DNA of 64,000 nucleotides from positions 88,501 through 152,500 of the forward strand of contig NZ_OY762276.1 in NCBI RefSeq assembly GCF_963665445.1. The letters run 5' to 3'. Positions 1 through 64,000 of the stretch are shown here, one piece after another. The translations under genes were made by a program, and so were the position numbers. The notes below the pieces were generated by a model. It was not told the DNA's origin and made no database searches. It worked only from the letters and a program-made list of their open reading frames with translations. The DNA is from an uncultured Desulfobulbus sp. (GTDB taxonomy: Bacteria > Desulfobacterota > Desulfobulbia > Desulfobulbales > Desulfobulbaceae). The first letter of the stretch is position 1, and each line of letters starts with the position of its first letter.

Positions 1-2
1 AG

Positions 3-80
3 GATGCCTTTGCCGAGATCGCCCCGCTGGTGGATCGGTTCCTCGCGCGCGCCTTGAGCAAAGGACAACCCCATGACTGA
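3..80 (+). CDS. oleB: C-terminal tail of an alpha/beta hydrolase, probable OleB (partial)
   Basis: An open frame enters from the left edge and stops at 78-80, overlapping the start of oleC by 8 bases. The 25 visible residues (DAFAEIAPLVDRFLAR and so on) fit the last helix of an alpha/beta hydrolase. In ole clusters the gene before oleC is normally oleB, the beta-lactone decarboxylase of the haloalkane dehalogenase fold. The assignment rests on position and this short helix, because all catalytic residues lie outside the window. Confidence 0.5.
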   Translation, partial: DAFAEIAPLVDRFLARALSKGQPHD

Positions 81-1695
81 TTGCGACATCGCCTCCGCAC
101 TGTACCAGGCGGCAGCGCGCCTCGGTGAACAGAGAGCGCTCACCGCCCTTGAAAACGGCAGCTGGCGTCAATGGAGCTTTGCCCAACTGGCGGGAAATAG
201 CCAGGGCTTTGCCGCCGCCCTGAATGCGCGCGGTGTCCGACGTGGCGACCGGGTCATGCTCATGGTGCGGCCGTCGATGGAGTTCGTCTGCCTGACCTTT
301 GCCCTGTTCCAGTTGGGCGCGGTGGTGATCCTCATCGATCCGGGCATGGGCTATAAAAACCTGCTCCGCTGTATCGGTTCGGTCCGGCCGGACATTCTGG
401 TGGGGATTTCCAAGGCCATCCTCTTCAGCCACATCTTTCGTTCTCCCTTCAGGTCGGTGCGGCAGCGCATCCTGGTCGGCAAGGGCGGATTCTTGGGTGG
501 TCGAGGCCTTGCTCCCCTCTATGGAGGTCATCTTCCCAACTTTACGGCAGCAAATGACGATCTTGCCGCCATCATCTTCACCACCGGATCCACTGGTCCG
601 CCCAAAGGGGTCGAGTATACCCACGGCATATTTCACACCCAACTACGGCTTATTCGGGATTATTTCGGGATCAAGGAGGGCGATATCGACCAACCGGGCT
701 TTCCCCTGTTCGGCCTTTTTGCCACCGCCCTTGGCGCCCAGGCGGTCATCCCGGATATGGATCCGACGCGGCCGGCCCAGGTCGATCCCCAAAAATTTGT
801 CCATACCCTGCTGGTGCACAAGGTCAGCTATTCCTTTGGTTCGCCGGCGATCTGGAATGTGGTCAGCCGTTATTGCCTGGAAAAGGGGATCGTTTTGCCA
901 GTGCGCAAGGTGCTCATGGCCGGTGCCCCGGTTCCGGGCGAACTGGTGGAGCGGGTACAGCAGATCTTGCCGCCGGAGGGGCTCATCTTCACCCCCTACG
1001 GTGCGACCGAGAGCCTGCCTGTGGCCGCCATCGAGGGCCGGGAAATAGTGGAGCAGACCTGGGCAATGACCAGGATCGGCCGTGGTGCCTGTGTCGGTCG
1101 CCCCTTGCCCGAAATGGAGATTGCCATCATTGAACCTGTGGACGGGCCGATTGAGCATTGGCAGCAGGCGCGTCAGGTGAGCACGGGTGAGATCGGGGAA
1201 ATCGTGGTGCGCGGACCGGTGGTCACCCGTGCCTATGCCGGCAATGCCGAGGAAACCGCGCATGCCAAAATATCCGACGCCCAGGGATTCTGGCACCGCA
1301 TGGGCGATATGGGCTATGTGGATGGACAGGGACGCCTTTGGTTCTGTGGGCGCAAGGCGCATCGGGTGGCGACAAAGAAAGGCATGCTCTATACCATCTG
1401 CTGCGAGGCTATTTTCAACGATCATCCCCAGGTTCGCCGGTCGGCCCTGGTTGGCCTGGGACCGTGGGGCAGGCAGATGCCGGTCCTGATTGTCGAGCCA
1501 GTGACCAAGGTGGGCAATGAGGAACATTTGTTTACCGAGTTACGGGAGTTGGCAAAGGCCAATGATCTGACACAGGATATTGAACAGTTCCTGCTGCATC
1601 CCGCCTTTCCGGTGGATATTCGCCACAACGCCAAAATTTTTCGGGAGAAGCTGGCTGATTGGGCCGGTAAACGGATGCTGCTGCCAAACGGCTGA
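73..1695 (+). CDS. oleC: OleC-type AMP-dependent synthetase (beta-lactone synthetase)
   Basis: This 540-residue protein belongs to the ANL adenylating superfamily. The phosphate-binding loop FTTGSTGPPKGV lies near residues 168-179, the hinge region DMGYVDGQGRLWFCGRK lies around 415-431, and the C-terminal lysine is K521 in RHNAKIFREKL. OleC is known to activate a 2-alkyl-3-hydroxy acid with ATP and close it to a cis-beta-lactone, which OleB decarboxylates to an olefin. The identification as OleC rather than a generic acyl-CoA ligase rests on the neighbours: an alpha/beta hydrolase tail overlapping its start and an OleD-like reductase 31 bases downstream. Purified OleBCD proteins form a large assembly in other bacteria. 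Confidence 0.85.
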   Translation: MTDCDIASALYQAAARLGEQRALTALENGSWRQWSFAQLAGNSQGFAAALNARGVRRGDRVMLMVRPSMEFVCLTFALFQLGAVVILIDPGMGYKNLLRCIGSVRPDILVGISKAILFSHIFRSPFRSVRQRILVGKGGFLGGRGLAPLYGGHLPNFTAANDDLAAIIFTTGSTGPPKGVEYTHGIFHTQLRLIRDYFGIKEGDIDQPGFPLFGLFATALGAQAVIPDMDPTRPAQVDPQKFVHTLLVHKVSYSFGSPAIWNVVSRYCLEKGIVLPVRKVLMAGAPVPGELVERVQQILPPEGLIFTPYGATESLPVAAIEGREIVEQTWAMTRIGRGACVGRPLPEMEIAIIEPVDGPIEHWQQARQVSTGEIGEIVVRGPVVTRAYAGNAEETAHAKISDAQGFWHRMGDMGYVDGQGRLWFCGRKAHRVATKKGMLYTICCEAIFNDHPQVRRSALVGLGPWGRQMPVLIVEPVTKVGNEEHLFTELRELAKANDLTQDIEQFLLHPAFPVDIRHNAKIFREKLADWAGKRMLLPNG

Positions 1696-1726
1696 TAAGC
1701 ACCAGCCTTTCCGGGAGAAAGGCGCA

Positions 1727-2740
1727 ATGAAGGAAAGGATGATGCAGGCAGAAAATGTTGTGGTCACCGGCGGTGGTGGGTTTATCGGCAAGGCCCTGGT
1801 ACAGGCACTCCTCGTTGAGGGTGCCCGGGTTACAGTGATTGGGCGCAACCCCTATCCTGATCTAGAGGCCCAAGGGGTTCGTTGCCTCCAGGGAGACATT
1901 TGCGATCAGGAATTTCTTTTCAAGGTATTTGCAGGATGCACCACCGCCTTTCATGTTGCGGCCAAGGCGGGAATATGGGGGCCGAAAAAAGACTATTTCG
2001 TGATCAATACCCTGGGCACAGAGAATGTACTCAGAGCCTGCCGCCACAATCAGGTGGCCAATCTGGTCTATACCTCAACCCCCTCGGTGGTGTTTGACCG
2101 GAAAAATATTGAGGCTGGTGACGAATCATTGCCCTATGCCCACAAAACACTGTGTCATTATGCCGCATCCAAGATAGCGGCGGAAAAGGCGGTGCTTGCT
2201 GCGAATGCGCCCGAACTGCGGACAGTCGCGATTCGCCCGCACCTTGTCTGGGGGCCGGGGGATCGAAACTTGATTCCACGCCTGGTGGAACGGGGCAGGG
2301 CGGGTATGCTCAAGGTGGTCGGATCCGGCAGGAACAGGGTGGATATTGCCTATATAGATAATGTCGTTCATCTCCATATGCTCGCGGCAAAGAACCTGCA
2401 GACCACGGCCACGGCCGCTGGAGAGGCCTTTTTTATCGGACAAAATGACCCGGTCGTTTTGTGGGACTGGATCAATGAACTTTTTGCCAGGATGAATATT
2501 AACCCGGTGAAATCACGGGTGCCATTTTCCCTTGCTTACATGGTAGGGGCATGTCTTGAACTGAGAGGAACACTGCTGGGGCAAAAAGAGGAACCCAAAA
2601 TGACCCGCTTCCTTGCCCACCAATTGTCGCATTCTCACTGGTTTAGTCATAGGAAGGCCGAAAATATTTTGGGGTATCGGGAAAAAGTCTCTTCTGAGGC
2701 CGGGATGGAACGGTTACTCGCCTGGATGCATCAAAAATAA
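1727..2740 (+). CDS. oleD: OleD-type NAD(P)-dependent 2-alkyl-3-oxoalkanoate reductase
   Basis: This 337-residue extended short-chain dehydrogenase has the N-terminal nucleotide-binding motif VVVTGGGGFIGKA and the catalytic YAASK. The frame is open back to 1580, but that extension lies inside oleC; the ATG at 1727 follows a purine-rich GGGAGAAAGG, and ATGs at 1739 and 1742 are alternatives. OleD reduces the 2-alkyl-3-keto acid made by OleA to the 3-hydroxy acid used by OleC. The protein also resembles 3-beta-hydroxysteroid dehydrogenases, which share the fold; the oleC neighbour decides the call. No gene follows in the same operon. Confidence 0.82.
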   Translation: MKERMMQAENVVVTGGGGFIGKALVQALLVEGARVTVIGRNPYPDLEAQGVRCLQGDICDQEFLFKVFAGCTTAFHVAAKAGIWGPKKDYFVINTLGTENVLRACRHNQVANLVYTSTPSVVFDRKNIEAGDESLPYAHKTLCHYAASKIAAEKAVLAANAPELRTVAIRPHLVWGPGDRNLIPRLVERGRAGMLKVVGSGRNRVDIAYIDNVVHLHMLAAKNLQTTATAAGEAFFIGQNDPVVLWDWINELFARMNINPVKSRVPFSLAYMVGACLELRGTLLGQKEEPKMTRFLAHQLSHSHWFSHRKAENILGYREKVSSEAGMERLLAWMHQK

Positions 2741-2934
2741 CCGGGAAAATATGGGGCAGGAAATTTTTTTGCGGCAAATTCCGGTTGGCATGAGTGCGGA
2801 GATACGCTATTTTGCGACCGCTTTCACTCTCCTGGGGCGGAGAAAGGGGGAACCAGAGCCATCTTGGAAATATGCCCCTAAATCGCGAGAAACAAGCATA
2901 ACTGAAAAATCCTATAAATATTATTTAAAAAGAT

Positions 2935-2963
2935 TTGACAGCGGTTGCAAATTTCAGTAGTTA
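2935..2963 (+). promoter_or_regulatory. Candidate sigma-70 promoter for the atp operon
   Basis: A perfect -35 hexamer TTGACA (2935-2940) is followed after 17 bases by the weak -10 candidate TAGTTA (2958-2963); AGTTAT one base earlier is no better. It lies about 80 bases upstream of the first atp start codon. The -10 match is poor, so only the -35 is convincing. Confidence 0.4.
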
Positions 2964-2969
2964 TCCACA
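2961..2969 (+). promoter_or_regulatory. Single perfect DnaA box
   Basis: TTATCCACA matches the strong DnaA-box consensus exactly and overlaps the candidate -10 region of the atp promoter. No second box was noticed nearby, so an origin is unlikely; a regulatory DnaA site or chance are the alternatives. Confidence 0.45.
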
Positions 2970-3040
2970 GCGGAAGATGAACCGCCATTCACTTGATTTG
3001 GCGGGTAATTGCCATATTTTCAGTAATGAGGGGTAGTTAA

Positions 3041-3472
3041 ATGATTTCGATTGATGTCACGTTGTTAATGCACATTGTCAACATGGTTGTGTTGATGTTT
3101 GTCCTCAATGCAATTCTGTACAAGCCTGTCCTCGCGATTTTGGAAAAACGGGCGCAGAAGATCGAATCGCTTAACGGCGACGTTGCTCAGTTCGAGCAGA
3201 ATGCCCGTCAGCGGCAGGCAGAGCTTGATCAAAAAATGCGTGAGGCGAGCACCAAGGCCAAAAAGGCATTGGATGGCGCGCGGGCCCAGGCTCAGGCAGC
3301 CGGTGCTGAGAAGTTGGCAGCTATCCGCAAGGAATCTGACAGTGTAAAGGAGACGCAACTGGCCGATCTTCGTTCGCAGATTGAAGTCGCCAGAAAGGAG
3401 CTTGAGGGAAATGCCGCGGGGTTCGCCCAGGCAATGGCAGGAAAGATACTTGGAAGGAGTCTGGACGCATGA
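3041..3472 (+). CDS. atpF': ATP synthase F0 subunit b' (AtpF-like)
   Basis: This 143-residue protein has one N-terminal membrane helix (roughly residues 7-30) followed by a long charged, alanine-rich coiled coil, the form of an F0 stator b subunit. It is the first of two b-type genes, as in organisms that build a b/b' heterodimer. The stator links the membrane a subunit to delta and the F1 head so that rotation drives catalysis. The ATG at 3041 has a good ribosome-binding site (GAGGGG, 7 bases away). The next gene starts at 3469, overlapping by 4 bases. Confidence 0.88.
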   Translation: MISIDVTLLMHIVNMVVLMFVLNAILYKPVLAILEKRAQKIESLNGDVAQFEQNARQRQAELDQKMREASTKAKKALDGARAQAQAAGAEKLAAIRKESDSVKETQLADLRSQIEVARKELEGNAAGFAQAMAGKILGRSLDA

Positions 3473-4218
3473 AAGCTTGTATCACAACAGTTTTACGGCC
3501 GGCACTGCTGGCTATCCTGATCGGGGTGATGCCGGTCACGTTTGCGCAGGCAAACGAGGCCCCGGCAACCGCCGCCCATCAGGAGGTAACGGCGGATGCC
3601 CACTCGGCAGCGCCGGCGGCTGCTGGACACGAAGCAGCTGTTGAAGCACACGGCGCTGCAGCAGAGGCCCACGGTGCAGCCGCAGAGGCGCATGGAGCAG
3701 ATGCTCACCATGGGGGGCTTGCAGCGATGTTGACCCCGGAGAAGTTGAAAGACCTGTTCTGGCGGGCAGTCAACTTTCTCGCACTGGTTGTCCTCCTGGT
3801 CAAGTTCGGTGCCAAACCGATCGTGTCCGGACTCAGCGGGCGGCAGCAGCAGATCCGTGAAGAACTTGAAACCCTGACCGCTCGTCGCGACGAGGCCGAG
3901 GCATCCTACAAAGAGTTTTCGGCAAAGCTCGCTGGCATGGAGCGCGAAATGGATGTGATCGTCGAAAAGGCCATCGCCCAGGCTCAGGTTGAAAAGGAAC
4001 GCATTCTGGCTGAGGCTGAAAAGGCTGCTGAAGATATCAAGCGTCAGGCGGAAGCGGCTGTCATGGCCGAATTGGAAGATGCCAAGCGGACCCTTCGTGA
4101 AGAAGTCGCTGAGCAGGCTGCAGCCATGGCTGAGGAGTTGATCGTTAAAAATCTGACCGCTGCGGATCAGGTCGCGATCACTGAACAGTATCTTGAAAGA
4201 GTGGGTGCGGTACAGTGA
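3469..4218 (+). CDS. atpF: ATP synthase F0 subunit b with signal peptide and His/Ala-rich repeat insert
   Basis: This 249-residue protein is much longer than the usual b subunit of about 160. It starts with a signal peptide (residues 1-27, probable cleavage after AQA), then an Ala/His-rich stretch (about 37-81) with three copies of a seven-residue unit centred on EAHG, then a membrane helix (about 98-113) and the usual b-type coiled coil. If the signal works, the His-rich part lies outside the cytoplasmic membrane. Signal-bearing b subunits occur in related anaerobes; the repeat is the unusual part. It ends in a GTGA overlap with atpH. Confidence 0.85.
   Translation: MKACITTVLRPALLAILIGVMPVTFAQANEAPATAAHQEVTADAHSAAPAAAGHEAAVEAHGAAAEAHGAAAEAHGADAHHGGLAAMLTPEKLKDLFWRAVNFLALVVLLVKFGAKPIVSGLSGRQQQIREELETLTARRDEAEASYKEFSAKLAGMEREMDVIVEKAIAQAQVEKERILAEAEKAAEDIKRQAEAAVMAELEDAKRTLREEVAEQAAAMAEELIVKNLTAADQVAITEQYLERVGAVQ
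3643..3705 (+). repeat. Three degenerate 21-bp tandem repeats inside atpF
   Basis: Three consecutive 21-base units encode EAHGAAA, EAHGAAA and EAHGADA. Synonymous third positions differ between units, so the repeat has been kept at the protein level rather than being a recent slippage product. Confidence 0.8.
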
Positions 4219-4763
4219 GACATACAATACTAGCTCGTCGATATGCAAAAGCGCTTTTTTCTTTGGGAAAAGAGCAAGACAAAACTGGAGAGTACAGTGA
4301 AATGCTCGCCGCCATCGCCGGTCTCATCGTCGATGCGGAAGCAGGTGTGGGCGATGCCCTGAATAACCCGCTGTACCCGTTGGATGTTCGGCAGAAAGTC
4401 ATGGCCAAAATCGCAGAGTCCGTCCAGGCTGATGCGATTATGACCAGCTTTTTGAATCTGCTGATTGAAAAGAAACGTGCCGATATCCTGCCCGACATCG
4501 CCTATGAATTACAGGTCATGGTCGATAAGGATCAGAATATCAGCCACGGTTCCATTATTTCCGCCATCGAACTTGATCAGACCTTGCTGGGCAAGATTCA
4601 GGCGACTTTGGAAAAACTCACAGGTAATAAGGTTATACTTGAAACCCAGGTCGATCCGTCCATTATAGGCGGGATTATTGCCAAGGTTGGTGACTTGGTG
4701 CTGGACGGAAGTATAAAGACGCAACTTAATGGATTAAAGGAATCTATCAAGGGGAGAGAATAA
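4215..4763 (+). CDS. atpH: ATP synthase F1 subunit delta
   Basis: This 182-residue OSCP/delta protein begins RHTILARRYAKALFSLGKEQ, typical of the family, and ends with the expected glycine-rich GGIIAKVGDLVLDGSIKTQL. It sits on top of the F1 head and joins it to the b/b' stator. Translation starts at a GTG whose bases overlap the atpF stop codon, suggesting translational coupling. Confidence 0.95.
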   Translation: MRHTILARRYAKALFSLGKEQDKTGEYSEMLAAIAGLIVDAEAGVGDALNNPLYPLDVRQKVMAKIAESVQADAIMTSFLNLLIEKKRADILPDIAYELQVMVDKDQNISHGSIISAIELDQTLLGKIQATLEKLTGNKVILETQVDPSIIGGIIAKVGDLVLDGSIKTQLNGLKESIKGRE

Positions 4764-4766
4764 TCA

Positions 4767-6290
4767 ATGCAGATCAAAGCCGAAGAAATCAGCCAGATTA
4801 TAAAAGATCAAATCGCTGGCTTTAAGAATGAGATCGACCTGAAGGAAACCGGAACCGTACTTTCCGTTGGTGACGGTATTGCACGTGTGTATGGCGTAGA
4901 AAATTGTCAGGCCATGGAGCTGCTTGAGTTCCCCGGCGGTATTTTCGGTCTGGCCCTCAACCTCGAGGCCGACAACGTCGGTTGCGCCATCCTGGGTGAT
5001 GTTCGCGACATCAAAGAGGGTGACATCGTCAAGCGGACCGGTCGTATCGCCGAGGTTCCGGTTGGTCCCGAGATGGAAGGCCGCGTTGTCGACGGTATCG
5101 GCCAAGCCATCGACGGCAAGGGCCCGATCAACGCCCAGGAGACACGCAAGATCGAGGTCCTCGCTCCCGGCGTTATCGCCCGTAAGTCCGTTCATGAGCC
5201 CTGCTACACCGGCGCCAAGGCCGTTGACGCCATGACCCCGGTAGGCAAGGGACAGCGCGAGCTCGTCATCGGCGACCGTCAGATCGGCAAGACCGCACTC
5301 TGCGTTGACGCCATCATCGCCCAGAAGAACACCGATGTTCACTGCATCTACGTCGCCATCGGCCAGAAGAAATCGACGGTTGCCCTGGTTGTTGAAGCCC
5401 TGCGTAAACACGGTGCCATGGAATACACCACCGTTGTTGCCGCCTGCGCCTCCGATCCCGCGCCGATGCAGTACGTATCCGCCTTCGCCGGTTGCGCCAT
5501 GGGTGAGTACTTCCGAGATAAAGGCCAGCATGCGCTGATCATCTACGATGATCTTTCCAAACAGGCCGTTGCCTACCGTGAACTTTCCCTGCTGCTCCGC
5601 CGTCCTCCGGGACGTGAGGCCTACCCTGGTGACATCTTCTTCAACCACTCCCGTCTGCTTGAGCGCGCCTCCAAGGTGAGCGACGCCCTGGGCGCCGGTT
5701 CTCTGACCGCTCTGCCGATCATCGAGACCCAGGCTGGTGACGTTTCCGCCTTTATTCCGACCAACGTTATCTCCATTACCGACGGTCAGGTATACCTCGA
5801 GCCGAGTTTGTTCTTCGCCGGTGTTCGCCCCGCGATCAACGTCGGTCTCTCCGTATCCCGCGTTGGTGGTGCCGCTCAGGTCAAGGCCATGAAACAGGTT
5901 GCCGGAACCCTGCGACTGGATCTGGCCCAATATCGTGAACTCGCAGCCTTCGCCTCCTTCGGCTCTGACCTCGATGCCGCAACGCAGGCCCAGTTAACCC
6001 GCGGTGAGCGGTTGGTTGAGATCCTCAAACAACCCCAGTATCAGCCGCTGCCCATGGAAAAACAGGTGACCATCATTTTCGCTGGTACCAAGGGCTTCCT
6101 CGATAAATTCCCGGTGAACACCCTGGCTGACTACGAGCAAGAGTTGTATACCTACATCGAAACCAATGAACCTTCCATTTTCTCCGAACTCGCCGAGAAG
6201 CAGGTCATCACTCCCGAGTTGGAAGAGAAAATGAAAAAGACACTGGCAACCTTCGGTGAAACCTTCAAGGCAACAAAGGGCCTGAACTGA
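4767..6290 (+). CDS. atpA: ATP synthase F1 subunit alpha
   Basis: This 507-residue protein is full length for the family. It carries the non-catalytic nucleotide site [15 protein letters not shown] near residue 170 and the alpha-subunit signature around [14 protein letters not shown] near residue 360. Alpha alternates with beta in the F1 hexamer and provides the arginine finger. It starts 3 bases after atpH stops. A 388-codon open frame on the opposite strand is a shadow produced by the strong codon bias of this highly expressed gene. Confidence 0.98.
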
Positions 6291-6308
6291 GCACAAGGGT
6301 AAATTCTT

Positions 6309-7187
6309 ATGCCTGGATTAAAGGACGTTAAAGATAAAATCACCGGCGTGAAGAAAACCGCGCAGATTACCAAGGCCATGAATATGGTGGCCTCGGCCAA
6401 ATTGCGTGGCGCCCAGGAGAAGATGGAGCGCTTTCGTCCGTATGCTGGAAAATTCGCCGAAGCAATGCGCGACTTATCCGGCGGTATGGAAAGCACAGAC
6501 CTTCCTCTCATGGAAGTCCGTGACGTAAAATCGGTCGAGATCGTTGTCGTGACCTCCGACCGCGGCTTGTGCGGAAGCTTCAACGCCAATATTATTAAAG
6601 AAGCTGAAAGGCTCAAAAAAAATTACGAGGCGGCAGGCAAGAAAGTCAGCTTCGTTACCGTGGGGCGAAAGGGTACGCAGGCGCTGAAAAAATCAGGCCT
6701 TTTGCGCAAATCCTTCAACGATATCATGGGCTCGTTCCAGATGTTCAACGCCCGTGAGATCTCCCAAGATATCACCGAGGCCTTTCTCGCCGGTGAGAGT
6801 GATCAGGTTGACATCATCTACGGTAAATTCTACTCGGTTGCGGTGCAGAAACCGGAAGTCGAAGAGCTGTTGCCGATCAAACCTGTGAGCTCTGATGAGG
6901 GCGGCGCTCGGGAAACAACCGGCGCCACCGGCTCATACACCTATGAGCCGGACCCCAATGAGATCATGGAAGTACTGCTTCCTCTGTTTCTCAATGTGCA
7001 AATCTATCACGCCATGCTCGAAGTCGGTGCCTCTGAACATGCTGCTCGTATGACAGCCATGGATAACGCCACCAATGCATGCAAGGATATGATTAAAGAT
7101 TTGACCCAGCTGTACAACAAAGCACGTCAGGCGGCAGTTACCAACGAGTTGATGGATATCGTCGGTGGTGCCGAGGCGTTGAAATAA
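6309..7187 (+). CDS. atpG: ATP synthase F1 subunit gamma
   Basis: This 292-residue central-stalk subunit has the conserved N terminus MPGLKDVKDKITGVKKTAQI and the C-terminal helix with the MTAMDNATNACKDMI signature. Gamma rotates inside the alpha3beta3 hexamer and couples proton flow to ATP synthesis. The 47-base gap to atpD contains a small hairpin (AATACC-ctat-GGTATT, 7193-7208), possibly an RNA-processing site that lets atpD be expressed more strongly. Confidence 0.97.
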   Translation: MPGLKDVKDKITGVKKTAQITKAMNMVASAKLRGAQEKMERFRPYAGKFAEAMRDLSGGMESTDLPLMEVRDVKSVEIVVVTSDRGLCGSFNANIIKEAERLKKNYEAAGKKVSFVTVGRKGTQALKKSGLLRKSFNDIMGSFQMFNAREISQDITEAFLAGESDQVDIIYGKFYSVAVQKPEVEELLPIKPVSSDEGGARETTGATGSYTYEPDPNEIMEVLLPLFLNVQIYHAMLEVGASEHAARMTAMDNATNACKDMIKDLTQLYNKARQAAVTNELMDIVGGAEALK

Positions 7188-7219
7188 TATTCAATACCCT
7201 ATGGTATTTTAAAGTTTAG

Positions 7220-8653
<1,434 letters not shown>

Positions 8654-8683
8654 TCCCTTCTACCCTGATTTGAGGTACGAGCA

Positions 8684-9100
8684 ATGGCGCAAATTCAATT
8701 AGAAGTTGTTACCCCAAGCGGAGCGGTTGTCAGTGAGGAAGTAGATATCGTCACTGCGCCCGGTGTGGGTGGTGAGTTTGGTGTACTTGCCAATCATGCT
8801 CCTTTTTTGAGTACCATTAAAACCGGCACACTGAGCTTTAAGAAAGATCGTGCTGCCAAATTCCTGATGGTTACCGGCGGTTTTACCGAGGTATCCAACA
8901 ACAAAATCACTTTCCTTGTTGAAAGTGCTGAGTTTGGCAACGATATCGACGTTGAGCGTGCCCTGCGGGCCAAGGAACGAGCTGAGAAACGTTTGACCCA
9001 GGCCCAGCAAAGCACCGAGAAAATCAATCGGGTACGAGCTGAAGCCGCATTGCAACGGGCTATGGCTCGAATCAGAACCGCAGAGATGTCCCGCGGCTGA
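8684..9100 (+). CDS. atpC: ATP synthase F1 subunit epsilon
   Basis: This 138-residue protein has the N-terminal beta-sandwich typical of epsilon ([32 protein letters not shown]) and a C-terminal helical hairpin rich in Arg, Glu and Ala. Epsilon binds gamma and can inhibit ATP hydrolysis. It is the last gene of the operon; a strong terminator follows 25 bases after the stop. The a (atpB) and c (atpE) subunit genes are absent here and must lie elsewhere. Confidence 0.96.
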
Positions 9101-9442
9101 TTCAACCGAACGATAGAAATGCAAGAAAGGCTGCCCCCGGATTGGGGGCAGCCTTTTTTTGTTTTGAGTGTTTGTCGATTTGGGTTGAGCTTGATCTGTT
9201 CCCACCTTATTTTCATGGGGGAAGAATGCGAAGCATTGTCCTGGAAAATGAACACGGTCATCGCTGCTCGAGTTTCTTCCCTGCACCCGTTTCTCTGAAA
9301 GAGTCGACAAAGCCTGGCCAATGAGGGAAGAGATTCTATTTCTTCTCACCTCAGCGTTCAAAACTTCATGCTATTGTTCTTTGAACCGGCGGTATGTTTC
9401 TAGAAAAAAGGGGAGATAGGAGGGAAGAGAGCGAGCAATCAA
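9101..9442. other. Intergenic region between atpC and the amidase gene
   Basis: This 342-base gap between convergent genes holds the atp terminator at its left end. The rest contains only short open frames without ribosome-binding sites or recognisable protein sequence, and no tRNA-like fold was seen. Confidence 0.6.
9126..9160 (+). terminator. Rho-independent terminator of the atp operon
   Basis: A perfect 13-bp stem (9126-9138 with 9144-9156), a 5-base loop and a run of T to 9160 follow the atpC stop. The GC-rich stem and T tract are textbook for intrinsic termination. Confidence 0.95.
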
Positions 9443-11290
9443 TCAATACATTCGGACCCCTGCCCGATGATGGTCAATATAGGCGACAATGCCATCGGCC
9501 AGTTTTTGCGCCAGCTTTTCCAGGTGTGCATCATTTTTCAAAAGAGCAGCTTCTTTGCCATTGGTGATGAACGAAAGCTCTGCAAGAATAGCCGGCATCT
9601 CAGCTCCGATAAGGACATAAAAGGGGGCTTGCTTGACCCCCAGATCACGTGGTTTGTACGGCTTGGTGAGGCCATTGATCAAGTTCGTTTGGACGAACCG
9701 CGCTAATCGCGAGGATTCGTCGATTTTCGAATTGTTCATCAAAGAGTTGAGAATATCCTGCAACTCCCCGATGCTGTGGGTTGAGGAGGCGTTTTCAAGG
9801 GCCGCTACCCGCATGGCATCCGCATCGGTTGCCAGGTTGAGGAAATATGTTTCAATCCCGTTTTGCGCTGTATCGGGATGTGCATTGACGTGAATGGATA
9901 TGAATAAGTCGGCCTTTTTGGCATTGGCCATGGCAGTCCGTTTTTCCAGGGGGATGTAGACGTCTTTGGACCTTGTCAGGACCACCTGGTAATGATGGGT
10001 AGTGGTTAACAGTCTGGCGAGCTTCTTGGCGATGCCTAGGGTGATATCTTTTTCTTTGAGACCAAAGGCCATGGCTCCTGGGTCTTTACCGCCATGCCCC
10101 GGATCAATGACTATGGTTTTAACCCCTAATCCCAGTTGTTGCGCCAGAGAGAGTCGTTCCTGTTGTCTCTTGATCCGTGGAGATTGGCCGGAAATTGCAC
10201 GTTTTTTATGATCGCTGAGCGTGGGAGGAGGCAGCGTTTCGATTTGCTTGGCAGGTGCGCTCGTTGTCGAAGGGGCTGCAAGGGGTGAGGGCGAAGCGGC
10301 GCTTTCTGCGCCATACACATCGAGAATTACCCGGAATGGATCATTGAGGGTAAAGACCTTGTAGTCGGTCAGGGCGTGAAAATCAAATTGGAGGTGCACT
10401 GTCCCCGCTTGGGGATGATCTGTCTCAACGCGTTGGAGCAATCCTTGGTCAAACTGCTGTACTCGGCAAAATTGGGGGTCAATGGTGCTGTTTTTAAAAT
10501 CGACCACCAGGGAATTGTTCTTTTGCTGCACAATGTAGGGAGTTTGAGGTACTGCACTGATAACAACCCGGCTGTATCTTTCGGATATCCAAAATTTACT
10601 TTGACCAACCTGGGAATAGTTGACGGGGGGAGTACCTTTTGCAATGGAGGGCGTAGGATGGCTCGGCTCTGTCGTTGACGGGGGCGGCGTCGGGGACGGT
10701 TGCTCCCTTTGAGGTTCCTTCAACTGCTGTTGTGCGAGGTGCGCGTAGTCGCTCTGGGGATATTGCAGTACGAGTTTTTCAAGCAGACTTTTCGCAGACG
10801 GCAGTTTTTCTCCTGCATTTTCACCAAGGAGGGCCGCCTTGTAGAGTGCATCGTCGCTGAGAGTGCTGCCCGGATAGAGATCCGCAAGTTGCAGATAAAT
10901 TTTTCGTGCGGATTTCGCATCTTCCTCCAGGTGGAACCGGTCATACATGATTTGATAGGTTCGGGCCTGCATAAACAGGCTCGATGGACCAAGTTCGCCT
11001 TTGTGCTCCTGCTTGGCCAGATCGCCGAAAACACCGGCGATGATCAGCCAGTTGCTTCGGTTTTTGTTAGCCGGGGTATTTGTCAGAAGTTTTGTCAGGT
11101 TGGCCTTGTTGGTTTCGTAGCGGACTTGCGGCGATATCAGTCCAGCCTGTTCTTTGATCGCGAGGTGGTGGGTGACGGTTGTGCGTGCACAGAGAGGGTT
11201 CGGCGGCAGGCAGAACCACAGACAGACGATAAGGAGATATAGAAGGGGAGAACAGCGGCGGACCGAAATTCTCTGGTTGACGGCATGCAT
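9443..11290 (-). CDS. amiC: N-acetylmuramoyl-L-alanine amidase, AmiC type with AMIN domain
   Basis: From the ATG at 11290 the protein has 615 residues; the frame is open to a GTG at 11362, but 11290 places a signal peptide (LLYLLIVCLWFCLPPNPLCA) at the N terminus. A helical TPR-like segment (LADLYPGSTLSDDALYKAA) comes next, then an AMIN-type beta domain, then an Amidase_3 catalytic domain starting at TIVIDPGHGGKDPGA. Zinc and catalytic residues are visible in PGHGG, GLKEKD, SIHVNAH and LAELSFITN. Enzymes of this kind cleave the peptide stem from peptidoglycan at division septa, and AMIN targets them to the envelope. It lies 225 bases after mutS on the same strand. Confidence 0.9.
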   Translation of the reverse strand: MHAVNQRISVRRCSPLLYLLIVCLWFCLPPNPLCARTTVTHHLAIKEQAGLISPQVRYETNKANLTKLLTNTPANKNRSNWLIIAGVFGDLAKQEHKGELGPSSLFMQARTYQIMYDRFHLEEDAKSARKIYLQLADLYPGSTLSDDALYKAALLGENAGEKLPSAKSLLEKLVLQYPQSDYAHLAQQQLKEPQREQPSPTPPPSTTEPSHPTPSIAKGTPPVNYSQVGQSKFWISERYSRVVISAVPQTPYIVQQKNNSLVVDFKNSTIDPQFCRVQQFDQGLLQRVETDHPQAGTVHLQFDFHALTDYKVFTLNDPFRVILDVYGAESAASPSPLAAPSTTSAPAKQIETLPPPTLSDHKKRAISGQSPRIKRQQERLSLAQQLGLGVKTIVIDPGHGGKDPGAMAFGLKEKDITLGIAKKLARLLTTTHHYQVVLTRSKDVYIPLEKRTAMANAKKADLFISIHVNAHPDTAQNGIETYFLNLATDADAMRVAALENASSTHSIGELQDILNSLMNNSKIDESSRLARFVQTNLINGLTKPYKPRDLGVKQAPFYVLIGAEMPAILAELSFITNGKEAALLKNDAHLEKLAQKLADGIVAYIDHHRAGVRMY

Positions 11291-11515
11291 GACGAGACTT
11301 TTGTTAAGGTTCAAAAGTACAACTCCGAACCCACGAGGAAGAGATCCTTCTGGGTAAATCACTGTACCGTATTTTGATTCAAGAGTAAAAGAAATTGTAC
11401 TTTTTGCGCACGTAATGGGACAAAAAATTGAAAAAGTTAGTCTCGATTGGAGTTACGAGATAAAAAAAATTTAACTTTGGTTATTGGGCTGTGGAAAAAA
11501 GCAGAGCGACCTCAA

Positions 11516-14182
11516 CTATCGCTGTGATTTCTGTACCAGGTCCACCGCCTGGTAGAGGAGTTCCAAAGCCTGTTTGGGCGTGAGATCATCGGGATGGATG
11601 TTGCGCAGAAAATCATCCACTGGAGAGGCCGGAGCCGTAAACAGAGGCAGTTGTTTGGGGTGCTTTTTGGGGCGGGATGGGGATGGCGCGAATTTTGGCT
11701 CACCCTGCGGCGTAAATTCACCGAGTTCAATATTTTTCAGGATTTCATAGGCCCGGTCAATCACCTTGCGGGGTACGCCGGCCAAAGATGCAACCTGGAT
11801 ACCATAACTTCGTCCGGTTGCCCCCTTGACCAGTTTATGGAGGAAGATAATCGTATCGTTCCACTCCTTGACTGCAATGGAATAATTTTTGATCTTTTCG
11901 CTGGTGGCAGCCAGATCGGTCAACTCGTGATAGTGGGTGGCAAAGAGCGTCTTCACCCCCAGATCGTCTTTCTGCGCCAACTCTTCGGCAACCGCCCAGG
12001 CAATGGCCAAACCGTCATAGGTGGAGGTCCCTCGGCCGATCTCGTCGAGAATGACCAGGCTGTTGGTCGTGGCATTGTTGAGAATATTGGCGGTTTCGTT
12101 CATCTCCACCATGAAGGTGGACTGGCCGCGCCTCAGGTCGTCCATGGCGCCCACGCGGGTGAATATGCGGTCGACGAGACAGAGCTGCGCTGATTCCGCC
12201 GGGACAAAGCTGCCGATATGGGCCATGAGCACGATGAGTGCGGTTTGCCGCAGCACCGTGGATTTCCCGGCCATGTTCGGTCCGGTGATGATGAGGACCT
12301 CCTGCTGTTCCTGGTCAAGGTGGACGTCGTTGGGGACGAAACGGCCGGGCGGCAGGCTGCGCTCAATGACCGGATGGCGTCCTTCGATGATGGTCAGGCT
12401 GCGATCCTGGTTGATTTCGGGGCGGCAGTAGCGATGGCGGACCGCGAGTTCGGCAAAACTGGTCAATACATCAAGGCCTGCTAAAAGCTCTGCCGTATGC
12501 AGCAATCGTTGATCCTGCCTGGTGAGTTGGTCACGCACCTCAGCAAACAGCGCGTACTCCAACTCAAGCCGCCGGTCCTGGGCGGTGATGATCTCGTTTT
12601 CCAGTTCCTTGAGTTCCGGGGTGATAAATCGCTCGGCATTGACCAGGGTCTGCTTGCGAATGAAATAGTCAGGTAACTCCACCGCCTGAGCACGGCTGAT
12701 CTCGAAATAGTAGCCAAAGACCTTGTTGTAGCCGACTTTCAGTTTACCGATGCCGGAGCGTTCCCGTTCCCGGTTTTCCAGATCGAGAATCATTTTTTTG
12801 CCGTCGCGAAGCAGCAGAAGCAGATGGTCGAGCTCCTCGTTGTAGCCCTCGCAGATGAGCCCCCCTTCACGAAGGGTGATGGGCGCATCATCGCGGATGG
12901 CCGCATCGATCAGGGCGTGCAGATCTTCAAGCACATCAAAGGACAGGACCATTTCGCAGAGCAGTGAAGAGCTGCACGACTGCAGCAACCGGAACAGCTC
13001 GGGCAGCTGGGCCAAGGAGGTCTTGATCGCACTCATGTCACGTGCATTTCCATGGCCAAGTACAAGCCTGCTGCAGAGCCGCTCGATGTCGTAGACCGCG
13101 GCGAGCAGGATCTGCAGACTTTTGCGGATCTCGGTGTTGTGGATCAGTTCCGCCACGCTGTCGAGGCGGGACTCGATGAGACTCCGGTCCTGCAGGGGAA
13201 AAAGGAGCCAACGGCGCAGGAGACGGGCACCCATCGGCGTTGCGGTCAAGTCGAGGGCGGCAAGCAGTGAGCCCTGGCGTTGTCCGCCGACCAGGGTTTC
13301 GGTCAGTTCGAGATTACGGCGGGAGGAGTCGTCGATGATCAGATATCCGCTCTGATGGAGGGGAGAGAGCTGTTTGATATGAGCCAAGTCCGATTTCTGG
13401 GTCTCGTGCAGGTACTGCAGCAGCCCGCCGGCCGCATTGATTGCGGCGCTCATGTGGTCGCAGCCGAAGCCCGCTAGATTGGCGGTGCGGAAATGCTCGT
13501 TGAGGGTGGTGGTGGCAGTTTCCGCGGCAAAGTGAAAATCCGGACGCGGCGTGAGGCAGAGCTGACCAAGCTCGGCGGTCAGTTGATCGGTCAAGGCTGC
13601 CAGACTCTCCACCTCGGAGTGCGGAATCAGTAACTCCGCCGGGCGCAAACGGGTAAAGGTATCAATCAGGGCGGATGGGGTTCCAGGGGGAAAGCTGATT
13701 TCGGTGAGTTGAAACCGGCCGGTGGACACATCGACAACGGCCAGTCCGGCCAGGAGTTCTTTGGCGGAATGTTTTTGCAGCACCAGGGCGCTGACGTAAC
13801 AGTCGGTCTTGGCATCGAGCAGTTGATCCTCGGTGGTGACACCTGGAGAAACAACGCGAATGACCTCCCGCTTGACAATGCCTTTGGCGGCCTTTGGATC
13901 CTCAACCTGCTCACAGATAGCCACCCGGTAACCAGCCTTGACCATCTTGCCCAGATAACCGGTGACCGCATGAAAGGGCACACCGCACATCGGAATCTTG
14001 TTGGCATCGTCCTTGTGGCTGCGGGAGGTGAGGGTGATCCCGAGAGTTTTGGAGGCAACTTCCGCATCCTCAAAGAACATCTCGTAAAAATCGCCCATCC
14101 GGTAAAAGAGGATGGTGCCTGGGTACTGTTCCTTAATCTCCAGATACTGCTGGAGCATGGGGGTCATTTTGGGTGCACTCAT
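11516..14182 (-). CDS. mutS: DNA mismatch repair ATPase MutS
   Basis: This 888-residue protein is full length. The mismatch-reading Phe-X-Glu motif is present in YRMGDFYEMFFEDA near residue 35, the ATPase P-loop is ITGPNMAGKST and the Walker B region is VILDEIGRGTSTYDG. A C-terminal Lys/Pro-rich linker precedes a short helical tail, probably the tetramerisation segment. MutS binds mismatches and recruits MutL; mutL is not in the window. The start codon overlaps the HIT gene stop (ATGA), so the two are probably translated together. Confidence 0.97.
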   Translation of the reverse strand: MSAPKMTPMLQQYLEIKEQYPGTILFYRMGDFYEMFFEDAEVASKTLGITLTSRSHKDDANKIPMCGVPFHAVTGYLGKMVKAGYRVAICEQVEDPKAAKGIVKREVIRVVSPGVTTEDQLLDAKTDCYVSALVLQKHSAKELLAGLAVVDVSTGRFQLTEISFPPGTPSALIDTFTRLRPAELLIPHSEVESLAALTDQLTAELGQLCLTPRPDFHFAAETATTTLNEHFRTANLAGFGCDHMSAAINAAGGLLQYLHETQKSDLAHIKQLSPLHQSGYLIIDDSSRRNLELTETLVGGQRQGSLLAALDLTATPMGARLLRRWLLFPLQDRSLIESRLDSVAELIHNTEIRKSLQILLAAVYDIERLCSRLVLGHGNARDMSAIKTSLAQLPELFRLLQSCSSSLLCEMVLSFDVLEDLHALIDAAIRDDAPITLREGGLICEGYNEELDHLLLLLRDGKKMILDLENRERERSGIGKLKVGYNKVFGYYFEISRAQAVELPDYFIRKQTLVNAERFITPELKELENEIITAQDRRLELEYALFAEVRDQLTRQDQRLLHTAELLAGLDVLTSFAELAVRHRYCRPEINQDRSLTIIEGRHPVIERSLPPGRFVPNDVHLDQEQQEVLIITGPNMAGKSTVLRQTALIVLMAHIGSFVPAESAQLCLVDRIFTRVGAMDDLRRGQSTFMVEMNETANILNNATTNSLVILDEIGRGTSTYDGLAIAWAVAEELAQKDDLGVKTLFATHYHELTDLAATSEKIKNYSIAVKEWNDTIIFLHKLVKGATGRSYGIQVASLAGVPRKVIDRAYEILKNIELGEFTPQGEPKFAPSPSRPKKHPKQLPLFTAPASPVDDFLRNIHPDDLTPKQALELLYQAVDLVQKSQR

Positions 14183-14685
14183 GGGGAAGGTCGAGTGAGG
14201 AGTTGTTGAAAGTCGTCAAGCAGCAGATCAAAGGTCGCTTCGATATGCTGGGGAATGGTGCGGAGTTCGGCGCAGACGGTGATGAAGTTGTGGTCATCCT
14301 GCCAGCGGGGTACCAGGTGAAAATGAAGGTGATCGGCTATTCCCGCACCGGCAACCGTGCCCAGATTGAGGCCAACGTTGATCCCCTGGGCATGAAGATG
14401 GCGGCGAATGATGGTGCAACTGCTGGAGAGCAGGTCCATCAACCGCAGCTGTTCCGCCGGGGTGAGCTCGGTGAGCTCGGCTACATGGCGGCGCGGGGCG
14501 AGCAGAAGGTGGCCGTTGGCGTAGGGGAAGCGGTTGAGGAGGATCACGGCCAACTCGTCGCGAAACAGGAGCAGGTGTTCCTTGCAAGAAGAGGTCTCGC
14601 CAGGCGGCTCAAACAGGCAGCCCGAAAATTTCGGGGCCTTACCACTGACATGTTCCATGCGCCAGGGCGTCCACAGGGTTTTCAT
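14179..14685 (-). CDS. HIT-family nucleotide hydrolase/phosphorylase
   Basis: This 168-residue protein has the histidine-triad motif HLHFHLVPRW near residue 120 and the upstream NRFPYANGHLLLAPRRHV segment typical of Ap4A phosphorylase-like HIT proteins. Such enzymes hydrolyse or phosphorolyse dinucleoside polyphosphates or nucleotide adducts using the middle histidine. It is sandwiched by 4-base overlaps between the phosphoesterase gene upstream and mutS downstream, so it belongs to one operon with them. The exact substrate cannot be read from sequence. Confidence 0.9.
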   Translation of the reverse strand: MKTLWTPWRMEHVSGKAPKFSGCLFEPPGETSSCKEHLLLFRDELAVILLNRFPYANGHLLLAPRRHVAELTELTPAEQLRLMDLLSSSCTIIRRHLHAQGINVGLNLGTVAGAGIADHLHFHLVPRWQDDHNFITVCAELRTIPQHIEATFDLLLDDFQQLLTRPSP

Positions 14686-15179
14686 AGGAGATGGGGGATT
14701 TCGTGGATGGATGCCTTGAGTTCTTCACCGGCCTCGAGAATGGCATAGGTTCCCGGGGCTCCATAGCGGCTGGTTGCCTGAAAGCTTCCCGGGTTGAGCA
14801 TGAGCACCTGGCCGTAGTGGTGCATGCAGGCCCGATGGGTGTGGCCGTAGATCATGCAGTCGGCCTCTGGAAAAAGGTCAAACAGGGCAGACTCGATGTC
14901 CATGCCAAGCCCAGCGCCATGGGTCAGGCCAATGGTGAAGCGGCCGATGTTGAAGAGTTGCCGTGCAGGATACAGTCGGCGCACCGGTTCGCCGCACATA
15001 TTGCCATGAACGGCAACGACCTCTACCCCTGCGAAAATATCGAGAATGGAGGGATTGGTCAGGTCACCGGCATGGATGATCACATCGCATCCGTGAAAGC
15101 AGTGACGGACCTGCTTTTTAAATCGGCTGTCGGGATGAACGAGGTGGGTATCGGAAAGAATGCCTGCTCTGATAATCAT
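14682..15179 (-). CDS. YfcE/MJ0936-type metallophosphoesterase
   Basis: From the ATG at 15179 the protein has 165 residues; the longer open frame to 15287 adds sequence without family similarity. The calcineurin-like metal motifs are in order: GILSDTH, HAGDLTN, VHGNMC and YGHTHR. This small subfamily hydrolyses phosphodiesters in vitro, with unclear natural substrates. It is the first gene of the minus-strand set leading to the HIT gene and mutS. Confidence 0.88.
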   Translation of the reverse strand: MIIRAGILSDTHLVHPDSRFKKQVRHCFHGCDVIIHAGDLTNPSILDIFAGVEVVAVHGNMCGEPVRRLYPARQLFNIGRFTIGLTHGAGLGMDIESALFDLFPEADCMIYGHTHRACMHHYGQVLMLNPGSFQATSRYGAPGTYAILEAGEELKASIHEIPHLL

Positions 15180-15397
15180 GAAGATAATGGTGTCGTAAGG
15201 AGAAACAGTCTGCAAAAACAATAACGTCAGATTAGGTTCTTGCGAAGATAGAAGAGGTGTCCTCGAAGATGTTTGCGAAACCTGCAAAAATGGCCGTTAC
15301 GGTGAAATTTGAGGGGGCAGTGTAAAAAAAAAAGGGAGGGAAGACAAGAGCGGAGGAGCAAACTTACGGAGAAAGTGATGTGAGGTGCAGGTAGCAG

Positions 15398-15426
15398 TTG
15401 AAATATGGAGGGACTTCACGTAACAT
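15398..15426 (+). promoter_or_regulatory. Candidate sigma-70 promoter for efp
   Basis: TTGAAA (15398-15403) and TAACAT (15421-15426) are separated by 17 bases and lie about 45 bases before the efp start codon. The matches are 5/6 and 4/6 to the consensus. Confidence 0.5.
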
Positions 15427-15472
15427 ATCCCCCTTTAAATGAACCGATTAATAATGAGTTAAGGATACGTCT

Positions 15473-16036
15473 ATGTATACAGCTTCAGATTTGCGCAAAG
15501 GGTTGAAAATTCAAATTGATGGTGAGCCGTACATCATTACCGAATTTGATTTTTCCAAGCCCGGTAAAGGGCAGGCCCTCTATCGTACCAAAATGCGCAA
15601 CATGATCACCGGGGTGCAATTTTCCAACACCTACCGTTCCAACGATAAGTTTGACAAGCCCAATCTTGAAGAGCGGACCATGCAGTTCCTCTACGCCCAG
15701 GACGAGGAGTTTCATTTCATGGATACCACCTCCTACGAGCAGATATTCCTGACCAAGGAACAGTTGGGGGATAACCTCAGTTTCCTGATCGACAATATGG
15801 AGGTGGAGGTCCTGTTTTTTGGTGACCGCCCCATCGATATCAGCCTGCCAACCTTCGTCAACCTCGTGGTCACCGTTGCCGACCCCTGGGCCAAGGGAGA
15901 TACCTCGGGGTCCGATACCAAACCTGTCACCGTGGAGACCGGCTTCCAACTGCAGGTGCCGCCCTTTGTCGAGCAGGGGGATAAAATTCAGATCGATACC
16001 CGAACCGGAACGTACATCACCCGCGTCAAAGAATAA
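15473..16036 (+). CDS. efp: Translation elongation factor P
   Basis: This 187-residue protein has the three-domain EF-P length. The modification loop reads SKPGKGQAL with the target lysine at K32, equivalent to the lysine that is beta-lysylated in Escherichia coli. EF-P enters the ribosome between P and E sites and relieves stalling at consecutive prolines. A ribosome-binding site AAGGA precedes the ATG. The gene for its modifying ligase starts 6 bases after the stop, which strongly suggests that this EF-P carries a lysine-type modification. Confidence 0.97.
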   Translation: MYTASDLRKGLKIQIDGEPYIITEFDFSKPGKGQALYRTKMRNMITGVQFSNTYRSNDKFDKPNLEERTMQFLYAQDEEFHFMDTTSYEQIFLTKEQLGDNLSFLIDNMEVEVLFFGDRPIDISLPTFVNLVVTVADPWAKGDTSGSDTKPVTVETGFQLQVPPFVEQGDKIQIDTRTGTYITRVKE

Positions 16037-16042
16037 GGCCCG

Positions 16043-16960
16043 ATGCTTTCGCCCGAAGGCCTGCAGCAGCGCTCCCGGTTGTTGCAGGCCATGCGCTCTT
16101 TCTTCTACGAGCGTGCCTACATTGAAGTCGATACCCCCATTCGGCTGCCCGTGCTTCTTCCCGAATCCAATATCTTTCCCTTTGCCAGCGAGGATTGCTT
16201 TCTCCACACCTCTCCCGAATTATGCATGAAGCGGTTGCTCGCCCAGGGCTGCGAGCGAATATTCCAGATCTGTCATTGTTTTCGTAAGGAAGAACACGGC
16301 CGGTTGCATCAATCCGAGTTCACCATGCTGGAATGGTATCACAAGGGGTGGAGTTATATTGAGTTGATGGCAGAATGTGAGGCCTTGATCCATAGGCTTG
16401 CAGCGCACTGTGCCGGACTGAACGGTGGGCATGATTGCCCTACGATTTTGTTTCGAAAACAGGTTGTGGAGCTTGCGTCACCGTGGGAGCGGCTGAGCGT
16501 AACAGCAGCTTTCAGACGATATGCGCATGTGGATGTACGGGACGCGTTGTTGCAAGATCGATTTGACGAGATTTTGGTCAACGAGGTCGAACCGTATCTG
16601 GGAATGAAAAAGCCAACCTTTCTCTACGATTATCCGCTTGCGCTCGGCTCGCTCGCCAGGCGGAAACCAGGGGACCAGGATGTCGCGGAGCGTTTTGAAC
16701 TGTATATTGCAGGGGTCGAGATCGCCAACGGTTTTTCCGAGTTATGCGATGCCAAAGAGCAACGACAACGTTTTCAGCAGGAAATCGAGACGATAGTAGC
16801 GCACGGCAAAACGGCGGCAATGCCGGAGCGGTTTCTTGCCGATTTACCTGCCATGGGGGAGTGTGCCGGTATTGCGCTTGGGGTTGACAGGTTCTTTCTT
16901 CTTTTAACGGGTTGCGACAGCCTGCAAGAGGGGGCGGTGTTTAATTTTCAAGAATTATAG
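16043..16960 (+). CDS. epmA: EF-P lysine ligase EpmA (PoxA/GenX/YjeA)
   Basis: This 305-residue protein is a lysyl-tRNA synthetase catalytic core without the anticodon-binding domain. Class II motifs are visible: motif 2 around QICHCFRKEEHGRLHQSEFT and motif 3 in GIALGVDRFFLLL. EpmA attaches (R)-beta-lysine to the EF-P lysine in place of charging tRNA. Its position directly behind efp fixes the assignment. The aminomutase EpmB and hydroxylase EpmC are not in the window, so the donor could be alpha- or beta-lysine. Confidence 0.95.
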   Translation: MLSPEGLQQRSRLLQAMRSFFYERAYIEVDTPIRLPVLLPESNIFPFASEDCFLHTSPELCMKRLLAQGCERIFQICHCFRKEEHGRLHQSEFTMLEWYHKGWSYIELMAECEALIHRLAAHCAGLNGGHDCPTILFRKQVVELASPWERLSVTAAFRRYAHVDVRDALLQDRFDEILVNEVEPYLGMKKPTFLYDYPLALGSLARRKPGDQDVAERFELYIAGVEIANGFSELCDAKEQRQRFQQEIETIVAHGKTAAMPERFLADLPAMGECAGIALGVDRFFLLLTGCDSLQEGAVFNFQEL

Positions 16961-17012
16961 GCATTCCTTTGTATTTTTTTGGTTTTCATTTATCATGGTC
17001 TGAGTTTTTCAT

Positions 17013-17678
17013 TTACAGGGAAACCGGTACGCTGATAATTTCGCGTTTTGGTAAAAGCACCGCGCTCAACTGACCTCCGTACACAGCCCCGGTATCAATA
17101 CCTATTCGCTCTGGCATAATCAGTGGTTTTGGATAAACTCTGTGGCCAAAAACGACGGGCTTGCCAAAATCAAAGGTGCATTGGTCAAACGGTTTGCAGT
17201 TCCATAGGCACCAGTGGCTGCCCTGCTGGCTTAAATGACGACCGGGCTCAAGACCAGCATGCACATAGATAGCATGTTGATCCTGCCACCAAAGGGGGAG
17301 GCTCTGCAAGAAGGCAATATGTTGCGGCGGGACTTCTCGCTTGATTTCTTGCTTTGAGGATTCCGGTGCAAGTCCATAGCTTGCCAAGGTCTGCATCCCG
17401 CCAACTTCAAAAAAAAACGGAGAAGGATTTCCCTGAAGGTACTGGAGGAAGAGAAGGTCATGATTTCCCATGAGGGGAACGATTGTCATTTCTTTTATTT
17501 TCTTCCATTGAAGAATCGTTGCAATTACTTCTTTGGAATTTGGTCCACGGTCCACATAGTCCCCCAGGAAAACGAGCGTATGTATACGGTCCTGGAGTTT
17601 TTCGAGTAATACAGTTAACGCGTCAGAGCAGCCATGGATGTCGCCGACTGCAGCGGTGGCTAAATCTGTTTTTTGCAT
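17013..17678 (-). CDS. PPP-family protein phosphatase (ApaH-like)
   Basis: This 221-residue metallophosphoesterase has the PPP motifs in order: GDIHGC near residue 13, GDYVDRGPNS, MGNHDLL and YVHAGLEP. Bacterial members dephosphorylate Ser/Thr or Tyr residues, or hydrolyse diadenosine tetraphosphate. Its start lies only 31 bases from the divergent start of the polysaccharide tyrosine-kinase set, so a role as counter-phosphatase is possible but is inference. Confidence 0.85.
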   Translation of the reverse strand: MQKTDLATAAVGDIHGCSDALTVLLEKLQDRIHTLVFLGDYVDRGPNSKEVIATILQWKKIKEMTIVPLMGNHDLLFLQYLQGNPSPFFFEVGGMQTLASYGLAPESSKQEIKREVPPQHIAFLQSLPLWWQDQHAIYVHAGLEPGRHLSQQGSHWCLWNCKPFDQCTFDFGKPVVFGHRVYPKPLIMPERIGIDTGAVYGGQLSAVLLPKREIISVPVSL

Positions 17679-17709
17679 TATTTTCTCAATACTTATTTAA
17701 TTTCAGGTT

Positions 17710-19266
17710 ATGGATAATAAACAGCGTCAGTTGATGAAAAAGTATATTGATTTGATCGTGTATCGATGGCGATTAATCAGTATCAGTGCTTTGGTCGGTA
17801 TTTCAATAGGCTTGGTCTATTATCTTACACTGCCCAAAAGTTACCAGAGTACTGCCTTGTTGAGTTACGAGGCACAGCAGATCAACCCCGCAAAAATGGA
17901 CCCGGAGCAGGGGAAAATTCGTCTTCGGGACTCCCTTGCTACGCTCAGTGAACTGGTTACCAGCCGTAATAGTCTTGAAAAGGTTATACTTCAATATTCT
18001 TTGTATGAGGGGGCGAGAAAAACCCTCCCTATCGAAGATGTTATCGAAATGATGCGGAGAAATATCGAGATTTCCCCATCGAAAACAGGTGACGTTTTCA
18101 GTGTCGCTTTTGAGGGGGGGAACCCGCAGCAGGTCGTTCGCGTGACCAATCAACTTGCGTCGCTGTTTATCGAGGAGAATCTCAAGTATCGTGAGGAGCG
18201 GGCCACGGAAACTTCCAAGTACACGGAAAGTGAGTTGGCGATGGCCAAACGGGTTCTTGATGGTAAAGAGACACAGATGCGGGATTACAAGTTACAGTAT
18301 TTTAATGAGATGCCGGATCAGCGTCAGAGCAACTTCACTCAATTGCAGGCACTGCTCAGCCAACAGCAGGGGATACAGAATTCTATCCAGGAGCTTGAAC
18401 GGACCAAGGTGATGGCTCAAGAGCAGTCGAGTATGCAGGTGCGCATTGCAAGTTTTGCCGCGCAAAACAACTCAGGCCCACTGCCAGAGACCGATTATGA
18501 CCGCCTGCAAAGGTTGAAATCGCATCTTGCTGAAATTTCGACCAAATATACAGAGAGTCATCCGGATGTCAAACGAACCAAGCAGCTGATCACTCAACTG
18601 CAGGCCAAAATAGCAGCGGGCGGTGGTCATGGGGGCGGCGCGTCGACAGGATCCAAAGCCGCATTGGTGGCAAGTCTTGAGAGCCAGCGGTTGCAGATGC
18701 AAATCAAGCAGATAGATGTCAATATAGATCAGCTGCGCAAACAGCTGGCCGCGCTGCCGGAACAGATCGCAAAGTACCAGCGGTGGATTGAGGCCGCACC
18801 TATTCGTGAGGCCGAGTGGAAGACCCTCACTCGGGACTACAGTGAGTTGCGACGACACTACGACGAATTGGTTGCGCAAAATCTGGCGGCCCAATCAGCC
18901 GAAAATATAGAAAAAAATCAAAAGGGAAGTCGATTTAAGATTGTCGACTCTGCCCGCCTGCCGGAAAAACCGTTCAAGCCCAATTTTCTCAAGGTGGTTG
19001 GGGGCGCCTTGGCCGTGGGCTTGGGCTTAAGTCTCGTTTTTGTTCTTGGCGCAGATTTCATTGACACTTCCTTCAAGGATATCAATGACCTGGAGGATTT
19101 TGTCGGGGTTCCCGTCATCTGTGCTATCCCCTATGTTGAGCAAGAGCATGAAATCAAGAGGCAAAAAGTGTATCTTCGCCTCAGCGTGCTTGGCATACTC
19201 TTGTTCGCTGTTGGGGTGATCGCTGCGGTTGTTGCCATGTGGAGCAAAGGTTTAATCATAGTCTAA
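17710..19266 (+). CDS. Polysaccharide chain-length determinant (Wzz/GumC-type)
   Basis: This 518-residue membrane protein has a first transmembrane helix at about 17-38, a long periplasmic coiled-coil region, a second helix at about 429-448 after a proline-containing KPFKPN, and an extra third helix at about 493-511. The N-terminal Wzz domain and coiled coils match polysaccharide co-polymerases that set the chain length of exported polymers. The partner kinase is encoded separately two genes downstream. The third helix near the C terminus is atypical. The 31-base gap to the divergent phosphatase implies that its promoter lies in or next to that gene. Confidence 0.85.
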   Translation: MDNKQRQLMKKYIDLIVYRWRLISISALVGISIGLVYYLTLPKSYQSTALLSYEAQQINPAKMDPEQGKIRLRDSLATLSELVTSRNSLEKVILQYSLYEGARKTLPIEDVIEMMRRNIEISPSKTGDVFSVAFEGGNPQQVVRVTNQLASLFIEENLKYREERATETSKYTESELAMAKRVLDGKETQMRDYKLQYFNEMPDQRQSNFTQLQALLSQQQGIQNSIQELERTKVMAQEQSSMQVRIASFAAQNNSGPLPETDYDRLQRLKSHLAEISTKYTESHPDVKRTKQLITQLQAKIAAGGGHGGGASTGSKAALVASLESQRLQMQIKQIDVNIDQLRKQLAALPEQIAKYQRWIEAAPIREAEWKTLTRDYSELRRHYDELVAQNLAAQSAENIEKNQKGSRFKIVDSARLPEKPFKPNFLKVVGGALAVGLGLSLVFVLGADFIDTSFKDINDLEDFVGVPVICAIPYVEQEHEIKRQKVYLRLSVLGILLFAVGVIAAVVAMWSKGLIIV

Positions 19267-19290
19267 CTTTCTGATATTTCGAGAACTGGT

Positions 19291-20217
19291 ATGTATACCA
19301 AATATTACGGACTTGCCAAAAAGCCCTTTGCCCTGACCCCGGATCCCAATGCTGTTTTCATGAGCGAGACCCACCAGGAAGGTTTGGCTATTCTCAGATA
19401 CGGCATTCTCAGTAAAAAGTGCTTTCTTGTCTTGACGGCGGACGTCGGCTCCGGAAAAACAACCCTGTTGCAGGCGTTAGTGGCAAGTCTTGAGCAGGAC
19501 GTTCATTTGAGTGTGCTCAACAATCCGATCCTCTATCGGGACGAATTTTTTTCCTTTCTTGCCAAGCAACTCGGGCTTGCCTGGGATGGCAACAAGGCGA
19601 TGTTTCTTGTTGAATTCGGAAAGATGCTGAAGGCTTGCTATGAAAAGGGTGAGCAGGTCGTCCTTATCTTTGATGAGGCGCATGTGTTGCCTGTTGATCT
19701 TTTGGAAGAGATTCGTCTTCTGTCCAACCTCGAGGAAAAAGGGCAAGATGTCCTTTCGATATTTCTGGTTGGCCAACCCGAGCTCAACGAGCGTATGAGT
19801 GATGATCGCCTTCTTCCGCTGCGGCAGCGTATAGGCCTGCGTTTCCATTTGAACCGGTTCACCTTGGAGGAAACCAGGCAGTATATCATCTTTCGTCTGA
19901 GGCAGGCAGGTGCCCATCACTTCAACATTTTTTCTGAAGAGGCCATCGCCTTTATTCATAAGGTCAGTCAGGGGACACCGAGGTTGATCAACATTATCTG
20001 CGATCATGCCCTGCTCACCGGCTTTGCCGAGAACAAGCCGACCATCGGGCCGGAACTCATCAAGGAAAGCGTTGACGACCTCCATTTTCCTGGTGAGGAG
20101 ACCCCCCTGCCGGTAGCGGTTCAGACTCGTTCCAGACGTTGGCCGTGGATACTACTGGTACTGCTCCTTGTAGCCGGGGGCATTGGCGGCGCGCTCTGGT
20201 GGCAGTTGCATCAATAA
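19291..20217 (+). CDS. ExeA-like AAA ATPase with C-terminal membrane anchor
   Basis: This 308-residue protein starts MYTKYYGLAKKPFALTPDP, the usual opening of the ExeA/GspA-like ATPase family. It has Walker A DVGSGKTT near residue 50 and Walker B VVLIFDEAH near 127. A single transmembrane helix (WPWILLVLLLVAGGIGGALW) lies at the extreme C terminus. In exosortase-linked polysaccharide loci a protein like this sits next to Wzz and a CpsD kinase. It starts 24 bases after the chain-length gene and is probably co-transcribed. Confidence 0.85.
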   Translation: MYTKYYGLAKKPFALTPDPNAVFMSETHQEGLAILRYGILSKKCFLVLTADVGSGKTTLLQALVASLEQDVHLSVLNNPILYRDEFFSFLAKQLGLAWDGNKAMFLVEFGKMLKACYEKGEQVVLIFDEAHVLPVDLLEEIRLLSNLEEKGQDVLSIFLVGQPELNERMSDDRLLPLRQRIGLRFHLNRFTLEETRQYIIFRLRQAGAHHFNIFSEEAIAFIHKVSQGTPRLINIICDHALLTGFAENKPTIGPELIKESVDDLHFPGEETPLPVAVQTRSRRWPWILLVLLLVAGGIGGALWWQLHQ

Positions 20218-20280
20218 ATTTTTATGCCGGGTCTTCCCGGTATATCGTTGTCAGTTGATTTGATCCATGTGGAGGAATGT

Positions 20281-21159
20281 GTGGGAAAGGTGTTTGATGC
20301 CCTGAAACGGGCTGATGAAGCAGAAGACTCGGCCGAAAAAGTCTATAAACCGGTTGCTGAAACGTCCTCCGCTCAAATAGACCATCCGGAACCGGCGCAA
20401 AGAGTACAACCAGAGACCAGGACATCTCGACCAAGTGAACCGCGTCGAGAACTCGGAAAATGGGACAATCGGCTGGTATTGTCGACCATGACAACCGGGC
20501 CGATCCCCGAGAGCATCCGGTCGTTGCGCACCCGTATACTTTTTCCAGGTGAGGGCCCTGTGCCGCGCAGTATCCTGATCACGAGTACGGCTCCGGGGGA
20601 GGGCAAAAGTTTTATTTCAGCCAATCTTGCCATCAGCCTGGCGCAGGGGGTGGACAATTACTGTCTGCTCGTTGATTGCGACTTGCGCAGGCCATCTCAG
20701 CACGAGTTGTTTGGACTGAGCAATAAAGCCGGGCTTTCCGATTATCTCCAGCATAAAAAACGTATCCAGGAACTCCTGGCTCCATCGGGGGTAGACAAGC
20801 TCTCGATTCTTCCCGCCGGTCCGCCGCCCATCAATCCAGCAGAGCTGGCCAGTTCAGGGGCCATGATCGGGTTGGTCGATGAAATAAGTCAGCGATACGA
20901 TGATCGCATCGTGCTTCTTGATAGTCCGCCATTGCATTCAGCAAGTGAGACAGCTGTCCTTGCCCAGCATGTTGATGGGGTTGTTCTGGTCGTTCGCCAT
21001 GGTTCTTCTCGGCGTGAATACGTCAAGGCATTGGTCGACACCATCGGTCGTGAAAAAATTCTAGGGGTGGTGTTCAATGCCTACAAGGCAACCTTGCTGG
21101 ATTATAAGGTTTTTGGCTACTACGAATATCAGCAGGATTATTACGCGAATCGGCGCTGA
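20281..21159 (+). CDS. BY-kinase (CpsD/CapB-type cytoplasmic tyrosine kinase)
   Basis: A GTG at 20281 with GGAGG five bases upstream is the best start; it gives 292 residues beginning GKVFDALKRADEAED, the usual opening of the family. An upstream ATG at 20224 lacks such a site. Walker A TSTAPGEGKS is at about 101-110 and Walker A' is LLVDCDLRRP. The C terminus is a tyrosine cluster (GYYEYQQDYYANRR), the autophosphorylation tail. Together with the Wzz-like protein it should control polysaccharide polymerisation by cyclic phosphorylation. Confidence 0.9.
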   Translation: MGKVFDALKRADEAEDSAEKVYKPVAETSSAQIDHPEPAQRVQPETRTSRPSEPRRELGKWDNRLVLSTMTTGPIPESIRSLRTRILFPGEGPVPRSILITSTAPGEGKSFISANLAISLAQGVDNYCLLVDCDLRRPSQHELFGLSNKAGLSDYLQHKKRIQELLAPSGVDKLSILPAGPPPINPAELASSGAMIGLVDEISQRYDDRIVLLDSPPLHSASETAVLAQHVDGVVLVVRHGSSRREYVKALVDTIGREKILGVVFNAYKATLLDYKVFGYYEYQQDYYANRR

Positions 21160-21164
21160 TACCC

Positions 21165-21194
21165 CTCTGCCGTGGGGCTGCAGAGCGTCTTTTT
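21165..21194 (+). terminator. Probable terminator of the chain-length/kinase operon
   Basis: CTCTGC (21165-21170) pairs with GCAGAG (21180-21185) across a 9-base loop, followed two bases later by a TCTTTTT tract. The stem is short, so efficiency is uncertain. Confidence 0.5.
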
Positions 21195-21363
21195 AACCGA
21201 AACCTAATTGTTTTTCATGCTGTTCATTTTTTCTGTGGCTGGAATTCATTTTTGCTGATATGTTTTCGCACTTTGTTCATCGCAATGAAGTGTGAAAAAG
21301 CCCTGATGGCCGAATGTATCGTTTTAACAACGCAAATGATCTGACCGCAAAGAGGACTTGGAC

Positions 21364-21957
21364 ATGCAATCAAAAATCAAGCTGACAGGAAAGGATGCCC
21401 TGCAGCGACTTCTCGACGGCAACAAACGCTTTATTAGCGGAAAACTTGAACATCCCAACCATTGTGAAGAATCCAGGCGTGGCCTGGTTTCCGGCCAGGA
21501 TCCGATAGCGGTTGTCCTTACCTGTGCTGACAGTCGGGTACCTCCTGTCGATGTCTTCGACCAAGGGTTGGGTGATGTTTTTGTTGTTCGCGTTGCCGGC
21601 AATATTATCAATGACCAGATTCTTGGCAGTATTGAATATGCCGTTGCCCATCTGCACACTCCGCTGGTTATGGTGATGGGCCATTCTTCTTGTGGTGCTG
21701 TCAGTGCCGTTGCCCAGGGGGTTAAATTGGATGGGCACATTGCCAGTCTTACTCCCTCAATTGATGCTGCATTGAAAAAAACCAAAGGACTTGAGGGGAA
21801 TTGGACCAACAATGCCGCTAAGGAACTTGCAGTGGCCACGGCTAAAAAAATTGCTGAATCGGAACCTATAGTGGCAGATCTCGTCCAAGAGGGGCGCGTT
21901 CTTGTTGTCGCGACCTATTACGATTTGGAGACGGGCGAGGTCGTCGTTCTGCGATAG
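21364..21957 (+). CDS. Beta-class carbonic anhydrase
   Basis: From the ATG at 21364 (GAGG eight bases upstream) the protein has 197 residues. The zinc site of the beta class is complete: TCADSRVPP gives Cys and the Asp-Arg pair, and GHSSCGAV gives His and the second Cys. It interconverts CO2 and bicarbonate in the cytoplasm. It stands alone with its own terminator downstream. Confidence 0.95.
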   Translation: MQSKIKLTGKDALQRLLDGNKRFISGKLEHPNHCEESRRGLVSGQDPIAVVLTCADSRVPPVDVFDQGLGDVFVVRVAGNIINDQILGSIEYAVAHLHTPLVMVMGHSSCGAVSAVAQGVKLDGHIASLTPSIDAALKKTKGLEGNWTNNAAKELAVATAKKIAESEPIVADLVQEGRVLVVATYYDLETGEVVVLR

Positions 21958-21989
21958 TACAATCACCTGTGTTTTTCTCATCTTCCCTC

Positions 21990-22026
21990 GCCTGTTCTCG
22001 TTTTTTTGAGAGCAGGCTTTTTTTTT
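21990..22026 (+). terminator. Terminator of the carbonic anhydrase gene
   Basis: A 10-bp stem with one G-T pair (21990-21999 with 22008-22017) is followed by nine T. Confidence 0.88.
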
Positions 22027-22165
22027 GCCGCAGAGACATCGGATGGCGCATTTGGTGTTTTTCATGGGTTAGGCATTGCGTCTCTCTTTAAAATTATGCT
22101 AACTATCCGAATAGAAATCATGCTATTTTTTCATGCGGTTATACCGCTTTTCCTTGAGGGTAATC

Positions 22166-23614
22166 ATGGGCCTTCCCATTGATGAAGTTATTGATCGCCT
22201 GGAAAAGGAGGTCCGCTCCTATGAAGTACCGGTCGTTGACCTGATCGCAGCCCAGACAAAGGACCCGTTCAAGGTCCTGGTGGCGACCATTCTCTCGGCG
22301 CGAACCAAAGATGAGGTCACTGCCGCTGCGTCAAGACGACTTTTTTCCGTCGCGGATACAGCCTCCGCACTTGCGTCGCTTTCCGTGGAGGACCTGGAGC
22401 AACTTATCTACCCGGTCGGCTTTTTTCGCAATAAAGCCAGATATCTTCATCAACTTCCAGCGGTTCTTTTTGAGCGTTTTTCCGGACAGGTTCCCGACGA
22501 AATAGAAGCGTTGTTGCAGCTGCCTGGGGTCGGCAGGAAAACCGCCAACCTGGTGGTGGCTGTTGCTTTCAACAAGCCTGCCATATGCGTCGATACCCAT
22601 GTGCATCGGATCATGAACATATGGGGGTATGTCCGCACCGAAACACCTCTGCAGACTGAAATGGCGCTCCGGGAAAAATTGCCGCAACAGTACTGGATTC
22701 GCATCAATGGTCTCCTGGTCGCGTTTGGCCAGGGAACCTGCAGACCGCAACACCCTCATTGTGAGCAGTGTGTGCTGCGGGATCTTTGTCCCAAAATCGG
22801 AGTTTTGCCGAAAAAGGTTCGCGCCGCATCGGTCAAAAATAGTGAACCGCAAGGATTGAAACTCGTCTCCTGGAATGTCAATGGATTGCGGGCCGCACTG
22901 AAAAACGGGTTTGTTGAACATGTGCAACGTTTGAATCCCGAGGTGTTGGCCCTGCAGGAAATCAAAGCCCTGCCCGAGCAGGTTCCGGAGGAGATACGGC
23001 ATATGCCCGGATATCAGAGCTTTTGGTTCCCGGCGCAAAAGAAAGGGTATTCCGGAACAGCAGTCTTCAGCAAAATTGAACCGCTACAGGTGTATTACGG
23101 GCTGGAACAGGCAAGTTTTGATGTGGAGGGACGGGTTCTCACCCTGGAGTATCCGGATTTCTTTTTACTCAATATTTACTCGCCCAATGCCCAGCCGGAA
23201 CTGAAACGTCTCGATTTCAAACAGGAATTTAACAGGGTCTTGCTTGCCCATATGAATCGTTTACGGCAAGAGAAATCAGTGCTCGTCTGCGGTGATTTGA
23301 ATGTAGCCCATAAGGAGATCGATTTAGCCAATCCCAAGGCCAATGTGAAAAACCCCGGATTTTCCCAAGAGGAACGGGCCTGGATGGATGAGGTTGCGGC
23401 CGCTGGCTATGTTGACACCTTTCGCCAATTCAATCAGGAGCCCGGGCAATATACCTGGTGGAGCTACCGGTTCAGTGCACGGGCAAAGAATATAGGTTGG
23501 AGAATAGATTACTTCCTCGTCGATGAGAACAGTGCCGCACGGGTCGTGGATGCCGCCATTCACAGTGACATTACCGGATCGGACCACTGTCCGGTATCCA
23601 TCGTATTTCGTTGA
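22166..23614 (+). CDS. Fused endonuclease III - exonuclease III (bifunctional base-excision repair enzyme)
   Basis: One uninterrupted frame of 482 residues encodes two complete repair enzymes. Residues 1-210 are endonuclease III: helix-hairpin-helix LPGVGRKTA with catalytic K125, VDTHVHRI with D143, and a [4Fe-4S] loop C192-x6-C199-x2-C202-x5-C208. Residues 231-482 are exonuclease III: SWNVNGLR, metal ligand E265 in LQEIKA, D377 and N379 in GDLNVAH, D448 in RIDYFL, and the D473-H474 pair in GSDHCPV. The linker is only about 20 residues. The ATG at 22166 has GAGGG five bases upstream; an earlier ATG at 22133 does not. The N-terminal half would excise oxidised pyrimidines and nick the AP site, and the C-terminal half would trim the blocked 3' end. 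Confidence 0.93.
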   Translation: MGLPIDEVIDRLEKEVRSYEVPVVDLIAAQTKDPFKVLVATILSARTKDEVTAAASRRLFSVADTASALASLSVEDLEQLIYPVGFFRNKARYLHQLPAVLFERFSGQVPDEIEALLQLPGVGRKTANLVVAVAFNKPAICVDTHVHRIMNIWGYVRTETPLQTEMALREKLPQQYWIRINGLLVAFGQGTCRPQHPHCEQCVLRDLCPKIGVLPKKVRAASVKNSEPQGLKLVSWNVNGLRAALKNGFVEHVQRLNPEVLALQEIKALPEQVPEEIRHMPGYQSFWFPAQKKGYSGTAVFSKIEPLQVYYGLEQASFDVEGRVLTLEYPDFFLLNIYSPNAQPELKRLDFKQEFNRVLLAHMNRLRQEKSVLVCGDLNVAHKEIDLANPKANVKNPGFSQEERAWMDEVAAAGYVDTFRQFNQEPGQYTWWSYRFSARAKNIGWRIDYFLVDENSAARVVDAAIHSDITGSDHCPVSIVFR

Positions 23615-23637
23615 TATCCCATGAGAGTATCTTTGGC

Positions 23638-24294
23638 ATGAAACCATACCGTATCGTTATCGCCGACGATCATACGCTGATTCGTCAAGGACTGAAAACC
23701 ATCATTGATTCCGAACCCTCGCTGCACATCGTTGCTGAGGCCAGCAACGGGCTTGAATTGTTGGAGCTGCTTAAGGGCGATCCGGCGGATATGGTGATTC
23801 TCGACATCGCCATGCCGCTTCTCAACGGGTTGGATGCCATGGGCGAAATTCGAAGAATCTGTCCTGAAATCGATATATTGATGCTTACTATGTACCCAAA
23901 TCGACAGTACTTTTATCAGGCGATTGCAGCCGGTGCCCATGGCTACCTGATGAAGGAAGATTCGGAAACGGAATTGCTCCATGCCATTGAGACGATCAGG
24001 GGGGGGCGCTCCTATATTTCTCCGAGACTGTCTGCCGATGTGACCGACGAGGTGATGATGGCCTTTCGTGATCAGGGCAAGGTCCCCCTTGTCGTGCTCA
24101 GCGATCGGGAAAAGCAGGTTTTGAAATTCGTCGTTCAGGGCTGTTCCAGTAAAAAAATCGGTAAAATTCTCGAGTTGAGCCCGCGCACCATCGATCACCA
24201 CCGGGCAAGTCTGCTGAAAAAATTTAAAATGAAGAATACAGTGGATTTGGTCAATCACGTCGTCCGCAATGCACTGATCATCTTCGATGATTGA
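23638..24294 (+). CDS. NarL/FixJ-family response regulator (orphan)
   Basis: This 218-residue protein has a receiver domain (IADDHTLIRQG, phospho-acceptor Asp in MVILDIAMPLLNG, Lys in GYLMKEDS) and a C-terminal LuxR-type helix-turn-helix (LSDREKQVLKFVVQG, KKIGKILELSPRTIDHHRASLLKK). The ATG at 23638 was chosen over an upstream TTG overlapping the previous stop. No histidine kinase is encoded nearby. Targets are unknown; the gene lies 23 bases after the nth-xth fusion, so read-through expression is possible. Confidence 0.92.
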   Translation: MKPYRIVIADDHTLIRQGLKTIIDSEPSLHIVAEASNGLELLELLKGDPADMVILDIAMPLLNGLDAMGEIRRICPEIDILMLTMYPNRQYFYQAIAAGAHGYLMKEDSETELLHAIETIRGGRSYISPRLSADVTDEVMMAFRDQGKVPLVVLSDREKQVLKFVVQGCSSKKIGKILELSPRTIDHHRASLLKKFKMKNTVDLVNHVVRNALIIFDD

Positions 24295-24682
24295 TTGTAT
24301 CGTTGTGGTAGGGAATCAATGACCCAATTTTATTGGGGGGATGCGTAACTATTTAGGCTGTTTCTTGATTTTAAATAATGGCATTCGCAATGCCACGAAC
24401 TGCAAAAAAGTGATTCTTTTGTCAATGATCGGCACACTGCCTCTTTGCAGAAATAATTTTACAAATTATTAACGTTGCCCCCCTCTTTGTTTTCGGCTGT
24501 AATCTCTTAACTTCATACGATAATATTATCTCTGTTCGGTAATCCTACCTATACAGGTATAGGTAAGGCCGACAATTGTTATTTTATTTCCCTTACGTTT
24601 AAGTGGATTATTCCAAGTTGGGTAGTTTGGAACATGCGGGCCCTATCCTGCCAATCCATGTCAACTCTAGTGAGGGAAAACC
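24295..24682. other. Intergenic region upstream of the HU gene
   Basis: This 388-base AT-rich gap holds several inverted repeats: CCCAAT-ttt-ATTGGG (24323-24337), AATAATTT-tac-AAATTATT (24452-24470), the 12-base palindrome GATAATATTATC (24519-24530) and a 20-base palindrome listed separately. No open frame of interest was seen. The density of symmetric sites suggests a regulated promoter region for HU. Confidence 0.55.
24546..24565. promoter_or_regulatory. 20-bp palindrome, operator-like
   Basis: TACCTATAC and GTATAGGTA are perfect 9-base inverted repeats around a central AG, about 118 bases before the HU start codon. This size and symmetry fit a dimeric repressor site; no T tract follows, so it is not a terminator. 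Confidence 0.55.
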
Positions 24683-24955
24683 ATGAACAAGAATGATCTC
24701 ATTGAATCCATTGCCCATTCAGCACAAATCAGCAAAATTGCCGCAGAGCGCGGATTGAATGGATTGCTGACCACCTTGTCGAGCGCCATGAAAGATGGCC
24801 AGCGGGTAACGTTGGTTGGCTTTGGCAGTTTTTCCGTTGTCGAGCGCGCTCCCAGGATCGGCCGCAATCCGAAGACCGGAGAAACGGTACCGATCCCTTC
24901 ACGCCGGGTGGTCAAGTTTCGCCCTGGAAAAGAACTTTCGGGAAAAGTGCAGTAA
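24683..24955 (+). CDS. hup: HU-family nucleoid DNA-binding protein
   Basis: This 90-residue protein is full length. It has the dimer helices (MNKNDLIESIAHSAQISKI), the core VTLVGFGSFSVVERAPRIG and the DNA-binding arm GRNPKTGETVPIPSRRVV with the intercalating proline region. HU bends and compacts DNA. It could also be called an IHF-like subunit, since the families are hard to separate by eye. A GAGGG site precedes the ATG. The gene is convergent with lgt. Confidence 0.93.
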   Translation: MNKNDLIESIAHSAQISKIAAERGLNGLLTTLSSAMKDGQRVTLVGFGSFSVVERAPRIGRNPKTGETVPIPSRRVVKFRPGKELSGKVQ

Positions 24956-24998
24956 CTCCCCGGTCCCCGCAAAGACGTCCAACTCTCCTTTCGGGCGG

Positions 24999-25820
24999 TC
25001 ATCGTTTGGGCGCTGATCCTCCAGATGCCAACCGTTGCCGCCCGCCCCACAATACTGCTCCCGCAACGATCATAAGCACGCTCAGGATCTGTCCCATGGA
25101 AAGATGGGCAAAAAGAAATCCCAACTGGGCATCCGGCTCACGAAAAAATTCGACGATAAAGCGGAATAATCCATAGCCGCAGAGAAAAATGGCCAGGAGG
25201 GAACCATGCGGCCAATGGGTTTGGTCTGTTCTCCACGGTCTGTCCTTCAGGCTCCATAAGATGAGGAAAAGGGACAACCCTTCGAGTCCTGCCTCATAGA
25301 GCTGCGATGGATGCCTGGGGAAGGGGCCACCTTCCGGAAAGATCATGGCCCAGGGGGCGGTGGTGATGCGGCCGTAGAGTTCTCCATTGATAAAATTTCC
25401 CAGGCGCCCGAAAAAAAGACCAATGGGAACGGTGACGATATAGAGATCTGCGGCCTTCCAGAAATCGAGTTTTTTGCGGCGGCAATACCAGGAGCCGGCA
25501 AGCAGGGTGCCCAGGCATCCACCATGAAAGGACATCCCCCCAGACCAGGTTGCCGGAATCTCCAGAGGATGGACAAGGTAGTAGCCAGGATTGTAGAGCG
25601 CGACATAGCCAAGCCTGCCTCCGACTATGACGCCCAGGATCAATGCCAGGTTGAGGTTGTCCACATGGTTGAGCAGCTGCTTCCAGCCAAATCGTTTGGC
25701 CTGGACAAGGACCAGCCAGTAGGCCGACGTAAAACCGAGGACATACATCAGGCCATACCAACGAATGTGGAGCGGGCCTATGGAGAGCAGGACGGGATCA
25801 ATATGCGGATAGGGGAGCAT
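24999..25820 (-). CDS. lgt: Prolipoprotein diacylglyceryl transferase
   Basis: From the ATG at 25820 this integral membrane protein has 273 residues; a TTG at 25841 would add seven. The family signature GRLGNFINGELYGR is present near residue 140, with HGG in GMSFHGG. Several hydrophobic spans cover the rest. Lgt moves diacylglycerol from phosphatidylglycerol to the lipobox cysteine of pre-lipoproteins. It lies 134 bases after mnmG on the same strand. Confidence 0.96.
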   Translation of the reverse strand: MLPYPHIDPVLLSIGPLHIRWYGLMYVLGFTSAYWLVLVQAKRFGWKQLLNHVDNLNLALILGVIVGGRLGYVALYNPGYYLVHPLEIPATWSGGMSFHGGCLGTLLAGSWYCRRKKLDFWKAADLYIVTVPIGLFFGRLGNFINGELYGRITTAPWAMIFPEGGPFPRHPSQLYEAGLEGLSLFLILWSLKDRPWRTDQTHWPHGSLLAIFLCGYGLFRFIVEFFREPDAQLGFLFAHLSMGQILSVLMIVAGAVLWGGRQRLASGGSAPKR

Positions 25821-25954
25821 GGGGGCCTCTGGAAGATACAACCTTGCAAATCATGTGGCTGGTCTGGATTGGAGTCGCGTGATGGATCAAAAAGCCGGCG
25901 GAGCAGCAGGTGCGATGCACCTAGGTTGATCAAGGGATGAACACGGGCGCACAG

Positions 25955-27838
25955 TTACAGCCGTCCCTGTCGTTTGAGGTGCACCTGAAGGACCGAGATC
26001 GCGGCAGGGGTAATGCCGGAGATGCGGGATGCCTGTCCCAGGGATCGCGGCTGTACCTTGGTCAGTTTCTCCACCACCTCGTTGGACAGCCCGGGGAGTC
26101 CCTTGTAGACCATGTCGGCAGGCAACTCCATCCGTTCCAGCTTCTTGAAGCGGACAATCTGCTCCTCCTGGCGTTTGATGTAGCCTTCATACTTGACCTG
26201 AAGCTCGATTTCATCCTGGTAGGCAAGCGTTTCCTCGGTGAAAATGGAGGATTCATGCATTTTCTGGTCAAGGGCGATCAGAATGGCCAGGTTGATCTCC
26301 GGGCGCCGCAGCAGGTCGGCATAGGTGATCGCCTGGGTCAACGGGGTGGAACCGTGGCAAATGAGGAAGTCGTTGATCGTTACCTGCGGTTTGACCCGGG
26401 TCCCATGCAGCAGGGTGATGGTCTCGGTTATGCATTTCAGTTTGTGCTGAAAAGACTGCCAGGTGGCCTCATCGACCAAGCCGATACGGTAGCCGATTTC
26501 CCGTAACCGAATATCGGCATTGTCTTCCCGTAGAAGGAGTCGGTATTCGGCCCGGGAGGTGAAGAGGCGGTACGGCTCTCTGGTGCCGAGGGTAACCAGG
26601 TCGTCGATGAGAACGCCCAGGTAGGCCTGGGAGCGGTCCAGGATGACCGGCTCCTCTCCTCGAACGTACTGGACGCTGTTGATCGCCGCCATTAATCCCT
26701 GGCCGGCTGCCTCCTCGTAGCCGGAGGTGCCGTTGATCTGCCCCGCGAGGAACAGACCGCCGATTTTTTTGGTCTCCAGGGTAGGCTTGAGTTCGCGCGG
26801 GTCAATGTAATCGTACTCTATGGCATAGCCGGGACGGATGATGCGTGCATTTTCCAAGCCGGGAATGGAGTGGACCATGGCGATCTGGGTGGCCAGAGGC
26901 AGGCTTGTGGGAATGCCGTTGGGATAGACTTCGATGGTCTCGAGCCCTTCCGGTTCAAGAAAGATCTGATGGCGCGGTTTTTCGGGAAACCGCATGACCT
27001 TGTCCTCGATCGACGGGCAGTAGCGGGCTCCGACCCCTTCGATTATGCCGGCATACATCGGCGACTGACCAATGGAGCCGCGAATGATCTCATGGGTCTG
27101 TTCGTTGGTGTAGGTGACATAGCAGGGGCGCTGTTCAAGCGGAGGTTGTCCCTGGGAGGAAAAGGAAAAGAGGGCCGGGGTTTGGTCGGAGTACTGGGAT
27201 TCGAGTTTTGAATAGTCGATGGTGTTGCCGTCAAGACGGGGAACGGTGCCTGTCTTCATCCGTCCCACCGCAAAACCGGTGCTTTTGAACCACTGTGCCA
27301 GTTTGGTGGAAGGGGCATCGCCCATCCGGCCTGCGGGAAAGTTTTTTAAACCGACGTGAATGAGCCCATTGAGAAAGGTTCCGGTCGCAACAACGATTGC
27401 ACGTACGCGCACATGCTCGTCCAGCGAGGTCCGTAGCCCCACGACCCTGCCGTCTTCAACGAGGATTTCATCCACCGTGGCCTGGCGGATGGAAAGGTTC
27501 GGCTGGTTTTCAAGGATATGTTTCATCCGCAGCCGATAGAGGAGCCGATCGGCTTGGGCCCGGGAAGAGCGGACCGCCGGTCCCTTGCTGGTGTTGAGAC
27601 GACGGAACTGAATACCGGTGGCATCGATGTTTTTGGCCATTTCGCCGCCCAGGGCATCGATTTCCTTGACCAGATGGCCTTTGGCGAGGCCACCGATGGC
27701 GGGGTTGCAGGACATGGCACCAATGGTGTCGGCATTGATAATGCACACCAGGGTGCGGCATCCCATGCGAGCGGCGGCCAGTGCAGCCTCGCAACCGGCA
27801 TGGCCGGCACCAATTACTGCGATATCGAAATCATTCAT
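25955..27838 (-). CDS. mnmG: tRNA uridine-5-carboxymethylaminomethyl modification enzyme MnmG (GidA)
   Basis: The ATG at 27838 gives 627 residues, the usual length; a longer frame to 27904 adds 22 residues unlike the family. The FAD-binding [20 protein letters not shown] opens the protein, [22 protein letters not shown] follows, and the second signature [16 protein letters not shown] is near residue 370. MnmG works with MnmE, encoded on the other strand at 31653, to modify U34 of tRNAs reading split codon boxes. It is head-to-head with the rpmH operon. Confidence 0.97.
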
Positions 27839-28253
27839 GGTTTGTGTAAGCATCTGCGTTTGTGGAACAAGAGCTGCGGCTGCTGCCATCTGGGCAGTTT
27901 GCACACAAGCGGTTCATACTACCCGTTTTGCGGTGCCCCCCGCAACTGTCTGGTGAGGTGGCCTGTGCAGTGGAGGAGAGCTCAAGTCGGGCGAAATGGA
28001 ATTTTTTGCTGGCGGTAGAATACCTGAAATGTCGATCGTTGGGAAATAATTTGACAGAAACGCTCCTCTATGATTAGAATATATCTCTTTTTACAGGTAC
28101 AAGATGGTTTGTCGCCGTTTCTTTTACCGACCCGTCTCTTCTGCGGCCGTGTGAGGCCGAAAAAACAATCGCAAAAGAACATACGCATTTGAAGAGAGGG
28201 CGAATTTTCACCTGCCTTTTCACCACGAATATTTGCAATAGAGGAAAACGATT
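27839..28253. other. Divergent intergenic region between mnmG and rpmH
   Basis: This 415-base gap holds a very good promoter for the rpmH operon, listed separately. A search by eye for DnaA boxes found none with a strong match, so there is no evidence for a replication origin. No open frame with coding character was seen. Confidence 0.6.
28051..28080 (+). promoter_or_regulatory. Sigma-70 promoter of the rpmH operon
   Basis: TTGACA (28051-28056, 6/6) and TAGAAT (28075-28080, 5/6) are separated by 18 bases. The predicted transcript has a leader of about 165 bases before the rpmH start. Confidence 0.8.
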
Positions 28254-28391
28254 ATGAGCAAAATGACCTTCCAGCCCAGCAACACCAAGCGCGCTCGCAC
28301 CCATGGATTCCGGGTTCGCATGAAAACCCAAAATGGTCGCGCCGTTATTCGCAGAAGACGCGCAAAAGGACGGAAGCAACTGGGCGTCTGA
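28254..28391 (+). CDS. rpmH: 50S ribosomal protein L34
   Basis: This 45-residue, strongly basic protein ([19 protein letters not shown] at the start, [13 protein letters not shown] at the end) is a canonical L34. GAGG lies ten bases before the ATG. The 45-residue length and the order before rnpA are as in most bacteria. Confidence 0.98.
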
Positions 28392-28396
28392 GCCGT

Positions 28397-28762
28397 TTGC
28401 ATCGGAACACACTCCCCAAAAAACACCTGTTACGAACGAACGGGGAGTTTCAGTGCGTCTATCGGGCCGGAAGGCGGTCCCATGGAAACGGATTTGCCGT
28501 TATTGTGGCGGCAAACAGTCTGCCGTGGAATCGTTTGGGAATAAGCGTCCAGCGAAAAGTCGGAAATGCGGTGCGGCGCAATCGAATCAAGCGATTGATT
28601 CGTGAGATCTTTCGCTGCAACCGGAGCAAATTCCCTTCGCAGTGCGACATTGTCGTGACCGTCCGGCCCAACTTTTCTTTCGATAGTCTGGAACTTCTCC
28701 AGCAAGCACTGCTTTCGATCAGCGGCGATCAGCATCGGGTGGAAGGCGATGTCCTCAGATGA
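28397..28762 (+). CDS. rnpA: Ribonuclease P protein component
   Basis: This protein of about 121 residues begins at a TTG five bases after the rpmH stop; no ATG or GTG fits the family N terminus. The start ([20 protein letters not shown]) and the RNA-binding signature [14 protein letters not shown] are typical. It supports the catalytic RNA of RNase P in trimming tRNA 5' ends. It overlaps yidD by 14 bases. The start codon is the only uncertain part. Confidence 0.93.
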
Positions 28763-29030
28763 TCATCAGTCAGCGAATCCCCAAACTGGGGGCTGTGCGC
28801 GGTTTTCCTGGCGTACTCTTCCAAGGGTGTGCCTGATTGCCGTTTTCAAGGGGTATCAGTACATTATCTCTCCTCTCTTTCCCCCTGTCTGCCGTTTTGT
28901 CCCCAGCTGTTCCCAGTATGCCATCGAAGCTGTACGCAAGTACGGCGTTTTTCGCGGAACGCTTCTGGCGGCATGGCGCATTTTACGGTGTCATCCTTTC
29001 TCTCGAGGCGGCTACGATCCAGTCAAATGA
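28749..29030 (+). CDS. yidD: Membrane protein insertion efficiency factor YidD
   Basis: This 93-residue protein carries the family hallmark [18 protein letters not shown] followed by [13 protein letters not shown]. YidD is a small membrane-associated protein that helps YidC-dependent insertion. The ATG at 28749 has GGAAGG two bases upstream and lies within the end of rnpA. The start includes about 20 residues beyond the conserved core. Confidence 0.95.
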
Positions 29031-29092
29031 AATCGCGGCCCTTTTTTTCGACAGTGCCTCATGTATCGAGGCTTTTCTAGGTAGATAAGACT

Positions 29093-30733
29093 ATGGATCT
29101 TCAAAGAGCCTTTTTGGCCGTTGTACTCTCGTTTTTTATTCTGGTCGGATACCAGTATTTTTTTGTGAAGCACACTCCGCCAGCACCGCAAACGCCTGTG
29201 CAAACCGAACAGACGGCCGGACAGGCTCCAGCGGCGAGTACGCCGGCTGCAACCCCGGCGGTGGCAACGGATATCCCAGCGGTTGCGGTGGATGCACAGG
29301 CACGCGATATCACTATCAATACCCCCCTGTTTCAGGCTGTCGTCAACGAGCAGGGTGGTGGTGTGAAAAATTTTGTTCTGAAACAGTATCGGACTACCCA
29401 CGACAAAGATTCCGGGCCGATGGAGTTGATTACCGGCAAAAATCCTGCAGATCTCCCGGTCTTGTTCTCCCTCGATAACGGTGCGGGTAACTTCCTGCCT
29501 CTTTTTCATGCCGATAAAGACAGCCTGACCCTGACGGAGCAAACGGGATCCGGCAGCGTGGTCATGAGTGCGCAAACGCCCGAAGGCTTGCAGATCAAGC
29601 GGACCCTGTCGTGCAAGGGGGATAGTTATCTGGTCGATGTTGCCTACACCCTGGTCAACACCACCGATAAGGCCATCCAGGTTTCTCCGGCCCTCTCATT
29701 GTCCAACAGACCCTTTGAACACGCCAGCCAGACGAGCCAGTATCTTTTTTCCGGGCCAGCCGCCTATGTGAATGGCCAATTGGTCGAAACCAAAGCTAAA
29801 AAATTAACCGACGGACCGGTGGTGCTCAGTGGCAAGGTCAGTTGGGTGGGATATGTCGACAACTACTTCATGGCCTCGGTGGTGCCGACTTCGGCGAACG
29901 CGCACAGCGTCACCCTCCAGGGATCTGAGGCCCACGTTCGCACCGTTCTTTCCGAGGGCATTGTTTCCATCCCCGGCGGGGAAAGCCAAACCTTCACCTA
30001 CACACTCTACTTTGGTCCTAAAAAAATAGAGGTTCTTCAAACGGCCGGTCACGACCTGGCTGGAGCTGTCAACTTCGGTTGGTTTGATCTGCTGGCCAAG
30101 CCCATGCTCTGGCTGCTCAATTTCTTCCATCGTTTCAGCGGCAACTACGGTATTGCCATCATCCTGCTCACCGTTCTCGTGAAAGGCGCCTTCTGGCCGA
30201 TTACCCAGAAGGGCATGAAGTCGATGAAGAACATGCAGAAGCTGCAGCCGAAAATTGCCAAGCTTCGCGAGCGGTTCAAAGACGATCCCGCCCAGATGAA
30301 CCAGGAAATGATGGCCCTGTACAAAACCTACAAGGTCAACCCCATTGGCGGCTGTCTGCCGATGGTGATCCAGATACCGTTTTTCTTTGCCCTGTACCGG
30401 GTGCTCATGGCGGCAATTGAGTTGCGTCATGCCCCGTTCATGCTGTGGATCAATGACCTCTCCGCTCCGGATCGACTGTGGATAGGTTTTGATATTCCCT
30501 ACCTTCACGGCATTCCGGTGCTGACGCTGTTGATGGGCGCTTCCATGTATCTCCAGCAGAAGATGACACCGACCACGGCTGACCCCAATCAGGCTCGAAT
30601 TATGCAATTTCTGCCGATCGTTTTTACTTTCATGTTCCTGAACTTTGCCTCCGGATTGGTGCTGTACTGGTTTGTCAACAACCTGTTGTCAATTCTCCAG
30701 CAGTATCTTATCAACCGGCAAGTAAAGGCCTGA
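29093..30733 (+). CDS. yidC: Membrane protein insertase YidC
   Basis: This 546-residue protein has an N-terminal membrane helix (residues 5-24), an Ala/Pro/Thr-rich linker, a periplasmic beta domain and a C-terminal insertase region with several helices (MLWLLNFFHRF, GCLPMVIQIPFFFALYRVL, FTFMFLNFASGLVLYWFVNN). This is the Gram-negative form. The conserved arginine of the hydrophilic groove is expected in the first conserved helix region. It is between yidD and jag, its usual place. Confidence 0.97.
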   Translation: MDLQRAFLAVVLSFFILVGYQYFFVKHTPPAPQTPVQTEQTAGQAPAASTPAATPAVATDIPAVAVDAQARDITINTPLFQAVVNEQGGGVKNFVLKQYRTTHDKDSGPMELITGKNPADLPVLFSLDNGAGNFLPLFHADKDSLTLTEQTGSGSVVMSAQTPEGLQIKRTLSCKGDSYLVDVAYTLVNTTDKAIQVSPALSLSNRPFEHASQTSQYLFSGPAAYVNGQLVETKAKKLTDGPVVLSGKVSWVGYVDNYFMASVVPTSANAHSVTLQGSEAHVRTVLSEGIVSIPGGESQTFTYTLYFGPKKIEVLQTAGHDLAGAVNFGWFDLLAKPMLWLLNFFHRFSGNYGIAIILLTVLVKGAFWPITQKGMKSMKNMQKLQPKIAKLRERFKDDPAQMNQEMMALYKTYKVNPIGGCLPMVIQIPFFFALYRVLMAAIELRHAPFMLWINDLSAPDRLWIGFDIPYLHGIPVLTLLMGASMYLQQKMTPTTADPNQARIMQFLPIVFTFMFLNFASGLVLYWFVNNLLSILQQYLINRQVKA

Positions 30734-30757
30734 ACCTCTGACGATAAAACGGTACCT

Positions 30758-31687
30758 ATGGGAAAGGGAAAAGATTTCTACGGAAAAGATATATCCGAAG
30801 TCATTGAAGAGGCCTGCCGCGAACTTGGTGCCTCTCGGGAAGAGTTGAATATCGAGGTGTTGGAAACCGGATCCGCCGGCATTTTCGGACTGTGCAAGAA
30901 AAAAGCGCATATCCGAGTGCAGCGTAAGGAAGACGCCCCTGTTAACGTCGCCCAGACGGAAAGCGTGACCCCCTCCGAACCTGAGGTGAAGCAACAGACT
31001 CCGCCTGCACCTGAGAAGCGGGAAACGGTTGAGCAGAAGGCGCCTTCGGAAGCGGTGAGCAAACCTGCGGACAAGGCTTCGAGCCCTGCGCAGGAGACAA
31101 CCGAGGCCGTGGAACCGGAAGCGGACGACCACAATGCCGAGACCGAGGATTCCGCCGGACTTGAACCTCCATCGGAGGCAGGGTTGGCGGCAATCCGCGC
31201 CGATCTGCAACATCTCCTCACCCTGATGGGGTTGCCCTCGGAGGTGGACGTTCGTTTTGAAGATAATACGGTTCACTGCCACATTACCGGCCCCCATGAG
31301 GAGCAGGTGGTCGGGACTGAAGGCCGGACTCTGGACAGTCTGCAGTATCTGTTGCGCAAGATGGTGGCCAGCCATTTGCCGGATCGAATCATGCTGGCGC
31401 TGAATGCCGGCGATTTTCGTGAGCGGCGTGCAGAAGAGCTGAAAGTCAAGGCGGTCGAACTGGCCGACCTGGTCAAAGCCGATGGAAAAACCCAATCCAT
31501 TCCGGCCCTGAATCCATCGGAGAGAAGGGTGGTGCACATGGTGCTGCAGGAAGACAAGGGGGTTCGCAGTCGTTCCGTGGGCGAAGGGCTTTTTAAAAAG
31601 GTGCTGATTTACAAACCTGGCAAGGGCCGACGTCCTGCCGGGAAAAAGCGTCGTGGAGGCCAAGGTGGCCGCTCATCCGGCGACTGA
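30758..31687 (+). CDS. jag: Jag/KhpB-type RNA-binding protein
   Basis: This 309-residue protein has an N-terminal Jag domain (KDISEVIEEACRELGASREE, GSAGIFGLCKKKAHI), an acidic, Pro/Ala/Glu-rich linker at about 60-145, a KH-like domain around EGRTLDSLQYLLRKMV and a C-terminal R3H domain with LNPSERRVVHMVLQ. Members bind RNA and affect cell-wall or division functions in some bacteria. A basic Lys/Arg tail ends the protein. mnmE starts at a GTG 35 bases before this stop. Confidence 0.93.
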   Translation: MGKGKDFYGKDISEVIEEACRELGASREELNIEVLETGSAGIFGLCKKKAHIRVQRKEDAPVNVAQTESVTPSEPEVKQQTPPAPEKRETVEQKAPSEAVSKPADKASSPAQETTEAVEPEADDHNAETEDSAGLEPPSEAGLAAIRADLQHLLTLMGLPSEVDVRFEDNTVHCHITGPHEEQVVGTEGRTLDSLQYLLRKMVASHLPDRIMLALNAGDFRERRAEELKVKAVELADLVKADGKTQSIPALNPSERRVVHMVLQEDKGVRSRSVGEGLFKKVLIYKPGKGRRPAGKKRRGGQGGRSSGD

Positions 31688-33056
31688 TACCATTGCGGCC
31701 ATCGCCACCGCCCCCGGAACAGGAGGGATAGGCATCATCCGTATTTCAGGACCGGATGCCCTTTCCCTCCTGGAGCATATCTTCCTTCCTCATAAATCTC
31801 CCTCCACCTACGCCAGCCATCGTCTCTACTACGGCTCCGTGACCAACGGCAGCGGCCGGGTTTTGGACGAGGCCTTGGCCGTCTATATGCGTGCGCCCCA
31901 TACCTACACCTGCGAAGATGTGGTCGAATTGCAATGCCATGGCTCCTATGTTGTCCTGCAGGAGATACTGCGCACGGTCTTTGAACGGGGAGCCCGTCCG
32001 GCTGAACCTGGAGAATTCACCAAACGGGCCTTCCTCGGCGGCAGAATCGATTTGACCCGAGCCGAGGCGGTTGTCGATCTTTTGCAGGCACAGACGGAAC
32101 GAGGTGCGCAGTTGGCCGCGAACCAACTGCAGGGTGCGTTGTTTGCCCAACTCGAGGCAATCCGTACGCAGCTCATGCAGATTCTTGCCCTGCTTGAGGT
32201 GGCCATTGATTTTCCCGATGATGATGTGGAAATCGTACAGCATGATCAGGTGCAGCGACAACTGCGCCAGGAGGTGTTGGCACCCCTGGAGCGACTGTTG
32301 GTCCTGGCCGATCAGGGGCGAATCGTCCGTGAGGGGATCAAGGTTGTACTCGCCGGTCAGCCCAATGTCGGCAAATCCAGTTTGTTGAATGCGCTCCTCC
32401 AGGAAGATCGCGCCCTGGTGACCTCGGTTCCCGGAACGACCCGCGATACCATTGAAGAGCGGTTTGCCATTCGGGGCATTCCGGTGTTCCTGATTGATAC
32501 CGCCGGAATACGCCAGCATCAAGACCCGGTTGAAGCCCTGGGAATCGAACGAGCCCGGCAAAAGATGCAGCAGGCCGATCTGGTGCTCTTCCTGGTCGAT
32601 GCCTGCGAGGGACTGGGACCTGCCGAGCAGGATCTGTACGCAACGATCCGCGACAAGGCGCACATTGTGGTGGTCAACAAGGCGGATTTGGTGGACGAAC
32701 CGAGAATTTCCGCATTGGCGCAAAACTTCTCAGGCGGCGTGGTGGTTGCTATTTCAGCCAAGCATGGGCAGGGTATTGAGGAACTGCTGGAATCGATCTA
32801 TCAGTGCGTGATCGGTGAGGGAGCTGAGTTGTGCGAACAGATGACCTGTGCCCCCAACACCCGGCACAAGGCCATTTTAGCAAAAACGCTTGAAGCCTGC
32901 CGCAGTCTGGAGAAGGCTATTGACGAGGGCGCCCCGGTTGATCTGCTTGCGGTGGAAGTCCAGACTGCCCTGGATTTTATTGGTGACATTACCGGCTTGA
33001 CCACCCCCGATGATGTGCTTGATCTGGTCTTCAGTCAGTTTTGCATAGGTAAGTAG
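31653..33056 (+). CDS. mnmE: tRNA modification GTPase MnmE (TrmE)
   Basis: The GTG at 31653 gives 467 residues. The N-terminal tetrahydrofolate-binding domain starts DTIAAIATAPGTGGIGIIRI, the G domain has GQPNVGKSSLLNALL, PGTTRDT and NKAD, and the C terminus ends with the catalytic CIGK. With MnmG it places the carboxymethylaminomethyl group on U34. It overlaps jag by 35 bases, so it is translated from the same message. Confidence 0.97.
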   Translation: MEAKVAAHPATDTIAAIATAPGTGGIGIIRISGPDALSLLEHIFLPHKSPSTYASHRLYYGSVTNGSGRVLDEALAVYMRAPHTYTCEDVVELQCHGSYVVLQEILRTVFERGARPAEPGEFTKRAFLGGRIDLTRAEAVVDLLQAQTERGAQLAANQLQGALFAQLEAIRTQLMQILALLEVAIDFPDDDVEIVQHDQVQRQLRQEVLAPLERLLVLADQGRIVREGIKVVLAGQPNVGKSSLLNALLQEDRALVTSVPGTTRDTIEERFAIRGIPVFLIDTAGIRQHQDPVEALGIERARQKMQQADLVLFLVDACEGLGPAEQDLYATIRDKAHIVVVNKADLVDEPRISALAQNFSGGVVVAISAKHGQGIEELLESIYQCVIGEGAELCEQMTCAPNTRHKAILAKTLEACRSLEKAIDEGAPVDLLAVEVQTALDFIGDITGLTTPDDVLDLVFSQFCIGK

Positions 33057-33089
33057 GAAGTCCTTCGGCGCAACGTGTCGAGCGGGCGG

Positions 33090-33131
33090 AAAAAAACTCC
33101 CACGGCAATGGACCATTCATTGCGGTGGGAG
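33090..33131 (-). terminator. Terminator for the minus-strand SLOG-like gene
   Basis: A 14-bp stem with one mismatch (33097-33110 with 33118-33131) is followed on the minus strand by seven T. It lies just beyond the stop at 33170. On the plus strand there is no T tract after the stem. Confidence 0.85.
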
Positions 33132-33169
33132 TGTCGGCACGAACAACGGCGATGTTGCCGGCTTCTCGC

Positions 33170-33721
33170 TTAGATCTCGCCGAAACTGTCGCTGAAGAGC
33201 TTGTTGATCGCGGCAATGCCGTCATCGCTGAGATAGCGCGTGCCGGAACCGACAAAGGTGTTGTAGCAGATACGGGGGGTGTCTTCCTGCCATTCACCCT
33301 CTTTCCAAGAATACCACTGGCTCCGGTTCTGGTCGTAGACATGCAGTGGTCTGTTAAAGAGTTTGGCCAGCTCAACCGCCCATCCGGTTCCACCCTTGAC
33401 CGAGTTGTCCTCCAGAATGGTTCCCACCACAAACACCTGATGCCCCTTGTTGACCATGTGAAAGATGGTCTGGAGGACGCGACGAATTTTTTCGGTCTCG
33501 TAATAGGTCCGGTTCATCATCCGCGATGCCAGCTCCATGCTGATATCGCCCCGCATCAAATCTTCCTCGCTTAAGGTCACCGTATTTGTATCCCGATTGA
33601 GGCGATGGCCTTCAAAGGTAAAAACGGTTTCCTGTACCCCATATTTCTCGGCATTTTCGCCGAAAAGGGACTCGGCGCCTTTCAATCCGCCGTGATACAA
33701 CGTGCAGTCCTGTGCATTCAT
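33170..33721 (-). CDS. Conserved hypothetical protein, SLOG/Rossmann-like
   Basis: I cannot assign a function to this 183-residue protein. The segment VFVVGTILEDNSVKGGTGWA followed by VELAKLFNRPLHVYDQ looks like a Rossmann nucleotide-binding fold of the SLOG/LOG group, where a Gly-rich turn precedes a helix and a strand ending in an acidic or polar pocket. The N-terminal YHGGLKGAESLFGENAEKYG is also patterned like a ligand-binding loop. It has no signal peptide or membrane helix. It has its own terminator and no close operon partner. The SLOG link is inference from local pattern only. Confidence 0.6.
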   Translation of the reverse strand: MNAQDCTLYHGGLKGAESLFGENAEKYGVQETVFTFEGHRLNRDTNTVTLSEEDLMRGDISMELASRMMNRTYYETEKIRRVLQTIFHMVNKGHQVFVVGTILEDNSVKGGTGWAVELAKLFNRPLHVYDQNRSQWYSWKEGEWQEDTPRICYNTFVGSGTRYLSDDGIAAINKLFSDSFGEI

Positions 33722-33975
33722 AGTCTGTGTTTCCTGTGTAAGCGTTCAAAGGTAAGTGGTTGAGATCAAGCAATGTGGTGCTCTGATCCGCGGAACCGGT
33801 TGCATAGGTAGAGCTGTTGGCCTCGCAACGCGCAAGAGGGTACATTCAGTGTGTTGCGCGTCGTACGTCGTTGTCTTCGCCCAAGTCACATAACCATCCG
33901 AGCAGGTCTTGCACCAGCTAAAAAGTTTGGACGATCAGCCCTTGTTCTCTTCGTTTTTTTTTGCAACGACAACGG

Positions 33976-34929
33976 CTATTTGGTGGCCTTGAAGAATACC
34001 CTCTGGGGGGCCGGATATCCTTCTATAGTAAGCCGAGGATTATCCTTGTCAATGAAATCTTGGTAGGACTCGAACTCCATCCACGCGGTTCGCCGTTGTT
34101 CCTCGCTACTCATGTCATGTTGGCAGAAACATTCCACCTGGGAAAAACCCGCACGGGTGAGCCAGTTATGGAGGCAGGAAGCCGTGGGGACGAACCAGGT
34201 TCCCGGAACCTTTGCATAGGTCTGTTCGGGAAACAGGGCGATGGATGCATCCCCTGGAATGGCCTGGGATTCGATCAGGAGCCAACCGCCGGGCTTGAGT
34301 GCGCTCAAGAGTTCCTGTAACGCGCCAATGGGCGAAGGACGATGGTAGAGTATTCCCATGCAGAAGATGACGTCAAAGCTTTCCGGAAAGAGGGTGAGAT
34401 GCTCTATGCCCAGAAGCTCGACCTTGAGGTTGTCCTGGGCGGCAAAGGTGTTGAGCAGGGAAAAGGCGAAATAATGGTGGACATAGGGTTCAAATCCAAG
34501 GACGAAGGCAGGGGCGTGCGGCACCATACGGAACATGTAATAGCCGTTATTGCACCCGATATCGGCAATGACCTTGCCGCTGAGGTCGGGAAGGTGGGGG
34601 GCAAGACGATTCCATTTACGCTGACTGCGCCATTCCGCGTCGATGTCGATGTCGAACACCGAAAACGGTCCCTTGCGCCAGGGCATCAGTCCCTTGAGAA
34701 TGGCGTATAACCGCTCGTGCTCGGTGGGGGAGAGGTCTTCAGCGGTGCCGATGCGGACCACATCGCCATTGAAATCACACCGGGAGGCGCGGAGATGGGC
34801 AACTTCTTCAAGGGGACGACGATAGCGGAGAAAACCTTTTTTCTCCTGGTTGATCCAGGCCTCTTTTTGGGCCAGGAGGCGGGAGATCGGATCCTGGTCG
34901 ACTGTGGGAAAAAAATCAAAGAACGGCAT
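33976..34929 (-). CDS. cmoB: tRNA U34 carboxymethyltransferase CmoB
   Basis: From the ATG at 34929 the protein has 317 residues; the open frame extends to 35001 inside cmoA. The SAM fold shows VIADIGCNNGYYMFRM near residue 120, and the CmoB hallmark MPWRKGPFSVFDIDIDAEWRS precedes it. CmoB transfers the carboxymethyl group of carboxy-SAM, made by CmoA, to 5-hydroxyuridine at the wobble position. Its start lies inside the last codons of cmoA (14-base overlap). Confidence 0.95.
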   Translation of the reverse strand: MPFFDFFPTVDQDPISRLLAQKEAWINQEKKGFLRYRRPLEEVAHLRASRCDFNGDVVRIGTAEDLSPTEHERLYAILKGLMPWRKGPFSVFDIDIDAEWRSQRKWNRLAPHLPDLSGKVIADIGCNNGYYMFRMVPHAPAFVLGFEPYVHHYFAFSLLNTFAAQDNLKVELLGIEHLTLFPESFDVIFCMGILYHRPSPIGALQELLSALKPGGWLLIESQAIPGDASIALFPEQTYAKVPGTWFVPTASCLHNWLTRAGFSQVECFCQHDMSSEEQRRTAWMEFESYQDFIDKDNPRLTIEGYPAPQRVFFKATK

Positions 34930-35653
34930 TTCGTTTGACGGCGACAATCGAGGTGAAATTAAACCATTTAAAGTAGGGTTCGATCTCGGAGAAGCCCGCA
35001 TCCTTCAGCAGGGCGATATTTTCCTCAAGGGAAAAAGGGATCAATACGTTTTCCAGGGCTTCGCGTTTAGCGGCGATTTCCAGCTCGGAATAGCCCTGCT
35101 GTCGTTTGAAGTTATGGTAAATATCTATGAAATCGCGGTTCAGACGTGTTGCATGCGAGATGGTTTTTTCGCTGAGAAATAAAATACCGTCCTCGGGCAG
35201 AGCGTCGAAAATGCGCTGGACAAAGGCTGTACGCGCCAAAGGGCGTAAAAATTGGAGGGTGTAATTGCAGATCACGGCTGCTGCCTCGGGCAAGGGGCAG
35301 GTGGTGATATCGTCCTGACGAAACTCGATCAGGGTGGCCTTGCTGAACATGGCGGTTTTTTTCCGGGCTTTTTCCAGCATGGCAGGAGCGTTGTCGATCC
35401 CGACAAAGTTGAACTGATCCAGCGGCAGGCGACGGCTGAGTTCAAGCAGGGTCGTGCCGGTGGAGCAGCCCAGATCGTAGAGCGTTGTCCCTCGCTGCGG
35501 CCGGCAGGCCAGGAGTTGCGCCATGCCTTCGATGACCCCGCGATAGTAGGGGATGGAGCGGCTGATCATATCGTCAAACACTTCGGCGACATGATCATTG
35601 AAGGTAAAATCTTCGCCTACCTTCCCGGTTGCATAGAGTGTGTCTTCACCCAT
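34916..35653 (-). CDS. cmoA: Carboxy-S-adenosyl-L-methionine synthase CmoA
   Basis: This 245-residue protein has the class I methyltransferase core (TTLYDLGCSTGTTLLELSRR, FVGIDNAPAMLEKARKK) and the CmoA opening DHVAEVFDDMISRSIPYYRG. It makes carboxy-SAM from SAM and prephenate. The overlap with cmoB supports a tight metabolic pairing. The two genes generate cmo5U34 in tRNAs of four-fold codon boxes. Confidence 0.96.
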   Translation of the reverse strand: MGEDTLYATGKVGEDFTFNDHVAEVFDDMISRSIPYYRGVIEGMAQLLACRPQRGTTLYDLGCSTGTTLLELSRRLPLDQFNFVGIDNAPAMLEKARKKTAMFSKATLIEFRQDDITTCPLPEAAAVICNYTLQFLRPLARTAFVQRIFDALPEDGILFLSEKTISHATRLNRDFIDIYHNFKRQQGYSELEIAAKREALENVLIPFSLEENIALLKDAGFSEIEPYFKWFNFTSIVAVKRNAVL

Positions 35654-35829
35654 AGGGCTATGTAAAACAGAGGAAATTCGGTGATAAATGGGCTGTGGGT
35701 TATGTCCCCCAGGCGTGGAATACGAACCGAAGTCCTTACCATAGTGTTCCCCTTTCTGGGTAGGGAAAAATGATGGCCTGGTAAAAAGTCAAACAACTGA
35801 AGACCACGTATGGTGAAATCACCGCGCGG

Positions 35830-35864
35830 ACCATCGCTTCTGCAACTGGTGCAGAAGCGATGGT
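35830..35864. repeat. 15-bp perfect inverted repeat between galE and cmoA
   Basis: ACCATCGCTTCTGCA (35830-35844) and its exact complement (35850-35864) flank a 5-base loop. It lies 36 bases beyond the galE stop on the minus strand. No T tract follows on either strand, so it may be a transcript-stabilising hairpin or a dispersed palindrome rather than a classic terminator. Confidence 0.85.
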
Positions 35865-35900
35865 TGTATGAGTGCATGGTGCGGAACCCTGCAGTGGAAT

Positions 35901-36917
35901 TCAGGAATGAAAACCGTTGGGGTTGTTGGACTGCCATCGCCAGCTGTCTGCGCACATCTCGTCGAGACCGAACTCGGCTTTCCACCCCAGTTCCTCCAGG
36001 GCCTTTGCCGGATCGGCATAGCATTGGGCGATATCCCCGGGGCGCCGGTCAACGATGGTGTAGGGGATCGGTGTGCCACAGGCTCGGCCAAAGGCGGCAA
36101 CCATCTCCAGAACCGAGTAGCCACGTCCAGTGCCGAGGTTGTAGATGACGACTCCGGGGTGCTCCTCCAGTTTTTCTATGGCCTGCAAATGGCCCCGTGC
36201 CAGATCGACCACATGGATGAAGTCGCGAACCCCGGTCCCATCGGGGGTGGGATAGTCATTGCCGAACACCGAGAGTCGGGCCAGTTTGCCGATAGCCACC
36301 TGGGCGATAAAGGGCATCAGGTTGTTGGGGATACCGTTGGGATCCTCTCCTATTTGCCCGCTTGGGTGGGCCCCGACCGGGTTGAAGTAACGCAGCAAGA
36401 CCACGTTCCATTGCGGATCGGCCCGATGCAGATCCTGCAGGATTTCCTCGGTCATCAATTTGGTGCGGCCATAGGGATTGGTGCAGGAGAGGGGGAAATC
36501 TTCACGAATGGGAACAGATGCCGGATCGCCGTACACGGTGGCCGAAGAGGAAAAGACGATGTTGAACAGGCCCCGTTCTGCCATCACTGTACAAAGGTTG
36601 AGGGTTGAGTCGAGGTTGTTTTTGTAATAGCGCAGCGGTTGTGCAACCGACTCGCCCACCGCCTTCAAACCGGCAAAATGGATCACCGCCCCGGCCTCGC
36701 CGATGCGTTCAAATGTGGTCCGGAGGACGTCGAGGTCGCAGAGGTCGACTTGATGGAAATCAAGCGACTTGCCGGTGAGTGCCTCCACGCGGGTAAGGGC
36801 TTCGCGGGAGGCATTGGAGAGATTGTCGATGACGCTTACCCTGTGCCCTGAGTTCAACAATTCCAGGCAGGTATGGCTACCTATGTAGCCAGCGCCACCT
36901 GTGACGACAACATGCAT
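35901..36917 (-). CDS. galE: UDP-glucose 4-epimerase
   Basis: This 338-residue extended SDR enzyme has the NAD motif [19 protein letters not shown] at the N terminus, [11 protein letters not shown], the catalytic NPYGRTK and the substrate-loop [12 protein letters not shown]. It interconverts UDP-glucose and UDP-galactose, feeding polysaccharide and lipopolysaccharide synthesis. It is divergent from the 4-OT gene and lies 247 bases from cmoA; nothing else of galactose metabolism is nearby. Confidence 0.96.
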
Positions 36918-37121
36918 GTGATGGGCTCCTTACAGCAGAAAGAGGTGGGGAAGGACGCAGCGGAACAATGCAGATCGACTTCCCTGAGAAAGTTTGCTAT
37001 CTTTTATCCGCGTTTCCGGTGTTTGTTCTCAAAATGGAGGAGAACGCCGGTCAGGTAGGGCTGGACGTCCAAGGCCTGATCGGTGCAAACACCAATGATT
37101 CTATCTTGAACAGGAGGCAGT

Positions 37122-37307
37122 ATGCCATACGTCAGTATCCGTGTCGCTGGAAAACTTACCAAAGAACAAAAACAGAAAATTGCCAAGGGCGTGACCGAGG
37201 TCATCTCCGAGGCGGCCAATAAGCCCAAGGAGGCTGTATTGCTGTTCATCGACGAGGAATCCCGGGAGAATATCGCCAAAGGTGGCGTGCTGATCGAGGA
37301 TATGTAA
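37122..37307 (+). CDS. 4-oxalocrotonate tautomerase-family protein
   Basis: This 61-residue protein starts MPYVSIRVAGKLTKEQKQKI, placing the catalytic Pro as residue 1 after Met removal. Length and the C-terminal glycine motif (ENIAKGGVLIEDM) fit the 4-OT subfamily, which form small hexamers and tautomerise or dehalogenate various acids. AGGAGG lies just upstream. The ligA GTG follows 3 bases after the stop. The substrate is unknown; no aromatic-degradation genes are near. Confidence 0.93.
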   Translation: MPYVSIRVAGKLTKEQKQKIAKGVTEVISEAANKPKEAVLLFIDEESRENIAKGGVLIEDM

Positions 37308-39607
<2,300 letters not shown>

Positions 39608-39673
39608 CTCGAAATGGTGTTTCGAGGAGAAGCGTTTCGTTCAACATAAACAATAAAAGACCAACCTTACACT

Positions 39674-39925
39674 ATGAAAAAACTGCAAATCCCCACCGGG
39701 GAGCCCGCTGGCCGGATTGTCTGCCAGCAGTGCGGCAACGCCAAGAATTTTGTGGAAGTTGCCGAAAATGTCTTGGTGACGACCTACTATACGCAAAACA
39801 GCGACGGATCGTTTACGCCGGAGGATAATTCGACCGAGATATTTGGCGAGGTGAAGTTCATCTGCGGCAAGTGCGGCCAGGATATGACCCAGTTCCATGC
39901 CCACTTCCTCGAGATGTCGTTCTGA
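39674..39925 (+). CDS. Small zinc-ribbon-like protein of unknown function
   Basis: This 83-residue protein has two CxxC knuckles (CQQC near residue 17 and CGKC near 64), enough for one zinc ribbon. Its central part (TTYYTQNSDGSFTPEDNSTEIF) is not a known motif. No signal peptide is seen, so it is cytoplasmic. It lies 66 bases after the acylphosphatase gene with no strong own promoter. I do not recognise a function. Confidence 0.7.
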   Translation: MKKLQIPTGEPAGRIVCQQCGNAKNFVEVAENVLVTTYYTQNSDGSFTPEDNSTEIFGEVKFICGKCGQDMTQFHAHFLEMSF

Positions 39926-40061
39926 GAGGGGGGCAATGCTGTCGACGGTCGGCACTATGAGGCCAGGATAACTTATGGAAGTGATAATGTAAGGATGGAG
40001 GGACGCTTGATCCATAAGAGACGGCATCGGCGGGTGGAGCGTTTGCGGACGATAGTACAAT

Positions 40062-40096
40062 AAAAAAAGGGCTGCCCTTTGCAGAGCAGCCCTTTT
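40062..40096 (-). terminator. Terminator of dsrC, possibly bidirectional
   Basis: An 11-bp stem (40065-40075 with 40086-40096) is followed on the minus strand by seven T, 25 bases after the dsrC stop. On the plus strand only four T follow, so it may also weakly end the zinc-ribbon transcript. Confidence 0.9.
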
Positions 40097-40120
40097 ATAC
40101 AACGAAATTCCGCTATGGAA

Positions 40121-40441
40121 TCAGACACAACCGGTGGGTTTCGGCAGACCGGCCATCTTACAGGCACCTTTGCCAGGTCCAGACGGGAACAGCTCGTAGA
40201 TGCGTTTCAGCGGGAAGCCGGTGGTTTTGGAAAGGATACGAACCATGGGAGCGATACCGTTCTTCTTGTAGTACTCCTGGAGAGCGTCGATAACTTTCTG
40301 GTGCTCGTCGGTGATATCGGCGATACCTTCAACGGTCTTTACATAGTCTACCCAGTTCTCGTCCCACTCCTCAGCACCTTTCAACAGGAAGCCGTCTTCG
40401 TCTACCTCGTAGCTCTTACCTTTGTGCTCAATACTTGCCAT
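40121..40441 (-). CDS. dsrC: DsrC sulfur-carrier protein
   Basis: This 106-residue protein has the conserved C-terminal arm GACKMAGLPKPTGCV with two cysteines separated by ten residues, the form that carries the trisulfide made by dissimilatory sulfite reductase DsrAB. In TusE-type homologues only the last Cys is kept. The trisulfide is then reduced, by analogy with related organisms by the membrane complex DsrMKJOP. The AAGGAGG ribosome-binding site before the ATG is strong, fitting a highly expressed protein. dsrAB is not in this window, which is common. Confidence 0.97.
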   Translation of the reverse strand: MASIEHKGKSYEVDEDGFLLKGAEEWDENWVDYVKTVEGIADITDEHQKVIDALQEYYKKNGIAPMVRILSKTTGFPLKRIYELFPSGPGKGACKMAGLPKPTGCV

Positions 40442-40514
40442 GTGTTCCTCCTTGGCCGAAGTGTTTATTATTGATGAGTAATCAAATCCTATTCTAAAAA
40501 ATCAACACTTAATT

Positions 40515-40538
40515 ACTATAGGGGGGGGCCTTTGTCAA
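40515..40538 (-). promoter_or_regulatory. Promoter-like hexamers split by an 8-G tract upstream of dsrC
   Basis: On the minus strand TTGACA (40538-40533) and TATAGT (40520-40515) point towards dsrC, about 75 bases before its start. The spacer is only 12 bases and contains eight consecutive C (G on the plus strand). A normal promoter needs 16-18 bases, so the pair is either non-functional as read or has a variable tract. Confidence 0.35.
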
Positions 40539-40689
40539 GCAGACAGCCTGATTTTTTTGAATGAGGTCTCAGACATTTTTTGCTCGTGAAAAGGCGCATT
40601 TTTCTCTGGTAACTTGCTGACAAATTGGACATAATGCCAGCTTCAAAAATGAACATACTTTGTCGAGTGCTTGTGGAGATGCATCTATC

Positions 40690-42567
40690 ATGCTGAATAT
40701 CATTAGAAAAAATGCCCAATCCATCGTCATTCAGGCGGTGGTGGTCATCATTGCCGTTGTCTTTGTCTTTTGGGGAGTCGGATCCAAGCTGAGGAACTCC
40801 TCCAATGCCATGGCAGTGGTCAACGGCAAGGAGATCGGTTTCCGGGAGTTCAAGCAGAGCTACGACCGGGCGGTTGAGCAGTACAAGGAGCAGTTTGGCG
40901 GCCAGTTGCCGGAGAAGCTGTTGGAAAGCATCCACCTCAAGGAGCAGGTGCTCAACCAGTTGGTGCAGCGGGAGTTGCTGCGTCAAGGGGCCGAGAAGGT
41001 CGGAATTCGGATCAGCAGGGAGGCCACCCAGCGCAAGATCAAGACCATTCCCGCCTTCACCCAGAATGGGCATTTTGATCTGGATCAATACAAGACCGTG
41101 CTTGAGCACAATCGGCTTTCGCCCAATACTTTTGAAAGCGGCATTCATGATGACCTCCTTATTTCCCGGGCGACCGATCTCATTGGCAGCTTTGCGGATA
41201 TGCCCGGAGCGGAGATGGATAATTGGCTCGCCTATATCGATCAGGAGATCAAGCTCGCCTATGCGGTGATCACCCCGGAGCAGTACGCGGATAAGGTGGA
41301 GGTCACTGACGATGCATTGAAAACCTGGTACGAGGCCCATAAGCTCAACTACAAGACAGCCCCGCAGGTCAAGCTGGCCTATTTGAGTTTTGCCTATGCC
41401 GATGCCGCCAAATCCGAGGCGGTCAGCGACGAGGATCTGCAGGCCTATTATCAGGCGCATCTGGCAAATTATCAGGTTCCTGAGAAACGACGGGCACGCC
41501 ACATCCTCTTCCGTGTGGAGGAAGATGCCTCCGATGAGGTGAAGGCCGCGAAAAAGGCGGAGGCGCAAAAAGTGCTGGAGCAGATCCGCCAAGGTGCGGA
41601 TTTTGCCGCGATGGCCCAAAAATACAGTGACGACAGTTCAAAGGAGCGCGGTGGTGACCTCGGTTTTTTCAGTCGCGGGCAGATGGTCCCTGCCTTTGAA
41701 GACAGCTCTTTTTCCCTGAAACCGGGGGAAGTCAGCCAGGTTGTCGAGACGCCCTTTGGCTACCATCTGATCAAGGTCGAGGAGGTCCAGCCGGAGAAAA
41801 CCCGTGGTTTTGCCGAGGTCAAGGAGGATATTCGTCAACAGTTGGCCCAGAAAGACGCGCAATCAACGGCCTTTAAGAATGCCTCGACCACCTACGAGGC
41901 CATTATCCGGGCAGGCAGTCTGGACAAATACAGTGAAAAAGGCGGGGGCGACATCCGCCACACCGATTTCTTTGCCCAGGACAACCCGCCCAAGATGGAC
42001 ATGGCCGGTGACAGTACCTTCCTCCAGGCCGCCTTTGCCCTGCGCAAGGGAGAGTTGAGTTCCATTGTCGAGACCGCAAAGGGGTACGCCATTATCTTTG
42101 CCGAAGATGTCAAGGAACCGCAGATGCCGGAGCTGGCAGCCGTGCGGGAGCGCGTTGTCGCCGATTTTACCCGGGAAAAGAGCAGCGAGCTTGCGCGGTC
42201 GGCGGCCGAGTCCTCTCTGGCCAAGGCCAAGGAGGCAGGTGCCTGGCCGGAAGGGCTGGAGAAAAAAGAATCGGCCTTTGTCAAGCGCATCGGTGACCCC
42301 GCAGGGATTCCCGAGCCCATACGCAAAGATGCCTTTAGTCGTCTTGGCATTGCCGCCTTTCCGGATCAGGTCCTGAGCGAAGGGGCATCCTTCTCCCTGT
42401 ATCAAATCCTTGATTCCCGTATCGGAAAAAGTGAGCTGGATGGCGCCAAGCGGAAACGTTTTGAGGAGCAGCTGCTCGCTTCCCAGAAAAATATCCTGCT
42501 GACCTCCTGGCTTGGTCAGCTGAGAAAGGACGCCAAGATCTGGATCAATACCCAGATGCTGCAATAG
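40690..42567 (+). CDS. ppiD: PpiD/SurA-like periplasmic peptidyl-prolyl isomerase
   Basis: From the ATG at 40690 (the frame opens at a TTG at 40660) the protein has 625 residues. It has one N-terminal membrane anchor at about 11-29 (VIQAVVVIIAVVFVFWGVG), an N-terminal chaperone region, and a parvulin domain at about 262-367 (RARHILFRVEED, GGDLGFFSRGQMVPAFED, GYHLIKVEE). This matches PpiD, an inner-membrane-anchored periplasmic chaperone near the Sec translocon. It is divergent from dsrC and ends in its own terminator. Confidence 0.93.
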   Translation: MLNIIRKNAQSIVIQAVVVIIAVVFVFWGVGSKLRNSSNAMAVVNGKEIGFREFKQSYDRAVEQYKEQFGGQLPEKLLESIHLKEQVLNQLVQRELLRQGAEKVGIRISREATQRKIKTIPAFTQNGHFDLDQYKTVLEHNRLSPNTFESGIHDDLLISRATDLIGSFADMPGAEMDNWLAYIDQEIKLAYAVITPEQYADKVEVTDDALKTWYEAHKLNYKTAPQVKLAYLSFAYADAAKSEAVSDEDLQAYYQAHLANYQVPEKRRARHILFRVEEDASDEVKAAKKAEAQKVLEQIRQGADFAAMAQKYSDDSSKERGGDLGFFSRGQMVPAFEDSSFSLKPGEVSQVVETPFGYHLIKVEEVQPEKTRGFAEVKEDIRQQLAQKDAQSTAFKNASTTYEAIIRAGSLDKYSEKGGGDIRHTDFFAQDNPPKMDMAGDSTFLQAAFALRKGELSSIVETAKGYAIIFAEDVKEPQMPELAAVRERVVADFTREKSSELARSAAESSLAKAKEAGAWPEGLEKKESAFVKRIGDPAGIPEPIRKDAFSRLGIAAFPDQVLSEGASFSLYQILDSRIGKSELDGAKRKRFEEQLLASQKNILLTSWLGQLRKDAKIWINTQMLQ

Positions 42568-42594
42568 TTGCCTCTTTTTGATGCATATCTTTTG

Positions 42595-42629
42595 AAAGGA
42601 CACGCCCTTTTATGGGCGTGTCCTTTTTT
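42595..42629 (+). terminator. Terminator of the ppiD-like gene
   Basis: A 13-bp stem (42595-42607 with 42614-42626) with a six-base loop ends in a T tract to 42629, 28 bases after the stop. Confidence 0.92.
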
Positions 42630-42630
42630 C

Positions 42631-42672
42631 CGCTTCTGTGGTTTAATGAATCCATGTTGGTATGCAGAAGCG
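42631..42672. repeat. Spaced 8-bp inverted repeat sharing a core with the galE-cmoA hairpin
   Basis: CGCTTCTG (42631-42638) and CAGAAGCG (42665-42672) are perfect complements 26 bases apart. The same octamer forms the middle of the hairpin at 35830-35864. This may be a small dispersed palindrome or coincidence. Confidence 0.4.
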
Positions 42673-42844
42673 CTTTTCACGAAATGGCCACTGCCGCGAG
42701 TGGCGCAATCATTGTTGTCATTGTCGTAAGAAGCCCGAGAATGACGTTTCAAGCTTCATAACGAACTGATCTCACAATGGGTGATTATCAGGATACTGGC
42801 TTTTTACGGAGCCATCATTATTAACTTCAGTGTAATCAGGTATT

Positions 42845-45800
42845 TTGAAAGACACTTCCAACCCTCTTCCCCAACCGACACGCACCACCAAGGATACCGT
42901 CGACCTGCAGGCCGTCAAAGCTCTGCCTGTTGCCGAACAGCTGCTGCTGCAGCTTGTATCCATCATCTATGAACCCGTTTCCGCTAGCTTTCTTGCCCGG
43001 TGTCTCAACAGCCTGGTCCCGAGTTTTCTCGGCGACCGCAAACCGAGCAGCGAAGAAGTCAGCGAAATGGTGGCCCGGCTGCGTCGCAAGGGATTTCTCA
43101 GTAACAAAAATCAATGTCCCAAGGTCCTGGCCGAATCCCTGACCCGGCAGGCGATTCGCCTCAAGCGCTTCACCCGCATCGCCTCCCTGGTCGAACGTGC
43201 CGCCCCGGTTGATTATACCCACGGAAAATGGTCCACCAGATGCTGGCGGGCGATCCGTCAATTCCGCATCGGACTCTACAGCCAGAATTTCGACAAGATG
43301 GACGAGGCCCTGCTCTTTTGGGAGAAAGAGGGGCACAATTATCTGAAAAGTGAGCCACCTGCAGTCTTGGTGGCGGCCCGTGCATTCGAACCCAAATGGT
43401 TTGCCTCCCTTCCCGGATCCTTTCAGTTCTTTCTGCTTGATGAGGCGATTCGCTACTCGTTGGAGCGGTTGCACCATTTTCCGGCAGTGCTTGAGTATCT
43501 TGCCGATGAACAGGCGCAGACCGTTTCACCCGATGAGCGGGTACCCTTTCGGCGGCTGTTGGCCTCAAGTTATCTCCTGCAGGGACGCTTTGAGGCCCTG
43601 CGCCAGTTGCTGGCCGAGCATAGTGATTCCTTTCAGGGATCCGGATTTGCCGGGACGGTCGCCTTTCTCAACGGCGACACCGAACTGGCGCTGAAGCTTT
43701 TTGACGAGGACCTCGCCCAACTGCAACAGTATGCCGGTGATCAACCCTTCTTCTTTTTCGGGATAACCGGGTTGTTTTGCGTCTTTGCCCTCTTGGCCAG
43801 GGATGAAGAAGGGGATCGTGACCGGGTGCGCGTCGCTGTGGAGACTGTGTTGAGGCGCTGCAACGGATGTTCCGAGGAGATACCCTACCGGTTCATTGCC
43901 GCCGTGTTGCGTTCCTCCGAAGATGCCCTGCCGGACATGCTGGCTTTGACCCAGGATCTGATTGAGGACAAACGCAGTCTGAGTTCGCTGGTGGCCCTGT
44001 TGTCGCTCCATTGGATGGGGATTGAGATACCCGACGATTTCCAGGCGATGCTGAAGGACCTGTACGAGCAGGCCCGTTCAAGCGGCTATCTCTGGGTGGC
44101 AATGGAATCCGCCGAACTGTTGGCCACCCTGGATGAGGAGCAGGAGGAGGTCGCCCTGGCTGCCCAGGAACTTTCCGAGGCCCTGCAGAGCCGGTTCCTC
44201 ACCCATATCATCGAGCCTAATGCGACCTGGAAACAGAGTCTGCAGGAACTTATCGATCTTTCCAGTAAAATTCGCGAACCGGAACGGCTGACCCGACTCT
44301 GCTGGATGGTGGAACACATCAACGGTACCCTGGAGCTGCATCCCAAGGAACAGAAGAAAACTTCTGTCGGCGGTTGGACCAAGGGGCGGACCATCGCCTT
44401 TCAGCGACTGGTCCGCCATGCCATGGATTACCTCACTGACCAGGACAGGGAGATCTGCGCGGCCCTGTATCAGTCCGGGGAGAGCAGTAAAAACGGCGGG
44501 TATGTCTTCAACCAGGAGCAATCTCTGCCCGCCCTGGTCGGCCACCCCTATGTCTTTCTCAAGCGATCCCCGCAGACGCCCGCGGAGATCGTGGCCGGTG
44601 AGCCGGAACTGGTGGTGGAACGCAAGGGGGATTCCCTGTTCATTCATTTTGCCCAGGATATCGGTGAAGGAAACGTGGCGGTCTGGCGGGAGACGCCGAC
44701 CCGGTTCCGCATTATCACCATCAGCGACGAGCACCGCAAGGTCGCTGAAATTACGGGCCGTGACGGATTGCTGGTGCCGATTGCCGCCAGCAAAAAGGTG
44801 CTCGACGCCATCGGCAACATCGCCTCGTTCATGACCGTGCATTCGGCCATTGAAGTTCCCGGGCAGGGCGTCCCCGCCGAGCAGGTGGAGAGCGATCCCA
44901 CCATCTACGTGCACATCATCCCCTATGGCAGCGGTTTTCGCATCGAGCTTTTCGTTCGCCCCTTCAAACATGGGGGCCCCTATCTCAAGCCTGGCGCCGG
45001 TGTGGCCAACCTCATGGCCGAGATCGATGGGCGGCGTCTGCGCACCAAGCGCAATCTTCGCCTGGAGGAGGACAAGGCGCGCGAGATAGAAGAGAGCTGC
45101 CCCATGCTTGACCTGGCTATTGATTTTGAGCAGGAGAACAAGCGGGAATGGCATCTGCTCGATCCGGAGGAGTGCCTCCAGGTGCTACTCGAGATCGAGG
45201 AGATCAAGGACAAGGTCGTCCTCGAGTGGCCGGAGGGGGAAAAGCTGGCCGTACGCCGCCAGGCAGGGGTCAACCAGCTGAATCTCAACATCCGCACCAG
45301 CCAGCAGGACTGGTTCACCCTTTCCGGCCAGCTTGAGATCGACCAGGACGAGGTCATTGAGCTGAAAACCCTGCTCGATAAGGTGCGCGAGTCGAGAAGC
45401 CGTTTCATCCCCATGGGAGAAGGGCAGTTTTTGGCGCTGACCCAGGAGTTTCGTAATCGTCTTGAAGAGTTGATTCTCTACGGCAACAGTCAGCCCGGCA
45501 ATGAAAACGAGGTCAAGATCCATCCGCTGGCCGCCATTGCCCTGGAAGAACTGACCCATCAGGCCCAGACCAATGCCGACAAGGGTTGGCGTCAGCGGTT
45601 GCAATCCATTGCCGAGGCCCAGGAATTGACCCCCACCGTGCCCTCGACCCTCAAGGCCGAACTCCGCGACTATCAGAGGGAGGGCTTTACCTGGATGAGC
45701 CGGTTGGCGCATCTGGGCGTTGGCGCCTGCCTGGCCGATGATATGGGATTGGGCAAGACCCTCCAGTCCATCACCGTGGTCCTCAGCCTGGCACATCTCG

Positions 45801-47029
45801 GTCCGTCTCTGGTCATCGCCCCGACCTCGGTGTGCATGAACTGGGAGACCGAGGTGCGGCGATTTGCCCCCACGCTCAACTTTCATATGTTTTCCGAGGC
45901 CAACCGCAACGAGATCATTCCCACCTTGGGAAAATTTGACCTGCTCGTCTGCAGTTACACCCTGCTGCAACAGGAGATCGAACTGCTGGGCCAGGTGAAA
46001 TGGCAGTCGGTGGTGCTCGATGAGGCACAGGCCATCAAGAACGCGGCCACCAAGCGTTCCAAGGCTGCCATGCGTCTGGACAGCCGTTTCCGTCTGATCA
46101 CCACCGGTACGCCGATCGAAAACCATCTGGGAGAGCTGTGGAACCTGTTTGCCTTTATCAATCCCGGCCTGCTCGGGACCTATAAGCAGTTCAACCGCCG
46201 TTTCGGTATCCCGATCGAGAAGTATCACGATCGGGAAGCCCGGCGAACGTTGAAGAAACTCATTCGGCCCTTCATGCTGCGGCGTATCAAGTCCCAGGTC
46301 CTGGAAGAACTGCCACCGCGTACCGAGATCACTCTGCGGGTGGAGATGCAGCCCGAGGAACTGCAGTTTTACGAGGCCCTGCGCCAGCAGGCGATCGAGA
46401 ATATCGAGGGCAGCAGCGAGAAGACCGGTCGCCACCTGCGTATTCTGGCGGAGATCATGCGTCTACGACGCGCCTGCTGCAACCCGCGGCTGATCAACGA
46501 TCAGGTGGAAATTCCCTCGACCAAGTTGCAGGTCTTTGCCGAAACCGTGGAGGAGCTCCTTGGCGGCGGTCACAAGGCCTTGGTCTTCAGTCAGTTCACG
46601 GGGCATCTGGCCCTTATTCGTGAGTACCTTGACAGCAAGGAGATCAGCTACAAGTACCTCGACGGTACCACCCCTGCCAAGGAGCGGCAGCATCAGGTCG
46701 AGCGCTTCCAGGCCGGCGAGGGCGAGCTCTTTCTCATCAGTTTGAAGGCCGGCGGTTTGGGCCTGAACCTGACGGCGGCCGACTATGTCATCCACATGGA
46801 TCCCTGGTGGAACCCGGCGGTGGAGGACCAGGCCGCCGACCGCGCCCACCGTATCGGCCAGAAACGGCCGGTCACCGTGTACCGGCTGGTCACCGCCAAC
46901 ACCATCGAGGAGAAGATCGTCCGCCTCCATCAGGAAAAACGCGATCTGGCCAACTCCCTGCTCGAGGGGGCGGATGTCAGCACTCGCATCAGCGCCGAGG
47001 AGCTATTGGAGTTGATCCGCTCCAATTAA
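42845..47029 (+). CDS. Large SNF2-family DNA translocase/helicase
   Basis: This 1394-residue protein probably starts at the TTG at 42845; the frame is closed by a stop just upstream and no near ATG fits. The SNF2 ATPase occupies about residues 940-1394: Walker A DDMGLGKT near 968, DEAQ near 1058, and the helicase C lobe with LVFSQFT, SLKAGGLGLNLTAAD and DRAHRIGQ. The first 900 residues are mostly helical and include RLRRKGFLSN, but I recognise no known domain there. Such proteins remodel protein-DNA complexes or RNA polymerase. It is convergent with the glucan synthase gene. Confidence 0.9.
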   Translation: MKDTSNPLPQPTRTTKDTVDLQAVKALPVAEQLLLQLVSIIYEPVSASFLARCLNSLVPSFLGDRKPSSEEVSEMVARLRRKGFLSNKNQCPKVLAESLTRQAIRLKRFTRIASLVERAAPVDYTHGKWSTRCWRAIRQFRIGLYSQNFDKMDEALLFWEKEGHNYLKSEPPAVLVAARAFEPKWFASLPGSFQFFLLDEAIRYSLERLHHFPAVLEYLADEQAQTVSPDERVPFRRLLASSYLLQGRFEALRQLLAEHSDSFQGSGFAGTVAFLNGDTELALKLFDEDLAQLQQYAGDQPFFFFGITGLFCVFALLARDEEGDRDRVRVAVETVLRRCNGCSEEIPYRFIAAVLRSSEDALPDMLALTQDLIEDKRSLSSLVALLSLHWMGIEIPDDFQAMLKDLYEQARSSGYLWVAMESAELLATLDEEQEEVALAAQELSEALQSRFLTHIIEPNATWKQSLQELIDLSSKIREPERLTRLCWMVEHINGTLELHPKEQKKTSVGGWTKGRTIAFQRLVRHAMDYLTDQDREICAALYQSGESSKNGGYVFNQEQSLPALVGHPYVFLKRSPQTPAEIVAGEPELVVERKGDSLFIHFAQDIGEGNVAVWRETPTRFRIITISDEHRKVAEITGRDGLLVPIAASKKVLDAIGNIASFMTVHSAIEVPGQGVPAEQVESDPTIYVHIIPYGSGFRIELFVRPFKHGGPYLKPGAGVANLMAEIDGRRLRTKRNLRLEEDKAREIEESCPMLDLAIDFEQENKREWHLLDPEECLQVLLEIEEIKDKVVLEWPEGEKLAVRRQAGVNQLNLNIRTSQQDWFTLSGQLEIDQDEVIELKTLLDKVRESRSRFIPMGEGQFLALTQEFRNRLEELILYGNSQPGNENEVKIHPLAAIALEELTHQAQTNADKGWRQRLQSIAEAQELTPTVPSTLKAELRDYQREGFTWMSRLAHLGVGACLADDMGLGKTLQSITVVLSLAHLGPSLVIAPTSVCMNWETEVRRFAPTLNFHMFSEANRNEIIPTLGKFDLLVCSYTLLQQEIELLGQVKWQSVVLDEAQAIKNAATKRSKAAMRLDSRFRLITTGTPIENHLGELWNLFAFINPGLLGTYKQFNRRFGIPIEKYHDREARRTLKKLIRPFMLRRIKSQVLEELPPRTEITLRVEMQPEELQFYEALRQQAIENIEGSSEKTGRHLRILAEIMRLRRACCNPRLINDQVEIPSTKLQVFAETVEELLGGGHKALVFSQFTGHLALIREYLDSKEISYKYLDGTTPAKERQHQVERFQAGEGELFLISLKAGGLGLNLTAADYVIHMDPWWNPAVEDQAADRAHRIGQKRPVTVYRLVTANTIEEKIVRLHQEKRDLANSLLEGADVSTRISAEELLELIRSN

Positions 47030-47048
47030 CCCATTTGTCGCCCAGCGT

Positions 47049-47089
47049 AAAAAAGGCTCCGACCAAGCAGGACTTGGCGGAGCCTTTTT
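47049..47089. terminator. Bidirectional terminator between the SNF2 gene and the glucan synthase gene
   Basis: A stem of AAAAAGGCTCCG (47049-47061) and CGGAGCCTTTTT (47078-47089) with an inner CAAG/CTTG pair has T tracts on both strands. It lies between two convergent stop codons. Confidence 0.92.
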
Positions 47090-47111
47090 CGTTTGAGGTT
47101 GACTGTGGCGG

Positions 47112-49724
47112 TTATTGATCGGTGCCCAAACCCTTGAGCGGTGCCATTGTCCCGACCAGTTTTGCCGGCAGTTTGGGCAGGCCGCTGATCAGCGAGACGA
47201 GCACCGCGGCACTGTAGGGGATGGCCTGAATGGCGAGAACCGTTGCCCACACGTGAATGTCGAGCATGTCACCGTCCTCGCGCAACAGGACGCCGATAAT
47301 CGACAGAACCAGGGCAATGGCAAAAAGCAGCTCTTCCCGGGCGTCACCCAGCGCCTTGAAAAAGGCGTTGGCCTGGACCTTTTTCGGGGTCCTGAAAAAG
47401 CCGATCTTGCGGGTGATGAAACCGGTGAGCATGGCCCTGGCGATGGTGTGGGACAGGGCCAAGCCGGCCAGACCGGCGGCCAAACTTTGCCGGCGGGTGG
47501 CGACGACGCGGCTGCGGTAGAGAAAGAACATCTTGAAGCTCTTAAAGAAAAAGAGCACGATCGGCAGAAAGGCGAAGATGATGTGCGGCGGCGAGAGGTA
47601 ATCGGGGAAGATGATCATACCGCAGGACCAGAGCAGGGCCATGATATTGAAGATCATGTTGATGCCGTCGGCAAACCAGGGGAGCCAGCCTGCGAGAAAG
47701 TGGTAGCGTTGACCGCCGGTGAGGCCGGTTTTTTCCAGGCCGAACATGGCCATCATATGATGGCGGAGGATCAGGACCGAACCATAGGCCCACCGGAATC
47801 GCTGTTTCTTGAAGTCGACAAAGGTATCCGGCATCAACCCCTTGCCAAAGCTGTAGGGTACGTAACAGGCGGCATAGCCCTTTTCAAAGATGCGCAGGCC
47901 CAGCTCGGCATCCTCGGTGATGCACCATTCGGCCCATCCACCGACCTCATCCAGCACCGAGCGGCGGACCATAGTCATGGTGCCGTGTTGGATGATGGCA
48001 TTGCGTTCGTTGCGGGTGACCATGCCGATTTGGAAAAATCCGCGGTACTCGGCCAGGCACATGGCCTTGAAGGTGTTTTCGTCGCCGTCGCGGTAGTCCT
48101 GCGGTCCCTGGACAATCGCCATGTTGGGGTCGGTAAATTGCGGGGTCAGGGCGCGCAGCCAGTTCGGTTCCACGATGTAGTCGCTGTCAATCACCGCCAC
48201 CACCTCGGCCTGCGGATCGGTCTCCCTGAGCGCATAGTTCAGCGCACCGGCTTTGAAGCCGGAAAGGGGATCGACATGGAAGAAGCGAAAGCGCGGCCCC
48301 ATGGTTTGACAGTGGGCCTCGACCGGTTTCCACACGTCGGCATCCTTGGTGTTGTTATCGATGATCAACACCTCGAATCGGGGATAATCGAGCTCGGCAA
48401 GGGCATTGATGGTCTGGATCATCATGTCCGGCGGCTCGTTGTAGGCCGGAACATGGATCGAGACCATCGGCAGTTCGTCGTCGTCGGTCACCTCAACCGG
48501 CTGGGGGAGGCGGTGGAATTTTTTGGTCCAGACCGACTCGGCCCATTCGTGGGCTTCGGCGAGGATGACGAGAATGGCACCGGTCGCCGCCAGGAGCAGG
48601 ACAATGCCGACCAGCAGAGACGATACGGTCATGTACTGGCGCTGAAAGTCGTAGACCACCCATACGGCAAAGGTGGTGATGGCGTAGGCGATAAAGGCGA
48701 GAAATCCGCGTCCTGTATGGAGAAGGCCCTTGCTGTCGCGAAAGAGCAGGGCGAGAATCAGGACCGCTAGTCCAATACTGATGGCCGCCAGTTCCCGCCA
48801 CTGGGGGATGGGGATGACCGGAGCGGTGAACTCGAATTTGGGTTCGCGGTTGTCGTTGTACACCCCCCATAGGCTTCCCGCCTCGCCCTCGAGATTCTTT
48901 TTCCAGACCTGGTCAAAGGCCTCCATGATGTAATAGGTGTAGTTGTTCTTTTCCGCTACATCGAGGAAACGGCGGAGGAATTTGGCCTGGTTGGTCGGGC
49001 TTGCCACCGCGCCCTGGCGGATGCGGCCGCCGCTGGGCCAGCCGACCTCGCCGATAATAATTTCCTTGTCCGGATATTTTTCCTTCAGCTCGTTGTAGCG
49101 CATGATGCAGTAGTCAACGGCCTGGTCGTTGGGCACCCCCTCCCAGTAGGGCAGAAGATGGACCGCGATGAAGTCCACCTTTTCCACCAGTTTCGGATTC
49201 TTCAGCCAGACATGCCAGGGCTCGGCAATGCTCACCGGTGCCCAGACCGCTTTCTTGACTGTATCGATGTGCTTGAACATCTGTTCCAGGGTGAGGTCGG
49301 TACGAAGCAGTACCTCATTGCCGACAATGACTCGGACGATGTTCCGGTAGTTCTCCTGGTAGATTTTGATGAGATTGGCGATTTCCTTTTCGTTTTTCTC
49401 TTCATCCGGGGTTAACCAGGCGCCCAGGGTGACGTTGAGGCCCCTGGCCGCGGCCAGTCGTGGGATTTCCGCCAGGGTGCCCTGGACCGTGTAGGAGCGG
49501 ACCGCATGCACGTCTCCGGAGAGCAGGGCCAGATCCCGGTCGATCTCTTCCACAGAGGGATAGATATCTTTCATCGGCGACTGCCCTTCGTGAAAAGGCG
49601 AAAAGGAAAATCCCTGGATTTTAGAGGGCCAGGAGGGCTCAATATTGGGTTGATTGACGATTTTCCAGAGGAGGAGCGCCAAGCAACCCATAATGATGGT
49701 GATAATGATGCCGGAACGATTCAT
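47112..49724 (-). CDS. GH17-GT2 fusion, NdvB-like beta-glucan synthase
   Basis: From the ATG at 49724 the protein has 870 residues; the frame is open to 49856. The N-terminal membrane helix is followed by a GH17 domain with the acid/base glutamate in VIVGNEVLL and the nucleophile in IIIGEVGWPS. After two or three membrane helices comes a GT2 domain with SIHVPAYNEPP, the DxD in VIDSDYIVEP, TEDAELG and the product-binding QRFRWAYG. Several C-terminal helices complete the channel. This matches bacterial proteins that make and circularise or branch beta-1,3-glucans. UDP-glucose is the likely donor. Confidence 0.88.
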   Translation of the reverse strand: MNRSGIIITIIMGCLALLLWKIVNQPNIEPSWPSKIQGFSFSPFHEGQSPMKDIYPSVEEIDRDLALLSGDVHAVRSYTVQGTLAEIPRLAAARGLNVTLGAWLTPDEEKNEKEIANLIKIYQENYRNIVRVIVGNEVLLRTDLTLEQMFKHIDTVKKAVWAPVSIAEPWHVWLKNPKLVEKVDFIAVHLLPYWEGVPNDQAVDYCIMRYNELKEKYPDKEIIIGEVGWPSGGRIRQGAVASPTNQAKFLRRFLDVAEKNNYTYYIMEAFDQVWKKNLEGEAGSLWGVYNDNREPKFEFTAPVIPIPQWRELAAISIGLAVLILALLFRDSKGLLHTGRGFLAFIAYAITTFAVWVVYDFQRQYMTVSSLLVGIVLLLAATGAILVILAEAHEWAESVWTKKFHRLPQPVEVTDDDELPMVSIHVPAYNEPPDMMIQTINALAELDYPRFEVLIIDNNTKDADVWKPVEAHCQTMGPRFRFFHVDPLSGFKAGALNYALRETDPQAEVVAVIDSDYIVEPNWLRALTPQFTDPNMAIVQGPQDYRDGDENTFKAMCLAEYRGFFQIGMVTRNERNAIIQHGTMTMVRRSVLDEVGGWAEWCITEDAELGLRIFEKGYAACYVPYSFGKGLMPDTFVDFKKQRFRWAYGSVLILRHHMMAMFGLEKTGLTGGQRYHFLAGWLPWFADGINMIFNIMALLWSCGMIIFPDYLSPPHIIFAFLPIVLFFFKSFKMFFLYRSRVVATRRQSLAAGLAGLALSHTIARAMLTGFITRKIGFFRTPKKVQANAFFKALGDAREELLFAIALVLSIIGVLLREDGDMLDIHVWATVLAIQAIPYSAAVLVSLISGLPKLPAKLVGTMAPLKGLGTDQ

Positions 49725-49985
49725 AGGGGCGTGAGGAAAAAAGTAAGAGTGTTGGGATATGATTATCCATCGCACATCTCTTGTAAGAGAAGCGTCAGAA
49801 AAATAGACCTCTACAAAGAGCACCAGTATAACACAAGAAAAAAGCAAAAAGTGCAAATGAATCTGCAGGGAACTGTAAAATGAGTGTCAATCTGGAGCAG
49901 GCATGCGAGCAATATATGTTCGATTCGTCGCAGGATGTGCCTGTTGCCCTCCCGGAGGAGTGCGCCTTCTGGGTGGTGAAGAGAA

Positions 49986-50771
49986 TTACCTCTTTTCGGA
50001 TGCTGGTGAAAGAAGGGGGCGCAGCAGGCCCCAGGAGTGAATATCGCGTTGCAGCAGGTGCACCGTATAGCTGTGGAGCGCGTGGAAGGCTTCAGCTATT
50101 CCCTGGGGAGCAAGCTGGAGACGTGCGAGGCGGTCAAGCGGGGTTGCCTGTGCGGCGGCAAGGGTGCGCAGGGTCTGCACCGACAGGGAGGGGAGCGGGG
50201 ATGCTTGCGGCTGGCACCTGTTGCAAAGAAGCGCGCCGTTACCGGGGACGAGGGTGTAGGAATGGGGGACGCTCACCAACCGGTGGCAACGGCAGCAGGA
50301 TTGCAGATCCGGACGGTACCCTAGGGTGTCGAGCAGATGAATCAGCGCAAAGGTGGCAATCTGCAGGGGAGCCGGGCTCAGGCTGAGGGATTCCAGGGTC
50401 CAGGCAATGAGCGCGAACAGTTCGGGATCGGGGTCCTGCTCACGGGTAAAACGGAGGATCAGTTCGGTGTAATGGCTGGCGACGATATAGCGCTGATGGC
50501 TGTGGCGCAGGGGGAGGTTGGCCGCCAGGAGTTCGGCCTCCTCAAGAAAATACAGACCGGAGGAGGTTCGTGGAGGCAGGTAGAAGAGGCTTAACAGGCT
50601 ATAGGGCTCGAGCTTGTTGACAAAGCGTTGCTTGCTCTTCAGCGCCCCCTTGGCGATGGCGGTGAAACGGCCGAGGTCATTGCTGTAGAGCGTAACCAGT
50701 TTGTCCGCCTCCCCATAGCCGGCAATATGGAGCACGTATCCACGGGTCGTTTGTGCACGGTCACGGGCCAT
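49986..50771 (-). CDS. recO: DNA repair protein RecO
   Basis: From the ATG at 50771 the protein has 261 residues; the open frame to 50984 lies inside the rodZ-like gene. The OB-fold start (TTRGYVLHIAGYGEADKLVTL) and the zinc site SCCRCHR with LCNRC are typical. RecO with RecR loads RecA on SSB-coated single strands. It overlaps the rodZ-like stop by 11 bases, so it is in one operon with that gene and the surA-like gene. Confidence 0.95.
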   Translation of the reverse strand: MARDRAQTTRGYVLHIAGYGEADKLVTLYSNDLGRFTAIAKGALKSKQRFVNKLEPYSLLSLFYLPPRTSSGLYFLEEAELLAANLPLRHSHQRYIVASHYTELILRFTREQDPDPELFALIAWTLESLSLSPAPLQIATFALIHLLDTLGYRPDLQSCCRCHRLVSVPHSYTLVPGNGALLCNRCQPQASPLPSLSVQTLRTLAAAQATPLDRLARLQLAPQGIAEAFHALHSYTVHLLQRDIHSWGLLRPLLSPASEKR

Positions 50772-51537
50772 GGACGGCAGTGGGGAATTGCAGGGAGGCT
50801 TTGCCTTCGCGGAATGGAGGGAAGGGAAGAAGGCTGCCATTGAACTGAAGTTCCGCGCAATTTTCTCCCATAAAATCAAGATGCATCGAATGTTGGGCCT
50901 CCCACTGAATGGTCGATCCCTTGAGATAGGTCTGCTCCATGGGCGGCTGGTTGTCCAGCCGCACCTGCACCCGACAGTCGGCATGGAAAACTGCCTGCAA
51001 GAGAAGAACGTTTTGGGTGCGCAGGCTACTTGTGGCCGGGTCGGCTGGATGAAAGTTGTCTGCTACCGATTGCGTCAGGGTGAGGAGTTTGTCGGTGAGG
51101 TAGGCAAACGGATTCCATGAATAATACACGCAAAATCCGGAGAAGGAGGTCACGATGCAAACAAGCAGAACAGCTGCGGCGGCCGCCGAGGAGACCCTGG
51201 GCTGTTCAGCCAATTTTTTCGGCTCCAGGTTGTGAACCGCCTGATGTGCGGGCAGGGACTCGGGCCGCCTGCCTGCCGTTTTTGCGTACTCGGCCAAAAA
51301 CTGGGTTGCAACGGTATCGGTATCCATCTCGAGATAGGCGGCATAATTAGCCACCAGGCCTTTGGTAAAGGCAGCGGCAGGAAGCCGGTCAAGGGCTCCC
51401 TCCTCAATGGCCCGCAGGTTGGCAAGCGAGATACGGGTGTGCGCCGCAGCCTCCTCCAGGGTGTGGTTTTGCTGGAGGCGAGCCAGGCGGAGTTGTTCAC
51501 CCGCCGATGGCGGGGGTGACGAATCGGAGCGGTTCAT
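50761..51537 (-). CDS. rodZ: RodZ-like cell-shape protein (HTH_25, single-pass membrane)
   Basis: From the ATG at 51537 the protein has 258 residues. A Xre-like helix-turn-helix lies at about 12-80 (GEQLRLARLQQNHTLEEAAA, ALDRLPAAAFTKGLVANYA), a membrane helix at about 118-140 (AAAAAVLLVCIVTSFSGF), and a C-terminal periplasmic beta domain (ADCRVQVRLDNQPPMEQTYL) of the DUF4115 type. RodZ bridges MreB to the elongation machinery. It lies 59 bases after the surA-like gene and overlaps recO. Confidence 0.88.
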   Translation of the reverse strand: MNRSDSSPPPSAGEQLRLARLQQNHTLEEAAAHTRISLANLRAIEEGALDRLPAAAFTKGLVANYAAYLEMDTDTVATQFLAEYAKTAGRRPESLPAHQAVHNLEPKKLAEQPRVSSAAAAAVLLVCIVTSFSGFCVYYSWNPFAYLTDKLLTLTQSVADNFHPADPATSSLRTQNVLLLQAVFHADCRVQVRLDNQPPMEQTYLKGSTIQWEAQHSMHLDFMGENCAELQFNGSLLPFPPFREGKASLQFPTAVHGP

Positions 51538-51596
51538 GCTGGCGCCAGGAGGTCCGGGGGAAGACTGCCGCAAGCCGGGGCAAGTCTTGGAATGGG

Positions 51597-52580
51597 TTAC
51601 AGGATTTTGATATAGGCCTTTTCGCGGATAGACTGCATCCACTCTTTGAAGCGCTTTTCCAGAGCCTCTTTGGAAAGCTTTTCACGGATCTGCTCCTTGA
51701 CTTCCTCGTAGGGGGCCTTGGCCTCCATCTTGCCTTTTTCGGTGGAGACGACCCTGAAAAACATATACCCGTTGCCGGTGGACACGATGGGGCTCAGGTC
51801 GCCGGGTTTGAGGTGCTCGACAGCCTCACGAATGTAGGAGGCGAGTTCATCGAGTTGGAACAGGCCGAGATCACCGCCATCCTTGCCGTTGGCCAGGTCG
51901 GAATATTTGCGGGCCAAGGCCTGGAAGTTATCGCCGTTTTGGGCGGCCTCGTAGGCTTTCTGTATTTTTCCCCGCGCATCGTCCTGGGTCGGCACCGAGC
52001 CATCTGCCAGTGTGCTGCCATAGGTGCAGCCGATTTGCTGCAGATAGTATCCGCCGCCTTTTCCCTGTTCGACATAATGGGTATCGTAATAATCGAGGAT
52101 TTTTTCTTCCGGAATCACCACTTTGGTTCGAACCTCGTAATTGACCAGGCGGGAACTGAGAATCTGGTCGCGTAACTCTTCGCGATACTGCTTTTCACTC
52201 ATGCCCATAGAGTTGAGTTCTTTGCGGAACTGTTCCATGGTTGTTTTATTGCCTGCCAGGATACGCTGCACGGCTCCGTCCACATCCTGGTCGCTGACCT
52301 GGATATGGAGCTTTTCAGCCTCCTGGACCATGAGTTTTTTCTCGATAAGTTTGTCGATGACCGTGAGACGTGCCCGATACAGGGCTTCGGCGAGGCGGTC
52401 GGGCGGGGTGTCCTCTGTTATTTTTTTGAAAAAAGATTGGCCCAGCTCATTGACCTCAGACAGGGTGATGGTATCGTTGTTGACGATTGCGACACTGCGG
52501 TCGACAATGGCAGCGGCCGCATTGGTGAGAATAAGAAGGAGGCTGGCGAGGACGCAAAGAAGAGAAATTCGCTGGATCAT
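51597..52580 (-). CDS. surA: SurA-like periplasmic peptidyl-prolyl isomerase
   Basis: From the ATG at 52580 the protein has 327 residues: a signal peptide (LLCVLASLLLILTNAAAA), a SurA N-terminal chaperone domain (DRSVAIVNNDTITLSEVNEL, LIEKKLMVQEAEKLHIQVSD) and one parvulin-type domain (ARKYSDLANGKDGGDLGLF). The parvulin domain lacks the usual RHIL entry, so isomerase activity is uncertain and the chaperone role may dominate. It should assist outer-membrane protein folding. It is the first gene of a run with rodZ and recO. Confidence 0.88.
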   Translation of the reverse strand: MIQRISLLCVLASLLLILTNAAAAIVDRSVAIVNNDTITLSEVNELGQSFFKKITEDTPPDRLAEALYRARLTVIDKLIEKKLMVQEAEKLHIQVSDQDVDGAVQRILAGNKTTMEQFRKELNSMGMSEKQYREELRDQILSSRLVNYEVRTKVVIPEEKILDYYDTHYVEQGKGGGYYLQQIGCTYGSTLADGSVPTQDDARGKIQKAYEAAQNGDNFQALARKYSDLANGKDGGDLGLFQLDELASYIREAVEHLKPGDLSPIVSTGNGYMFFRVVSTEKGKMEAKAPYEEVKEQIREKLSKEALEKRFKEWMQSIREKAYIKIL

Positions 52581-52854
52581 AATGTCGTCAAGGGAAGGGG
52601 AGTTAAATGAAAAGTTCGGTCGACTCGGCACGTTGGGTCACCACAGGCTGCCTTTGCGCACTGGGCAAAGACGTGCTTTCGAACTTCATAACAGCTTGTT
52701 TTTGTGAACCATACGGTTCAATTTGTCGTCGTTTGACATAACAGACACAATTATCTAACCGGAAGCAGATAAAGGCGCAACGGTTTTCCGGAGCCAGCTT
52801 GGTAGTGATGGTGGCTGCCGGGGAGGTGGGGCCGGAGAGTACAAGGAGAAGACA

Positions 52855-53343
52855 ATGAGGCAAATTCGACAATTTTTTCAGGGGATCACAGTGCTGTGCT
52901 GGCTGTGTGTGGGCGGGGTGGCCGCAGCGGCGGTCAACCTGCCTCCTTTTTCCCTGCCCACCGCACAGAGTGGAGCCCAGGTTTCAAGCGATACCTATGC
53001 GGGGCAGGCGATGCTGATCACCTTTTTCGCCCCCTGGTGCGGCCCCTGTCTGCAGGAGATTCCCGCACTCAAGGCGGTGCAATCGCGCTATCATGAACAG
53101 GGATTTTCCGTGGTGGCCTTGGCTGTGGATGAAGGTGGACCGGGCACGGTTGCACGGTTGATGGAAAAGGCCGGGATCAACTACCAGGTGCTCTTGGCCG
53201 ATGAGAGCACCCGTCGTCAATTTGGTGGCGTGGCCACCATCCCCACCTCGTTCCTGGTGAACAAGCAGGGACACGTGGTGAAAAAATATGGTGGTCTGGT
53301 CCCGCGGAGTTTGTTGGAAAGAGATATCGAATCAGTACTTTAA
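52855..53343 (+). CDS. TlpA/ResA-like periplasmic thioredoxin
   Basis: This 162-residue protein has an N-terminal signal or anchor sequence (ITVLCWLCVGGVAAAA) and an AhpC-TSA/thioredoxin fold with the active site APWCGPCLQEIP near residue 60 and the cis-proline in ATIPTSFLV. Such proteins reduce disulfides outside the cytoplasm, often in apocytochrome c maturation. AAGGAG precedes the ATG. A small secreted cysteine protein follows 130 bases later. Confidence 0.93.
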   Translation: MRQIRQFFQGITVLCWLCVGGVAAAAVNLPPFSLPTAQSGAQVSSDTYAGQAMLITFFAPWCGPCLQEIPALKAVQSRYHEQGFSVVALAVDEGGPGTVARLMEKAGINYQVLLADESTRRQFGGVATIPTSFLVNKQGHVVKKYGGLVPRSLLERDIESVL

Positions 53344-53473
53344 TTGCAAGAGTCTCTTTAGAGAAAGCCAAGATTTGCTGTTGACAATTTTTCCTGTATT
53401 TCTTAGTGTCCCATCAGGAAAGAGGCAATTGGTTTGGTTTGTACACCCCCAAAAAATCTATAAGGAGATCGCC

Positions 53474-53665
53474 ATGAAAAAGATCGTTGTTACCCTGATG
53501 GTTGCCGCATTTGCCCTGAGTGCAGGTGCTGCTTTTGCTGCCAAATCCAAATGCACCGTTGACAGTGTTGAGGGCACCAAAGTGACCATGACCTGTGACA
53601 AGGCTGACTTCAAAGCCGGTGACAGCGTCAGCGTCAAAGCCGCCAAGAAACTGGAAGGCTGCTAA
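53474..53665 (+). CDS. Small secreted two/three-cysteine protein
   Basis: This 63-residue protein has a clear signal peptide (MKKIVVTLMVAAFALSAGAA, cleavage near residue 22) and a mature part of about 41 residues with Cys near 27, near 41 and at the last position. The mature part looks like a tiny beta domain (KCTVDSVEGTKVTMTCDKAD, then KAGDSVSVKAAKK). It resembles small proteins annotated ExtJ in selenite/tellurite-linked loci of metal-reducing bacteria, but I am not certain. AGGAG precedes the ATG and a terminator follows. Confidence 0.8.
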   Translation: MKKIVVTLMVAAFALSAGAAFAAKSKCTVDSVEGTKVTMTCDKADFKAGDSVSVKAAKKLEGC

Positions 53666-53692
53666 GAGTCTGATCAGCGTTCAATCGCTATC

Positions 53693-53732
53693 AAGAGCGG
53701 GTCGATTGAAAAAATCGATCCGCTCTTTTTTT
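53693..53732 (+). terminator. Terminator of the small secreted protein gene
   Basis: A 15-bp stem with one G-T pair (53693-53707 with 53713-53727) is followed by T to 53732, 27 bases after the stop. Confidence 0.92.
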
Positions 53733-53961
53733 ATTTGTCATTCTCGTCAATAGCCCTGGCAATGACCTTTCGAGCGTTGTTCCCCCCCTCATTTGCCGAG
53801 GGGTGATTCTCAGGATTTTGACTTATTACCAAGCCATCGTTTTTGTATCACCCCTATTCGCAGCTCATCTGTTGCCATTGGTGCAGTAATCCGGCATATT
53901 GGCGGGCAAACGAGCAAAGCCCCTTCACCCTCACAGAGATTGCAAGCAGAGAAACCCACGC

Positions 53962-54654
53962 ATGGATCCGCAAACCTTACCCGAAAAAGAACTGAATCTG
54001 TATACGGCCATTAAAGATCGGTACAAGGTGGCCTTTGAGCCGCTTAAAATCAGGGAGCACTCCTTGCACCTGCTGAAGATGACTGATCTTGAGCAGATTC
54101 TCGATGGCAAGGATCCGCTCAAGGATGTCTCGAGCTTTCCCTTCTGGATCAGGCTGTGGGAGGCAGCGATCGTGCTCTCCGAATTTATGGCGGCAATGCC
54201 CTGTACGCCGGGAACGACCCTGCTTGAGCTGGGCGCTGGCCTCGGAGCCCCGGGGCTGACGGCCGCCAAGGTCGGCTATAGCGTGACCCTGTCCGATTAC
54301 GAGCAGATGATCCTTGATTTCGAGCGTATCAATGCCGCCGCCAGCCACCTGGACAATGTCGAATGCCTCATGCTTGACTGGCTCAACCCGCCGGAGATGG
54401 AACGGTTTGATGTGATCATCGGCGCGGAGATCCTATTTCGCGAAGAGTTCTTCCAGCCGCTGTTGAATGTGCTGAAAAAAACACTCAAGCCCGATGGTGT
54501 GGTCTATCTTGCCCATGACATCAAGCGCCGCAGCCTGGAACCGTTTTTGAAAATGGCGGAAAAGGAGTACCGTATCGCCGCGTCCCAACGACGTTTGAAA
54601 AGTTTCGACGGCGACAAGATCGTCCTGCTCAATCGCCTGCAGCCCCGCAACTGA
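53962..54654 (+). CDS. Class I SAM-dependent methyltransferase (METTL/Nnt1-like)
   Basis: From the ATG at 53962 the protein has 230 residues. The SAM site is TLLELGAGLGAPGLTAAKVG near residue 90, with SDYEQMILDFERINA as the second motif and VIIGAEILFREEFF as the post-motif. The pattern is that of protein-lysine or nicotinamide-type methyltransferases of the Methyltransf_16 group. It lies 29 bases before the siroheme gene. The target is unknown. Confidence 0.85.
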   Translation: MDPQTLPEKELNLYTAIKDRYKVAFEPLKIREHSLHLLKMTDLEQILDGKDPLKDVSSFPFWIRLWEAAIVLSEFMAAMPCTPGTTLLELGAGLGAPGLTAAKVGYSVTLSDYEQMILDFERINAAASHLDNVECLMLDWLNPPEMERFDVIIGAEILFREEFFQPLLNVLKKTLKPDGVVYLAHDIKRRSLEPFLKMAEKEYRIAASQRRLKSFDGDKIVLLNRLQPRN

Positions 54655-54683
54655 GCGTCCCGGGAACAGCTGATAGGGCTTTT

Positions 54684-55349
54684 ATGTATCCGGTAAGCCT
54701 TGAAATTGCAGACAAACTGTGCGTGGTTGTCGGGGGCGGAAACGTTGCCGCCCGCAAGGTCCACGGCCTGCTTGCCGCTGGCGCACGGGTTCGGGTGGTC
54801 AGTCCCAAACTCGCTCCCCGCCTGGAAAATCTTGTGGCGAGGGAGGCTGTTGCATGGCAGCAGAAGGGATTTACCGCCGAGGATCTGACCGGTGCCGTTC
54901 TCGTTTTTGCCGCAACGGATAATCCCTCGGTGCAGTCGGCTGTGGTGAAGGCGGCCCGCAGCCGCAATATCCCGATCAATGTTGCCGATGGACCTGAACT
55001 CTGTGATTTTCAGGTTCCTGCCGTACTGCGACGGGGCGATCTGAGTATCAGCATTGCCACCAATGGCAAGACACCGGCGGTGGCCGCTCTGGTTCGGAGG
55101 CAGTTGGAAGAGGTCATCGGCGAAGAGTATGCGTTGCTGACCACCTTGATAGGGGCGTTGCGCGAGGAGATTATCCGCAAGGCTGCCGATGATGCGGAAA
55201 AAAAGATTCTGTTTCAAAAGATCCTTCACAGCGATATACTCCGCTGGCTTCGCGAGCGGCAATGGCACAAGGTACAGGCCCATGTCGAGGCCGTGATCGG
55301 GCGACCCTTGGGTCGGGATCTGGAGGTATTGATTAAGGAGAATCCATGA
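54684..55349 (+). CDS. Precorrin-2 dehydrogenase/sirohydrochlorin ferrochelatase (Met8/CysG-N type)
   Basis: This 221-residue protein starts MYPVSLEIADKLCVVVGGGN, with the NAD-binding VVGGGNVAARKVHGLL and the family motif LSISIATNGKTPAVAALVRR. It oxidises precorrin-2 to sirohydrochlorin and may insert iron to give siroheme. It lacks the methyltransferase half of CysG. Siroheme is the cofactor of dissimilatory sulfite reductase and, in sulfate reducers, the entry to heme by the alternative route. ccsA overlaps by 4 bases. Confidence 0.93.
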   Translation: MYPVSLEIADKLCVVVGGGNVAARKVHGLLAAGARVRVVSPKLAPRLENLVAREAVAWQQKGFTAEDLTGAVLVFAATDNPSVQSAVVKAARSRNIPINVADGPELCDFQVPAVLRRGDLSISIATNGKTPAVAALVRRQLEEVIGEEYALLTTLIGALREEIIRKAADDAEKKILFQKILHSDILRWLRERQWHKVQAHVEAVIGRPLGRDLEVLIKENP

Positions 55350-56153
55350 GTTTTTTGCTCTTTCAGTCCAGTGTCGCTGTCTACCTGCTTTCCTTTGCCG
55401 CCTATCTGGTGTTCTTTCTCACCCAAAAAACACCGCTGCGTCGTACCGGGCGAACCATCTTCCTGGTGGCCTTTCTACTCCACACCGCCAACATCATCGC
55501 CCGTGCGGTTGAGGCGGGGCATACTCCCATTACCAGCCATCACGAAACCGTCTCTTTCTTTGCCTGGTCGGTGAGTTGCTGCTATCTCTCCTTTCGCTGG
55601 CGATACACGGTCAAGAATCTCGGCGTCTTTGTCAGTTTGCTGGCCTTTATCCTGATGCTGGTGGCCACCTTTTCTTCCCGGGCGATCATGCCCCTGCCGC
55701 CGGCCCTGCAATCCTTGTGGCTGCCGGTGCATGCCTCGATCGCCCTTTTTGCCGACGGCTTTCTCGCCCTGGCCTGTATCGGCGGCATCATGTATCTCCT
55801 CCAGGAGCGGGAGATCAAGAAAAAGCGTTTTGGTCTGTTTTATTCGCGTCTGCCTTCCCTGGAGGCCTTGGATAAGCTGAACTATCATTGCCTCAGCGTC
55901 GGTTTTCCCCTGTTTACCCTTGGCCTGATCACTGGCTCCATCTGGGCAAAACAGGCCTGGGGCGCCTACTGGCACTGGGATCCCAAGGAGACCTGGTCGC
56001 TGATCACCTGGTTCATCTACGCTGGTGCGGTGCATCAACGATTTACCGTGGGCTGGCGGGGAAGACGGGTGGCTATCCTCAGTATTCTCGGTTTTCTCTC
56101 GGTGTTGTTCACCCTCTGGGGGGTTTCCTTTCTCTTAGAAGGAGTGCATTCCT

Positions 56154-56164
<11 letters not shown>
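55346..56164 (+). CDS. CcsA/HemX-type cytochrome c assembly membrane protein
   Basis: This 272-residue protein has about eight hydrophobic helices and the tryptophan-rich heme-handling loop around WGAYWHWDPKETWSLITW near residue 210, with histidines in SHHETVSFF and LPVHASIALF. CcsA with CcsB transfers heme to apocytochrome c in system II. The short form next to hemA is called HemX in some genomes and may influence HemA level. It overlaps hemA by 11 bases. Confidence 0.9.
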
Positions 56165-57441
<1,277 letters not shown>

Positions 57442-57449
<8 letters not shown>

Positions 57450-57951
57450 GAGTGAGCGTGCATATCTCCTGGATGAGGAGTGGCTCTTGGTGCGTCACTC
57501 CGGCGAGATTCCTGAAGTGGCCCTCCATTCCAGTCTGTACTATCTCAAAGAGGATCCCGAGGGCCCGGGGCTGGTTCTCACCCTGGAGGAGGTGAGCTCC
57601 CTGCAGCAGGCCGCGATGGCCCGCTACGAGGAGATCATCCTGCGTGATCTTGATCCCGCAAACCGGGATCTTCCGCTCTTTCGCGGCATCCGGCGGGCCA
57701 ACCATAACTGGTACCGCTATGCCCGCTTCTGTGAACAGATCCAGATGGAGTGCGAAACCTTCCGTGCTCAGGCGGCCCAGGCCCTGCTGGGGTATGTGCA
57801 GCTGGAACAGGGAGAGGTGCAGGCGGGCGGGCGCAGGCCCACGATCAACTGTACCGCGGACGCCCTGATGACCTTCGCCCTGGCCTTGGGACTCGATGCA
57901 GCCGCCCTGCCCGCGAGTTGGGAAGAATTGTGTGAACAAGCACCGCGGTAG
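57442..57951 (+). CDS. Conserved hypothetical protein linked to hemA
   Basis: I do not recognise this 169-residue protein. It is acidic, has no signal peptide or membrane helix, and is mostly helical after residue 45. A patterned part reads FRGIRRANHNWYRYARFCEQ near residues 80-100. Its ATG lies 8 bases inside hemA, so it is translated with the tetrapyrrole genes and may act in heme handling or HemA control; this is inference from position only. Confidence 0.7.
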
Positions 57952-58008
57952 GTTTTTTTTACTTCTTTATGATGTGAGCTAATTTCCCGCAGTGACGGAG
58001 GAGGAGTC

Positions 58009-58974
58009 ATGATGCAGCCATTGCGTGTGGGGGTTGTCGGAGCCGGCCGCCACGGCAGCCGTTATGCCCGCCATATTCTCAACGACGTCGAAGGGCTGAC
58101 CCTTAGCGCCATCAGTCGTCGCAGCGATCAGGGCAAGGTTATGGCCTCGCAGTGGGGGTGCCGCTGGTATGGTGATTGGCAGGAGCTGGTTGACTCCCCG
58201 GAGGTCGACTGCGTGGTCGCCGCCTTACCGCCCACACTCAACCCGGCTGTCGCCCAGGCCTGTGCCGATGCCGGCAAGCCGCTGCTGCTGGAAAAGCCCA
58301 TGGCCGTCACCGTCGATGCGGCCCGGGCCATCATGGAAACCTTTGCCGCAAAGGGGCTGGGGCTCACCATCGGCCAGACCCTGCGCTACAACACCGTCAT
58401 CAACGCCCTGAGGGAACAGTTGCCCTCGATCGGCACTCTCTATAGTCTAACCGCCAATCAACGGCTGGAGCCGGCCGACCAGGCCTGGCTTGATCAGCCC
58501 GAGCATGCCGGTGCCGGCGTGAGTTACCATTCCGCGGTTCACATCTTTGACGCCATCCACTTTATCACCGGCCGAAAAATAGTGCGTGTCATGGCCCGAA
58601 CCCGATGTCTGCACAGCGCACGGCTCGAAGACCATCTGGTGGTGCTGGTGGAGTTGGAGGACGGACTGCTCGGGGTGATCGACTGCTCAAAAATCGGCCC
58701 GGCCCGTTCCGGCCGTTTTGAACTGATCGGTGACAAGGGACAGCTGCATGGGGATCAGGTGCATAACCAGCTGGAATTCATTGAGGGAGCACGTCGAAGC
58801 GAGATTGCCTGCGGCCCCCCGGTGAGCACCATTGTGCCGCTTCTTGAGGATTGGCAGCGTTTTCTGCGGGGGCAAGGAGAAAACCCCATCCCTCCGGAGG
58901 TGGGGCTTGCTGCGGTGCGGGTCTGTGCGGCCTGTCTGCACTCGGCCGCCCAGGGAGGATGGCAGGAGGTGTGA
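58009..58974 (+). CDS. Gfo/Idh/MocA-family oxidoreductase
   Basis: This 321-residue protein has the N-terminal Rossmann motif RVGVVGAGRHGSRYARHIL, the family motif LLLEKPMAVTVDAARAI near residue 95, and a C-terminal alpha/beta domain with YHSAVHIFDAIHF holding the likely catalytic histidine. Members oxidise or reduce sugars or sugar nucleotides with NAD(P). GGAGGAGG precedes the ATG pair at 58009 and 58012. The substrate is unknown. Confidence 0.9.
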   Translation: MMQPLRVGVVGAGRHGSRYARHILNDVEGLTLSAISRRSDQGKVMASQWGCRWYGDWQELVDSPEVDCVVAALPPTLNPAVAQACADAGKPLLLEKPMAVTVDAARAIMETFAAKGLGLTIGQTLRYNTVINALREQLPSIGTLYSLTANQRLEPADQAWLDQPEHAGAGVSYHSAVHIFDAIHFITGRKIVRVMARTRCLHSARLEDHLVVLVELEDGLLGVIDCSKIGPARSGRFELIGDKGQLHGDQVHNQLEFIEGARRSEIACGPPVSTIVPLLEDWQRFLRGQGENPIPPEVGLAAVRVCAACLHSAAQGGWQEV

Positions 58975-59005
58975 AAAGGGGAGCAGGTTAACTGCTCCCC
59001 TTTTT
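58974..59005. terminator. Bidirectional terminator between the Gfo/Idh/MocA and AICAR transformylase genes
   Basis: A 13-bp stem (58974-58986 with 58992-59004) with a 5-base loop has T on one side and A on the other, so it can end both convergent genes. It begins at the last base of one stop codon and ends three bases before the other. Confidence 0.93.
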
Positions 59006-59007
59006 CA

Positions 59008-60297
59008 TTAATGTTTAAACGAGCGTTGCCCGGTGTACATCATGGCGACCTGGGGATTGGCCTCGTTGCAGGCCTGGATCGACTCGAAGTCGCGAATGGA
59101 ACCGCCGGCCTGGAGAATGGCGGTCACGCCCTCGCGGATGCCGACATCGGCAGCGTCGCGGAAGGGGAAGAAGGCATCGGAGATCATGACCGACCCGGGG
59201 ATGCCGGCGCGATCGGCCTTGACCTTGGCGTCGATCGCCTCTTTCTCGGCCTTGTCCCGCTTCCCCTGTCCAATCTGCAGCACCAGGTCAGCATAGGGAA
59301 GCCCATAGGCATCGAAACAGGCAACGTCGGCGTATTTGACGTAGGCCTTGTGAATGGCGATCTCAGCCACACCGACCCGGTCCTGCTCACCGGCACCGAT
59401 GGCGGTGGTGCAGCCGTCCTTGACGTAGATGACCGAATTTGACGTCACCCCGTGCTCAACCGCCCAGCCAAAGAGCATGTCGTCGATCTCACGGGCAGAG
59501 GGTTGACGTTCACAGGCATACGCAACCCCCTTGTAGGTGGTGACTGCCGGTTTGAGATCCTGGGCCGAACGGATGGAGTTGACCGCCGACTGCTGGATAA
59601 TGATGCCGCCGTCGATCAGGGATTTGAAGTCGACAAAGCGGAATTTTTCGAATTCGGCCAGGCGGGAGATCCCTGCCATGCGAATCACGCGCAGATTCTT
59701 GCGGCGGGCGAGTATCTCGAGCACGCCGTCCTCGAAGTCAGGGGCGCAGACCACCTCCAGATAATTCTGCGCCATCAGCTCTGCGGTGTCCTTGTCCAGC
59801 GGCAGGCTGGTCACCACTGCGCCACCAAAGGCGGCGATGCGGTCGCAGCGGTTGGCCCGGTTGTAGGCATCGGCCAGGCTGGTGCCGATGGCGGCGCCGC
59901 AGGGATTGTTGTGCTTGAGGATGACCGCGGCCGGTTTGTCGATCAGGTACTTGATGATGTTGAGGCCATTGTCGACGTCAGTCAGATTGATTTTGCCCGG
60001 ATGTTTGCCCACCTGGACCATGTCTTCAACCGTAATCGCGCTGACCAGGCCGTTGCCCGGTTCGATGAATTGACACTCACCGAGCAGCAGGTTTCCGTTG
60101 ACCAGTTCGTAGAGGGCTGCTTCCTGGTCCGGATTCTCGCCGTACCGCAGGCCGCGCTCATCAACGGTGCCGTCCTCCATCGGAATCTTCCAGGTCTTTT
60201 TGCGGTACACCAGTTTCTGGTCGCCCAAGGTGATGGTCATGTCCATGGGAAAGGAATCGCCCAGGAGGGTTGAGTACATTTTTTTCAAATCGGTCAT
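59008..60297 (-). CDS. purH: Stand-alone AICAR formyltransferase (PurH C-terminal domain type)
   Basis: This 429-residue protein contains the AICAR transformylase motifs LRYGENPDQEAALY near residue 50, LKHNNPCGAAIG with the catalytic Lys-His pair near 127, and SDAFFPFRDAADVG near 385. The N-terminal IMP cyclohydrolase domain of standard PurH (about 190 residues) is absent. It formylates AICAR with 10-formyl-tetrahydrofolate in purine synthesis. The ring-closing step must be done by another protein. It lies 71 bases downstream of the glmU-like gene on the same strand. Confidence 0.92.
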   Translation of the reverse strand: MTDLKKMYSTLLGDSFPMDMTITLGDQKLVYRKKTWKIPMEDGTVDERGLRYGENPDQEAALYELVNGNLLLGECQFIEPGNGLVSAITVEDMVQVGKHPGKINLTDVDNGLNIIKYLIDKPAAVILKHNNPCGAAIGTSLADAYNRANRCDRIAAFGGAVVTSLPLDKDTAELMAQNYLEVVCAPDFEDGVLEILARRKNLRVIRMAGISRLAEFEKFRFVDFKSLIDGGIIIQQSAVNSIRSAQDLKPAVTTYKGVAYACERQPSAREIDDMLFGWAVEHGVTSNSVIYVKDGCTTAIGAGEQDRVGVAEIAIHKAYVKYADVACFDAYGLPYADLVLQIGQGKRDKAEKEAIDAKVKADRAGIPGSVMISDAFFPFRDAADVGIREGVTAILQAGGSIRDFESIQACNEANPQVAMMYTGQRSFKH

Positions 60298-60368
60298 GGG
60301 ATAGTGAGCTCCATAAGAAAATCAACCGGCATCGATCGCCGGAGAGAAGATGGGGTGTTGCTGGCCCG

Positions 60369-61391
60369 TCAGGATTGAGCGTGAACGGTTAACGGTGCCA
60401 CCTTGCTGTCGTCGTCCAGATTGCAATCAATGAGGACCGAGTTGGCGCCGACGCGCACCCGGTCACCCAGGCGGCAATTTTTCAGCACTGCACCGCTTTC
60501 AATACGGCATCCGGCACCCAGGGTGGTCCGGTCACAGAGACGGACGTTTGGTTCCAGGTGGCTGTCCGCGCCGATGCGGCAATCGCCTGCCACCAAAATG
60601 GTTTCCGGCGATTCCAGGGTAACGCCACCAAGCATCAACTCCCGGTTGCGCCGCTGTTGCAGGGTGGCCTGGGCCTGGACCAGTTCGACCCGGGAGTTGA
60701 CTCCCAAGACGTCGATGGCCTGGGGATGGACAAAGGTCTGGACAGGCAGCCTTTGCTCGTTGGCCAGGGCCACGATATCGGTGAGGTAGACCTCGCCCTG
60801 GGCATTGTTGGTGCCGACCTGGCGTAGGGCTTCAAAAAGAAAGGCCCGTTTGACCAGATAGATGCCGGCATTGATTTCCTTGATCTGCCGCTGGCTGTCA
60901 GTGGCATCCTTTTCTTCGACAATGGCCTGAATCCGTCCCTGGGCATCGTGGAGAATCCGTCCATAGCCAAAGGGTTCCTCCACCAGGGTGGTCATCAGGC
61001 TCAGGATCGCCCCTGTACTCCGATGGGCGGCAATCATCTCCTGCAGGGTTTCCGGACGAATCAGCGGGGTGTCGCCACAGAGGATCAGCACCTCGTCACT
61101 GTTCGCACAGGCCTGCTGGGCGCAGAGGACCGCATGACCGGTTCCCAGCTGCTGTTCCTGCACCACCGTGGTCACCCTATAGGGAGCCAGGGCCTGCTCG
61201 ACCTCGGCCCGCTGATGGCCGACGATCACGGCGCACTGGTCGATGCCGGCATTGTTGACCACATCAAGGACGTGGTGGAGCATGGGCCGGAAAAAGACCT
61301 GGTGCAGCACCTTGGCCACGGAAGATTTCATACGGGTTCCCTTGCCGGCGGCAAGGACAACGGCAATTATTGATGGCTGCATGGCGGGCAT
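60369..61391 (-). CDS. glmU: Short GlmU: UDP-GlcNAc pyrophosphorylase without full acetyltransferase domain
   Basis: From the ATG at 61391 (or 61382, with AGGA eight bases upstream) the protein has about 340 residues, against some 455 for normal GlmU. The uridyltransferase half is complete: VVLAAGKGTRMKSSVAKVLH, QQLGTGHAVL, LCGDTPLI and an EINAGIY motif. The left-handed beta-helix has only about four turns and the frame stops at VHAQS, before the acetyl-CoA binding region. It should make UDP-GlcNAc from GlcNAc-1-phosphate; acetylation of glucosamine-1-phosphate must come from another protein. A nucleotidyltransferase for another sugar is also possible. Confidence 0.85.
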   Translation of the reverse strand: MPAMQPSIIAVVLAAGKGTRMKSSVAKVLHQVFFRPMLHHVLDVVNNAGIDQCAVIVGHQRAEVEQALAPYRVTTVVQEQQLGTGHAVLCAQQACANSDEVLILCGDTPLIRPETLQEMIAAHRSTGAILSLMTTLVEEPFGYGRILHDAQGRIQAIVEEKDATDSQRQIKEINAGIYLVKRAFLFEALRQVGTNNAQGEVYLTDIVALANEQRLPVQTFVHPQAIDVLGVNSRVELVQAQATLQQRRNRELMLGGVTLESPETILVAGDCRIGADSHLEPNVRLCDRTTLGAGCRIESGAVLKNCRLGDRVRVGANSVLIDCNLDDDSKVAPLTVHAQS

Positions 61392-61472
61392 TCCTGATCT
61401 CTGAGAAAGATTGACGGTAAACACAACACTGTAGAAAAAAAATGTCCGTTTGACAAGCATCTCCTAAACCGT

Positions 61473-61486
61473 TTTTCCCGGGAAAA
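61473..61486. promoter_or_regulatory. 14-bp palindrome in the glmU/methionine synthase divergent region
   Basis: TTTTCCCGGGAAAA is a perfect palindrome between divergent genes. A direct repeat of TATTTGAA at ten-base period (61611-61628) lies nearer the plus-strand gene. Both are operator-like; no regulator is identified. Confidence 0.4.
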
Positions 61487-61646
61487 GAACCTGTAATCAG
61501 GACCATGATCTCATATTGGGAAAAAAGTGATGCAAACCCGGGGTAAGATCCTTAGAGTGTGCGGACCGCCAGCCGGCCACAACGAAGAAAGAGATGTTCT
61601 CTCACCCCACTATTTGAAAATATTTGAACCACGAGAAAAATCACGA

Positions 61647-62570
61647 ATGCGACCACAAGATCATGAGGTGCTGATCCTCGACGGTGCCTGCGGAACCAAT
61701 CTTCAGGAAATGATTATCCCGATGTCGGCCTGGGAGGGCAAGGAGGGATGCAACGAACTCCTCAACCTGACTTCCCCGGAGACCATTGTTGCCCTGCACA
61801 AAAGCTTTGTCGATGCCGGTGCCATGGTCATCGAGACCAACTCCTTTGGGGCGAGCCGGATTGTCCTGGAGGAGTACGGCCTGGAGAATCAGGTCGAGGC
61901 GATCAACCGGGCTGCGGTGGAAAACGCTCGCAAGGCCATCGGCGGCAAGGCAAACACCTACATTGCCGGCTCCATCGGGCCGGGCACCAAACTGCCGTCG
62001 CTTGGTCATATCAGCGTTGAGGCCCTGGCTGCCGCCTACAGCGAACAGATGGAGGCCCTGATCAAGGCAGGAGTGGACATGCTCATTATCGAAACCTGCC
62101 AGGACCTCTTGCAGGTCAAGACCGCCATGACCACCTGTTTTGAAACCCTGGAGCGTTTGCACACCGCTATTCCGGTGATGGCCTCGGTGACCATCGAGCG
62201 TACCGGGACCATGCTGGTCGGCACCGATATCGCGGCGGCAGCGGTTACCTTCGAGCCTTTTCCGATTTTTTCCTTTGGCCTCAACTGCGCCACAGGCCCC
62301 CAGGACATGGAATCGCATATCCGCTGGCTGAGCCGGAACTGGCCCAAACGGATCTCCTGTGTGCCCAATCAGGGCTTGCCGGAGGTTGTCCAGGGCAAAA
62401 CCTGCTACTCGCTGACCCCTGAGCAGTATGCCCAGGAGATGAAACGGTTCGTCACCGAATACGGGGTGAGCGTGGTCGGCGGTTGCTGCGGCACCACGGC
62501 CGCTCACATCAAGAAACTGGTGGAAACGCTTGCCGGCGTCAAGCCCGCTGTTCGGGAGGTGATCGCATGA
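61647..62570 (+). CDS. Homocysteine S-methyltransferase domain protein (MetH module 1)
   Basis: The ATG at 61647 gives 307 residues starting just before VLILDGACGTNLQEM; the frame is open to a GTG at 61527, but the added 40 residues do not look like the family. The zinc cysteines are in GLNCATGP near residue 210 and VVGGCCGTT near 275. It transfers the methyl group from methyl-cobalamin to homocysteine. In Escherichia coli this is the N-terminal module of MetH; here it is a separate gene overlapping the cobalamin module by 4 bases. Confidence 0.92.
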   Translation: MRPQDHEVLILDGACGTNLQEMIIPMSAWEGKEGCNELLNLTSPETIVALHKSFVDAGAMVIETNSFGASRIVLEEYGLENQVEAINRAAVENARKAIGGKANTYIAGSIGPGTKLPSLGHISVEALAAAYSEQMEALIKAGVDMLIIETCQDLLQVKTAMTTCFETLERLHTAIPVMASVTIERTGTMLVGTDIAAAAVTFEPFPIFSFGLNCATGPQDMESHIRWLSRNWPKRISCVPNQGLPEVVQGKTCYSLTPEQYAQEMKRFVTEYGVSVVGGCCGTTAAHIKKLVETLAGVKPAVREVIA

Positions 62571-64000
62571 AGCCGTCGGTTGCAAGTCTCTACCAGGCCG
62601 TTGAACTGCAGCAGGAGATTCCGCCGCTGTTGATCGGCGAACGGGCCAACTCCAATGGCTCGAAAAAATTCCGTGAGCTGCTTTTGGCCGACGATTACCA
62701 GGCCTGCCTGAAGATTGCGGTCGAACAGGAGAACAAGGGTGCCCATGTGATCGATCTCTGCACCGCCTATGCCGGGCGGGATGAGCTCAAAGATCTCACC
62801 ACCCTGGTGAGCCTCTGCGCAGCCAGTCTCAAGGCGCCGTTGATGATCGACTCGACCACCCCCGAGTGCATCGAGGCCTGCCTCCGCATCTATCCGGGCC
62901 GGGCGATCATCAACTCGGTCAACCTCGAGGATGGCGGCGTCAATATTCGCCGGGTCTGCAAGGCCGCGAAAAAATACGGCGCAGCAGTGGTCGCCCTGAC
63001 CATTGACGAGAAGGGCATGGCCATGACCAGCAGCGACAAGATCCGCATTGCCAAGGCGATCCATGCCATTGCCGTGGATGAGTGCGGCTTGCGTTCCCAT
63101 GATCTGCTCTTTGACTGCCTGACCTTCACCGTGGGCTCAGGCGACGAAAGTCTTCGCGAGGCGGCCATCCAGACCCTCGAAGGCATTCGCCTGATCAAAA
63201 AAGAGTTGCCGGGCTGCCTGACTGTGCTGGGCCTGAGCAATATCTCCTTTGGACTGGCCCCCCAGGCACGGCGTATCCTCAACTCTGTCTTTCTCCACGA
63301 GGCGGTGGGAGCCGGTCTGGATGCCGCCATCGTCGATGCGGCCAAGATCATTCCCCTGGCCCGAATTCCGGAGGAGGATCGTCAGGTCTGTCTGGAGCTG
63401 CTCCATAACCGTCAAGGCGGGGCTGACAAAGATCCACTGATGCGGTTCATCGAGTATTTCACCGATAAGACCGCGACTACGGGCGAGGAAGAGCAGGGCA
63501 GTGATCGTACCGTTGAGGAGCAGCTCTTTGCCAAGGTAATGAATGGCGACAAGGACGAGATTGAAGACTTGCTGGCCATTTTGCGACAGCGATTCAAGCC
63601 GATCGATATCATCAACCAGATTCTTGTGCCGGCAATGCGCCACGTCGGTGAATTGTTCGGCAAGGGTGAAATCCTCCTGCCCTTTGTTCTTCAATCCGCG
63701 GAGGTCATGAAGACTTCCGTCTCCCTGCTTGAGCCCTTCATGGACAAGACCGATGGCGATTCGACCACCAAGATTCTCCTGGCCACGGTCCAGGGGGATG
63801 TCCATGATATCGGCAAGAACCTGGTGGATATCATCCTCAGCAATAACGGCTACAAGGTCTACAATATCGGTATCAAGATGCCGGCGGAGACCATTATCGA
63901 AAAGGCCAAGGAGTACAAGGTCGACATGATCGGCCTGAGCGGCCTGCTCGTCAAATCGGCCCTGGTGATGCAAGATTCCATGCATCAGTACCGCGACGCC
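62567..64000 (+). CDS. metH: Cobalamin-dependent methionine synthase, folate and B12 modules (partial, runs off the window)
   Basis: This frame is open for 478 codons to the right edge. Residues about 19-270 are the methyltetrahydrofolate-binding barrel (LLIGERANSNGSKKFREL, LMIDSTTP). A helical cap follows at about 310-385. The B12-binding domain has DVHDIGKNLVDIIL with the cobalt ligand H413 and GLSGLLVKS. It takes a methyl from methyl-THF to cobalamin for the homocysteine module upstream. Whether a SAM-dependent reactivation domain follows cannot be seen. Confidence 0.93.
   Translation, partial: MKPSVASLYQAVELQQEIPPLLIGERANSNGSKKFRELLLADDYQACLKIAVEQENKGAHVIDLCTAYAGRDELKDLTTLVSLCAASLKAPLMIDSTTPECIEACLRIYPGRAIINSVNLEDGGVNIRRVCKAAKKYGAAVVALTIDEKGMAMTSSDKIRIAKAIHAIAVDECGLRSHDLLFDCLTFTVGSGDESLREAAIQTLEGIRLIKKELPGCLTVLGLSNISFGLAPQARRILNSVFLHEAVGAGLDAAIVDAAKIIPLARIPEEDRQVCLELLHNRQGGADKDPLMRFIEYFTDKTATTGEEEQGSDRTVEEQLFAKVMNGDKDEIEDLLAILRQRFKPIDIINQILVPAMRHVGELFGKGEILLPFVLQSAEVMKTSVSLLEPFMDKTDGDSTTKILLATVQGDVHDIGKNLVDIILSNNGYKVYNIGIKMPAETIIEKAKEYKVDMIGLSGLLVKSALVMQDSMHQYRDA

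Follow-up and report, generated by a model that had tools for sequence, protein, structure and literature searches.

A fused nth-xth gene predicted to encode a two-domain base excision repair enzyme is conserved in the order of Desulfobulbus

A single open reading frame in the 64,000-nucleotide stretch of Desulfobulbus DNA analysed here (the window) appears to place two DNA repair enzymes in one chain, which raises the question of whether the join is genuine and what it would mean for the repair of oxidised bases. The fused nth-xth gene occupies positions 22166 to 23614 of the forward strand and encodes 482 amino acids followed by a TGA stop codon. A ribosome-binding-like GAGGG, read from the sequence, lies 5 nt before the ATG (22156 to 22160, forward strand). 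Another in-frame ATG at 22133, 33 bases upstream, is a possible alternative start; we favour 22166 because of the spacing of the GAGGG and because the alignment of most relatives begins at residues 1 to 5 of the 482-residue protein. A terminator-like hairpin with a T tract (21990 to 22026, forward strand), consisting of an 11-pair stem (21990 to 22017) and a T run, separates the fusion from an upstream carbonic-anhydrase-like gene. Given this hairpin and the GAGGG before the 22166 start, the fusion gene is probably transcribed apart from that neighbour. The promoter scan at the locus returned no more sites than shuffled sequences did. Six neighbouring genes partly recur, each in between 15 and 38 members of a set of 114 related loci that includes many short ones, and we saw no sign of a mobile or defence role for the fusion. 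Just upstream, at 17710 to 21159 of the window, frames that we named by eye as chain-length-determinant-like, AAA-ATPase-like and tyrosine-kinase-like are arranged as in a polysaccharide export cluster.

The original prediction, made from the sequence alone, described one uninterrupted frame with two complete domains, and both Pfam and the open 482-residue frame agree with it. Pfam places an HhH-GPD domain at residues 39–173 (2.4e-24; 86.2 bits, cut-off 26.2), an HHH motif at 104–132 and an Exo_endo_phos domain at 234–474 (1e-27). The endonuclease III-type (HhH-GPD) domain, supported by Pfam, the NCBIfam nth model TIGR01083 and a match of PDB 9nzc to residues 7–213, comprises residues 1–213 (22166 to 22804, forward strand). 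It is followed by a linker of about 17 residues (214–230; 22805 to 22855, forward strand) and by an ExoIII/APE1-type AP endonuclease domain (residues 231–482; 22856 to 23611, forward strand), assigned by the NCBIfam xth model TIGR00633 and by Foldseek. The fusion scores 308.8 bits with TIGR00633, above the cut-off of 99.05. With the equivalog model TIGR01083 it scores 190.2 bits, below the cut-off of 211.7, which is exceeded by any match in just one of 36 relatives. The N-terminal half is classed here as an Nth-type HhH-GPD domain and not as a TIGR01083 member.

The catalytic residues of both halves are present, all as the original prediction had listed them. In the Nth domain, the motifs LSART, GVGRKTA and VDTHVHR contain Arg46 (22301 to 22303), Lys125 (22538 to 22540) and Asp143 (22592 to 22594), respectively, of which Lys125 is by homology the Schiff-base lysine of the glycosylase/AP lyase and Asp143 the catalytic aspartate. 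A loop of the form C192-x6-C199-x2-C202-x5-C208 (22739 to 22789) is predicted to hold a [4Fe-4S] cluster; all these features lie on the forward strand. The ExoIII domain carries N237, E265, Y338, D377, N379, W432, D448, D473 and H474, which we take to match the corresponding residues in E. coli numbering. We aligned 101 distinct fusion proteins from 113 full-length loci; only full-length loci were chosen, some of them among the best 80 of 224, and the set is thus uninformative on the frequency of absence. All 17 positions checked are invariant across the 101 proteins, namely Arg46, the lysine, the aspartate, each of the four cysteines and ten ExoIII residues, among them the metal-binding and catalytic N, E, Y, D, N, D, D and H. 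Mean column conservation is 0.76 in the Nth domain, 0.45 in the linker and 0.71 in the ExoIII domain, and the distance from the last cysteine to the ExoIII asparagine varies from 22 to 55 residues, mostly 27–29. The original prediction had further pointed to Arg46, which presumably corresponds to Gln41 of E. coli Nth, as a departure from the usual LSAQ motif. The arginine is indeed there in 101 of 101 fusions, but it is not peculiar to them: 19 of the 22 stand-alone Nth proteins fetched from the phylum carry Arg at this position, one carries Gln and two lack a motif match, and the solved Nth 9nzc likewise has Arg (LSSRTRDE). Arginine is thus ordinary in this Nth subgroup, which rules out Arg46 as a special feature of the fusion.

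An AlphaFold2 model built on 62 aligned fusions consists of two mostly confident domains whose mutual position is undefined (mean pLDDT 84.3, pTM 0.55). Residues 217–228 of the linker, predicted to be disordered, fall below a pLDDT of 50, as do the short within-domain stretches 24–29, 432–434 and 442–444. The 50 listed of 574 Foldseek matches are all members of the ExoIII family, headed by Mth212 (50% identity) and B. subtilis ExoA. The modelled ExoIII domain adopts an EEP fold, with Foldseek TM scores of 0.93–0.95 of target to Mth212 (0.93), ExoA and XthA. By sequence, the nearest solved relative of the Nth domain is 9nzc, followed by human NTHL1 (7rdt). Two domains without a fixed arrangement in the model would fit a flexible tether.

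The fused frame is widespread among relatives. We surveyed the order of Desulfobulbus in 145 genomes, each at least 90% complete, with a presence threshold of 1e-40. Both domains lie in one open frame in 120 of these genomes, 117 as single full-length, stop-free matches and three (G217, G351 and G374) with long linkers that were translated directly. In five genomes the two domains lie side by side but are separated by a break within the linker (G327, G333, G343, G355 and G375), and eight encode an Nth without a fused ExoIII (G028, G034, G328, G345, G399, G407, G416 and G435). No match at 1e-40 was obtained in six genomes of the order (G031, G330, G365, G382, G425 and G426), and one genome with a weak match (G331) was placed in no class. 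The remaining five are cut or in pieces: the apparent split in G004 is really a run of N in a scaffold, the frames of G032 and G379 stop at contig ends, that of G324 stops 5 bases short of contig base 1, and G421 has two partial fusion pieces on two contigs. One genome (G429) holds two full-length fusions, on C4 and C41, 68% and 64% identical to that of the window, reflecting duplication or a mixed bin. In G345, G399 and G407 the solitary Nth is accompanied by a separate, more distant xth elsewhere in the genome (47–50% identity), and the fused ExoIII may have been replaced there.

Among 36 relatives, our own genome included, 25 carry the full-length fusion as one match, the other 24 at 57–78% identity. 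Contig ends or a gap in the scaffold interrupt the gene in G003, G004, G006 and G016, and a contig end cuts it in G032; G028 and G034 have only the Nth, G031 has separate and different genes, and three genomes of 56–74% completeness (G008, G014 and G020) gave weak HhH matches only. A scan of 84,980 genomes with peptide patterns, a method limited to close relatives, gave 224 confirmed loci, and the best 80 of these include the cultured Desulfobulbus rhabdoformis (76%), D. alkaliphilus and three Desulfogranum species. The full-length matches in 25 of 36 relatives and 120 of 145 genomes of the order argue that the fusion is not the product of chance or sequencing error. A frameshift or chimera artefact is ruled out, as the frame is kept in many assemblies, including the single-contig genomes G000 (our own, 5.08 Mb), G001, G009, G018 and G026. 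The original prediction had singled out residues 210 to 230 as the place where a stop codon would count against it; the window has none there, and one occurs in a few relatives.

The few interruptions bear on how much the join matters. All five split genomes retain both domains in recognisable form. In G355 and G327 a frame change lies beside runs of A, and these two splits may be sequencing errors. Inverted-repeat DNA in the linker accompanies a frame change in G375 (38-nt arms), and similar DNA is inserted in frame in G351 (L094; 33-nt arms, 79% complementary) and in G374 (17-nt arms). By translation, G343 (L090) carries a similar insert plus a stop, and an inverted repeat was looked for in this linker and not found; direct translation of G333 revealed a longer insert with stops. 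Repeat-like DNA was noted in the linkers of L094/L180, L181, L167 and L090. Since other members of the same genera or families are fused, an assignment made by eye from the codes for genus and family, we read the splits as secondary and recent-looking. Together with the losses, they suggest that the tether is not essential, and separate domain pieces may suffice. Likewise, the five splits, the eight Nth genes without a fused ExoIII and the six genomes without a match (n = 145) indicate that the fusion is not required.

These exceptions lend some weight to a reading in which the fusion is neutral or an expression convenience, the domains working independently and gaining co-expression but no kinetic hand-off. 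A variable linker that is predicted to be disordered, the extra DNA inserted there in several genomes, and the five splits and eight solitary Nth genes among 145 genomes would all be expected of such a protein. Against this, 120 of 145 genomes keep a single frame even as identity to the protein of the window drops to 57%, and the five splits look recent, with fused kin in the same genera or families. We consider this reading rather doubtful, though a serious minority candidate. The same observations bear on the proposal, made in the original prediction, that the fusion channels the nicked intermediate. The predicted disorder of the linker, its variation in length, its interruption in five of 145 genomes and the low pTM of 0.55 point to loose tethering and away from a rigid channel.

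A disordered linker could also be a site of proteolysis, or an internal start could lie within it, so that two proteins would be made from the gene. In the window, the linker contains no ATG or GTG, and its two TTG codons lack a spaced Shine-Dalgarno-like site. For the relatives we examined 98 fusions, that is, the 101 aligned proteins minus three not fitting the linker pattern. By a position control, a linker ATG is in excess (49 of 98 against 28.6 expected), as is an ATG with a GGAG-like site (19 of 98 against 5.7). The excess shrinks when amino acids are held fixed: upon synonymous resampling, a GGAG-like site precedes 20 of 65 linker ATGs where 14.0 (sd 2.5) are expected, compared with 90 of 528 other internal ATGs, where 85.7 are expected. 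This residual leaves room for a separate ExoIII from an internal start in some relatives; as an account of the gene in the window, production of two proteins is highly improbable.

We then asked what else the genome encodes for these steps. The original prediction had suggested checking for separate nth and xth genes, and family models find none of either. With the xth model, the genome gives a single match, within the fusion; in the 36 relatives, every match over the cut-off falls within the fusion or a piece of it, with that of G031 as the exception. The nth model matches three proteins: the fusion itself, MutY (308 bits) and a 226-residue frame. The latter HhH frame, outside the window (L144:1407-2084; about 169906-170583 of C1 in the same genome), has as its best model a 3-methyladenine glycosylase, at 119.6 bits below the cut-off of 192, and reads GVGRETA, in which Glu replaces the lyase Lys. 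By these models, the fusion is the only Xth and the only Nth-type lyase found in the genome. It is not the sole AP endonuclease, as endonuclease IV (Nfo) is also encoded; UDG-family, Fpg and MutY genes are likewise separate.

Nth-type enzymes remove oxidised pyrimidines, and the 3' unsaturated aldehyde that remains is taken off by AP endonucleases. The domain identities support the original view that the two enzymes act in sequence in base excision repair. The lyase step of Nth-type enzymes is slow and can be bypassed by AP endonuclease (PMC13022620, PMC12190888), and the passing of the site from glycosylase to AP endonuclease is debated between a hand-over and a standing complex (PMC12190888). 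On balance we consider it probable that the fusion is a conserved two-domain repair enzyme of its order, which works by a cis hand-off across a flexible tether and was born from a tandem nth-xth pair. The Nth domain would excise oxidised pyrimidines, and Lys125 could then nick the abasic site by beta-elimination, giving a blocked 3' end that the ExoIII domain, held on its flexible tether of about 17 residues, would trim to a 3'-OH. Alternatively, the ExoIII domain could cut the abasic site hydrolytically ahead of the slow lyase step. Because neither active site has lost its residues, the two routes are inseparable by sequence; the invariance of Lys125 argues that lysine-based chemistry is still in use. 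The hand-off would stem from higher local concentration and one-to-one stoichiometry and not from a rigid tunnel, and the ExoIII domain would serve as the cell's only Xth also for sites produced by other glycosylases. A stronger version, in which an ancestor within one order joined its sole Nth and its sole Xth, so that one molecule would act in cis to give an extendable 3'-OH and never release the abasic site or the blocked nick, is plausible to us but falls short of probable. The original description of a self-contained enzyme goes beyond what the sequence shows. Completion of base excision repair needs a polymerase and a ligase, and endonuclease IV could do the end cleaning instead.

The relationship to Mth212 raises a further alternative, in which the ExoIII domain acts first, incising directly 5' to damaged or uracil bases by nucleotide incision or as a uridine endonuclease, as Mth212 does, and the Nth domain serves a separate route. 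Mth212, at 50% identity, provides the nearest solved structures, of which 3w2x is titled a DNA uridine endonuclease, and the Trp changed in the mutant 3w2y aligns with Trp431, which is invariant in 62 sequences. However, the whole subgroup may share that Trp, and the genome has its own UDG-family gene. The ExoIII domain may incise at uracil, as its similarity to Mth212 and the conserved Trp431 would allow; as the main function of the protein we regard ExoIII-first incision as quite unlikely.

Tandem gene pairs offer a route to the fusion. In a survey of 296 genomes of the phylum, with figures among the matches listed, 12 of 13 genomes of the order are fused, the thirteenth being the gapped G004, and among the other 283 genomes G098 and G211 are fused. 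Full-length, stop-free matches occur in five of 46 genomes of the family of G098 and four of 76 of the order of G211, eight of these nine having also been translated directly; through this recurrence the two fusions are no accidents of single bins, and they may reflect lateral transfer or mis-binning. At least eight of the 76 genomes in the order of G211 (G477, G484, G487, G497, G499, G528, G532 and G537) carry separate nth and xth genes in tandem, and direct translation of G537 shows stops between the domains, i.e. separate genes. These pairs share with the fusion their gene order, related domains and similar spacing, and differ in having a stop after nth and an own xth start in place of one frame. 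In all eight pairs the nth stop falls nine residues after the last Fe-S cysteine; in the seven junctions measured, 39–123 nt separate it from the ExoIII core, and in three of these AAGGAG precedes the likely xth start. In 32 of the 98 fusions, one of the 8 residues preceding the ExoIII core is Met, against about 10% of random 8-mers, a figure uncorrected for kinship. Given the same gene order in these tandem pairs, loss of the nth stop codon is the simplest route that the sequences suggest. Quick domain trees (34 of the 98 fusions with 22 Nth or 16 Xth rows), which carry long-branch warnings and weak support, cluster the fusions: either tree needs three changes, where the means after shuffling are 17.5 and 13.7. 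Stand-alone rows nevertheless fall among the fusions (three f85 Nth and that of G034; the Xth of G067, G271 and G307) and could stem from later loss of one half, transfer or multiple fusions. With these rows and the weak support, a single origin is not proved. The activities, the hand-off and the route of origin are all inferred from sequence comparison.

The original prediction knew of no characterised bacterial fusion of this order of domains, and our literature searches returned none. They covered the titles and abstract openings listed, mostly from outside subscription journals, and no published description of an Nth-ExoIII fusion was found there; the words 'fused' and 'fusion' are absent from the available part of PMC9266487. 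Plasmid (72,556) and phage (50,697) records contain no place covering 80% of the fusion protein. One plasmid match reaching upstream of xth (H1, Ilyobacter) reads through into udk and is no fusion. As other phyla were covered only by these records and by the peptide-pattern scan for close relatives, the fusion may exist elsewhere. The enzymes themselves are textbook; the architecture and its prevalence in one order appear, within these searches, to be new. Together with its natural separate-gene and split relatives, the fusion makes the value of physical coupling directly measurable, and if the cis reading holds, the splits and losses within the order would be ready-made controls for the worth of tethering. 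The fusion may also mislead annotation, as one of the two enzymes can look absent from these genomes when nth and xth are sought as separate genes.

Further known systems place the fusion in context. With endonuclease III (Nth/NTHL1) it has the whole domain in common, including the HhH motif, the lysine, the aspartate and the Fe-S loop; it differs in adding a second enzyme at the C-terminus, in belonging to the LSART subgroup and in scoring under the NCBIfam nth cut-off. With the Mth212-ExoA branch of ExoIII/APE1 (3g2c, 3w2x and 5cfe) it shares the whole EEP domain and the catalytic residues at 48–50% identity, whereas here the ExoIII is fused behind a glycosylase and no separate xth was found in the genome. 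Repair domains are joined in one chain in Ada-type fusions, and likewise in MutY with its NUDIX-like tail (here L145). To our knowledge, the tail of MutY does not carry out the next repair step; in the fusion, by contrast, both partners are whole enzymes of successive steps.
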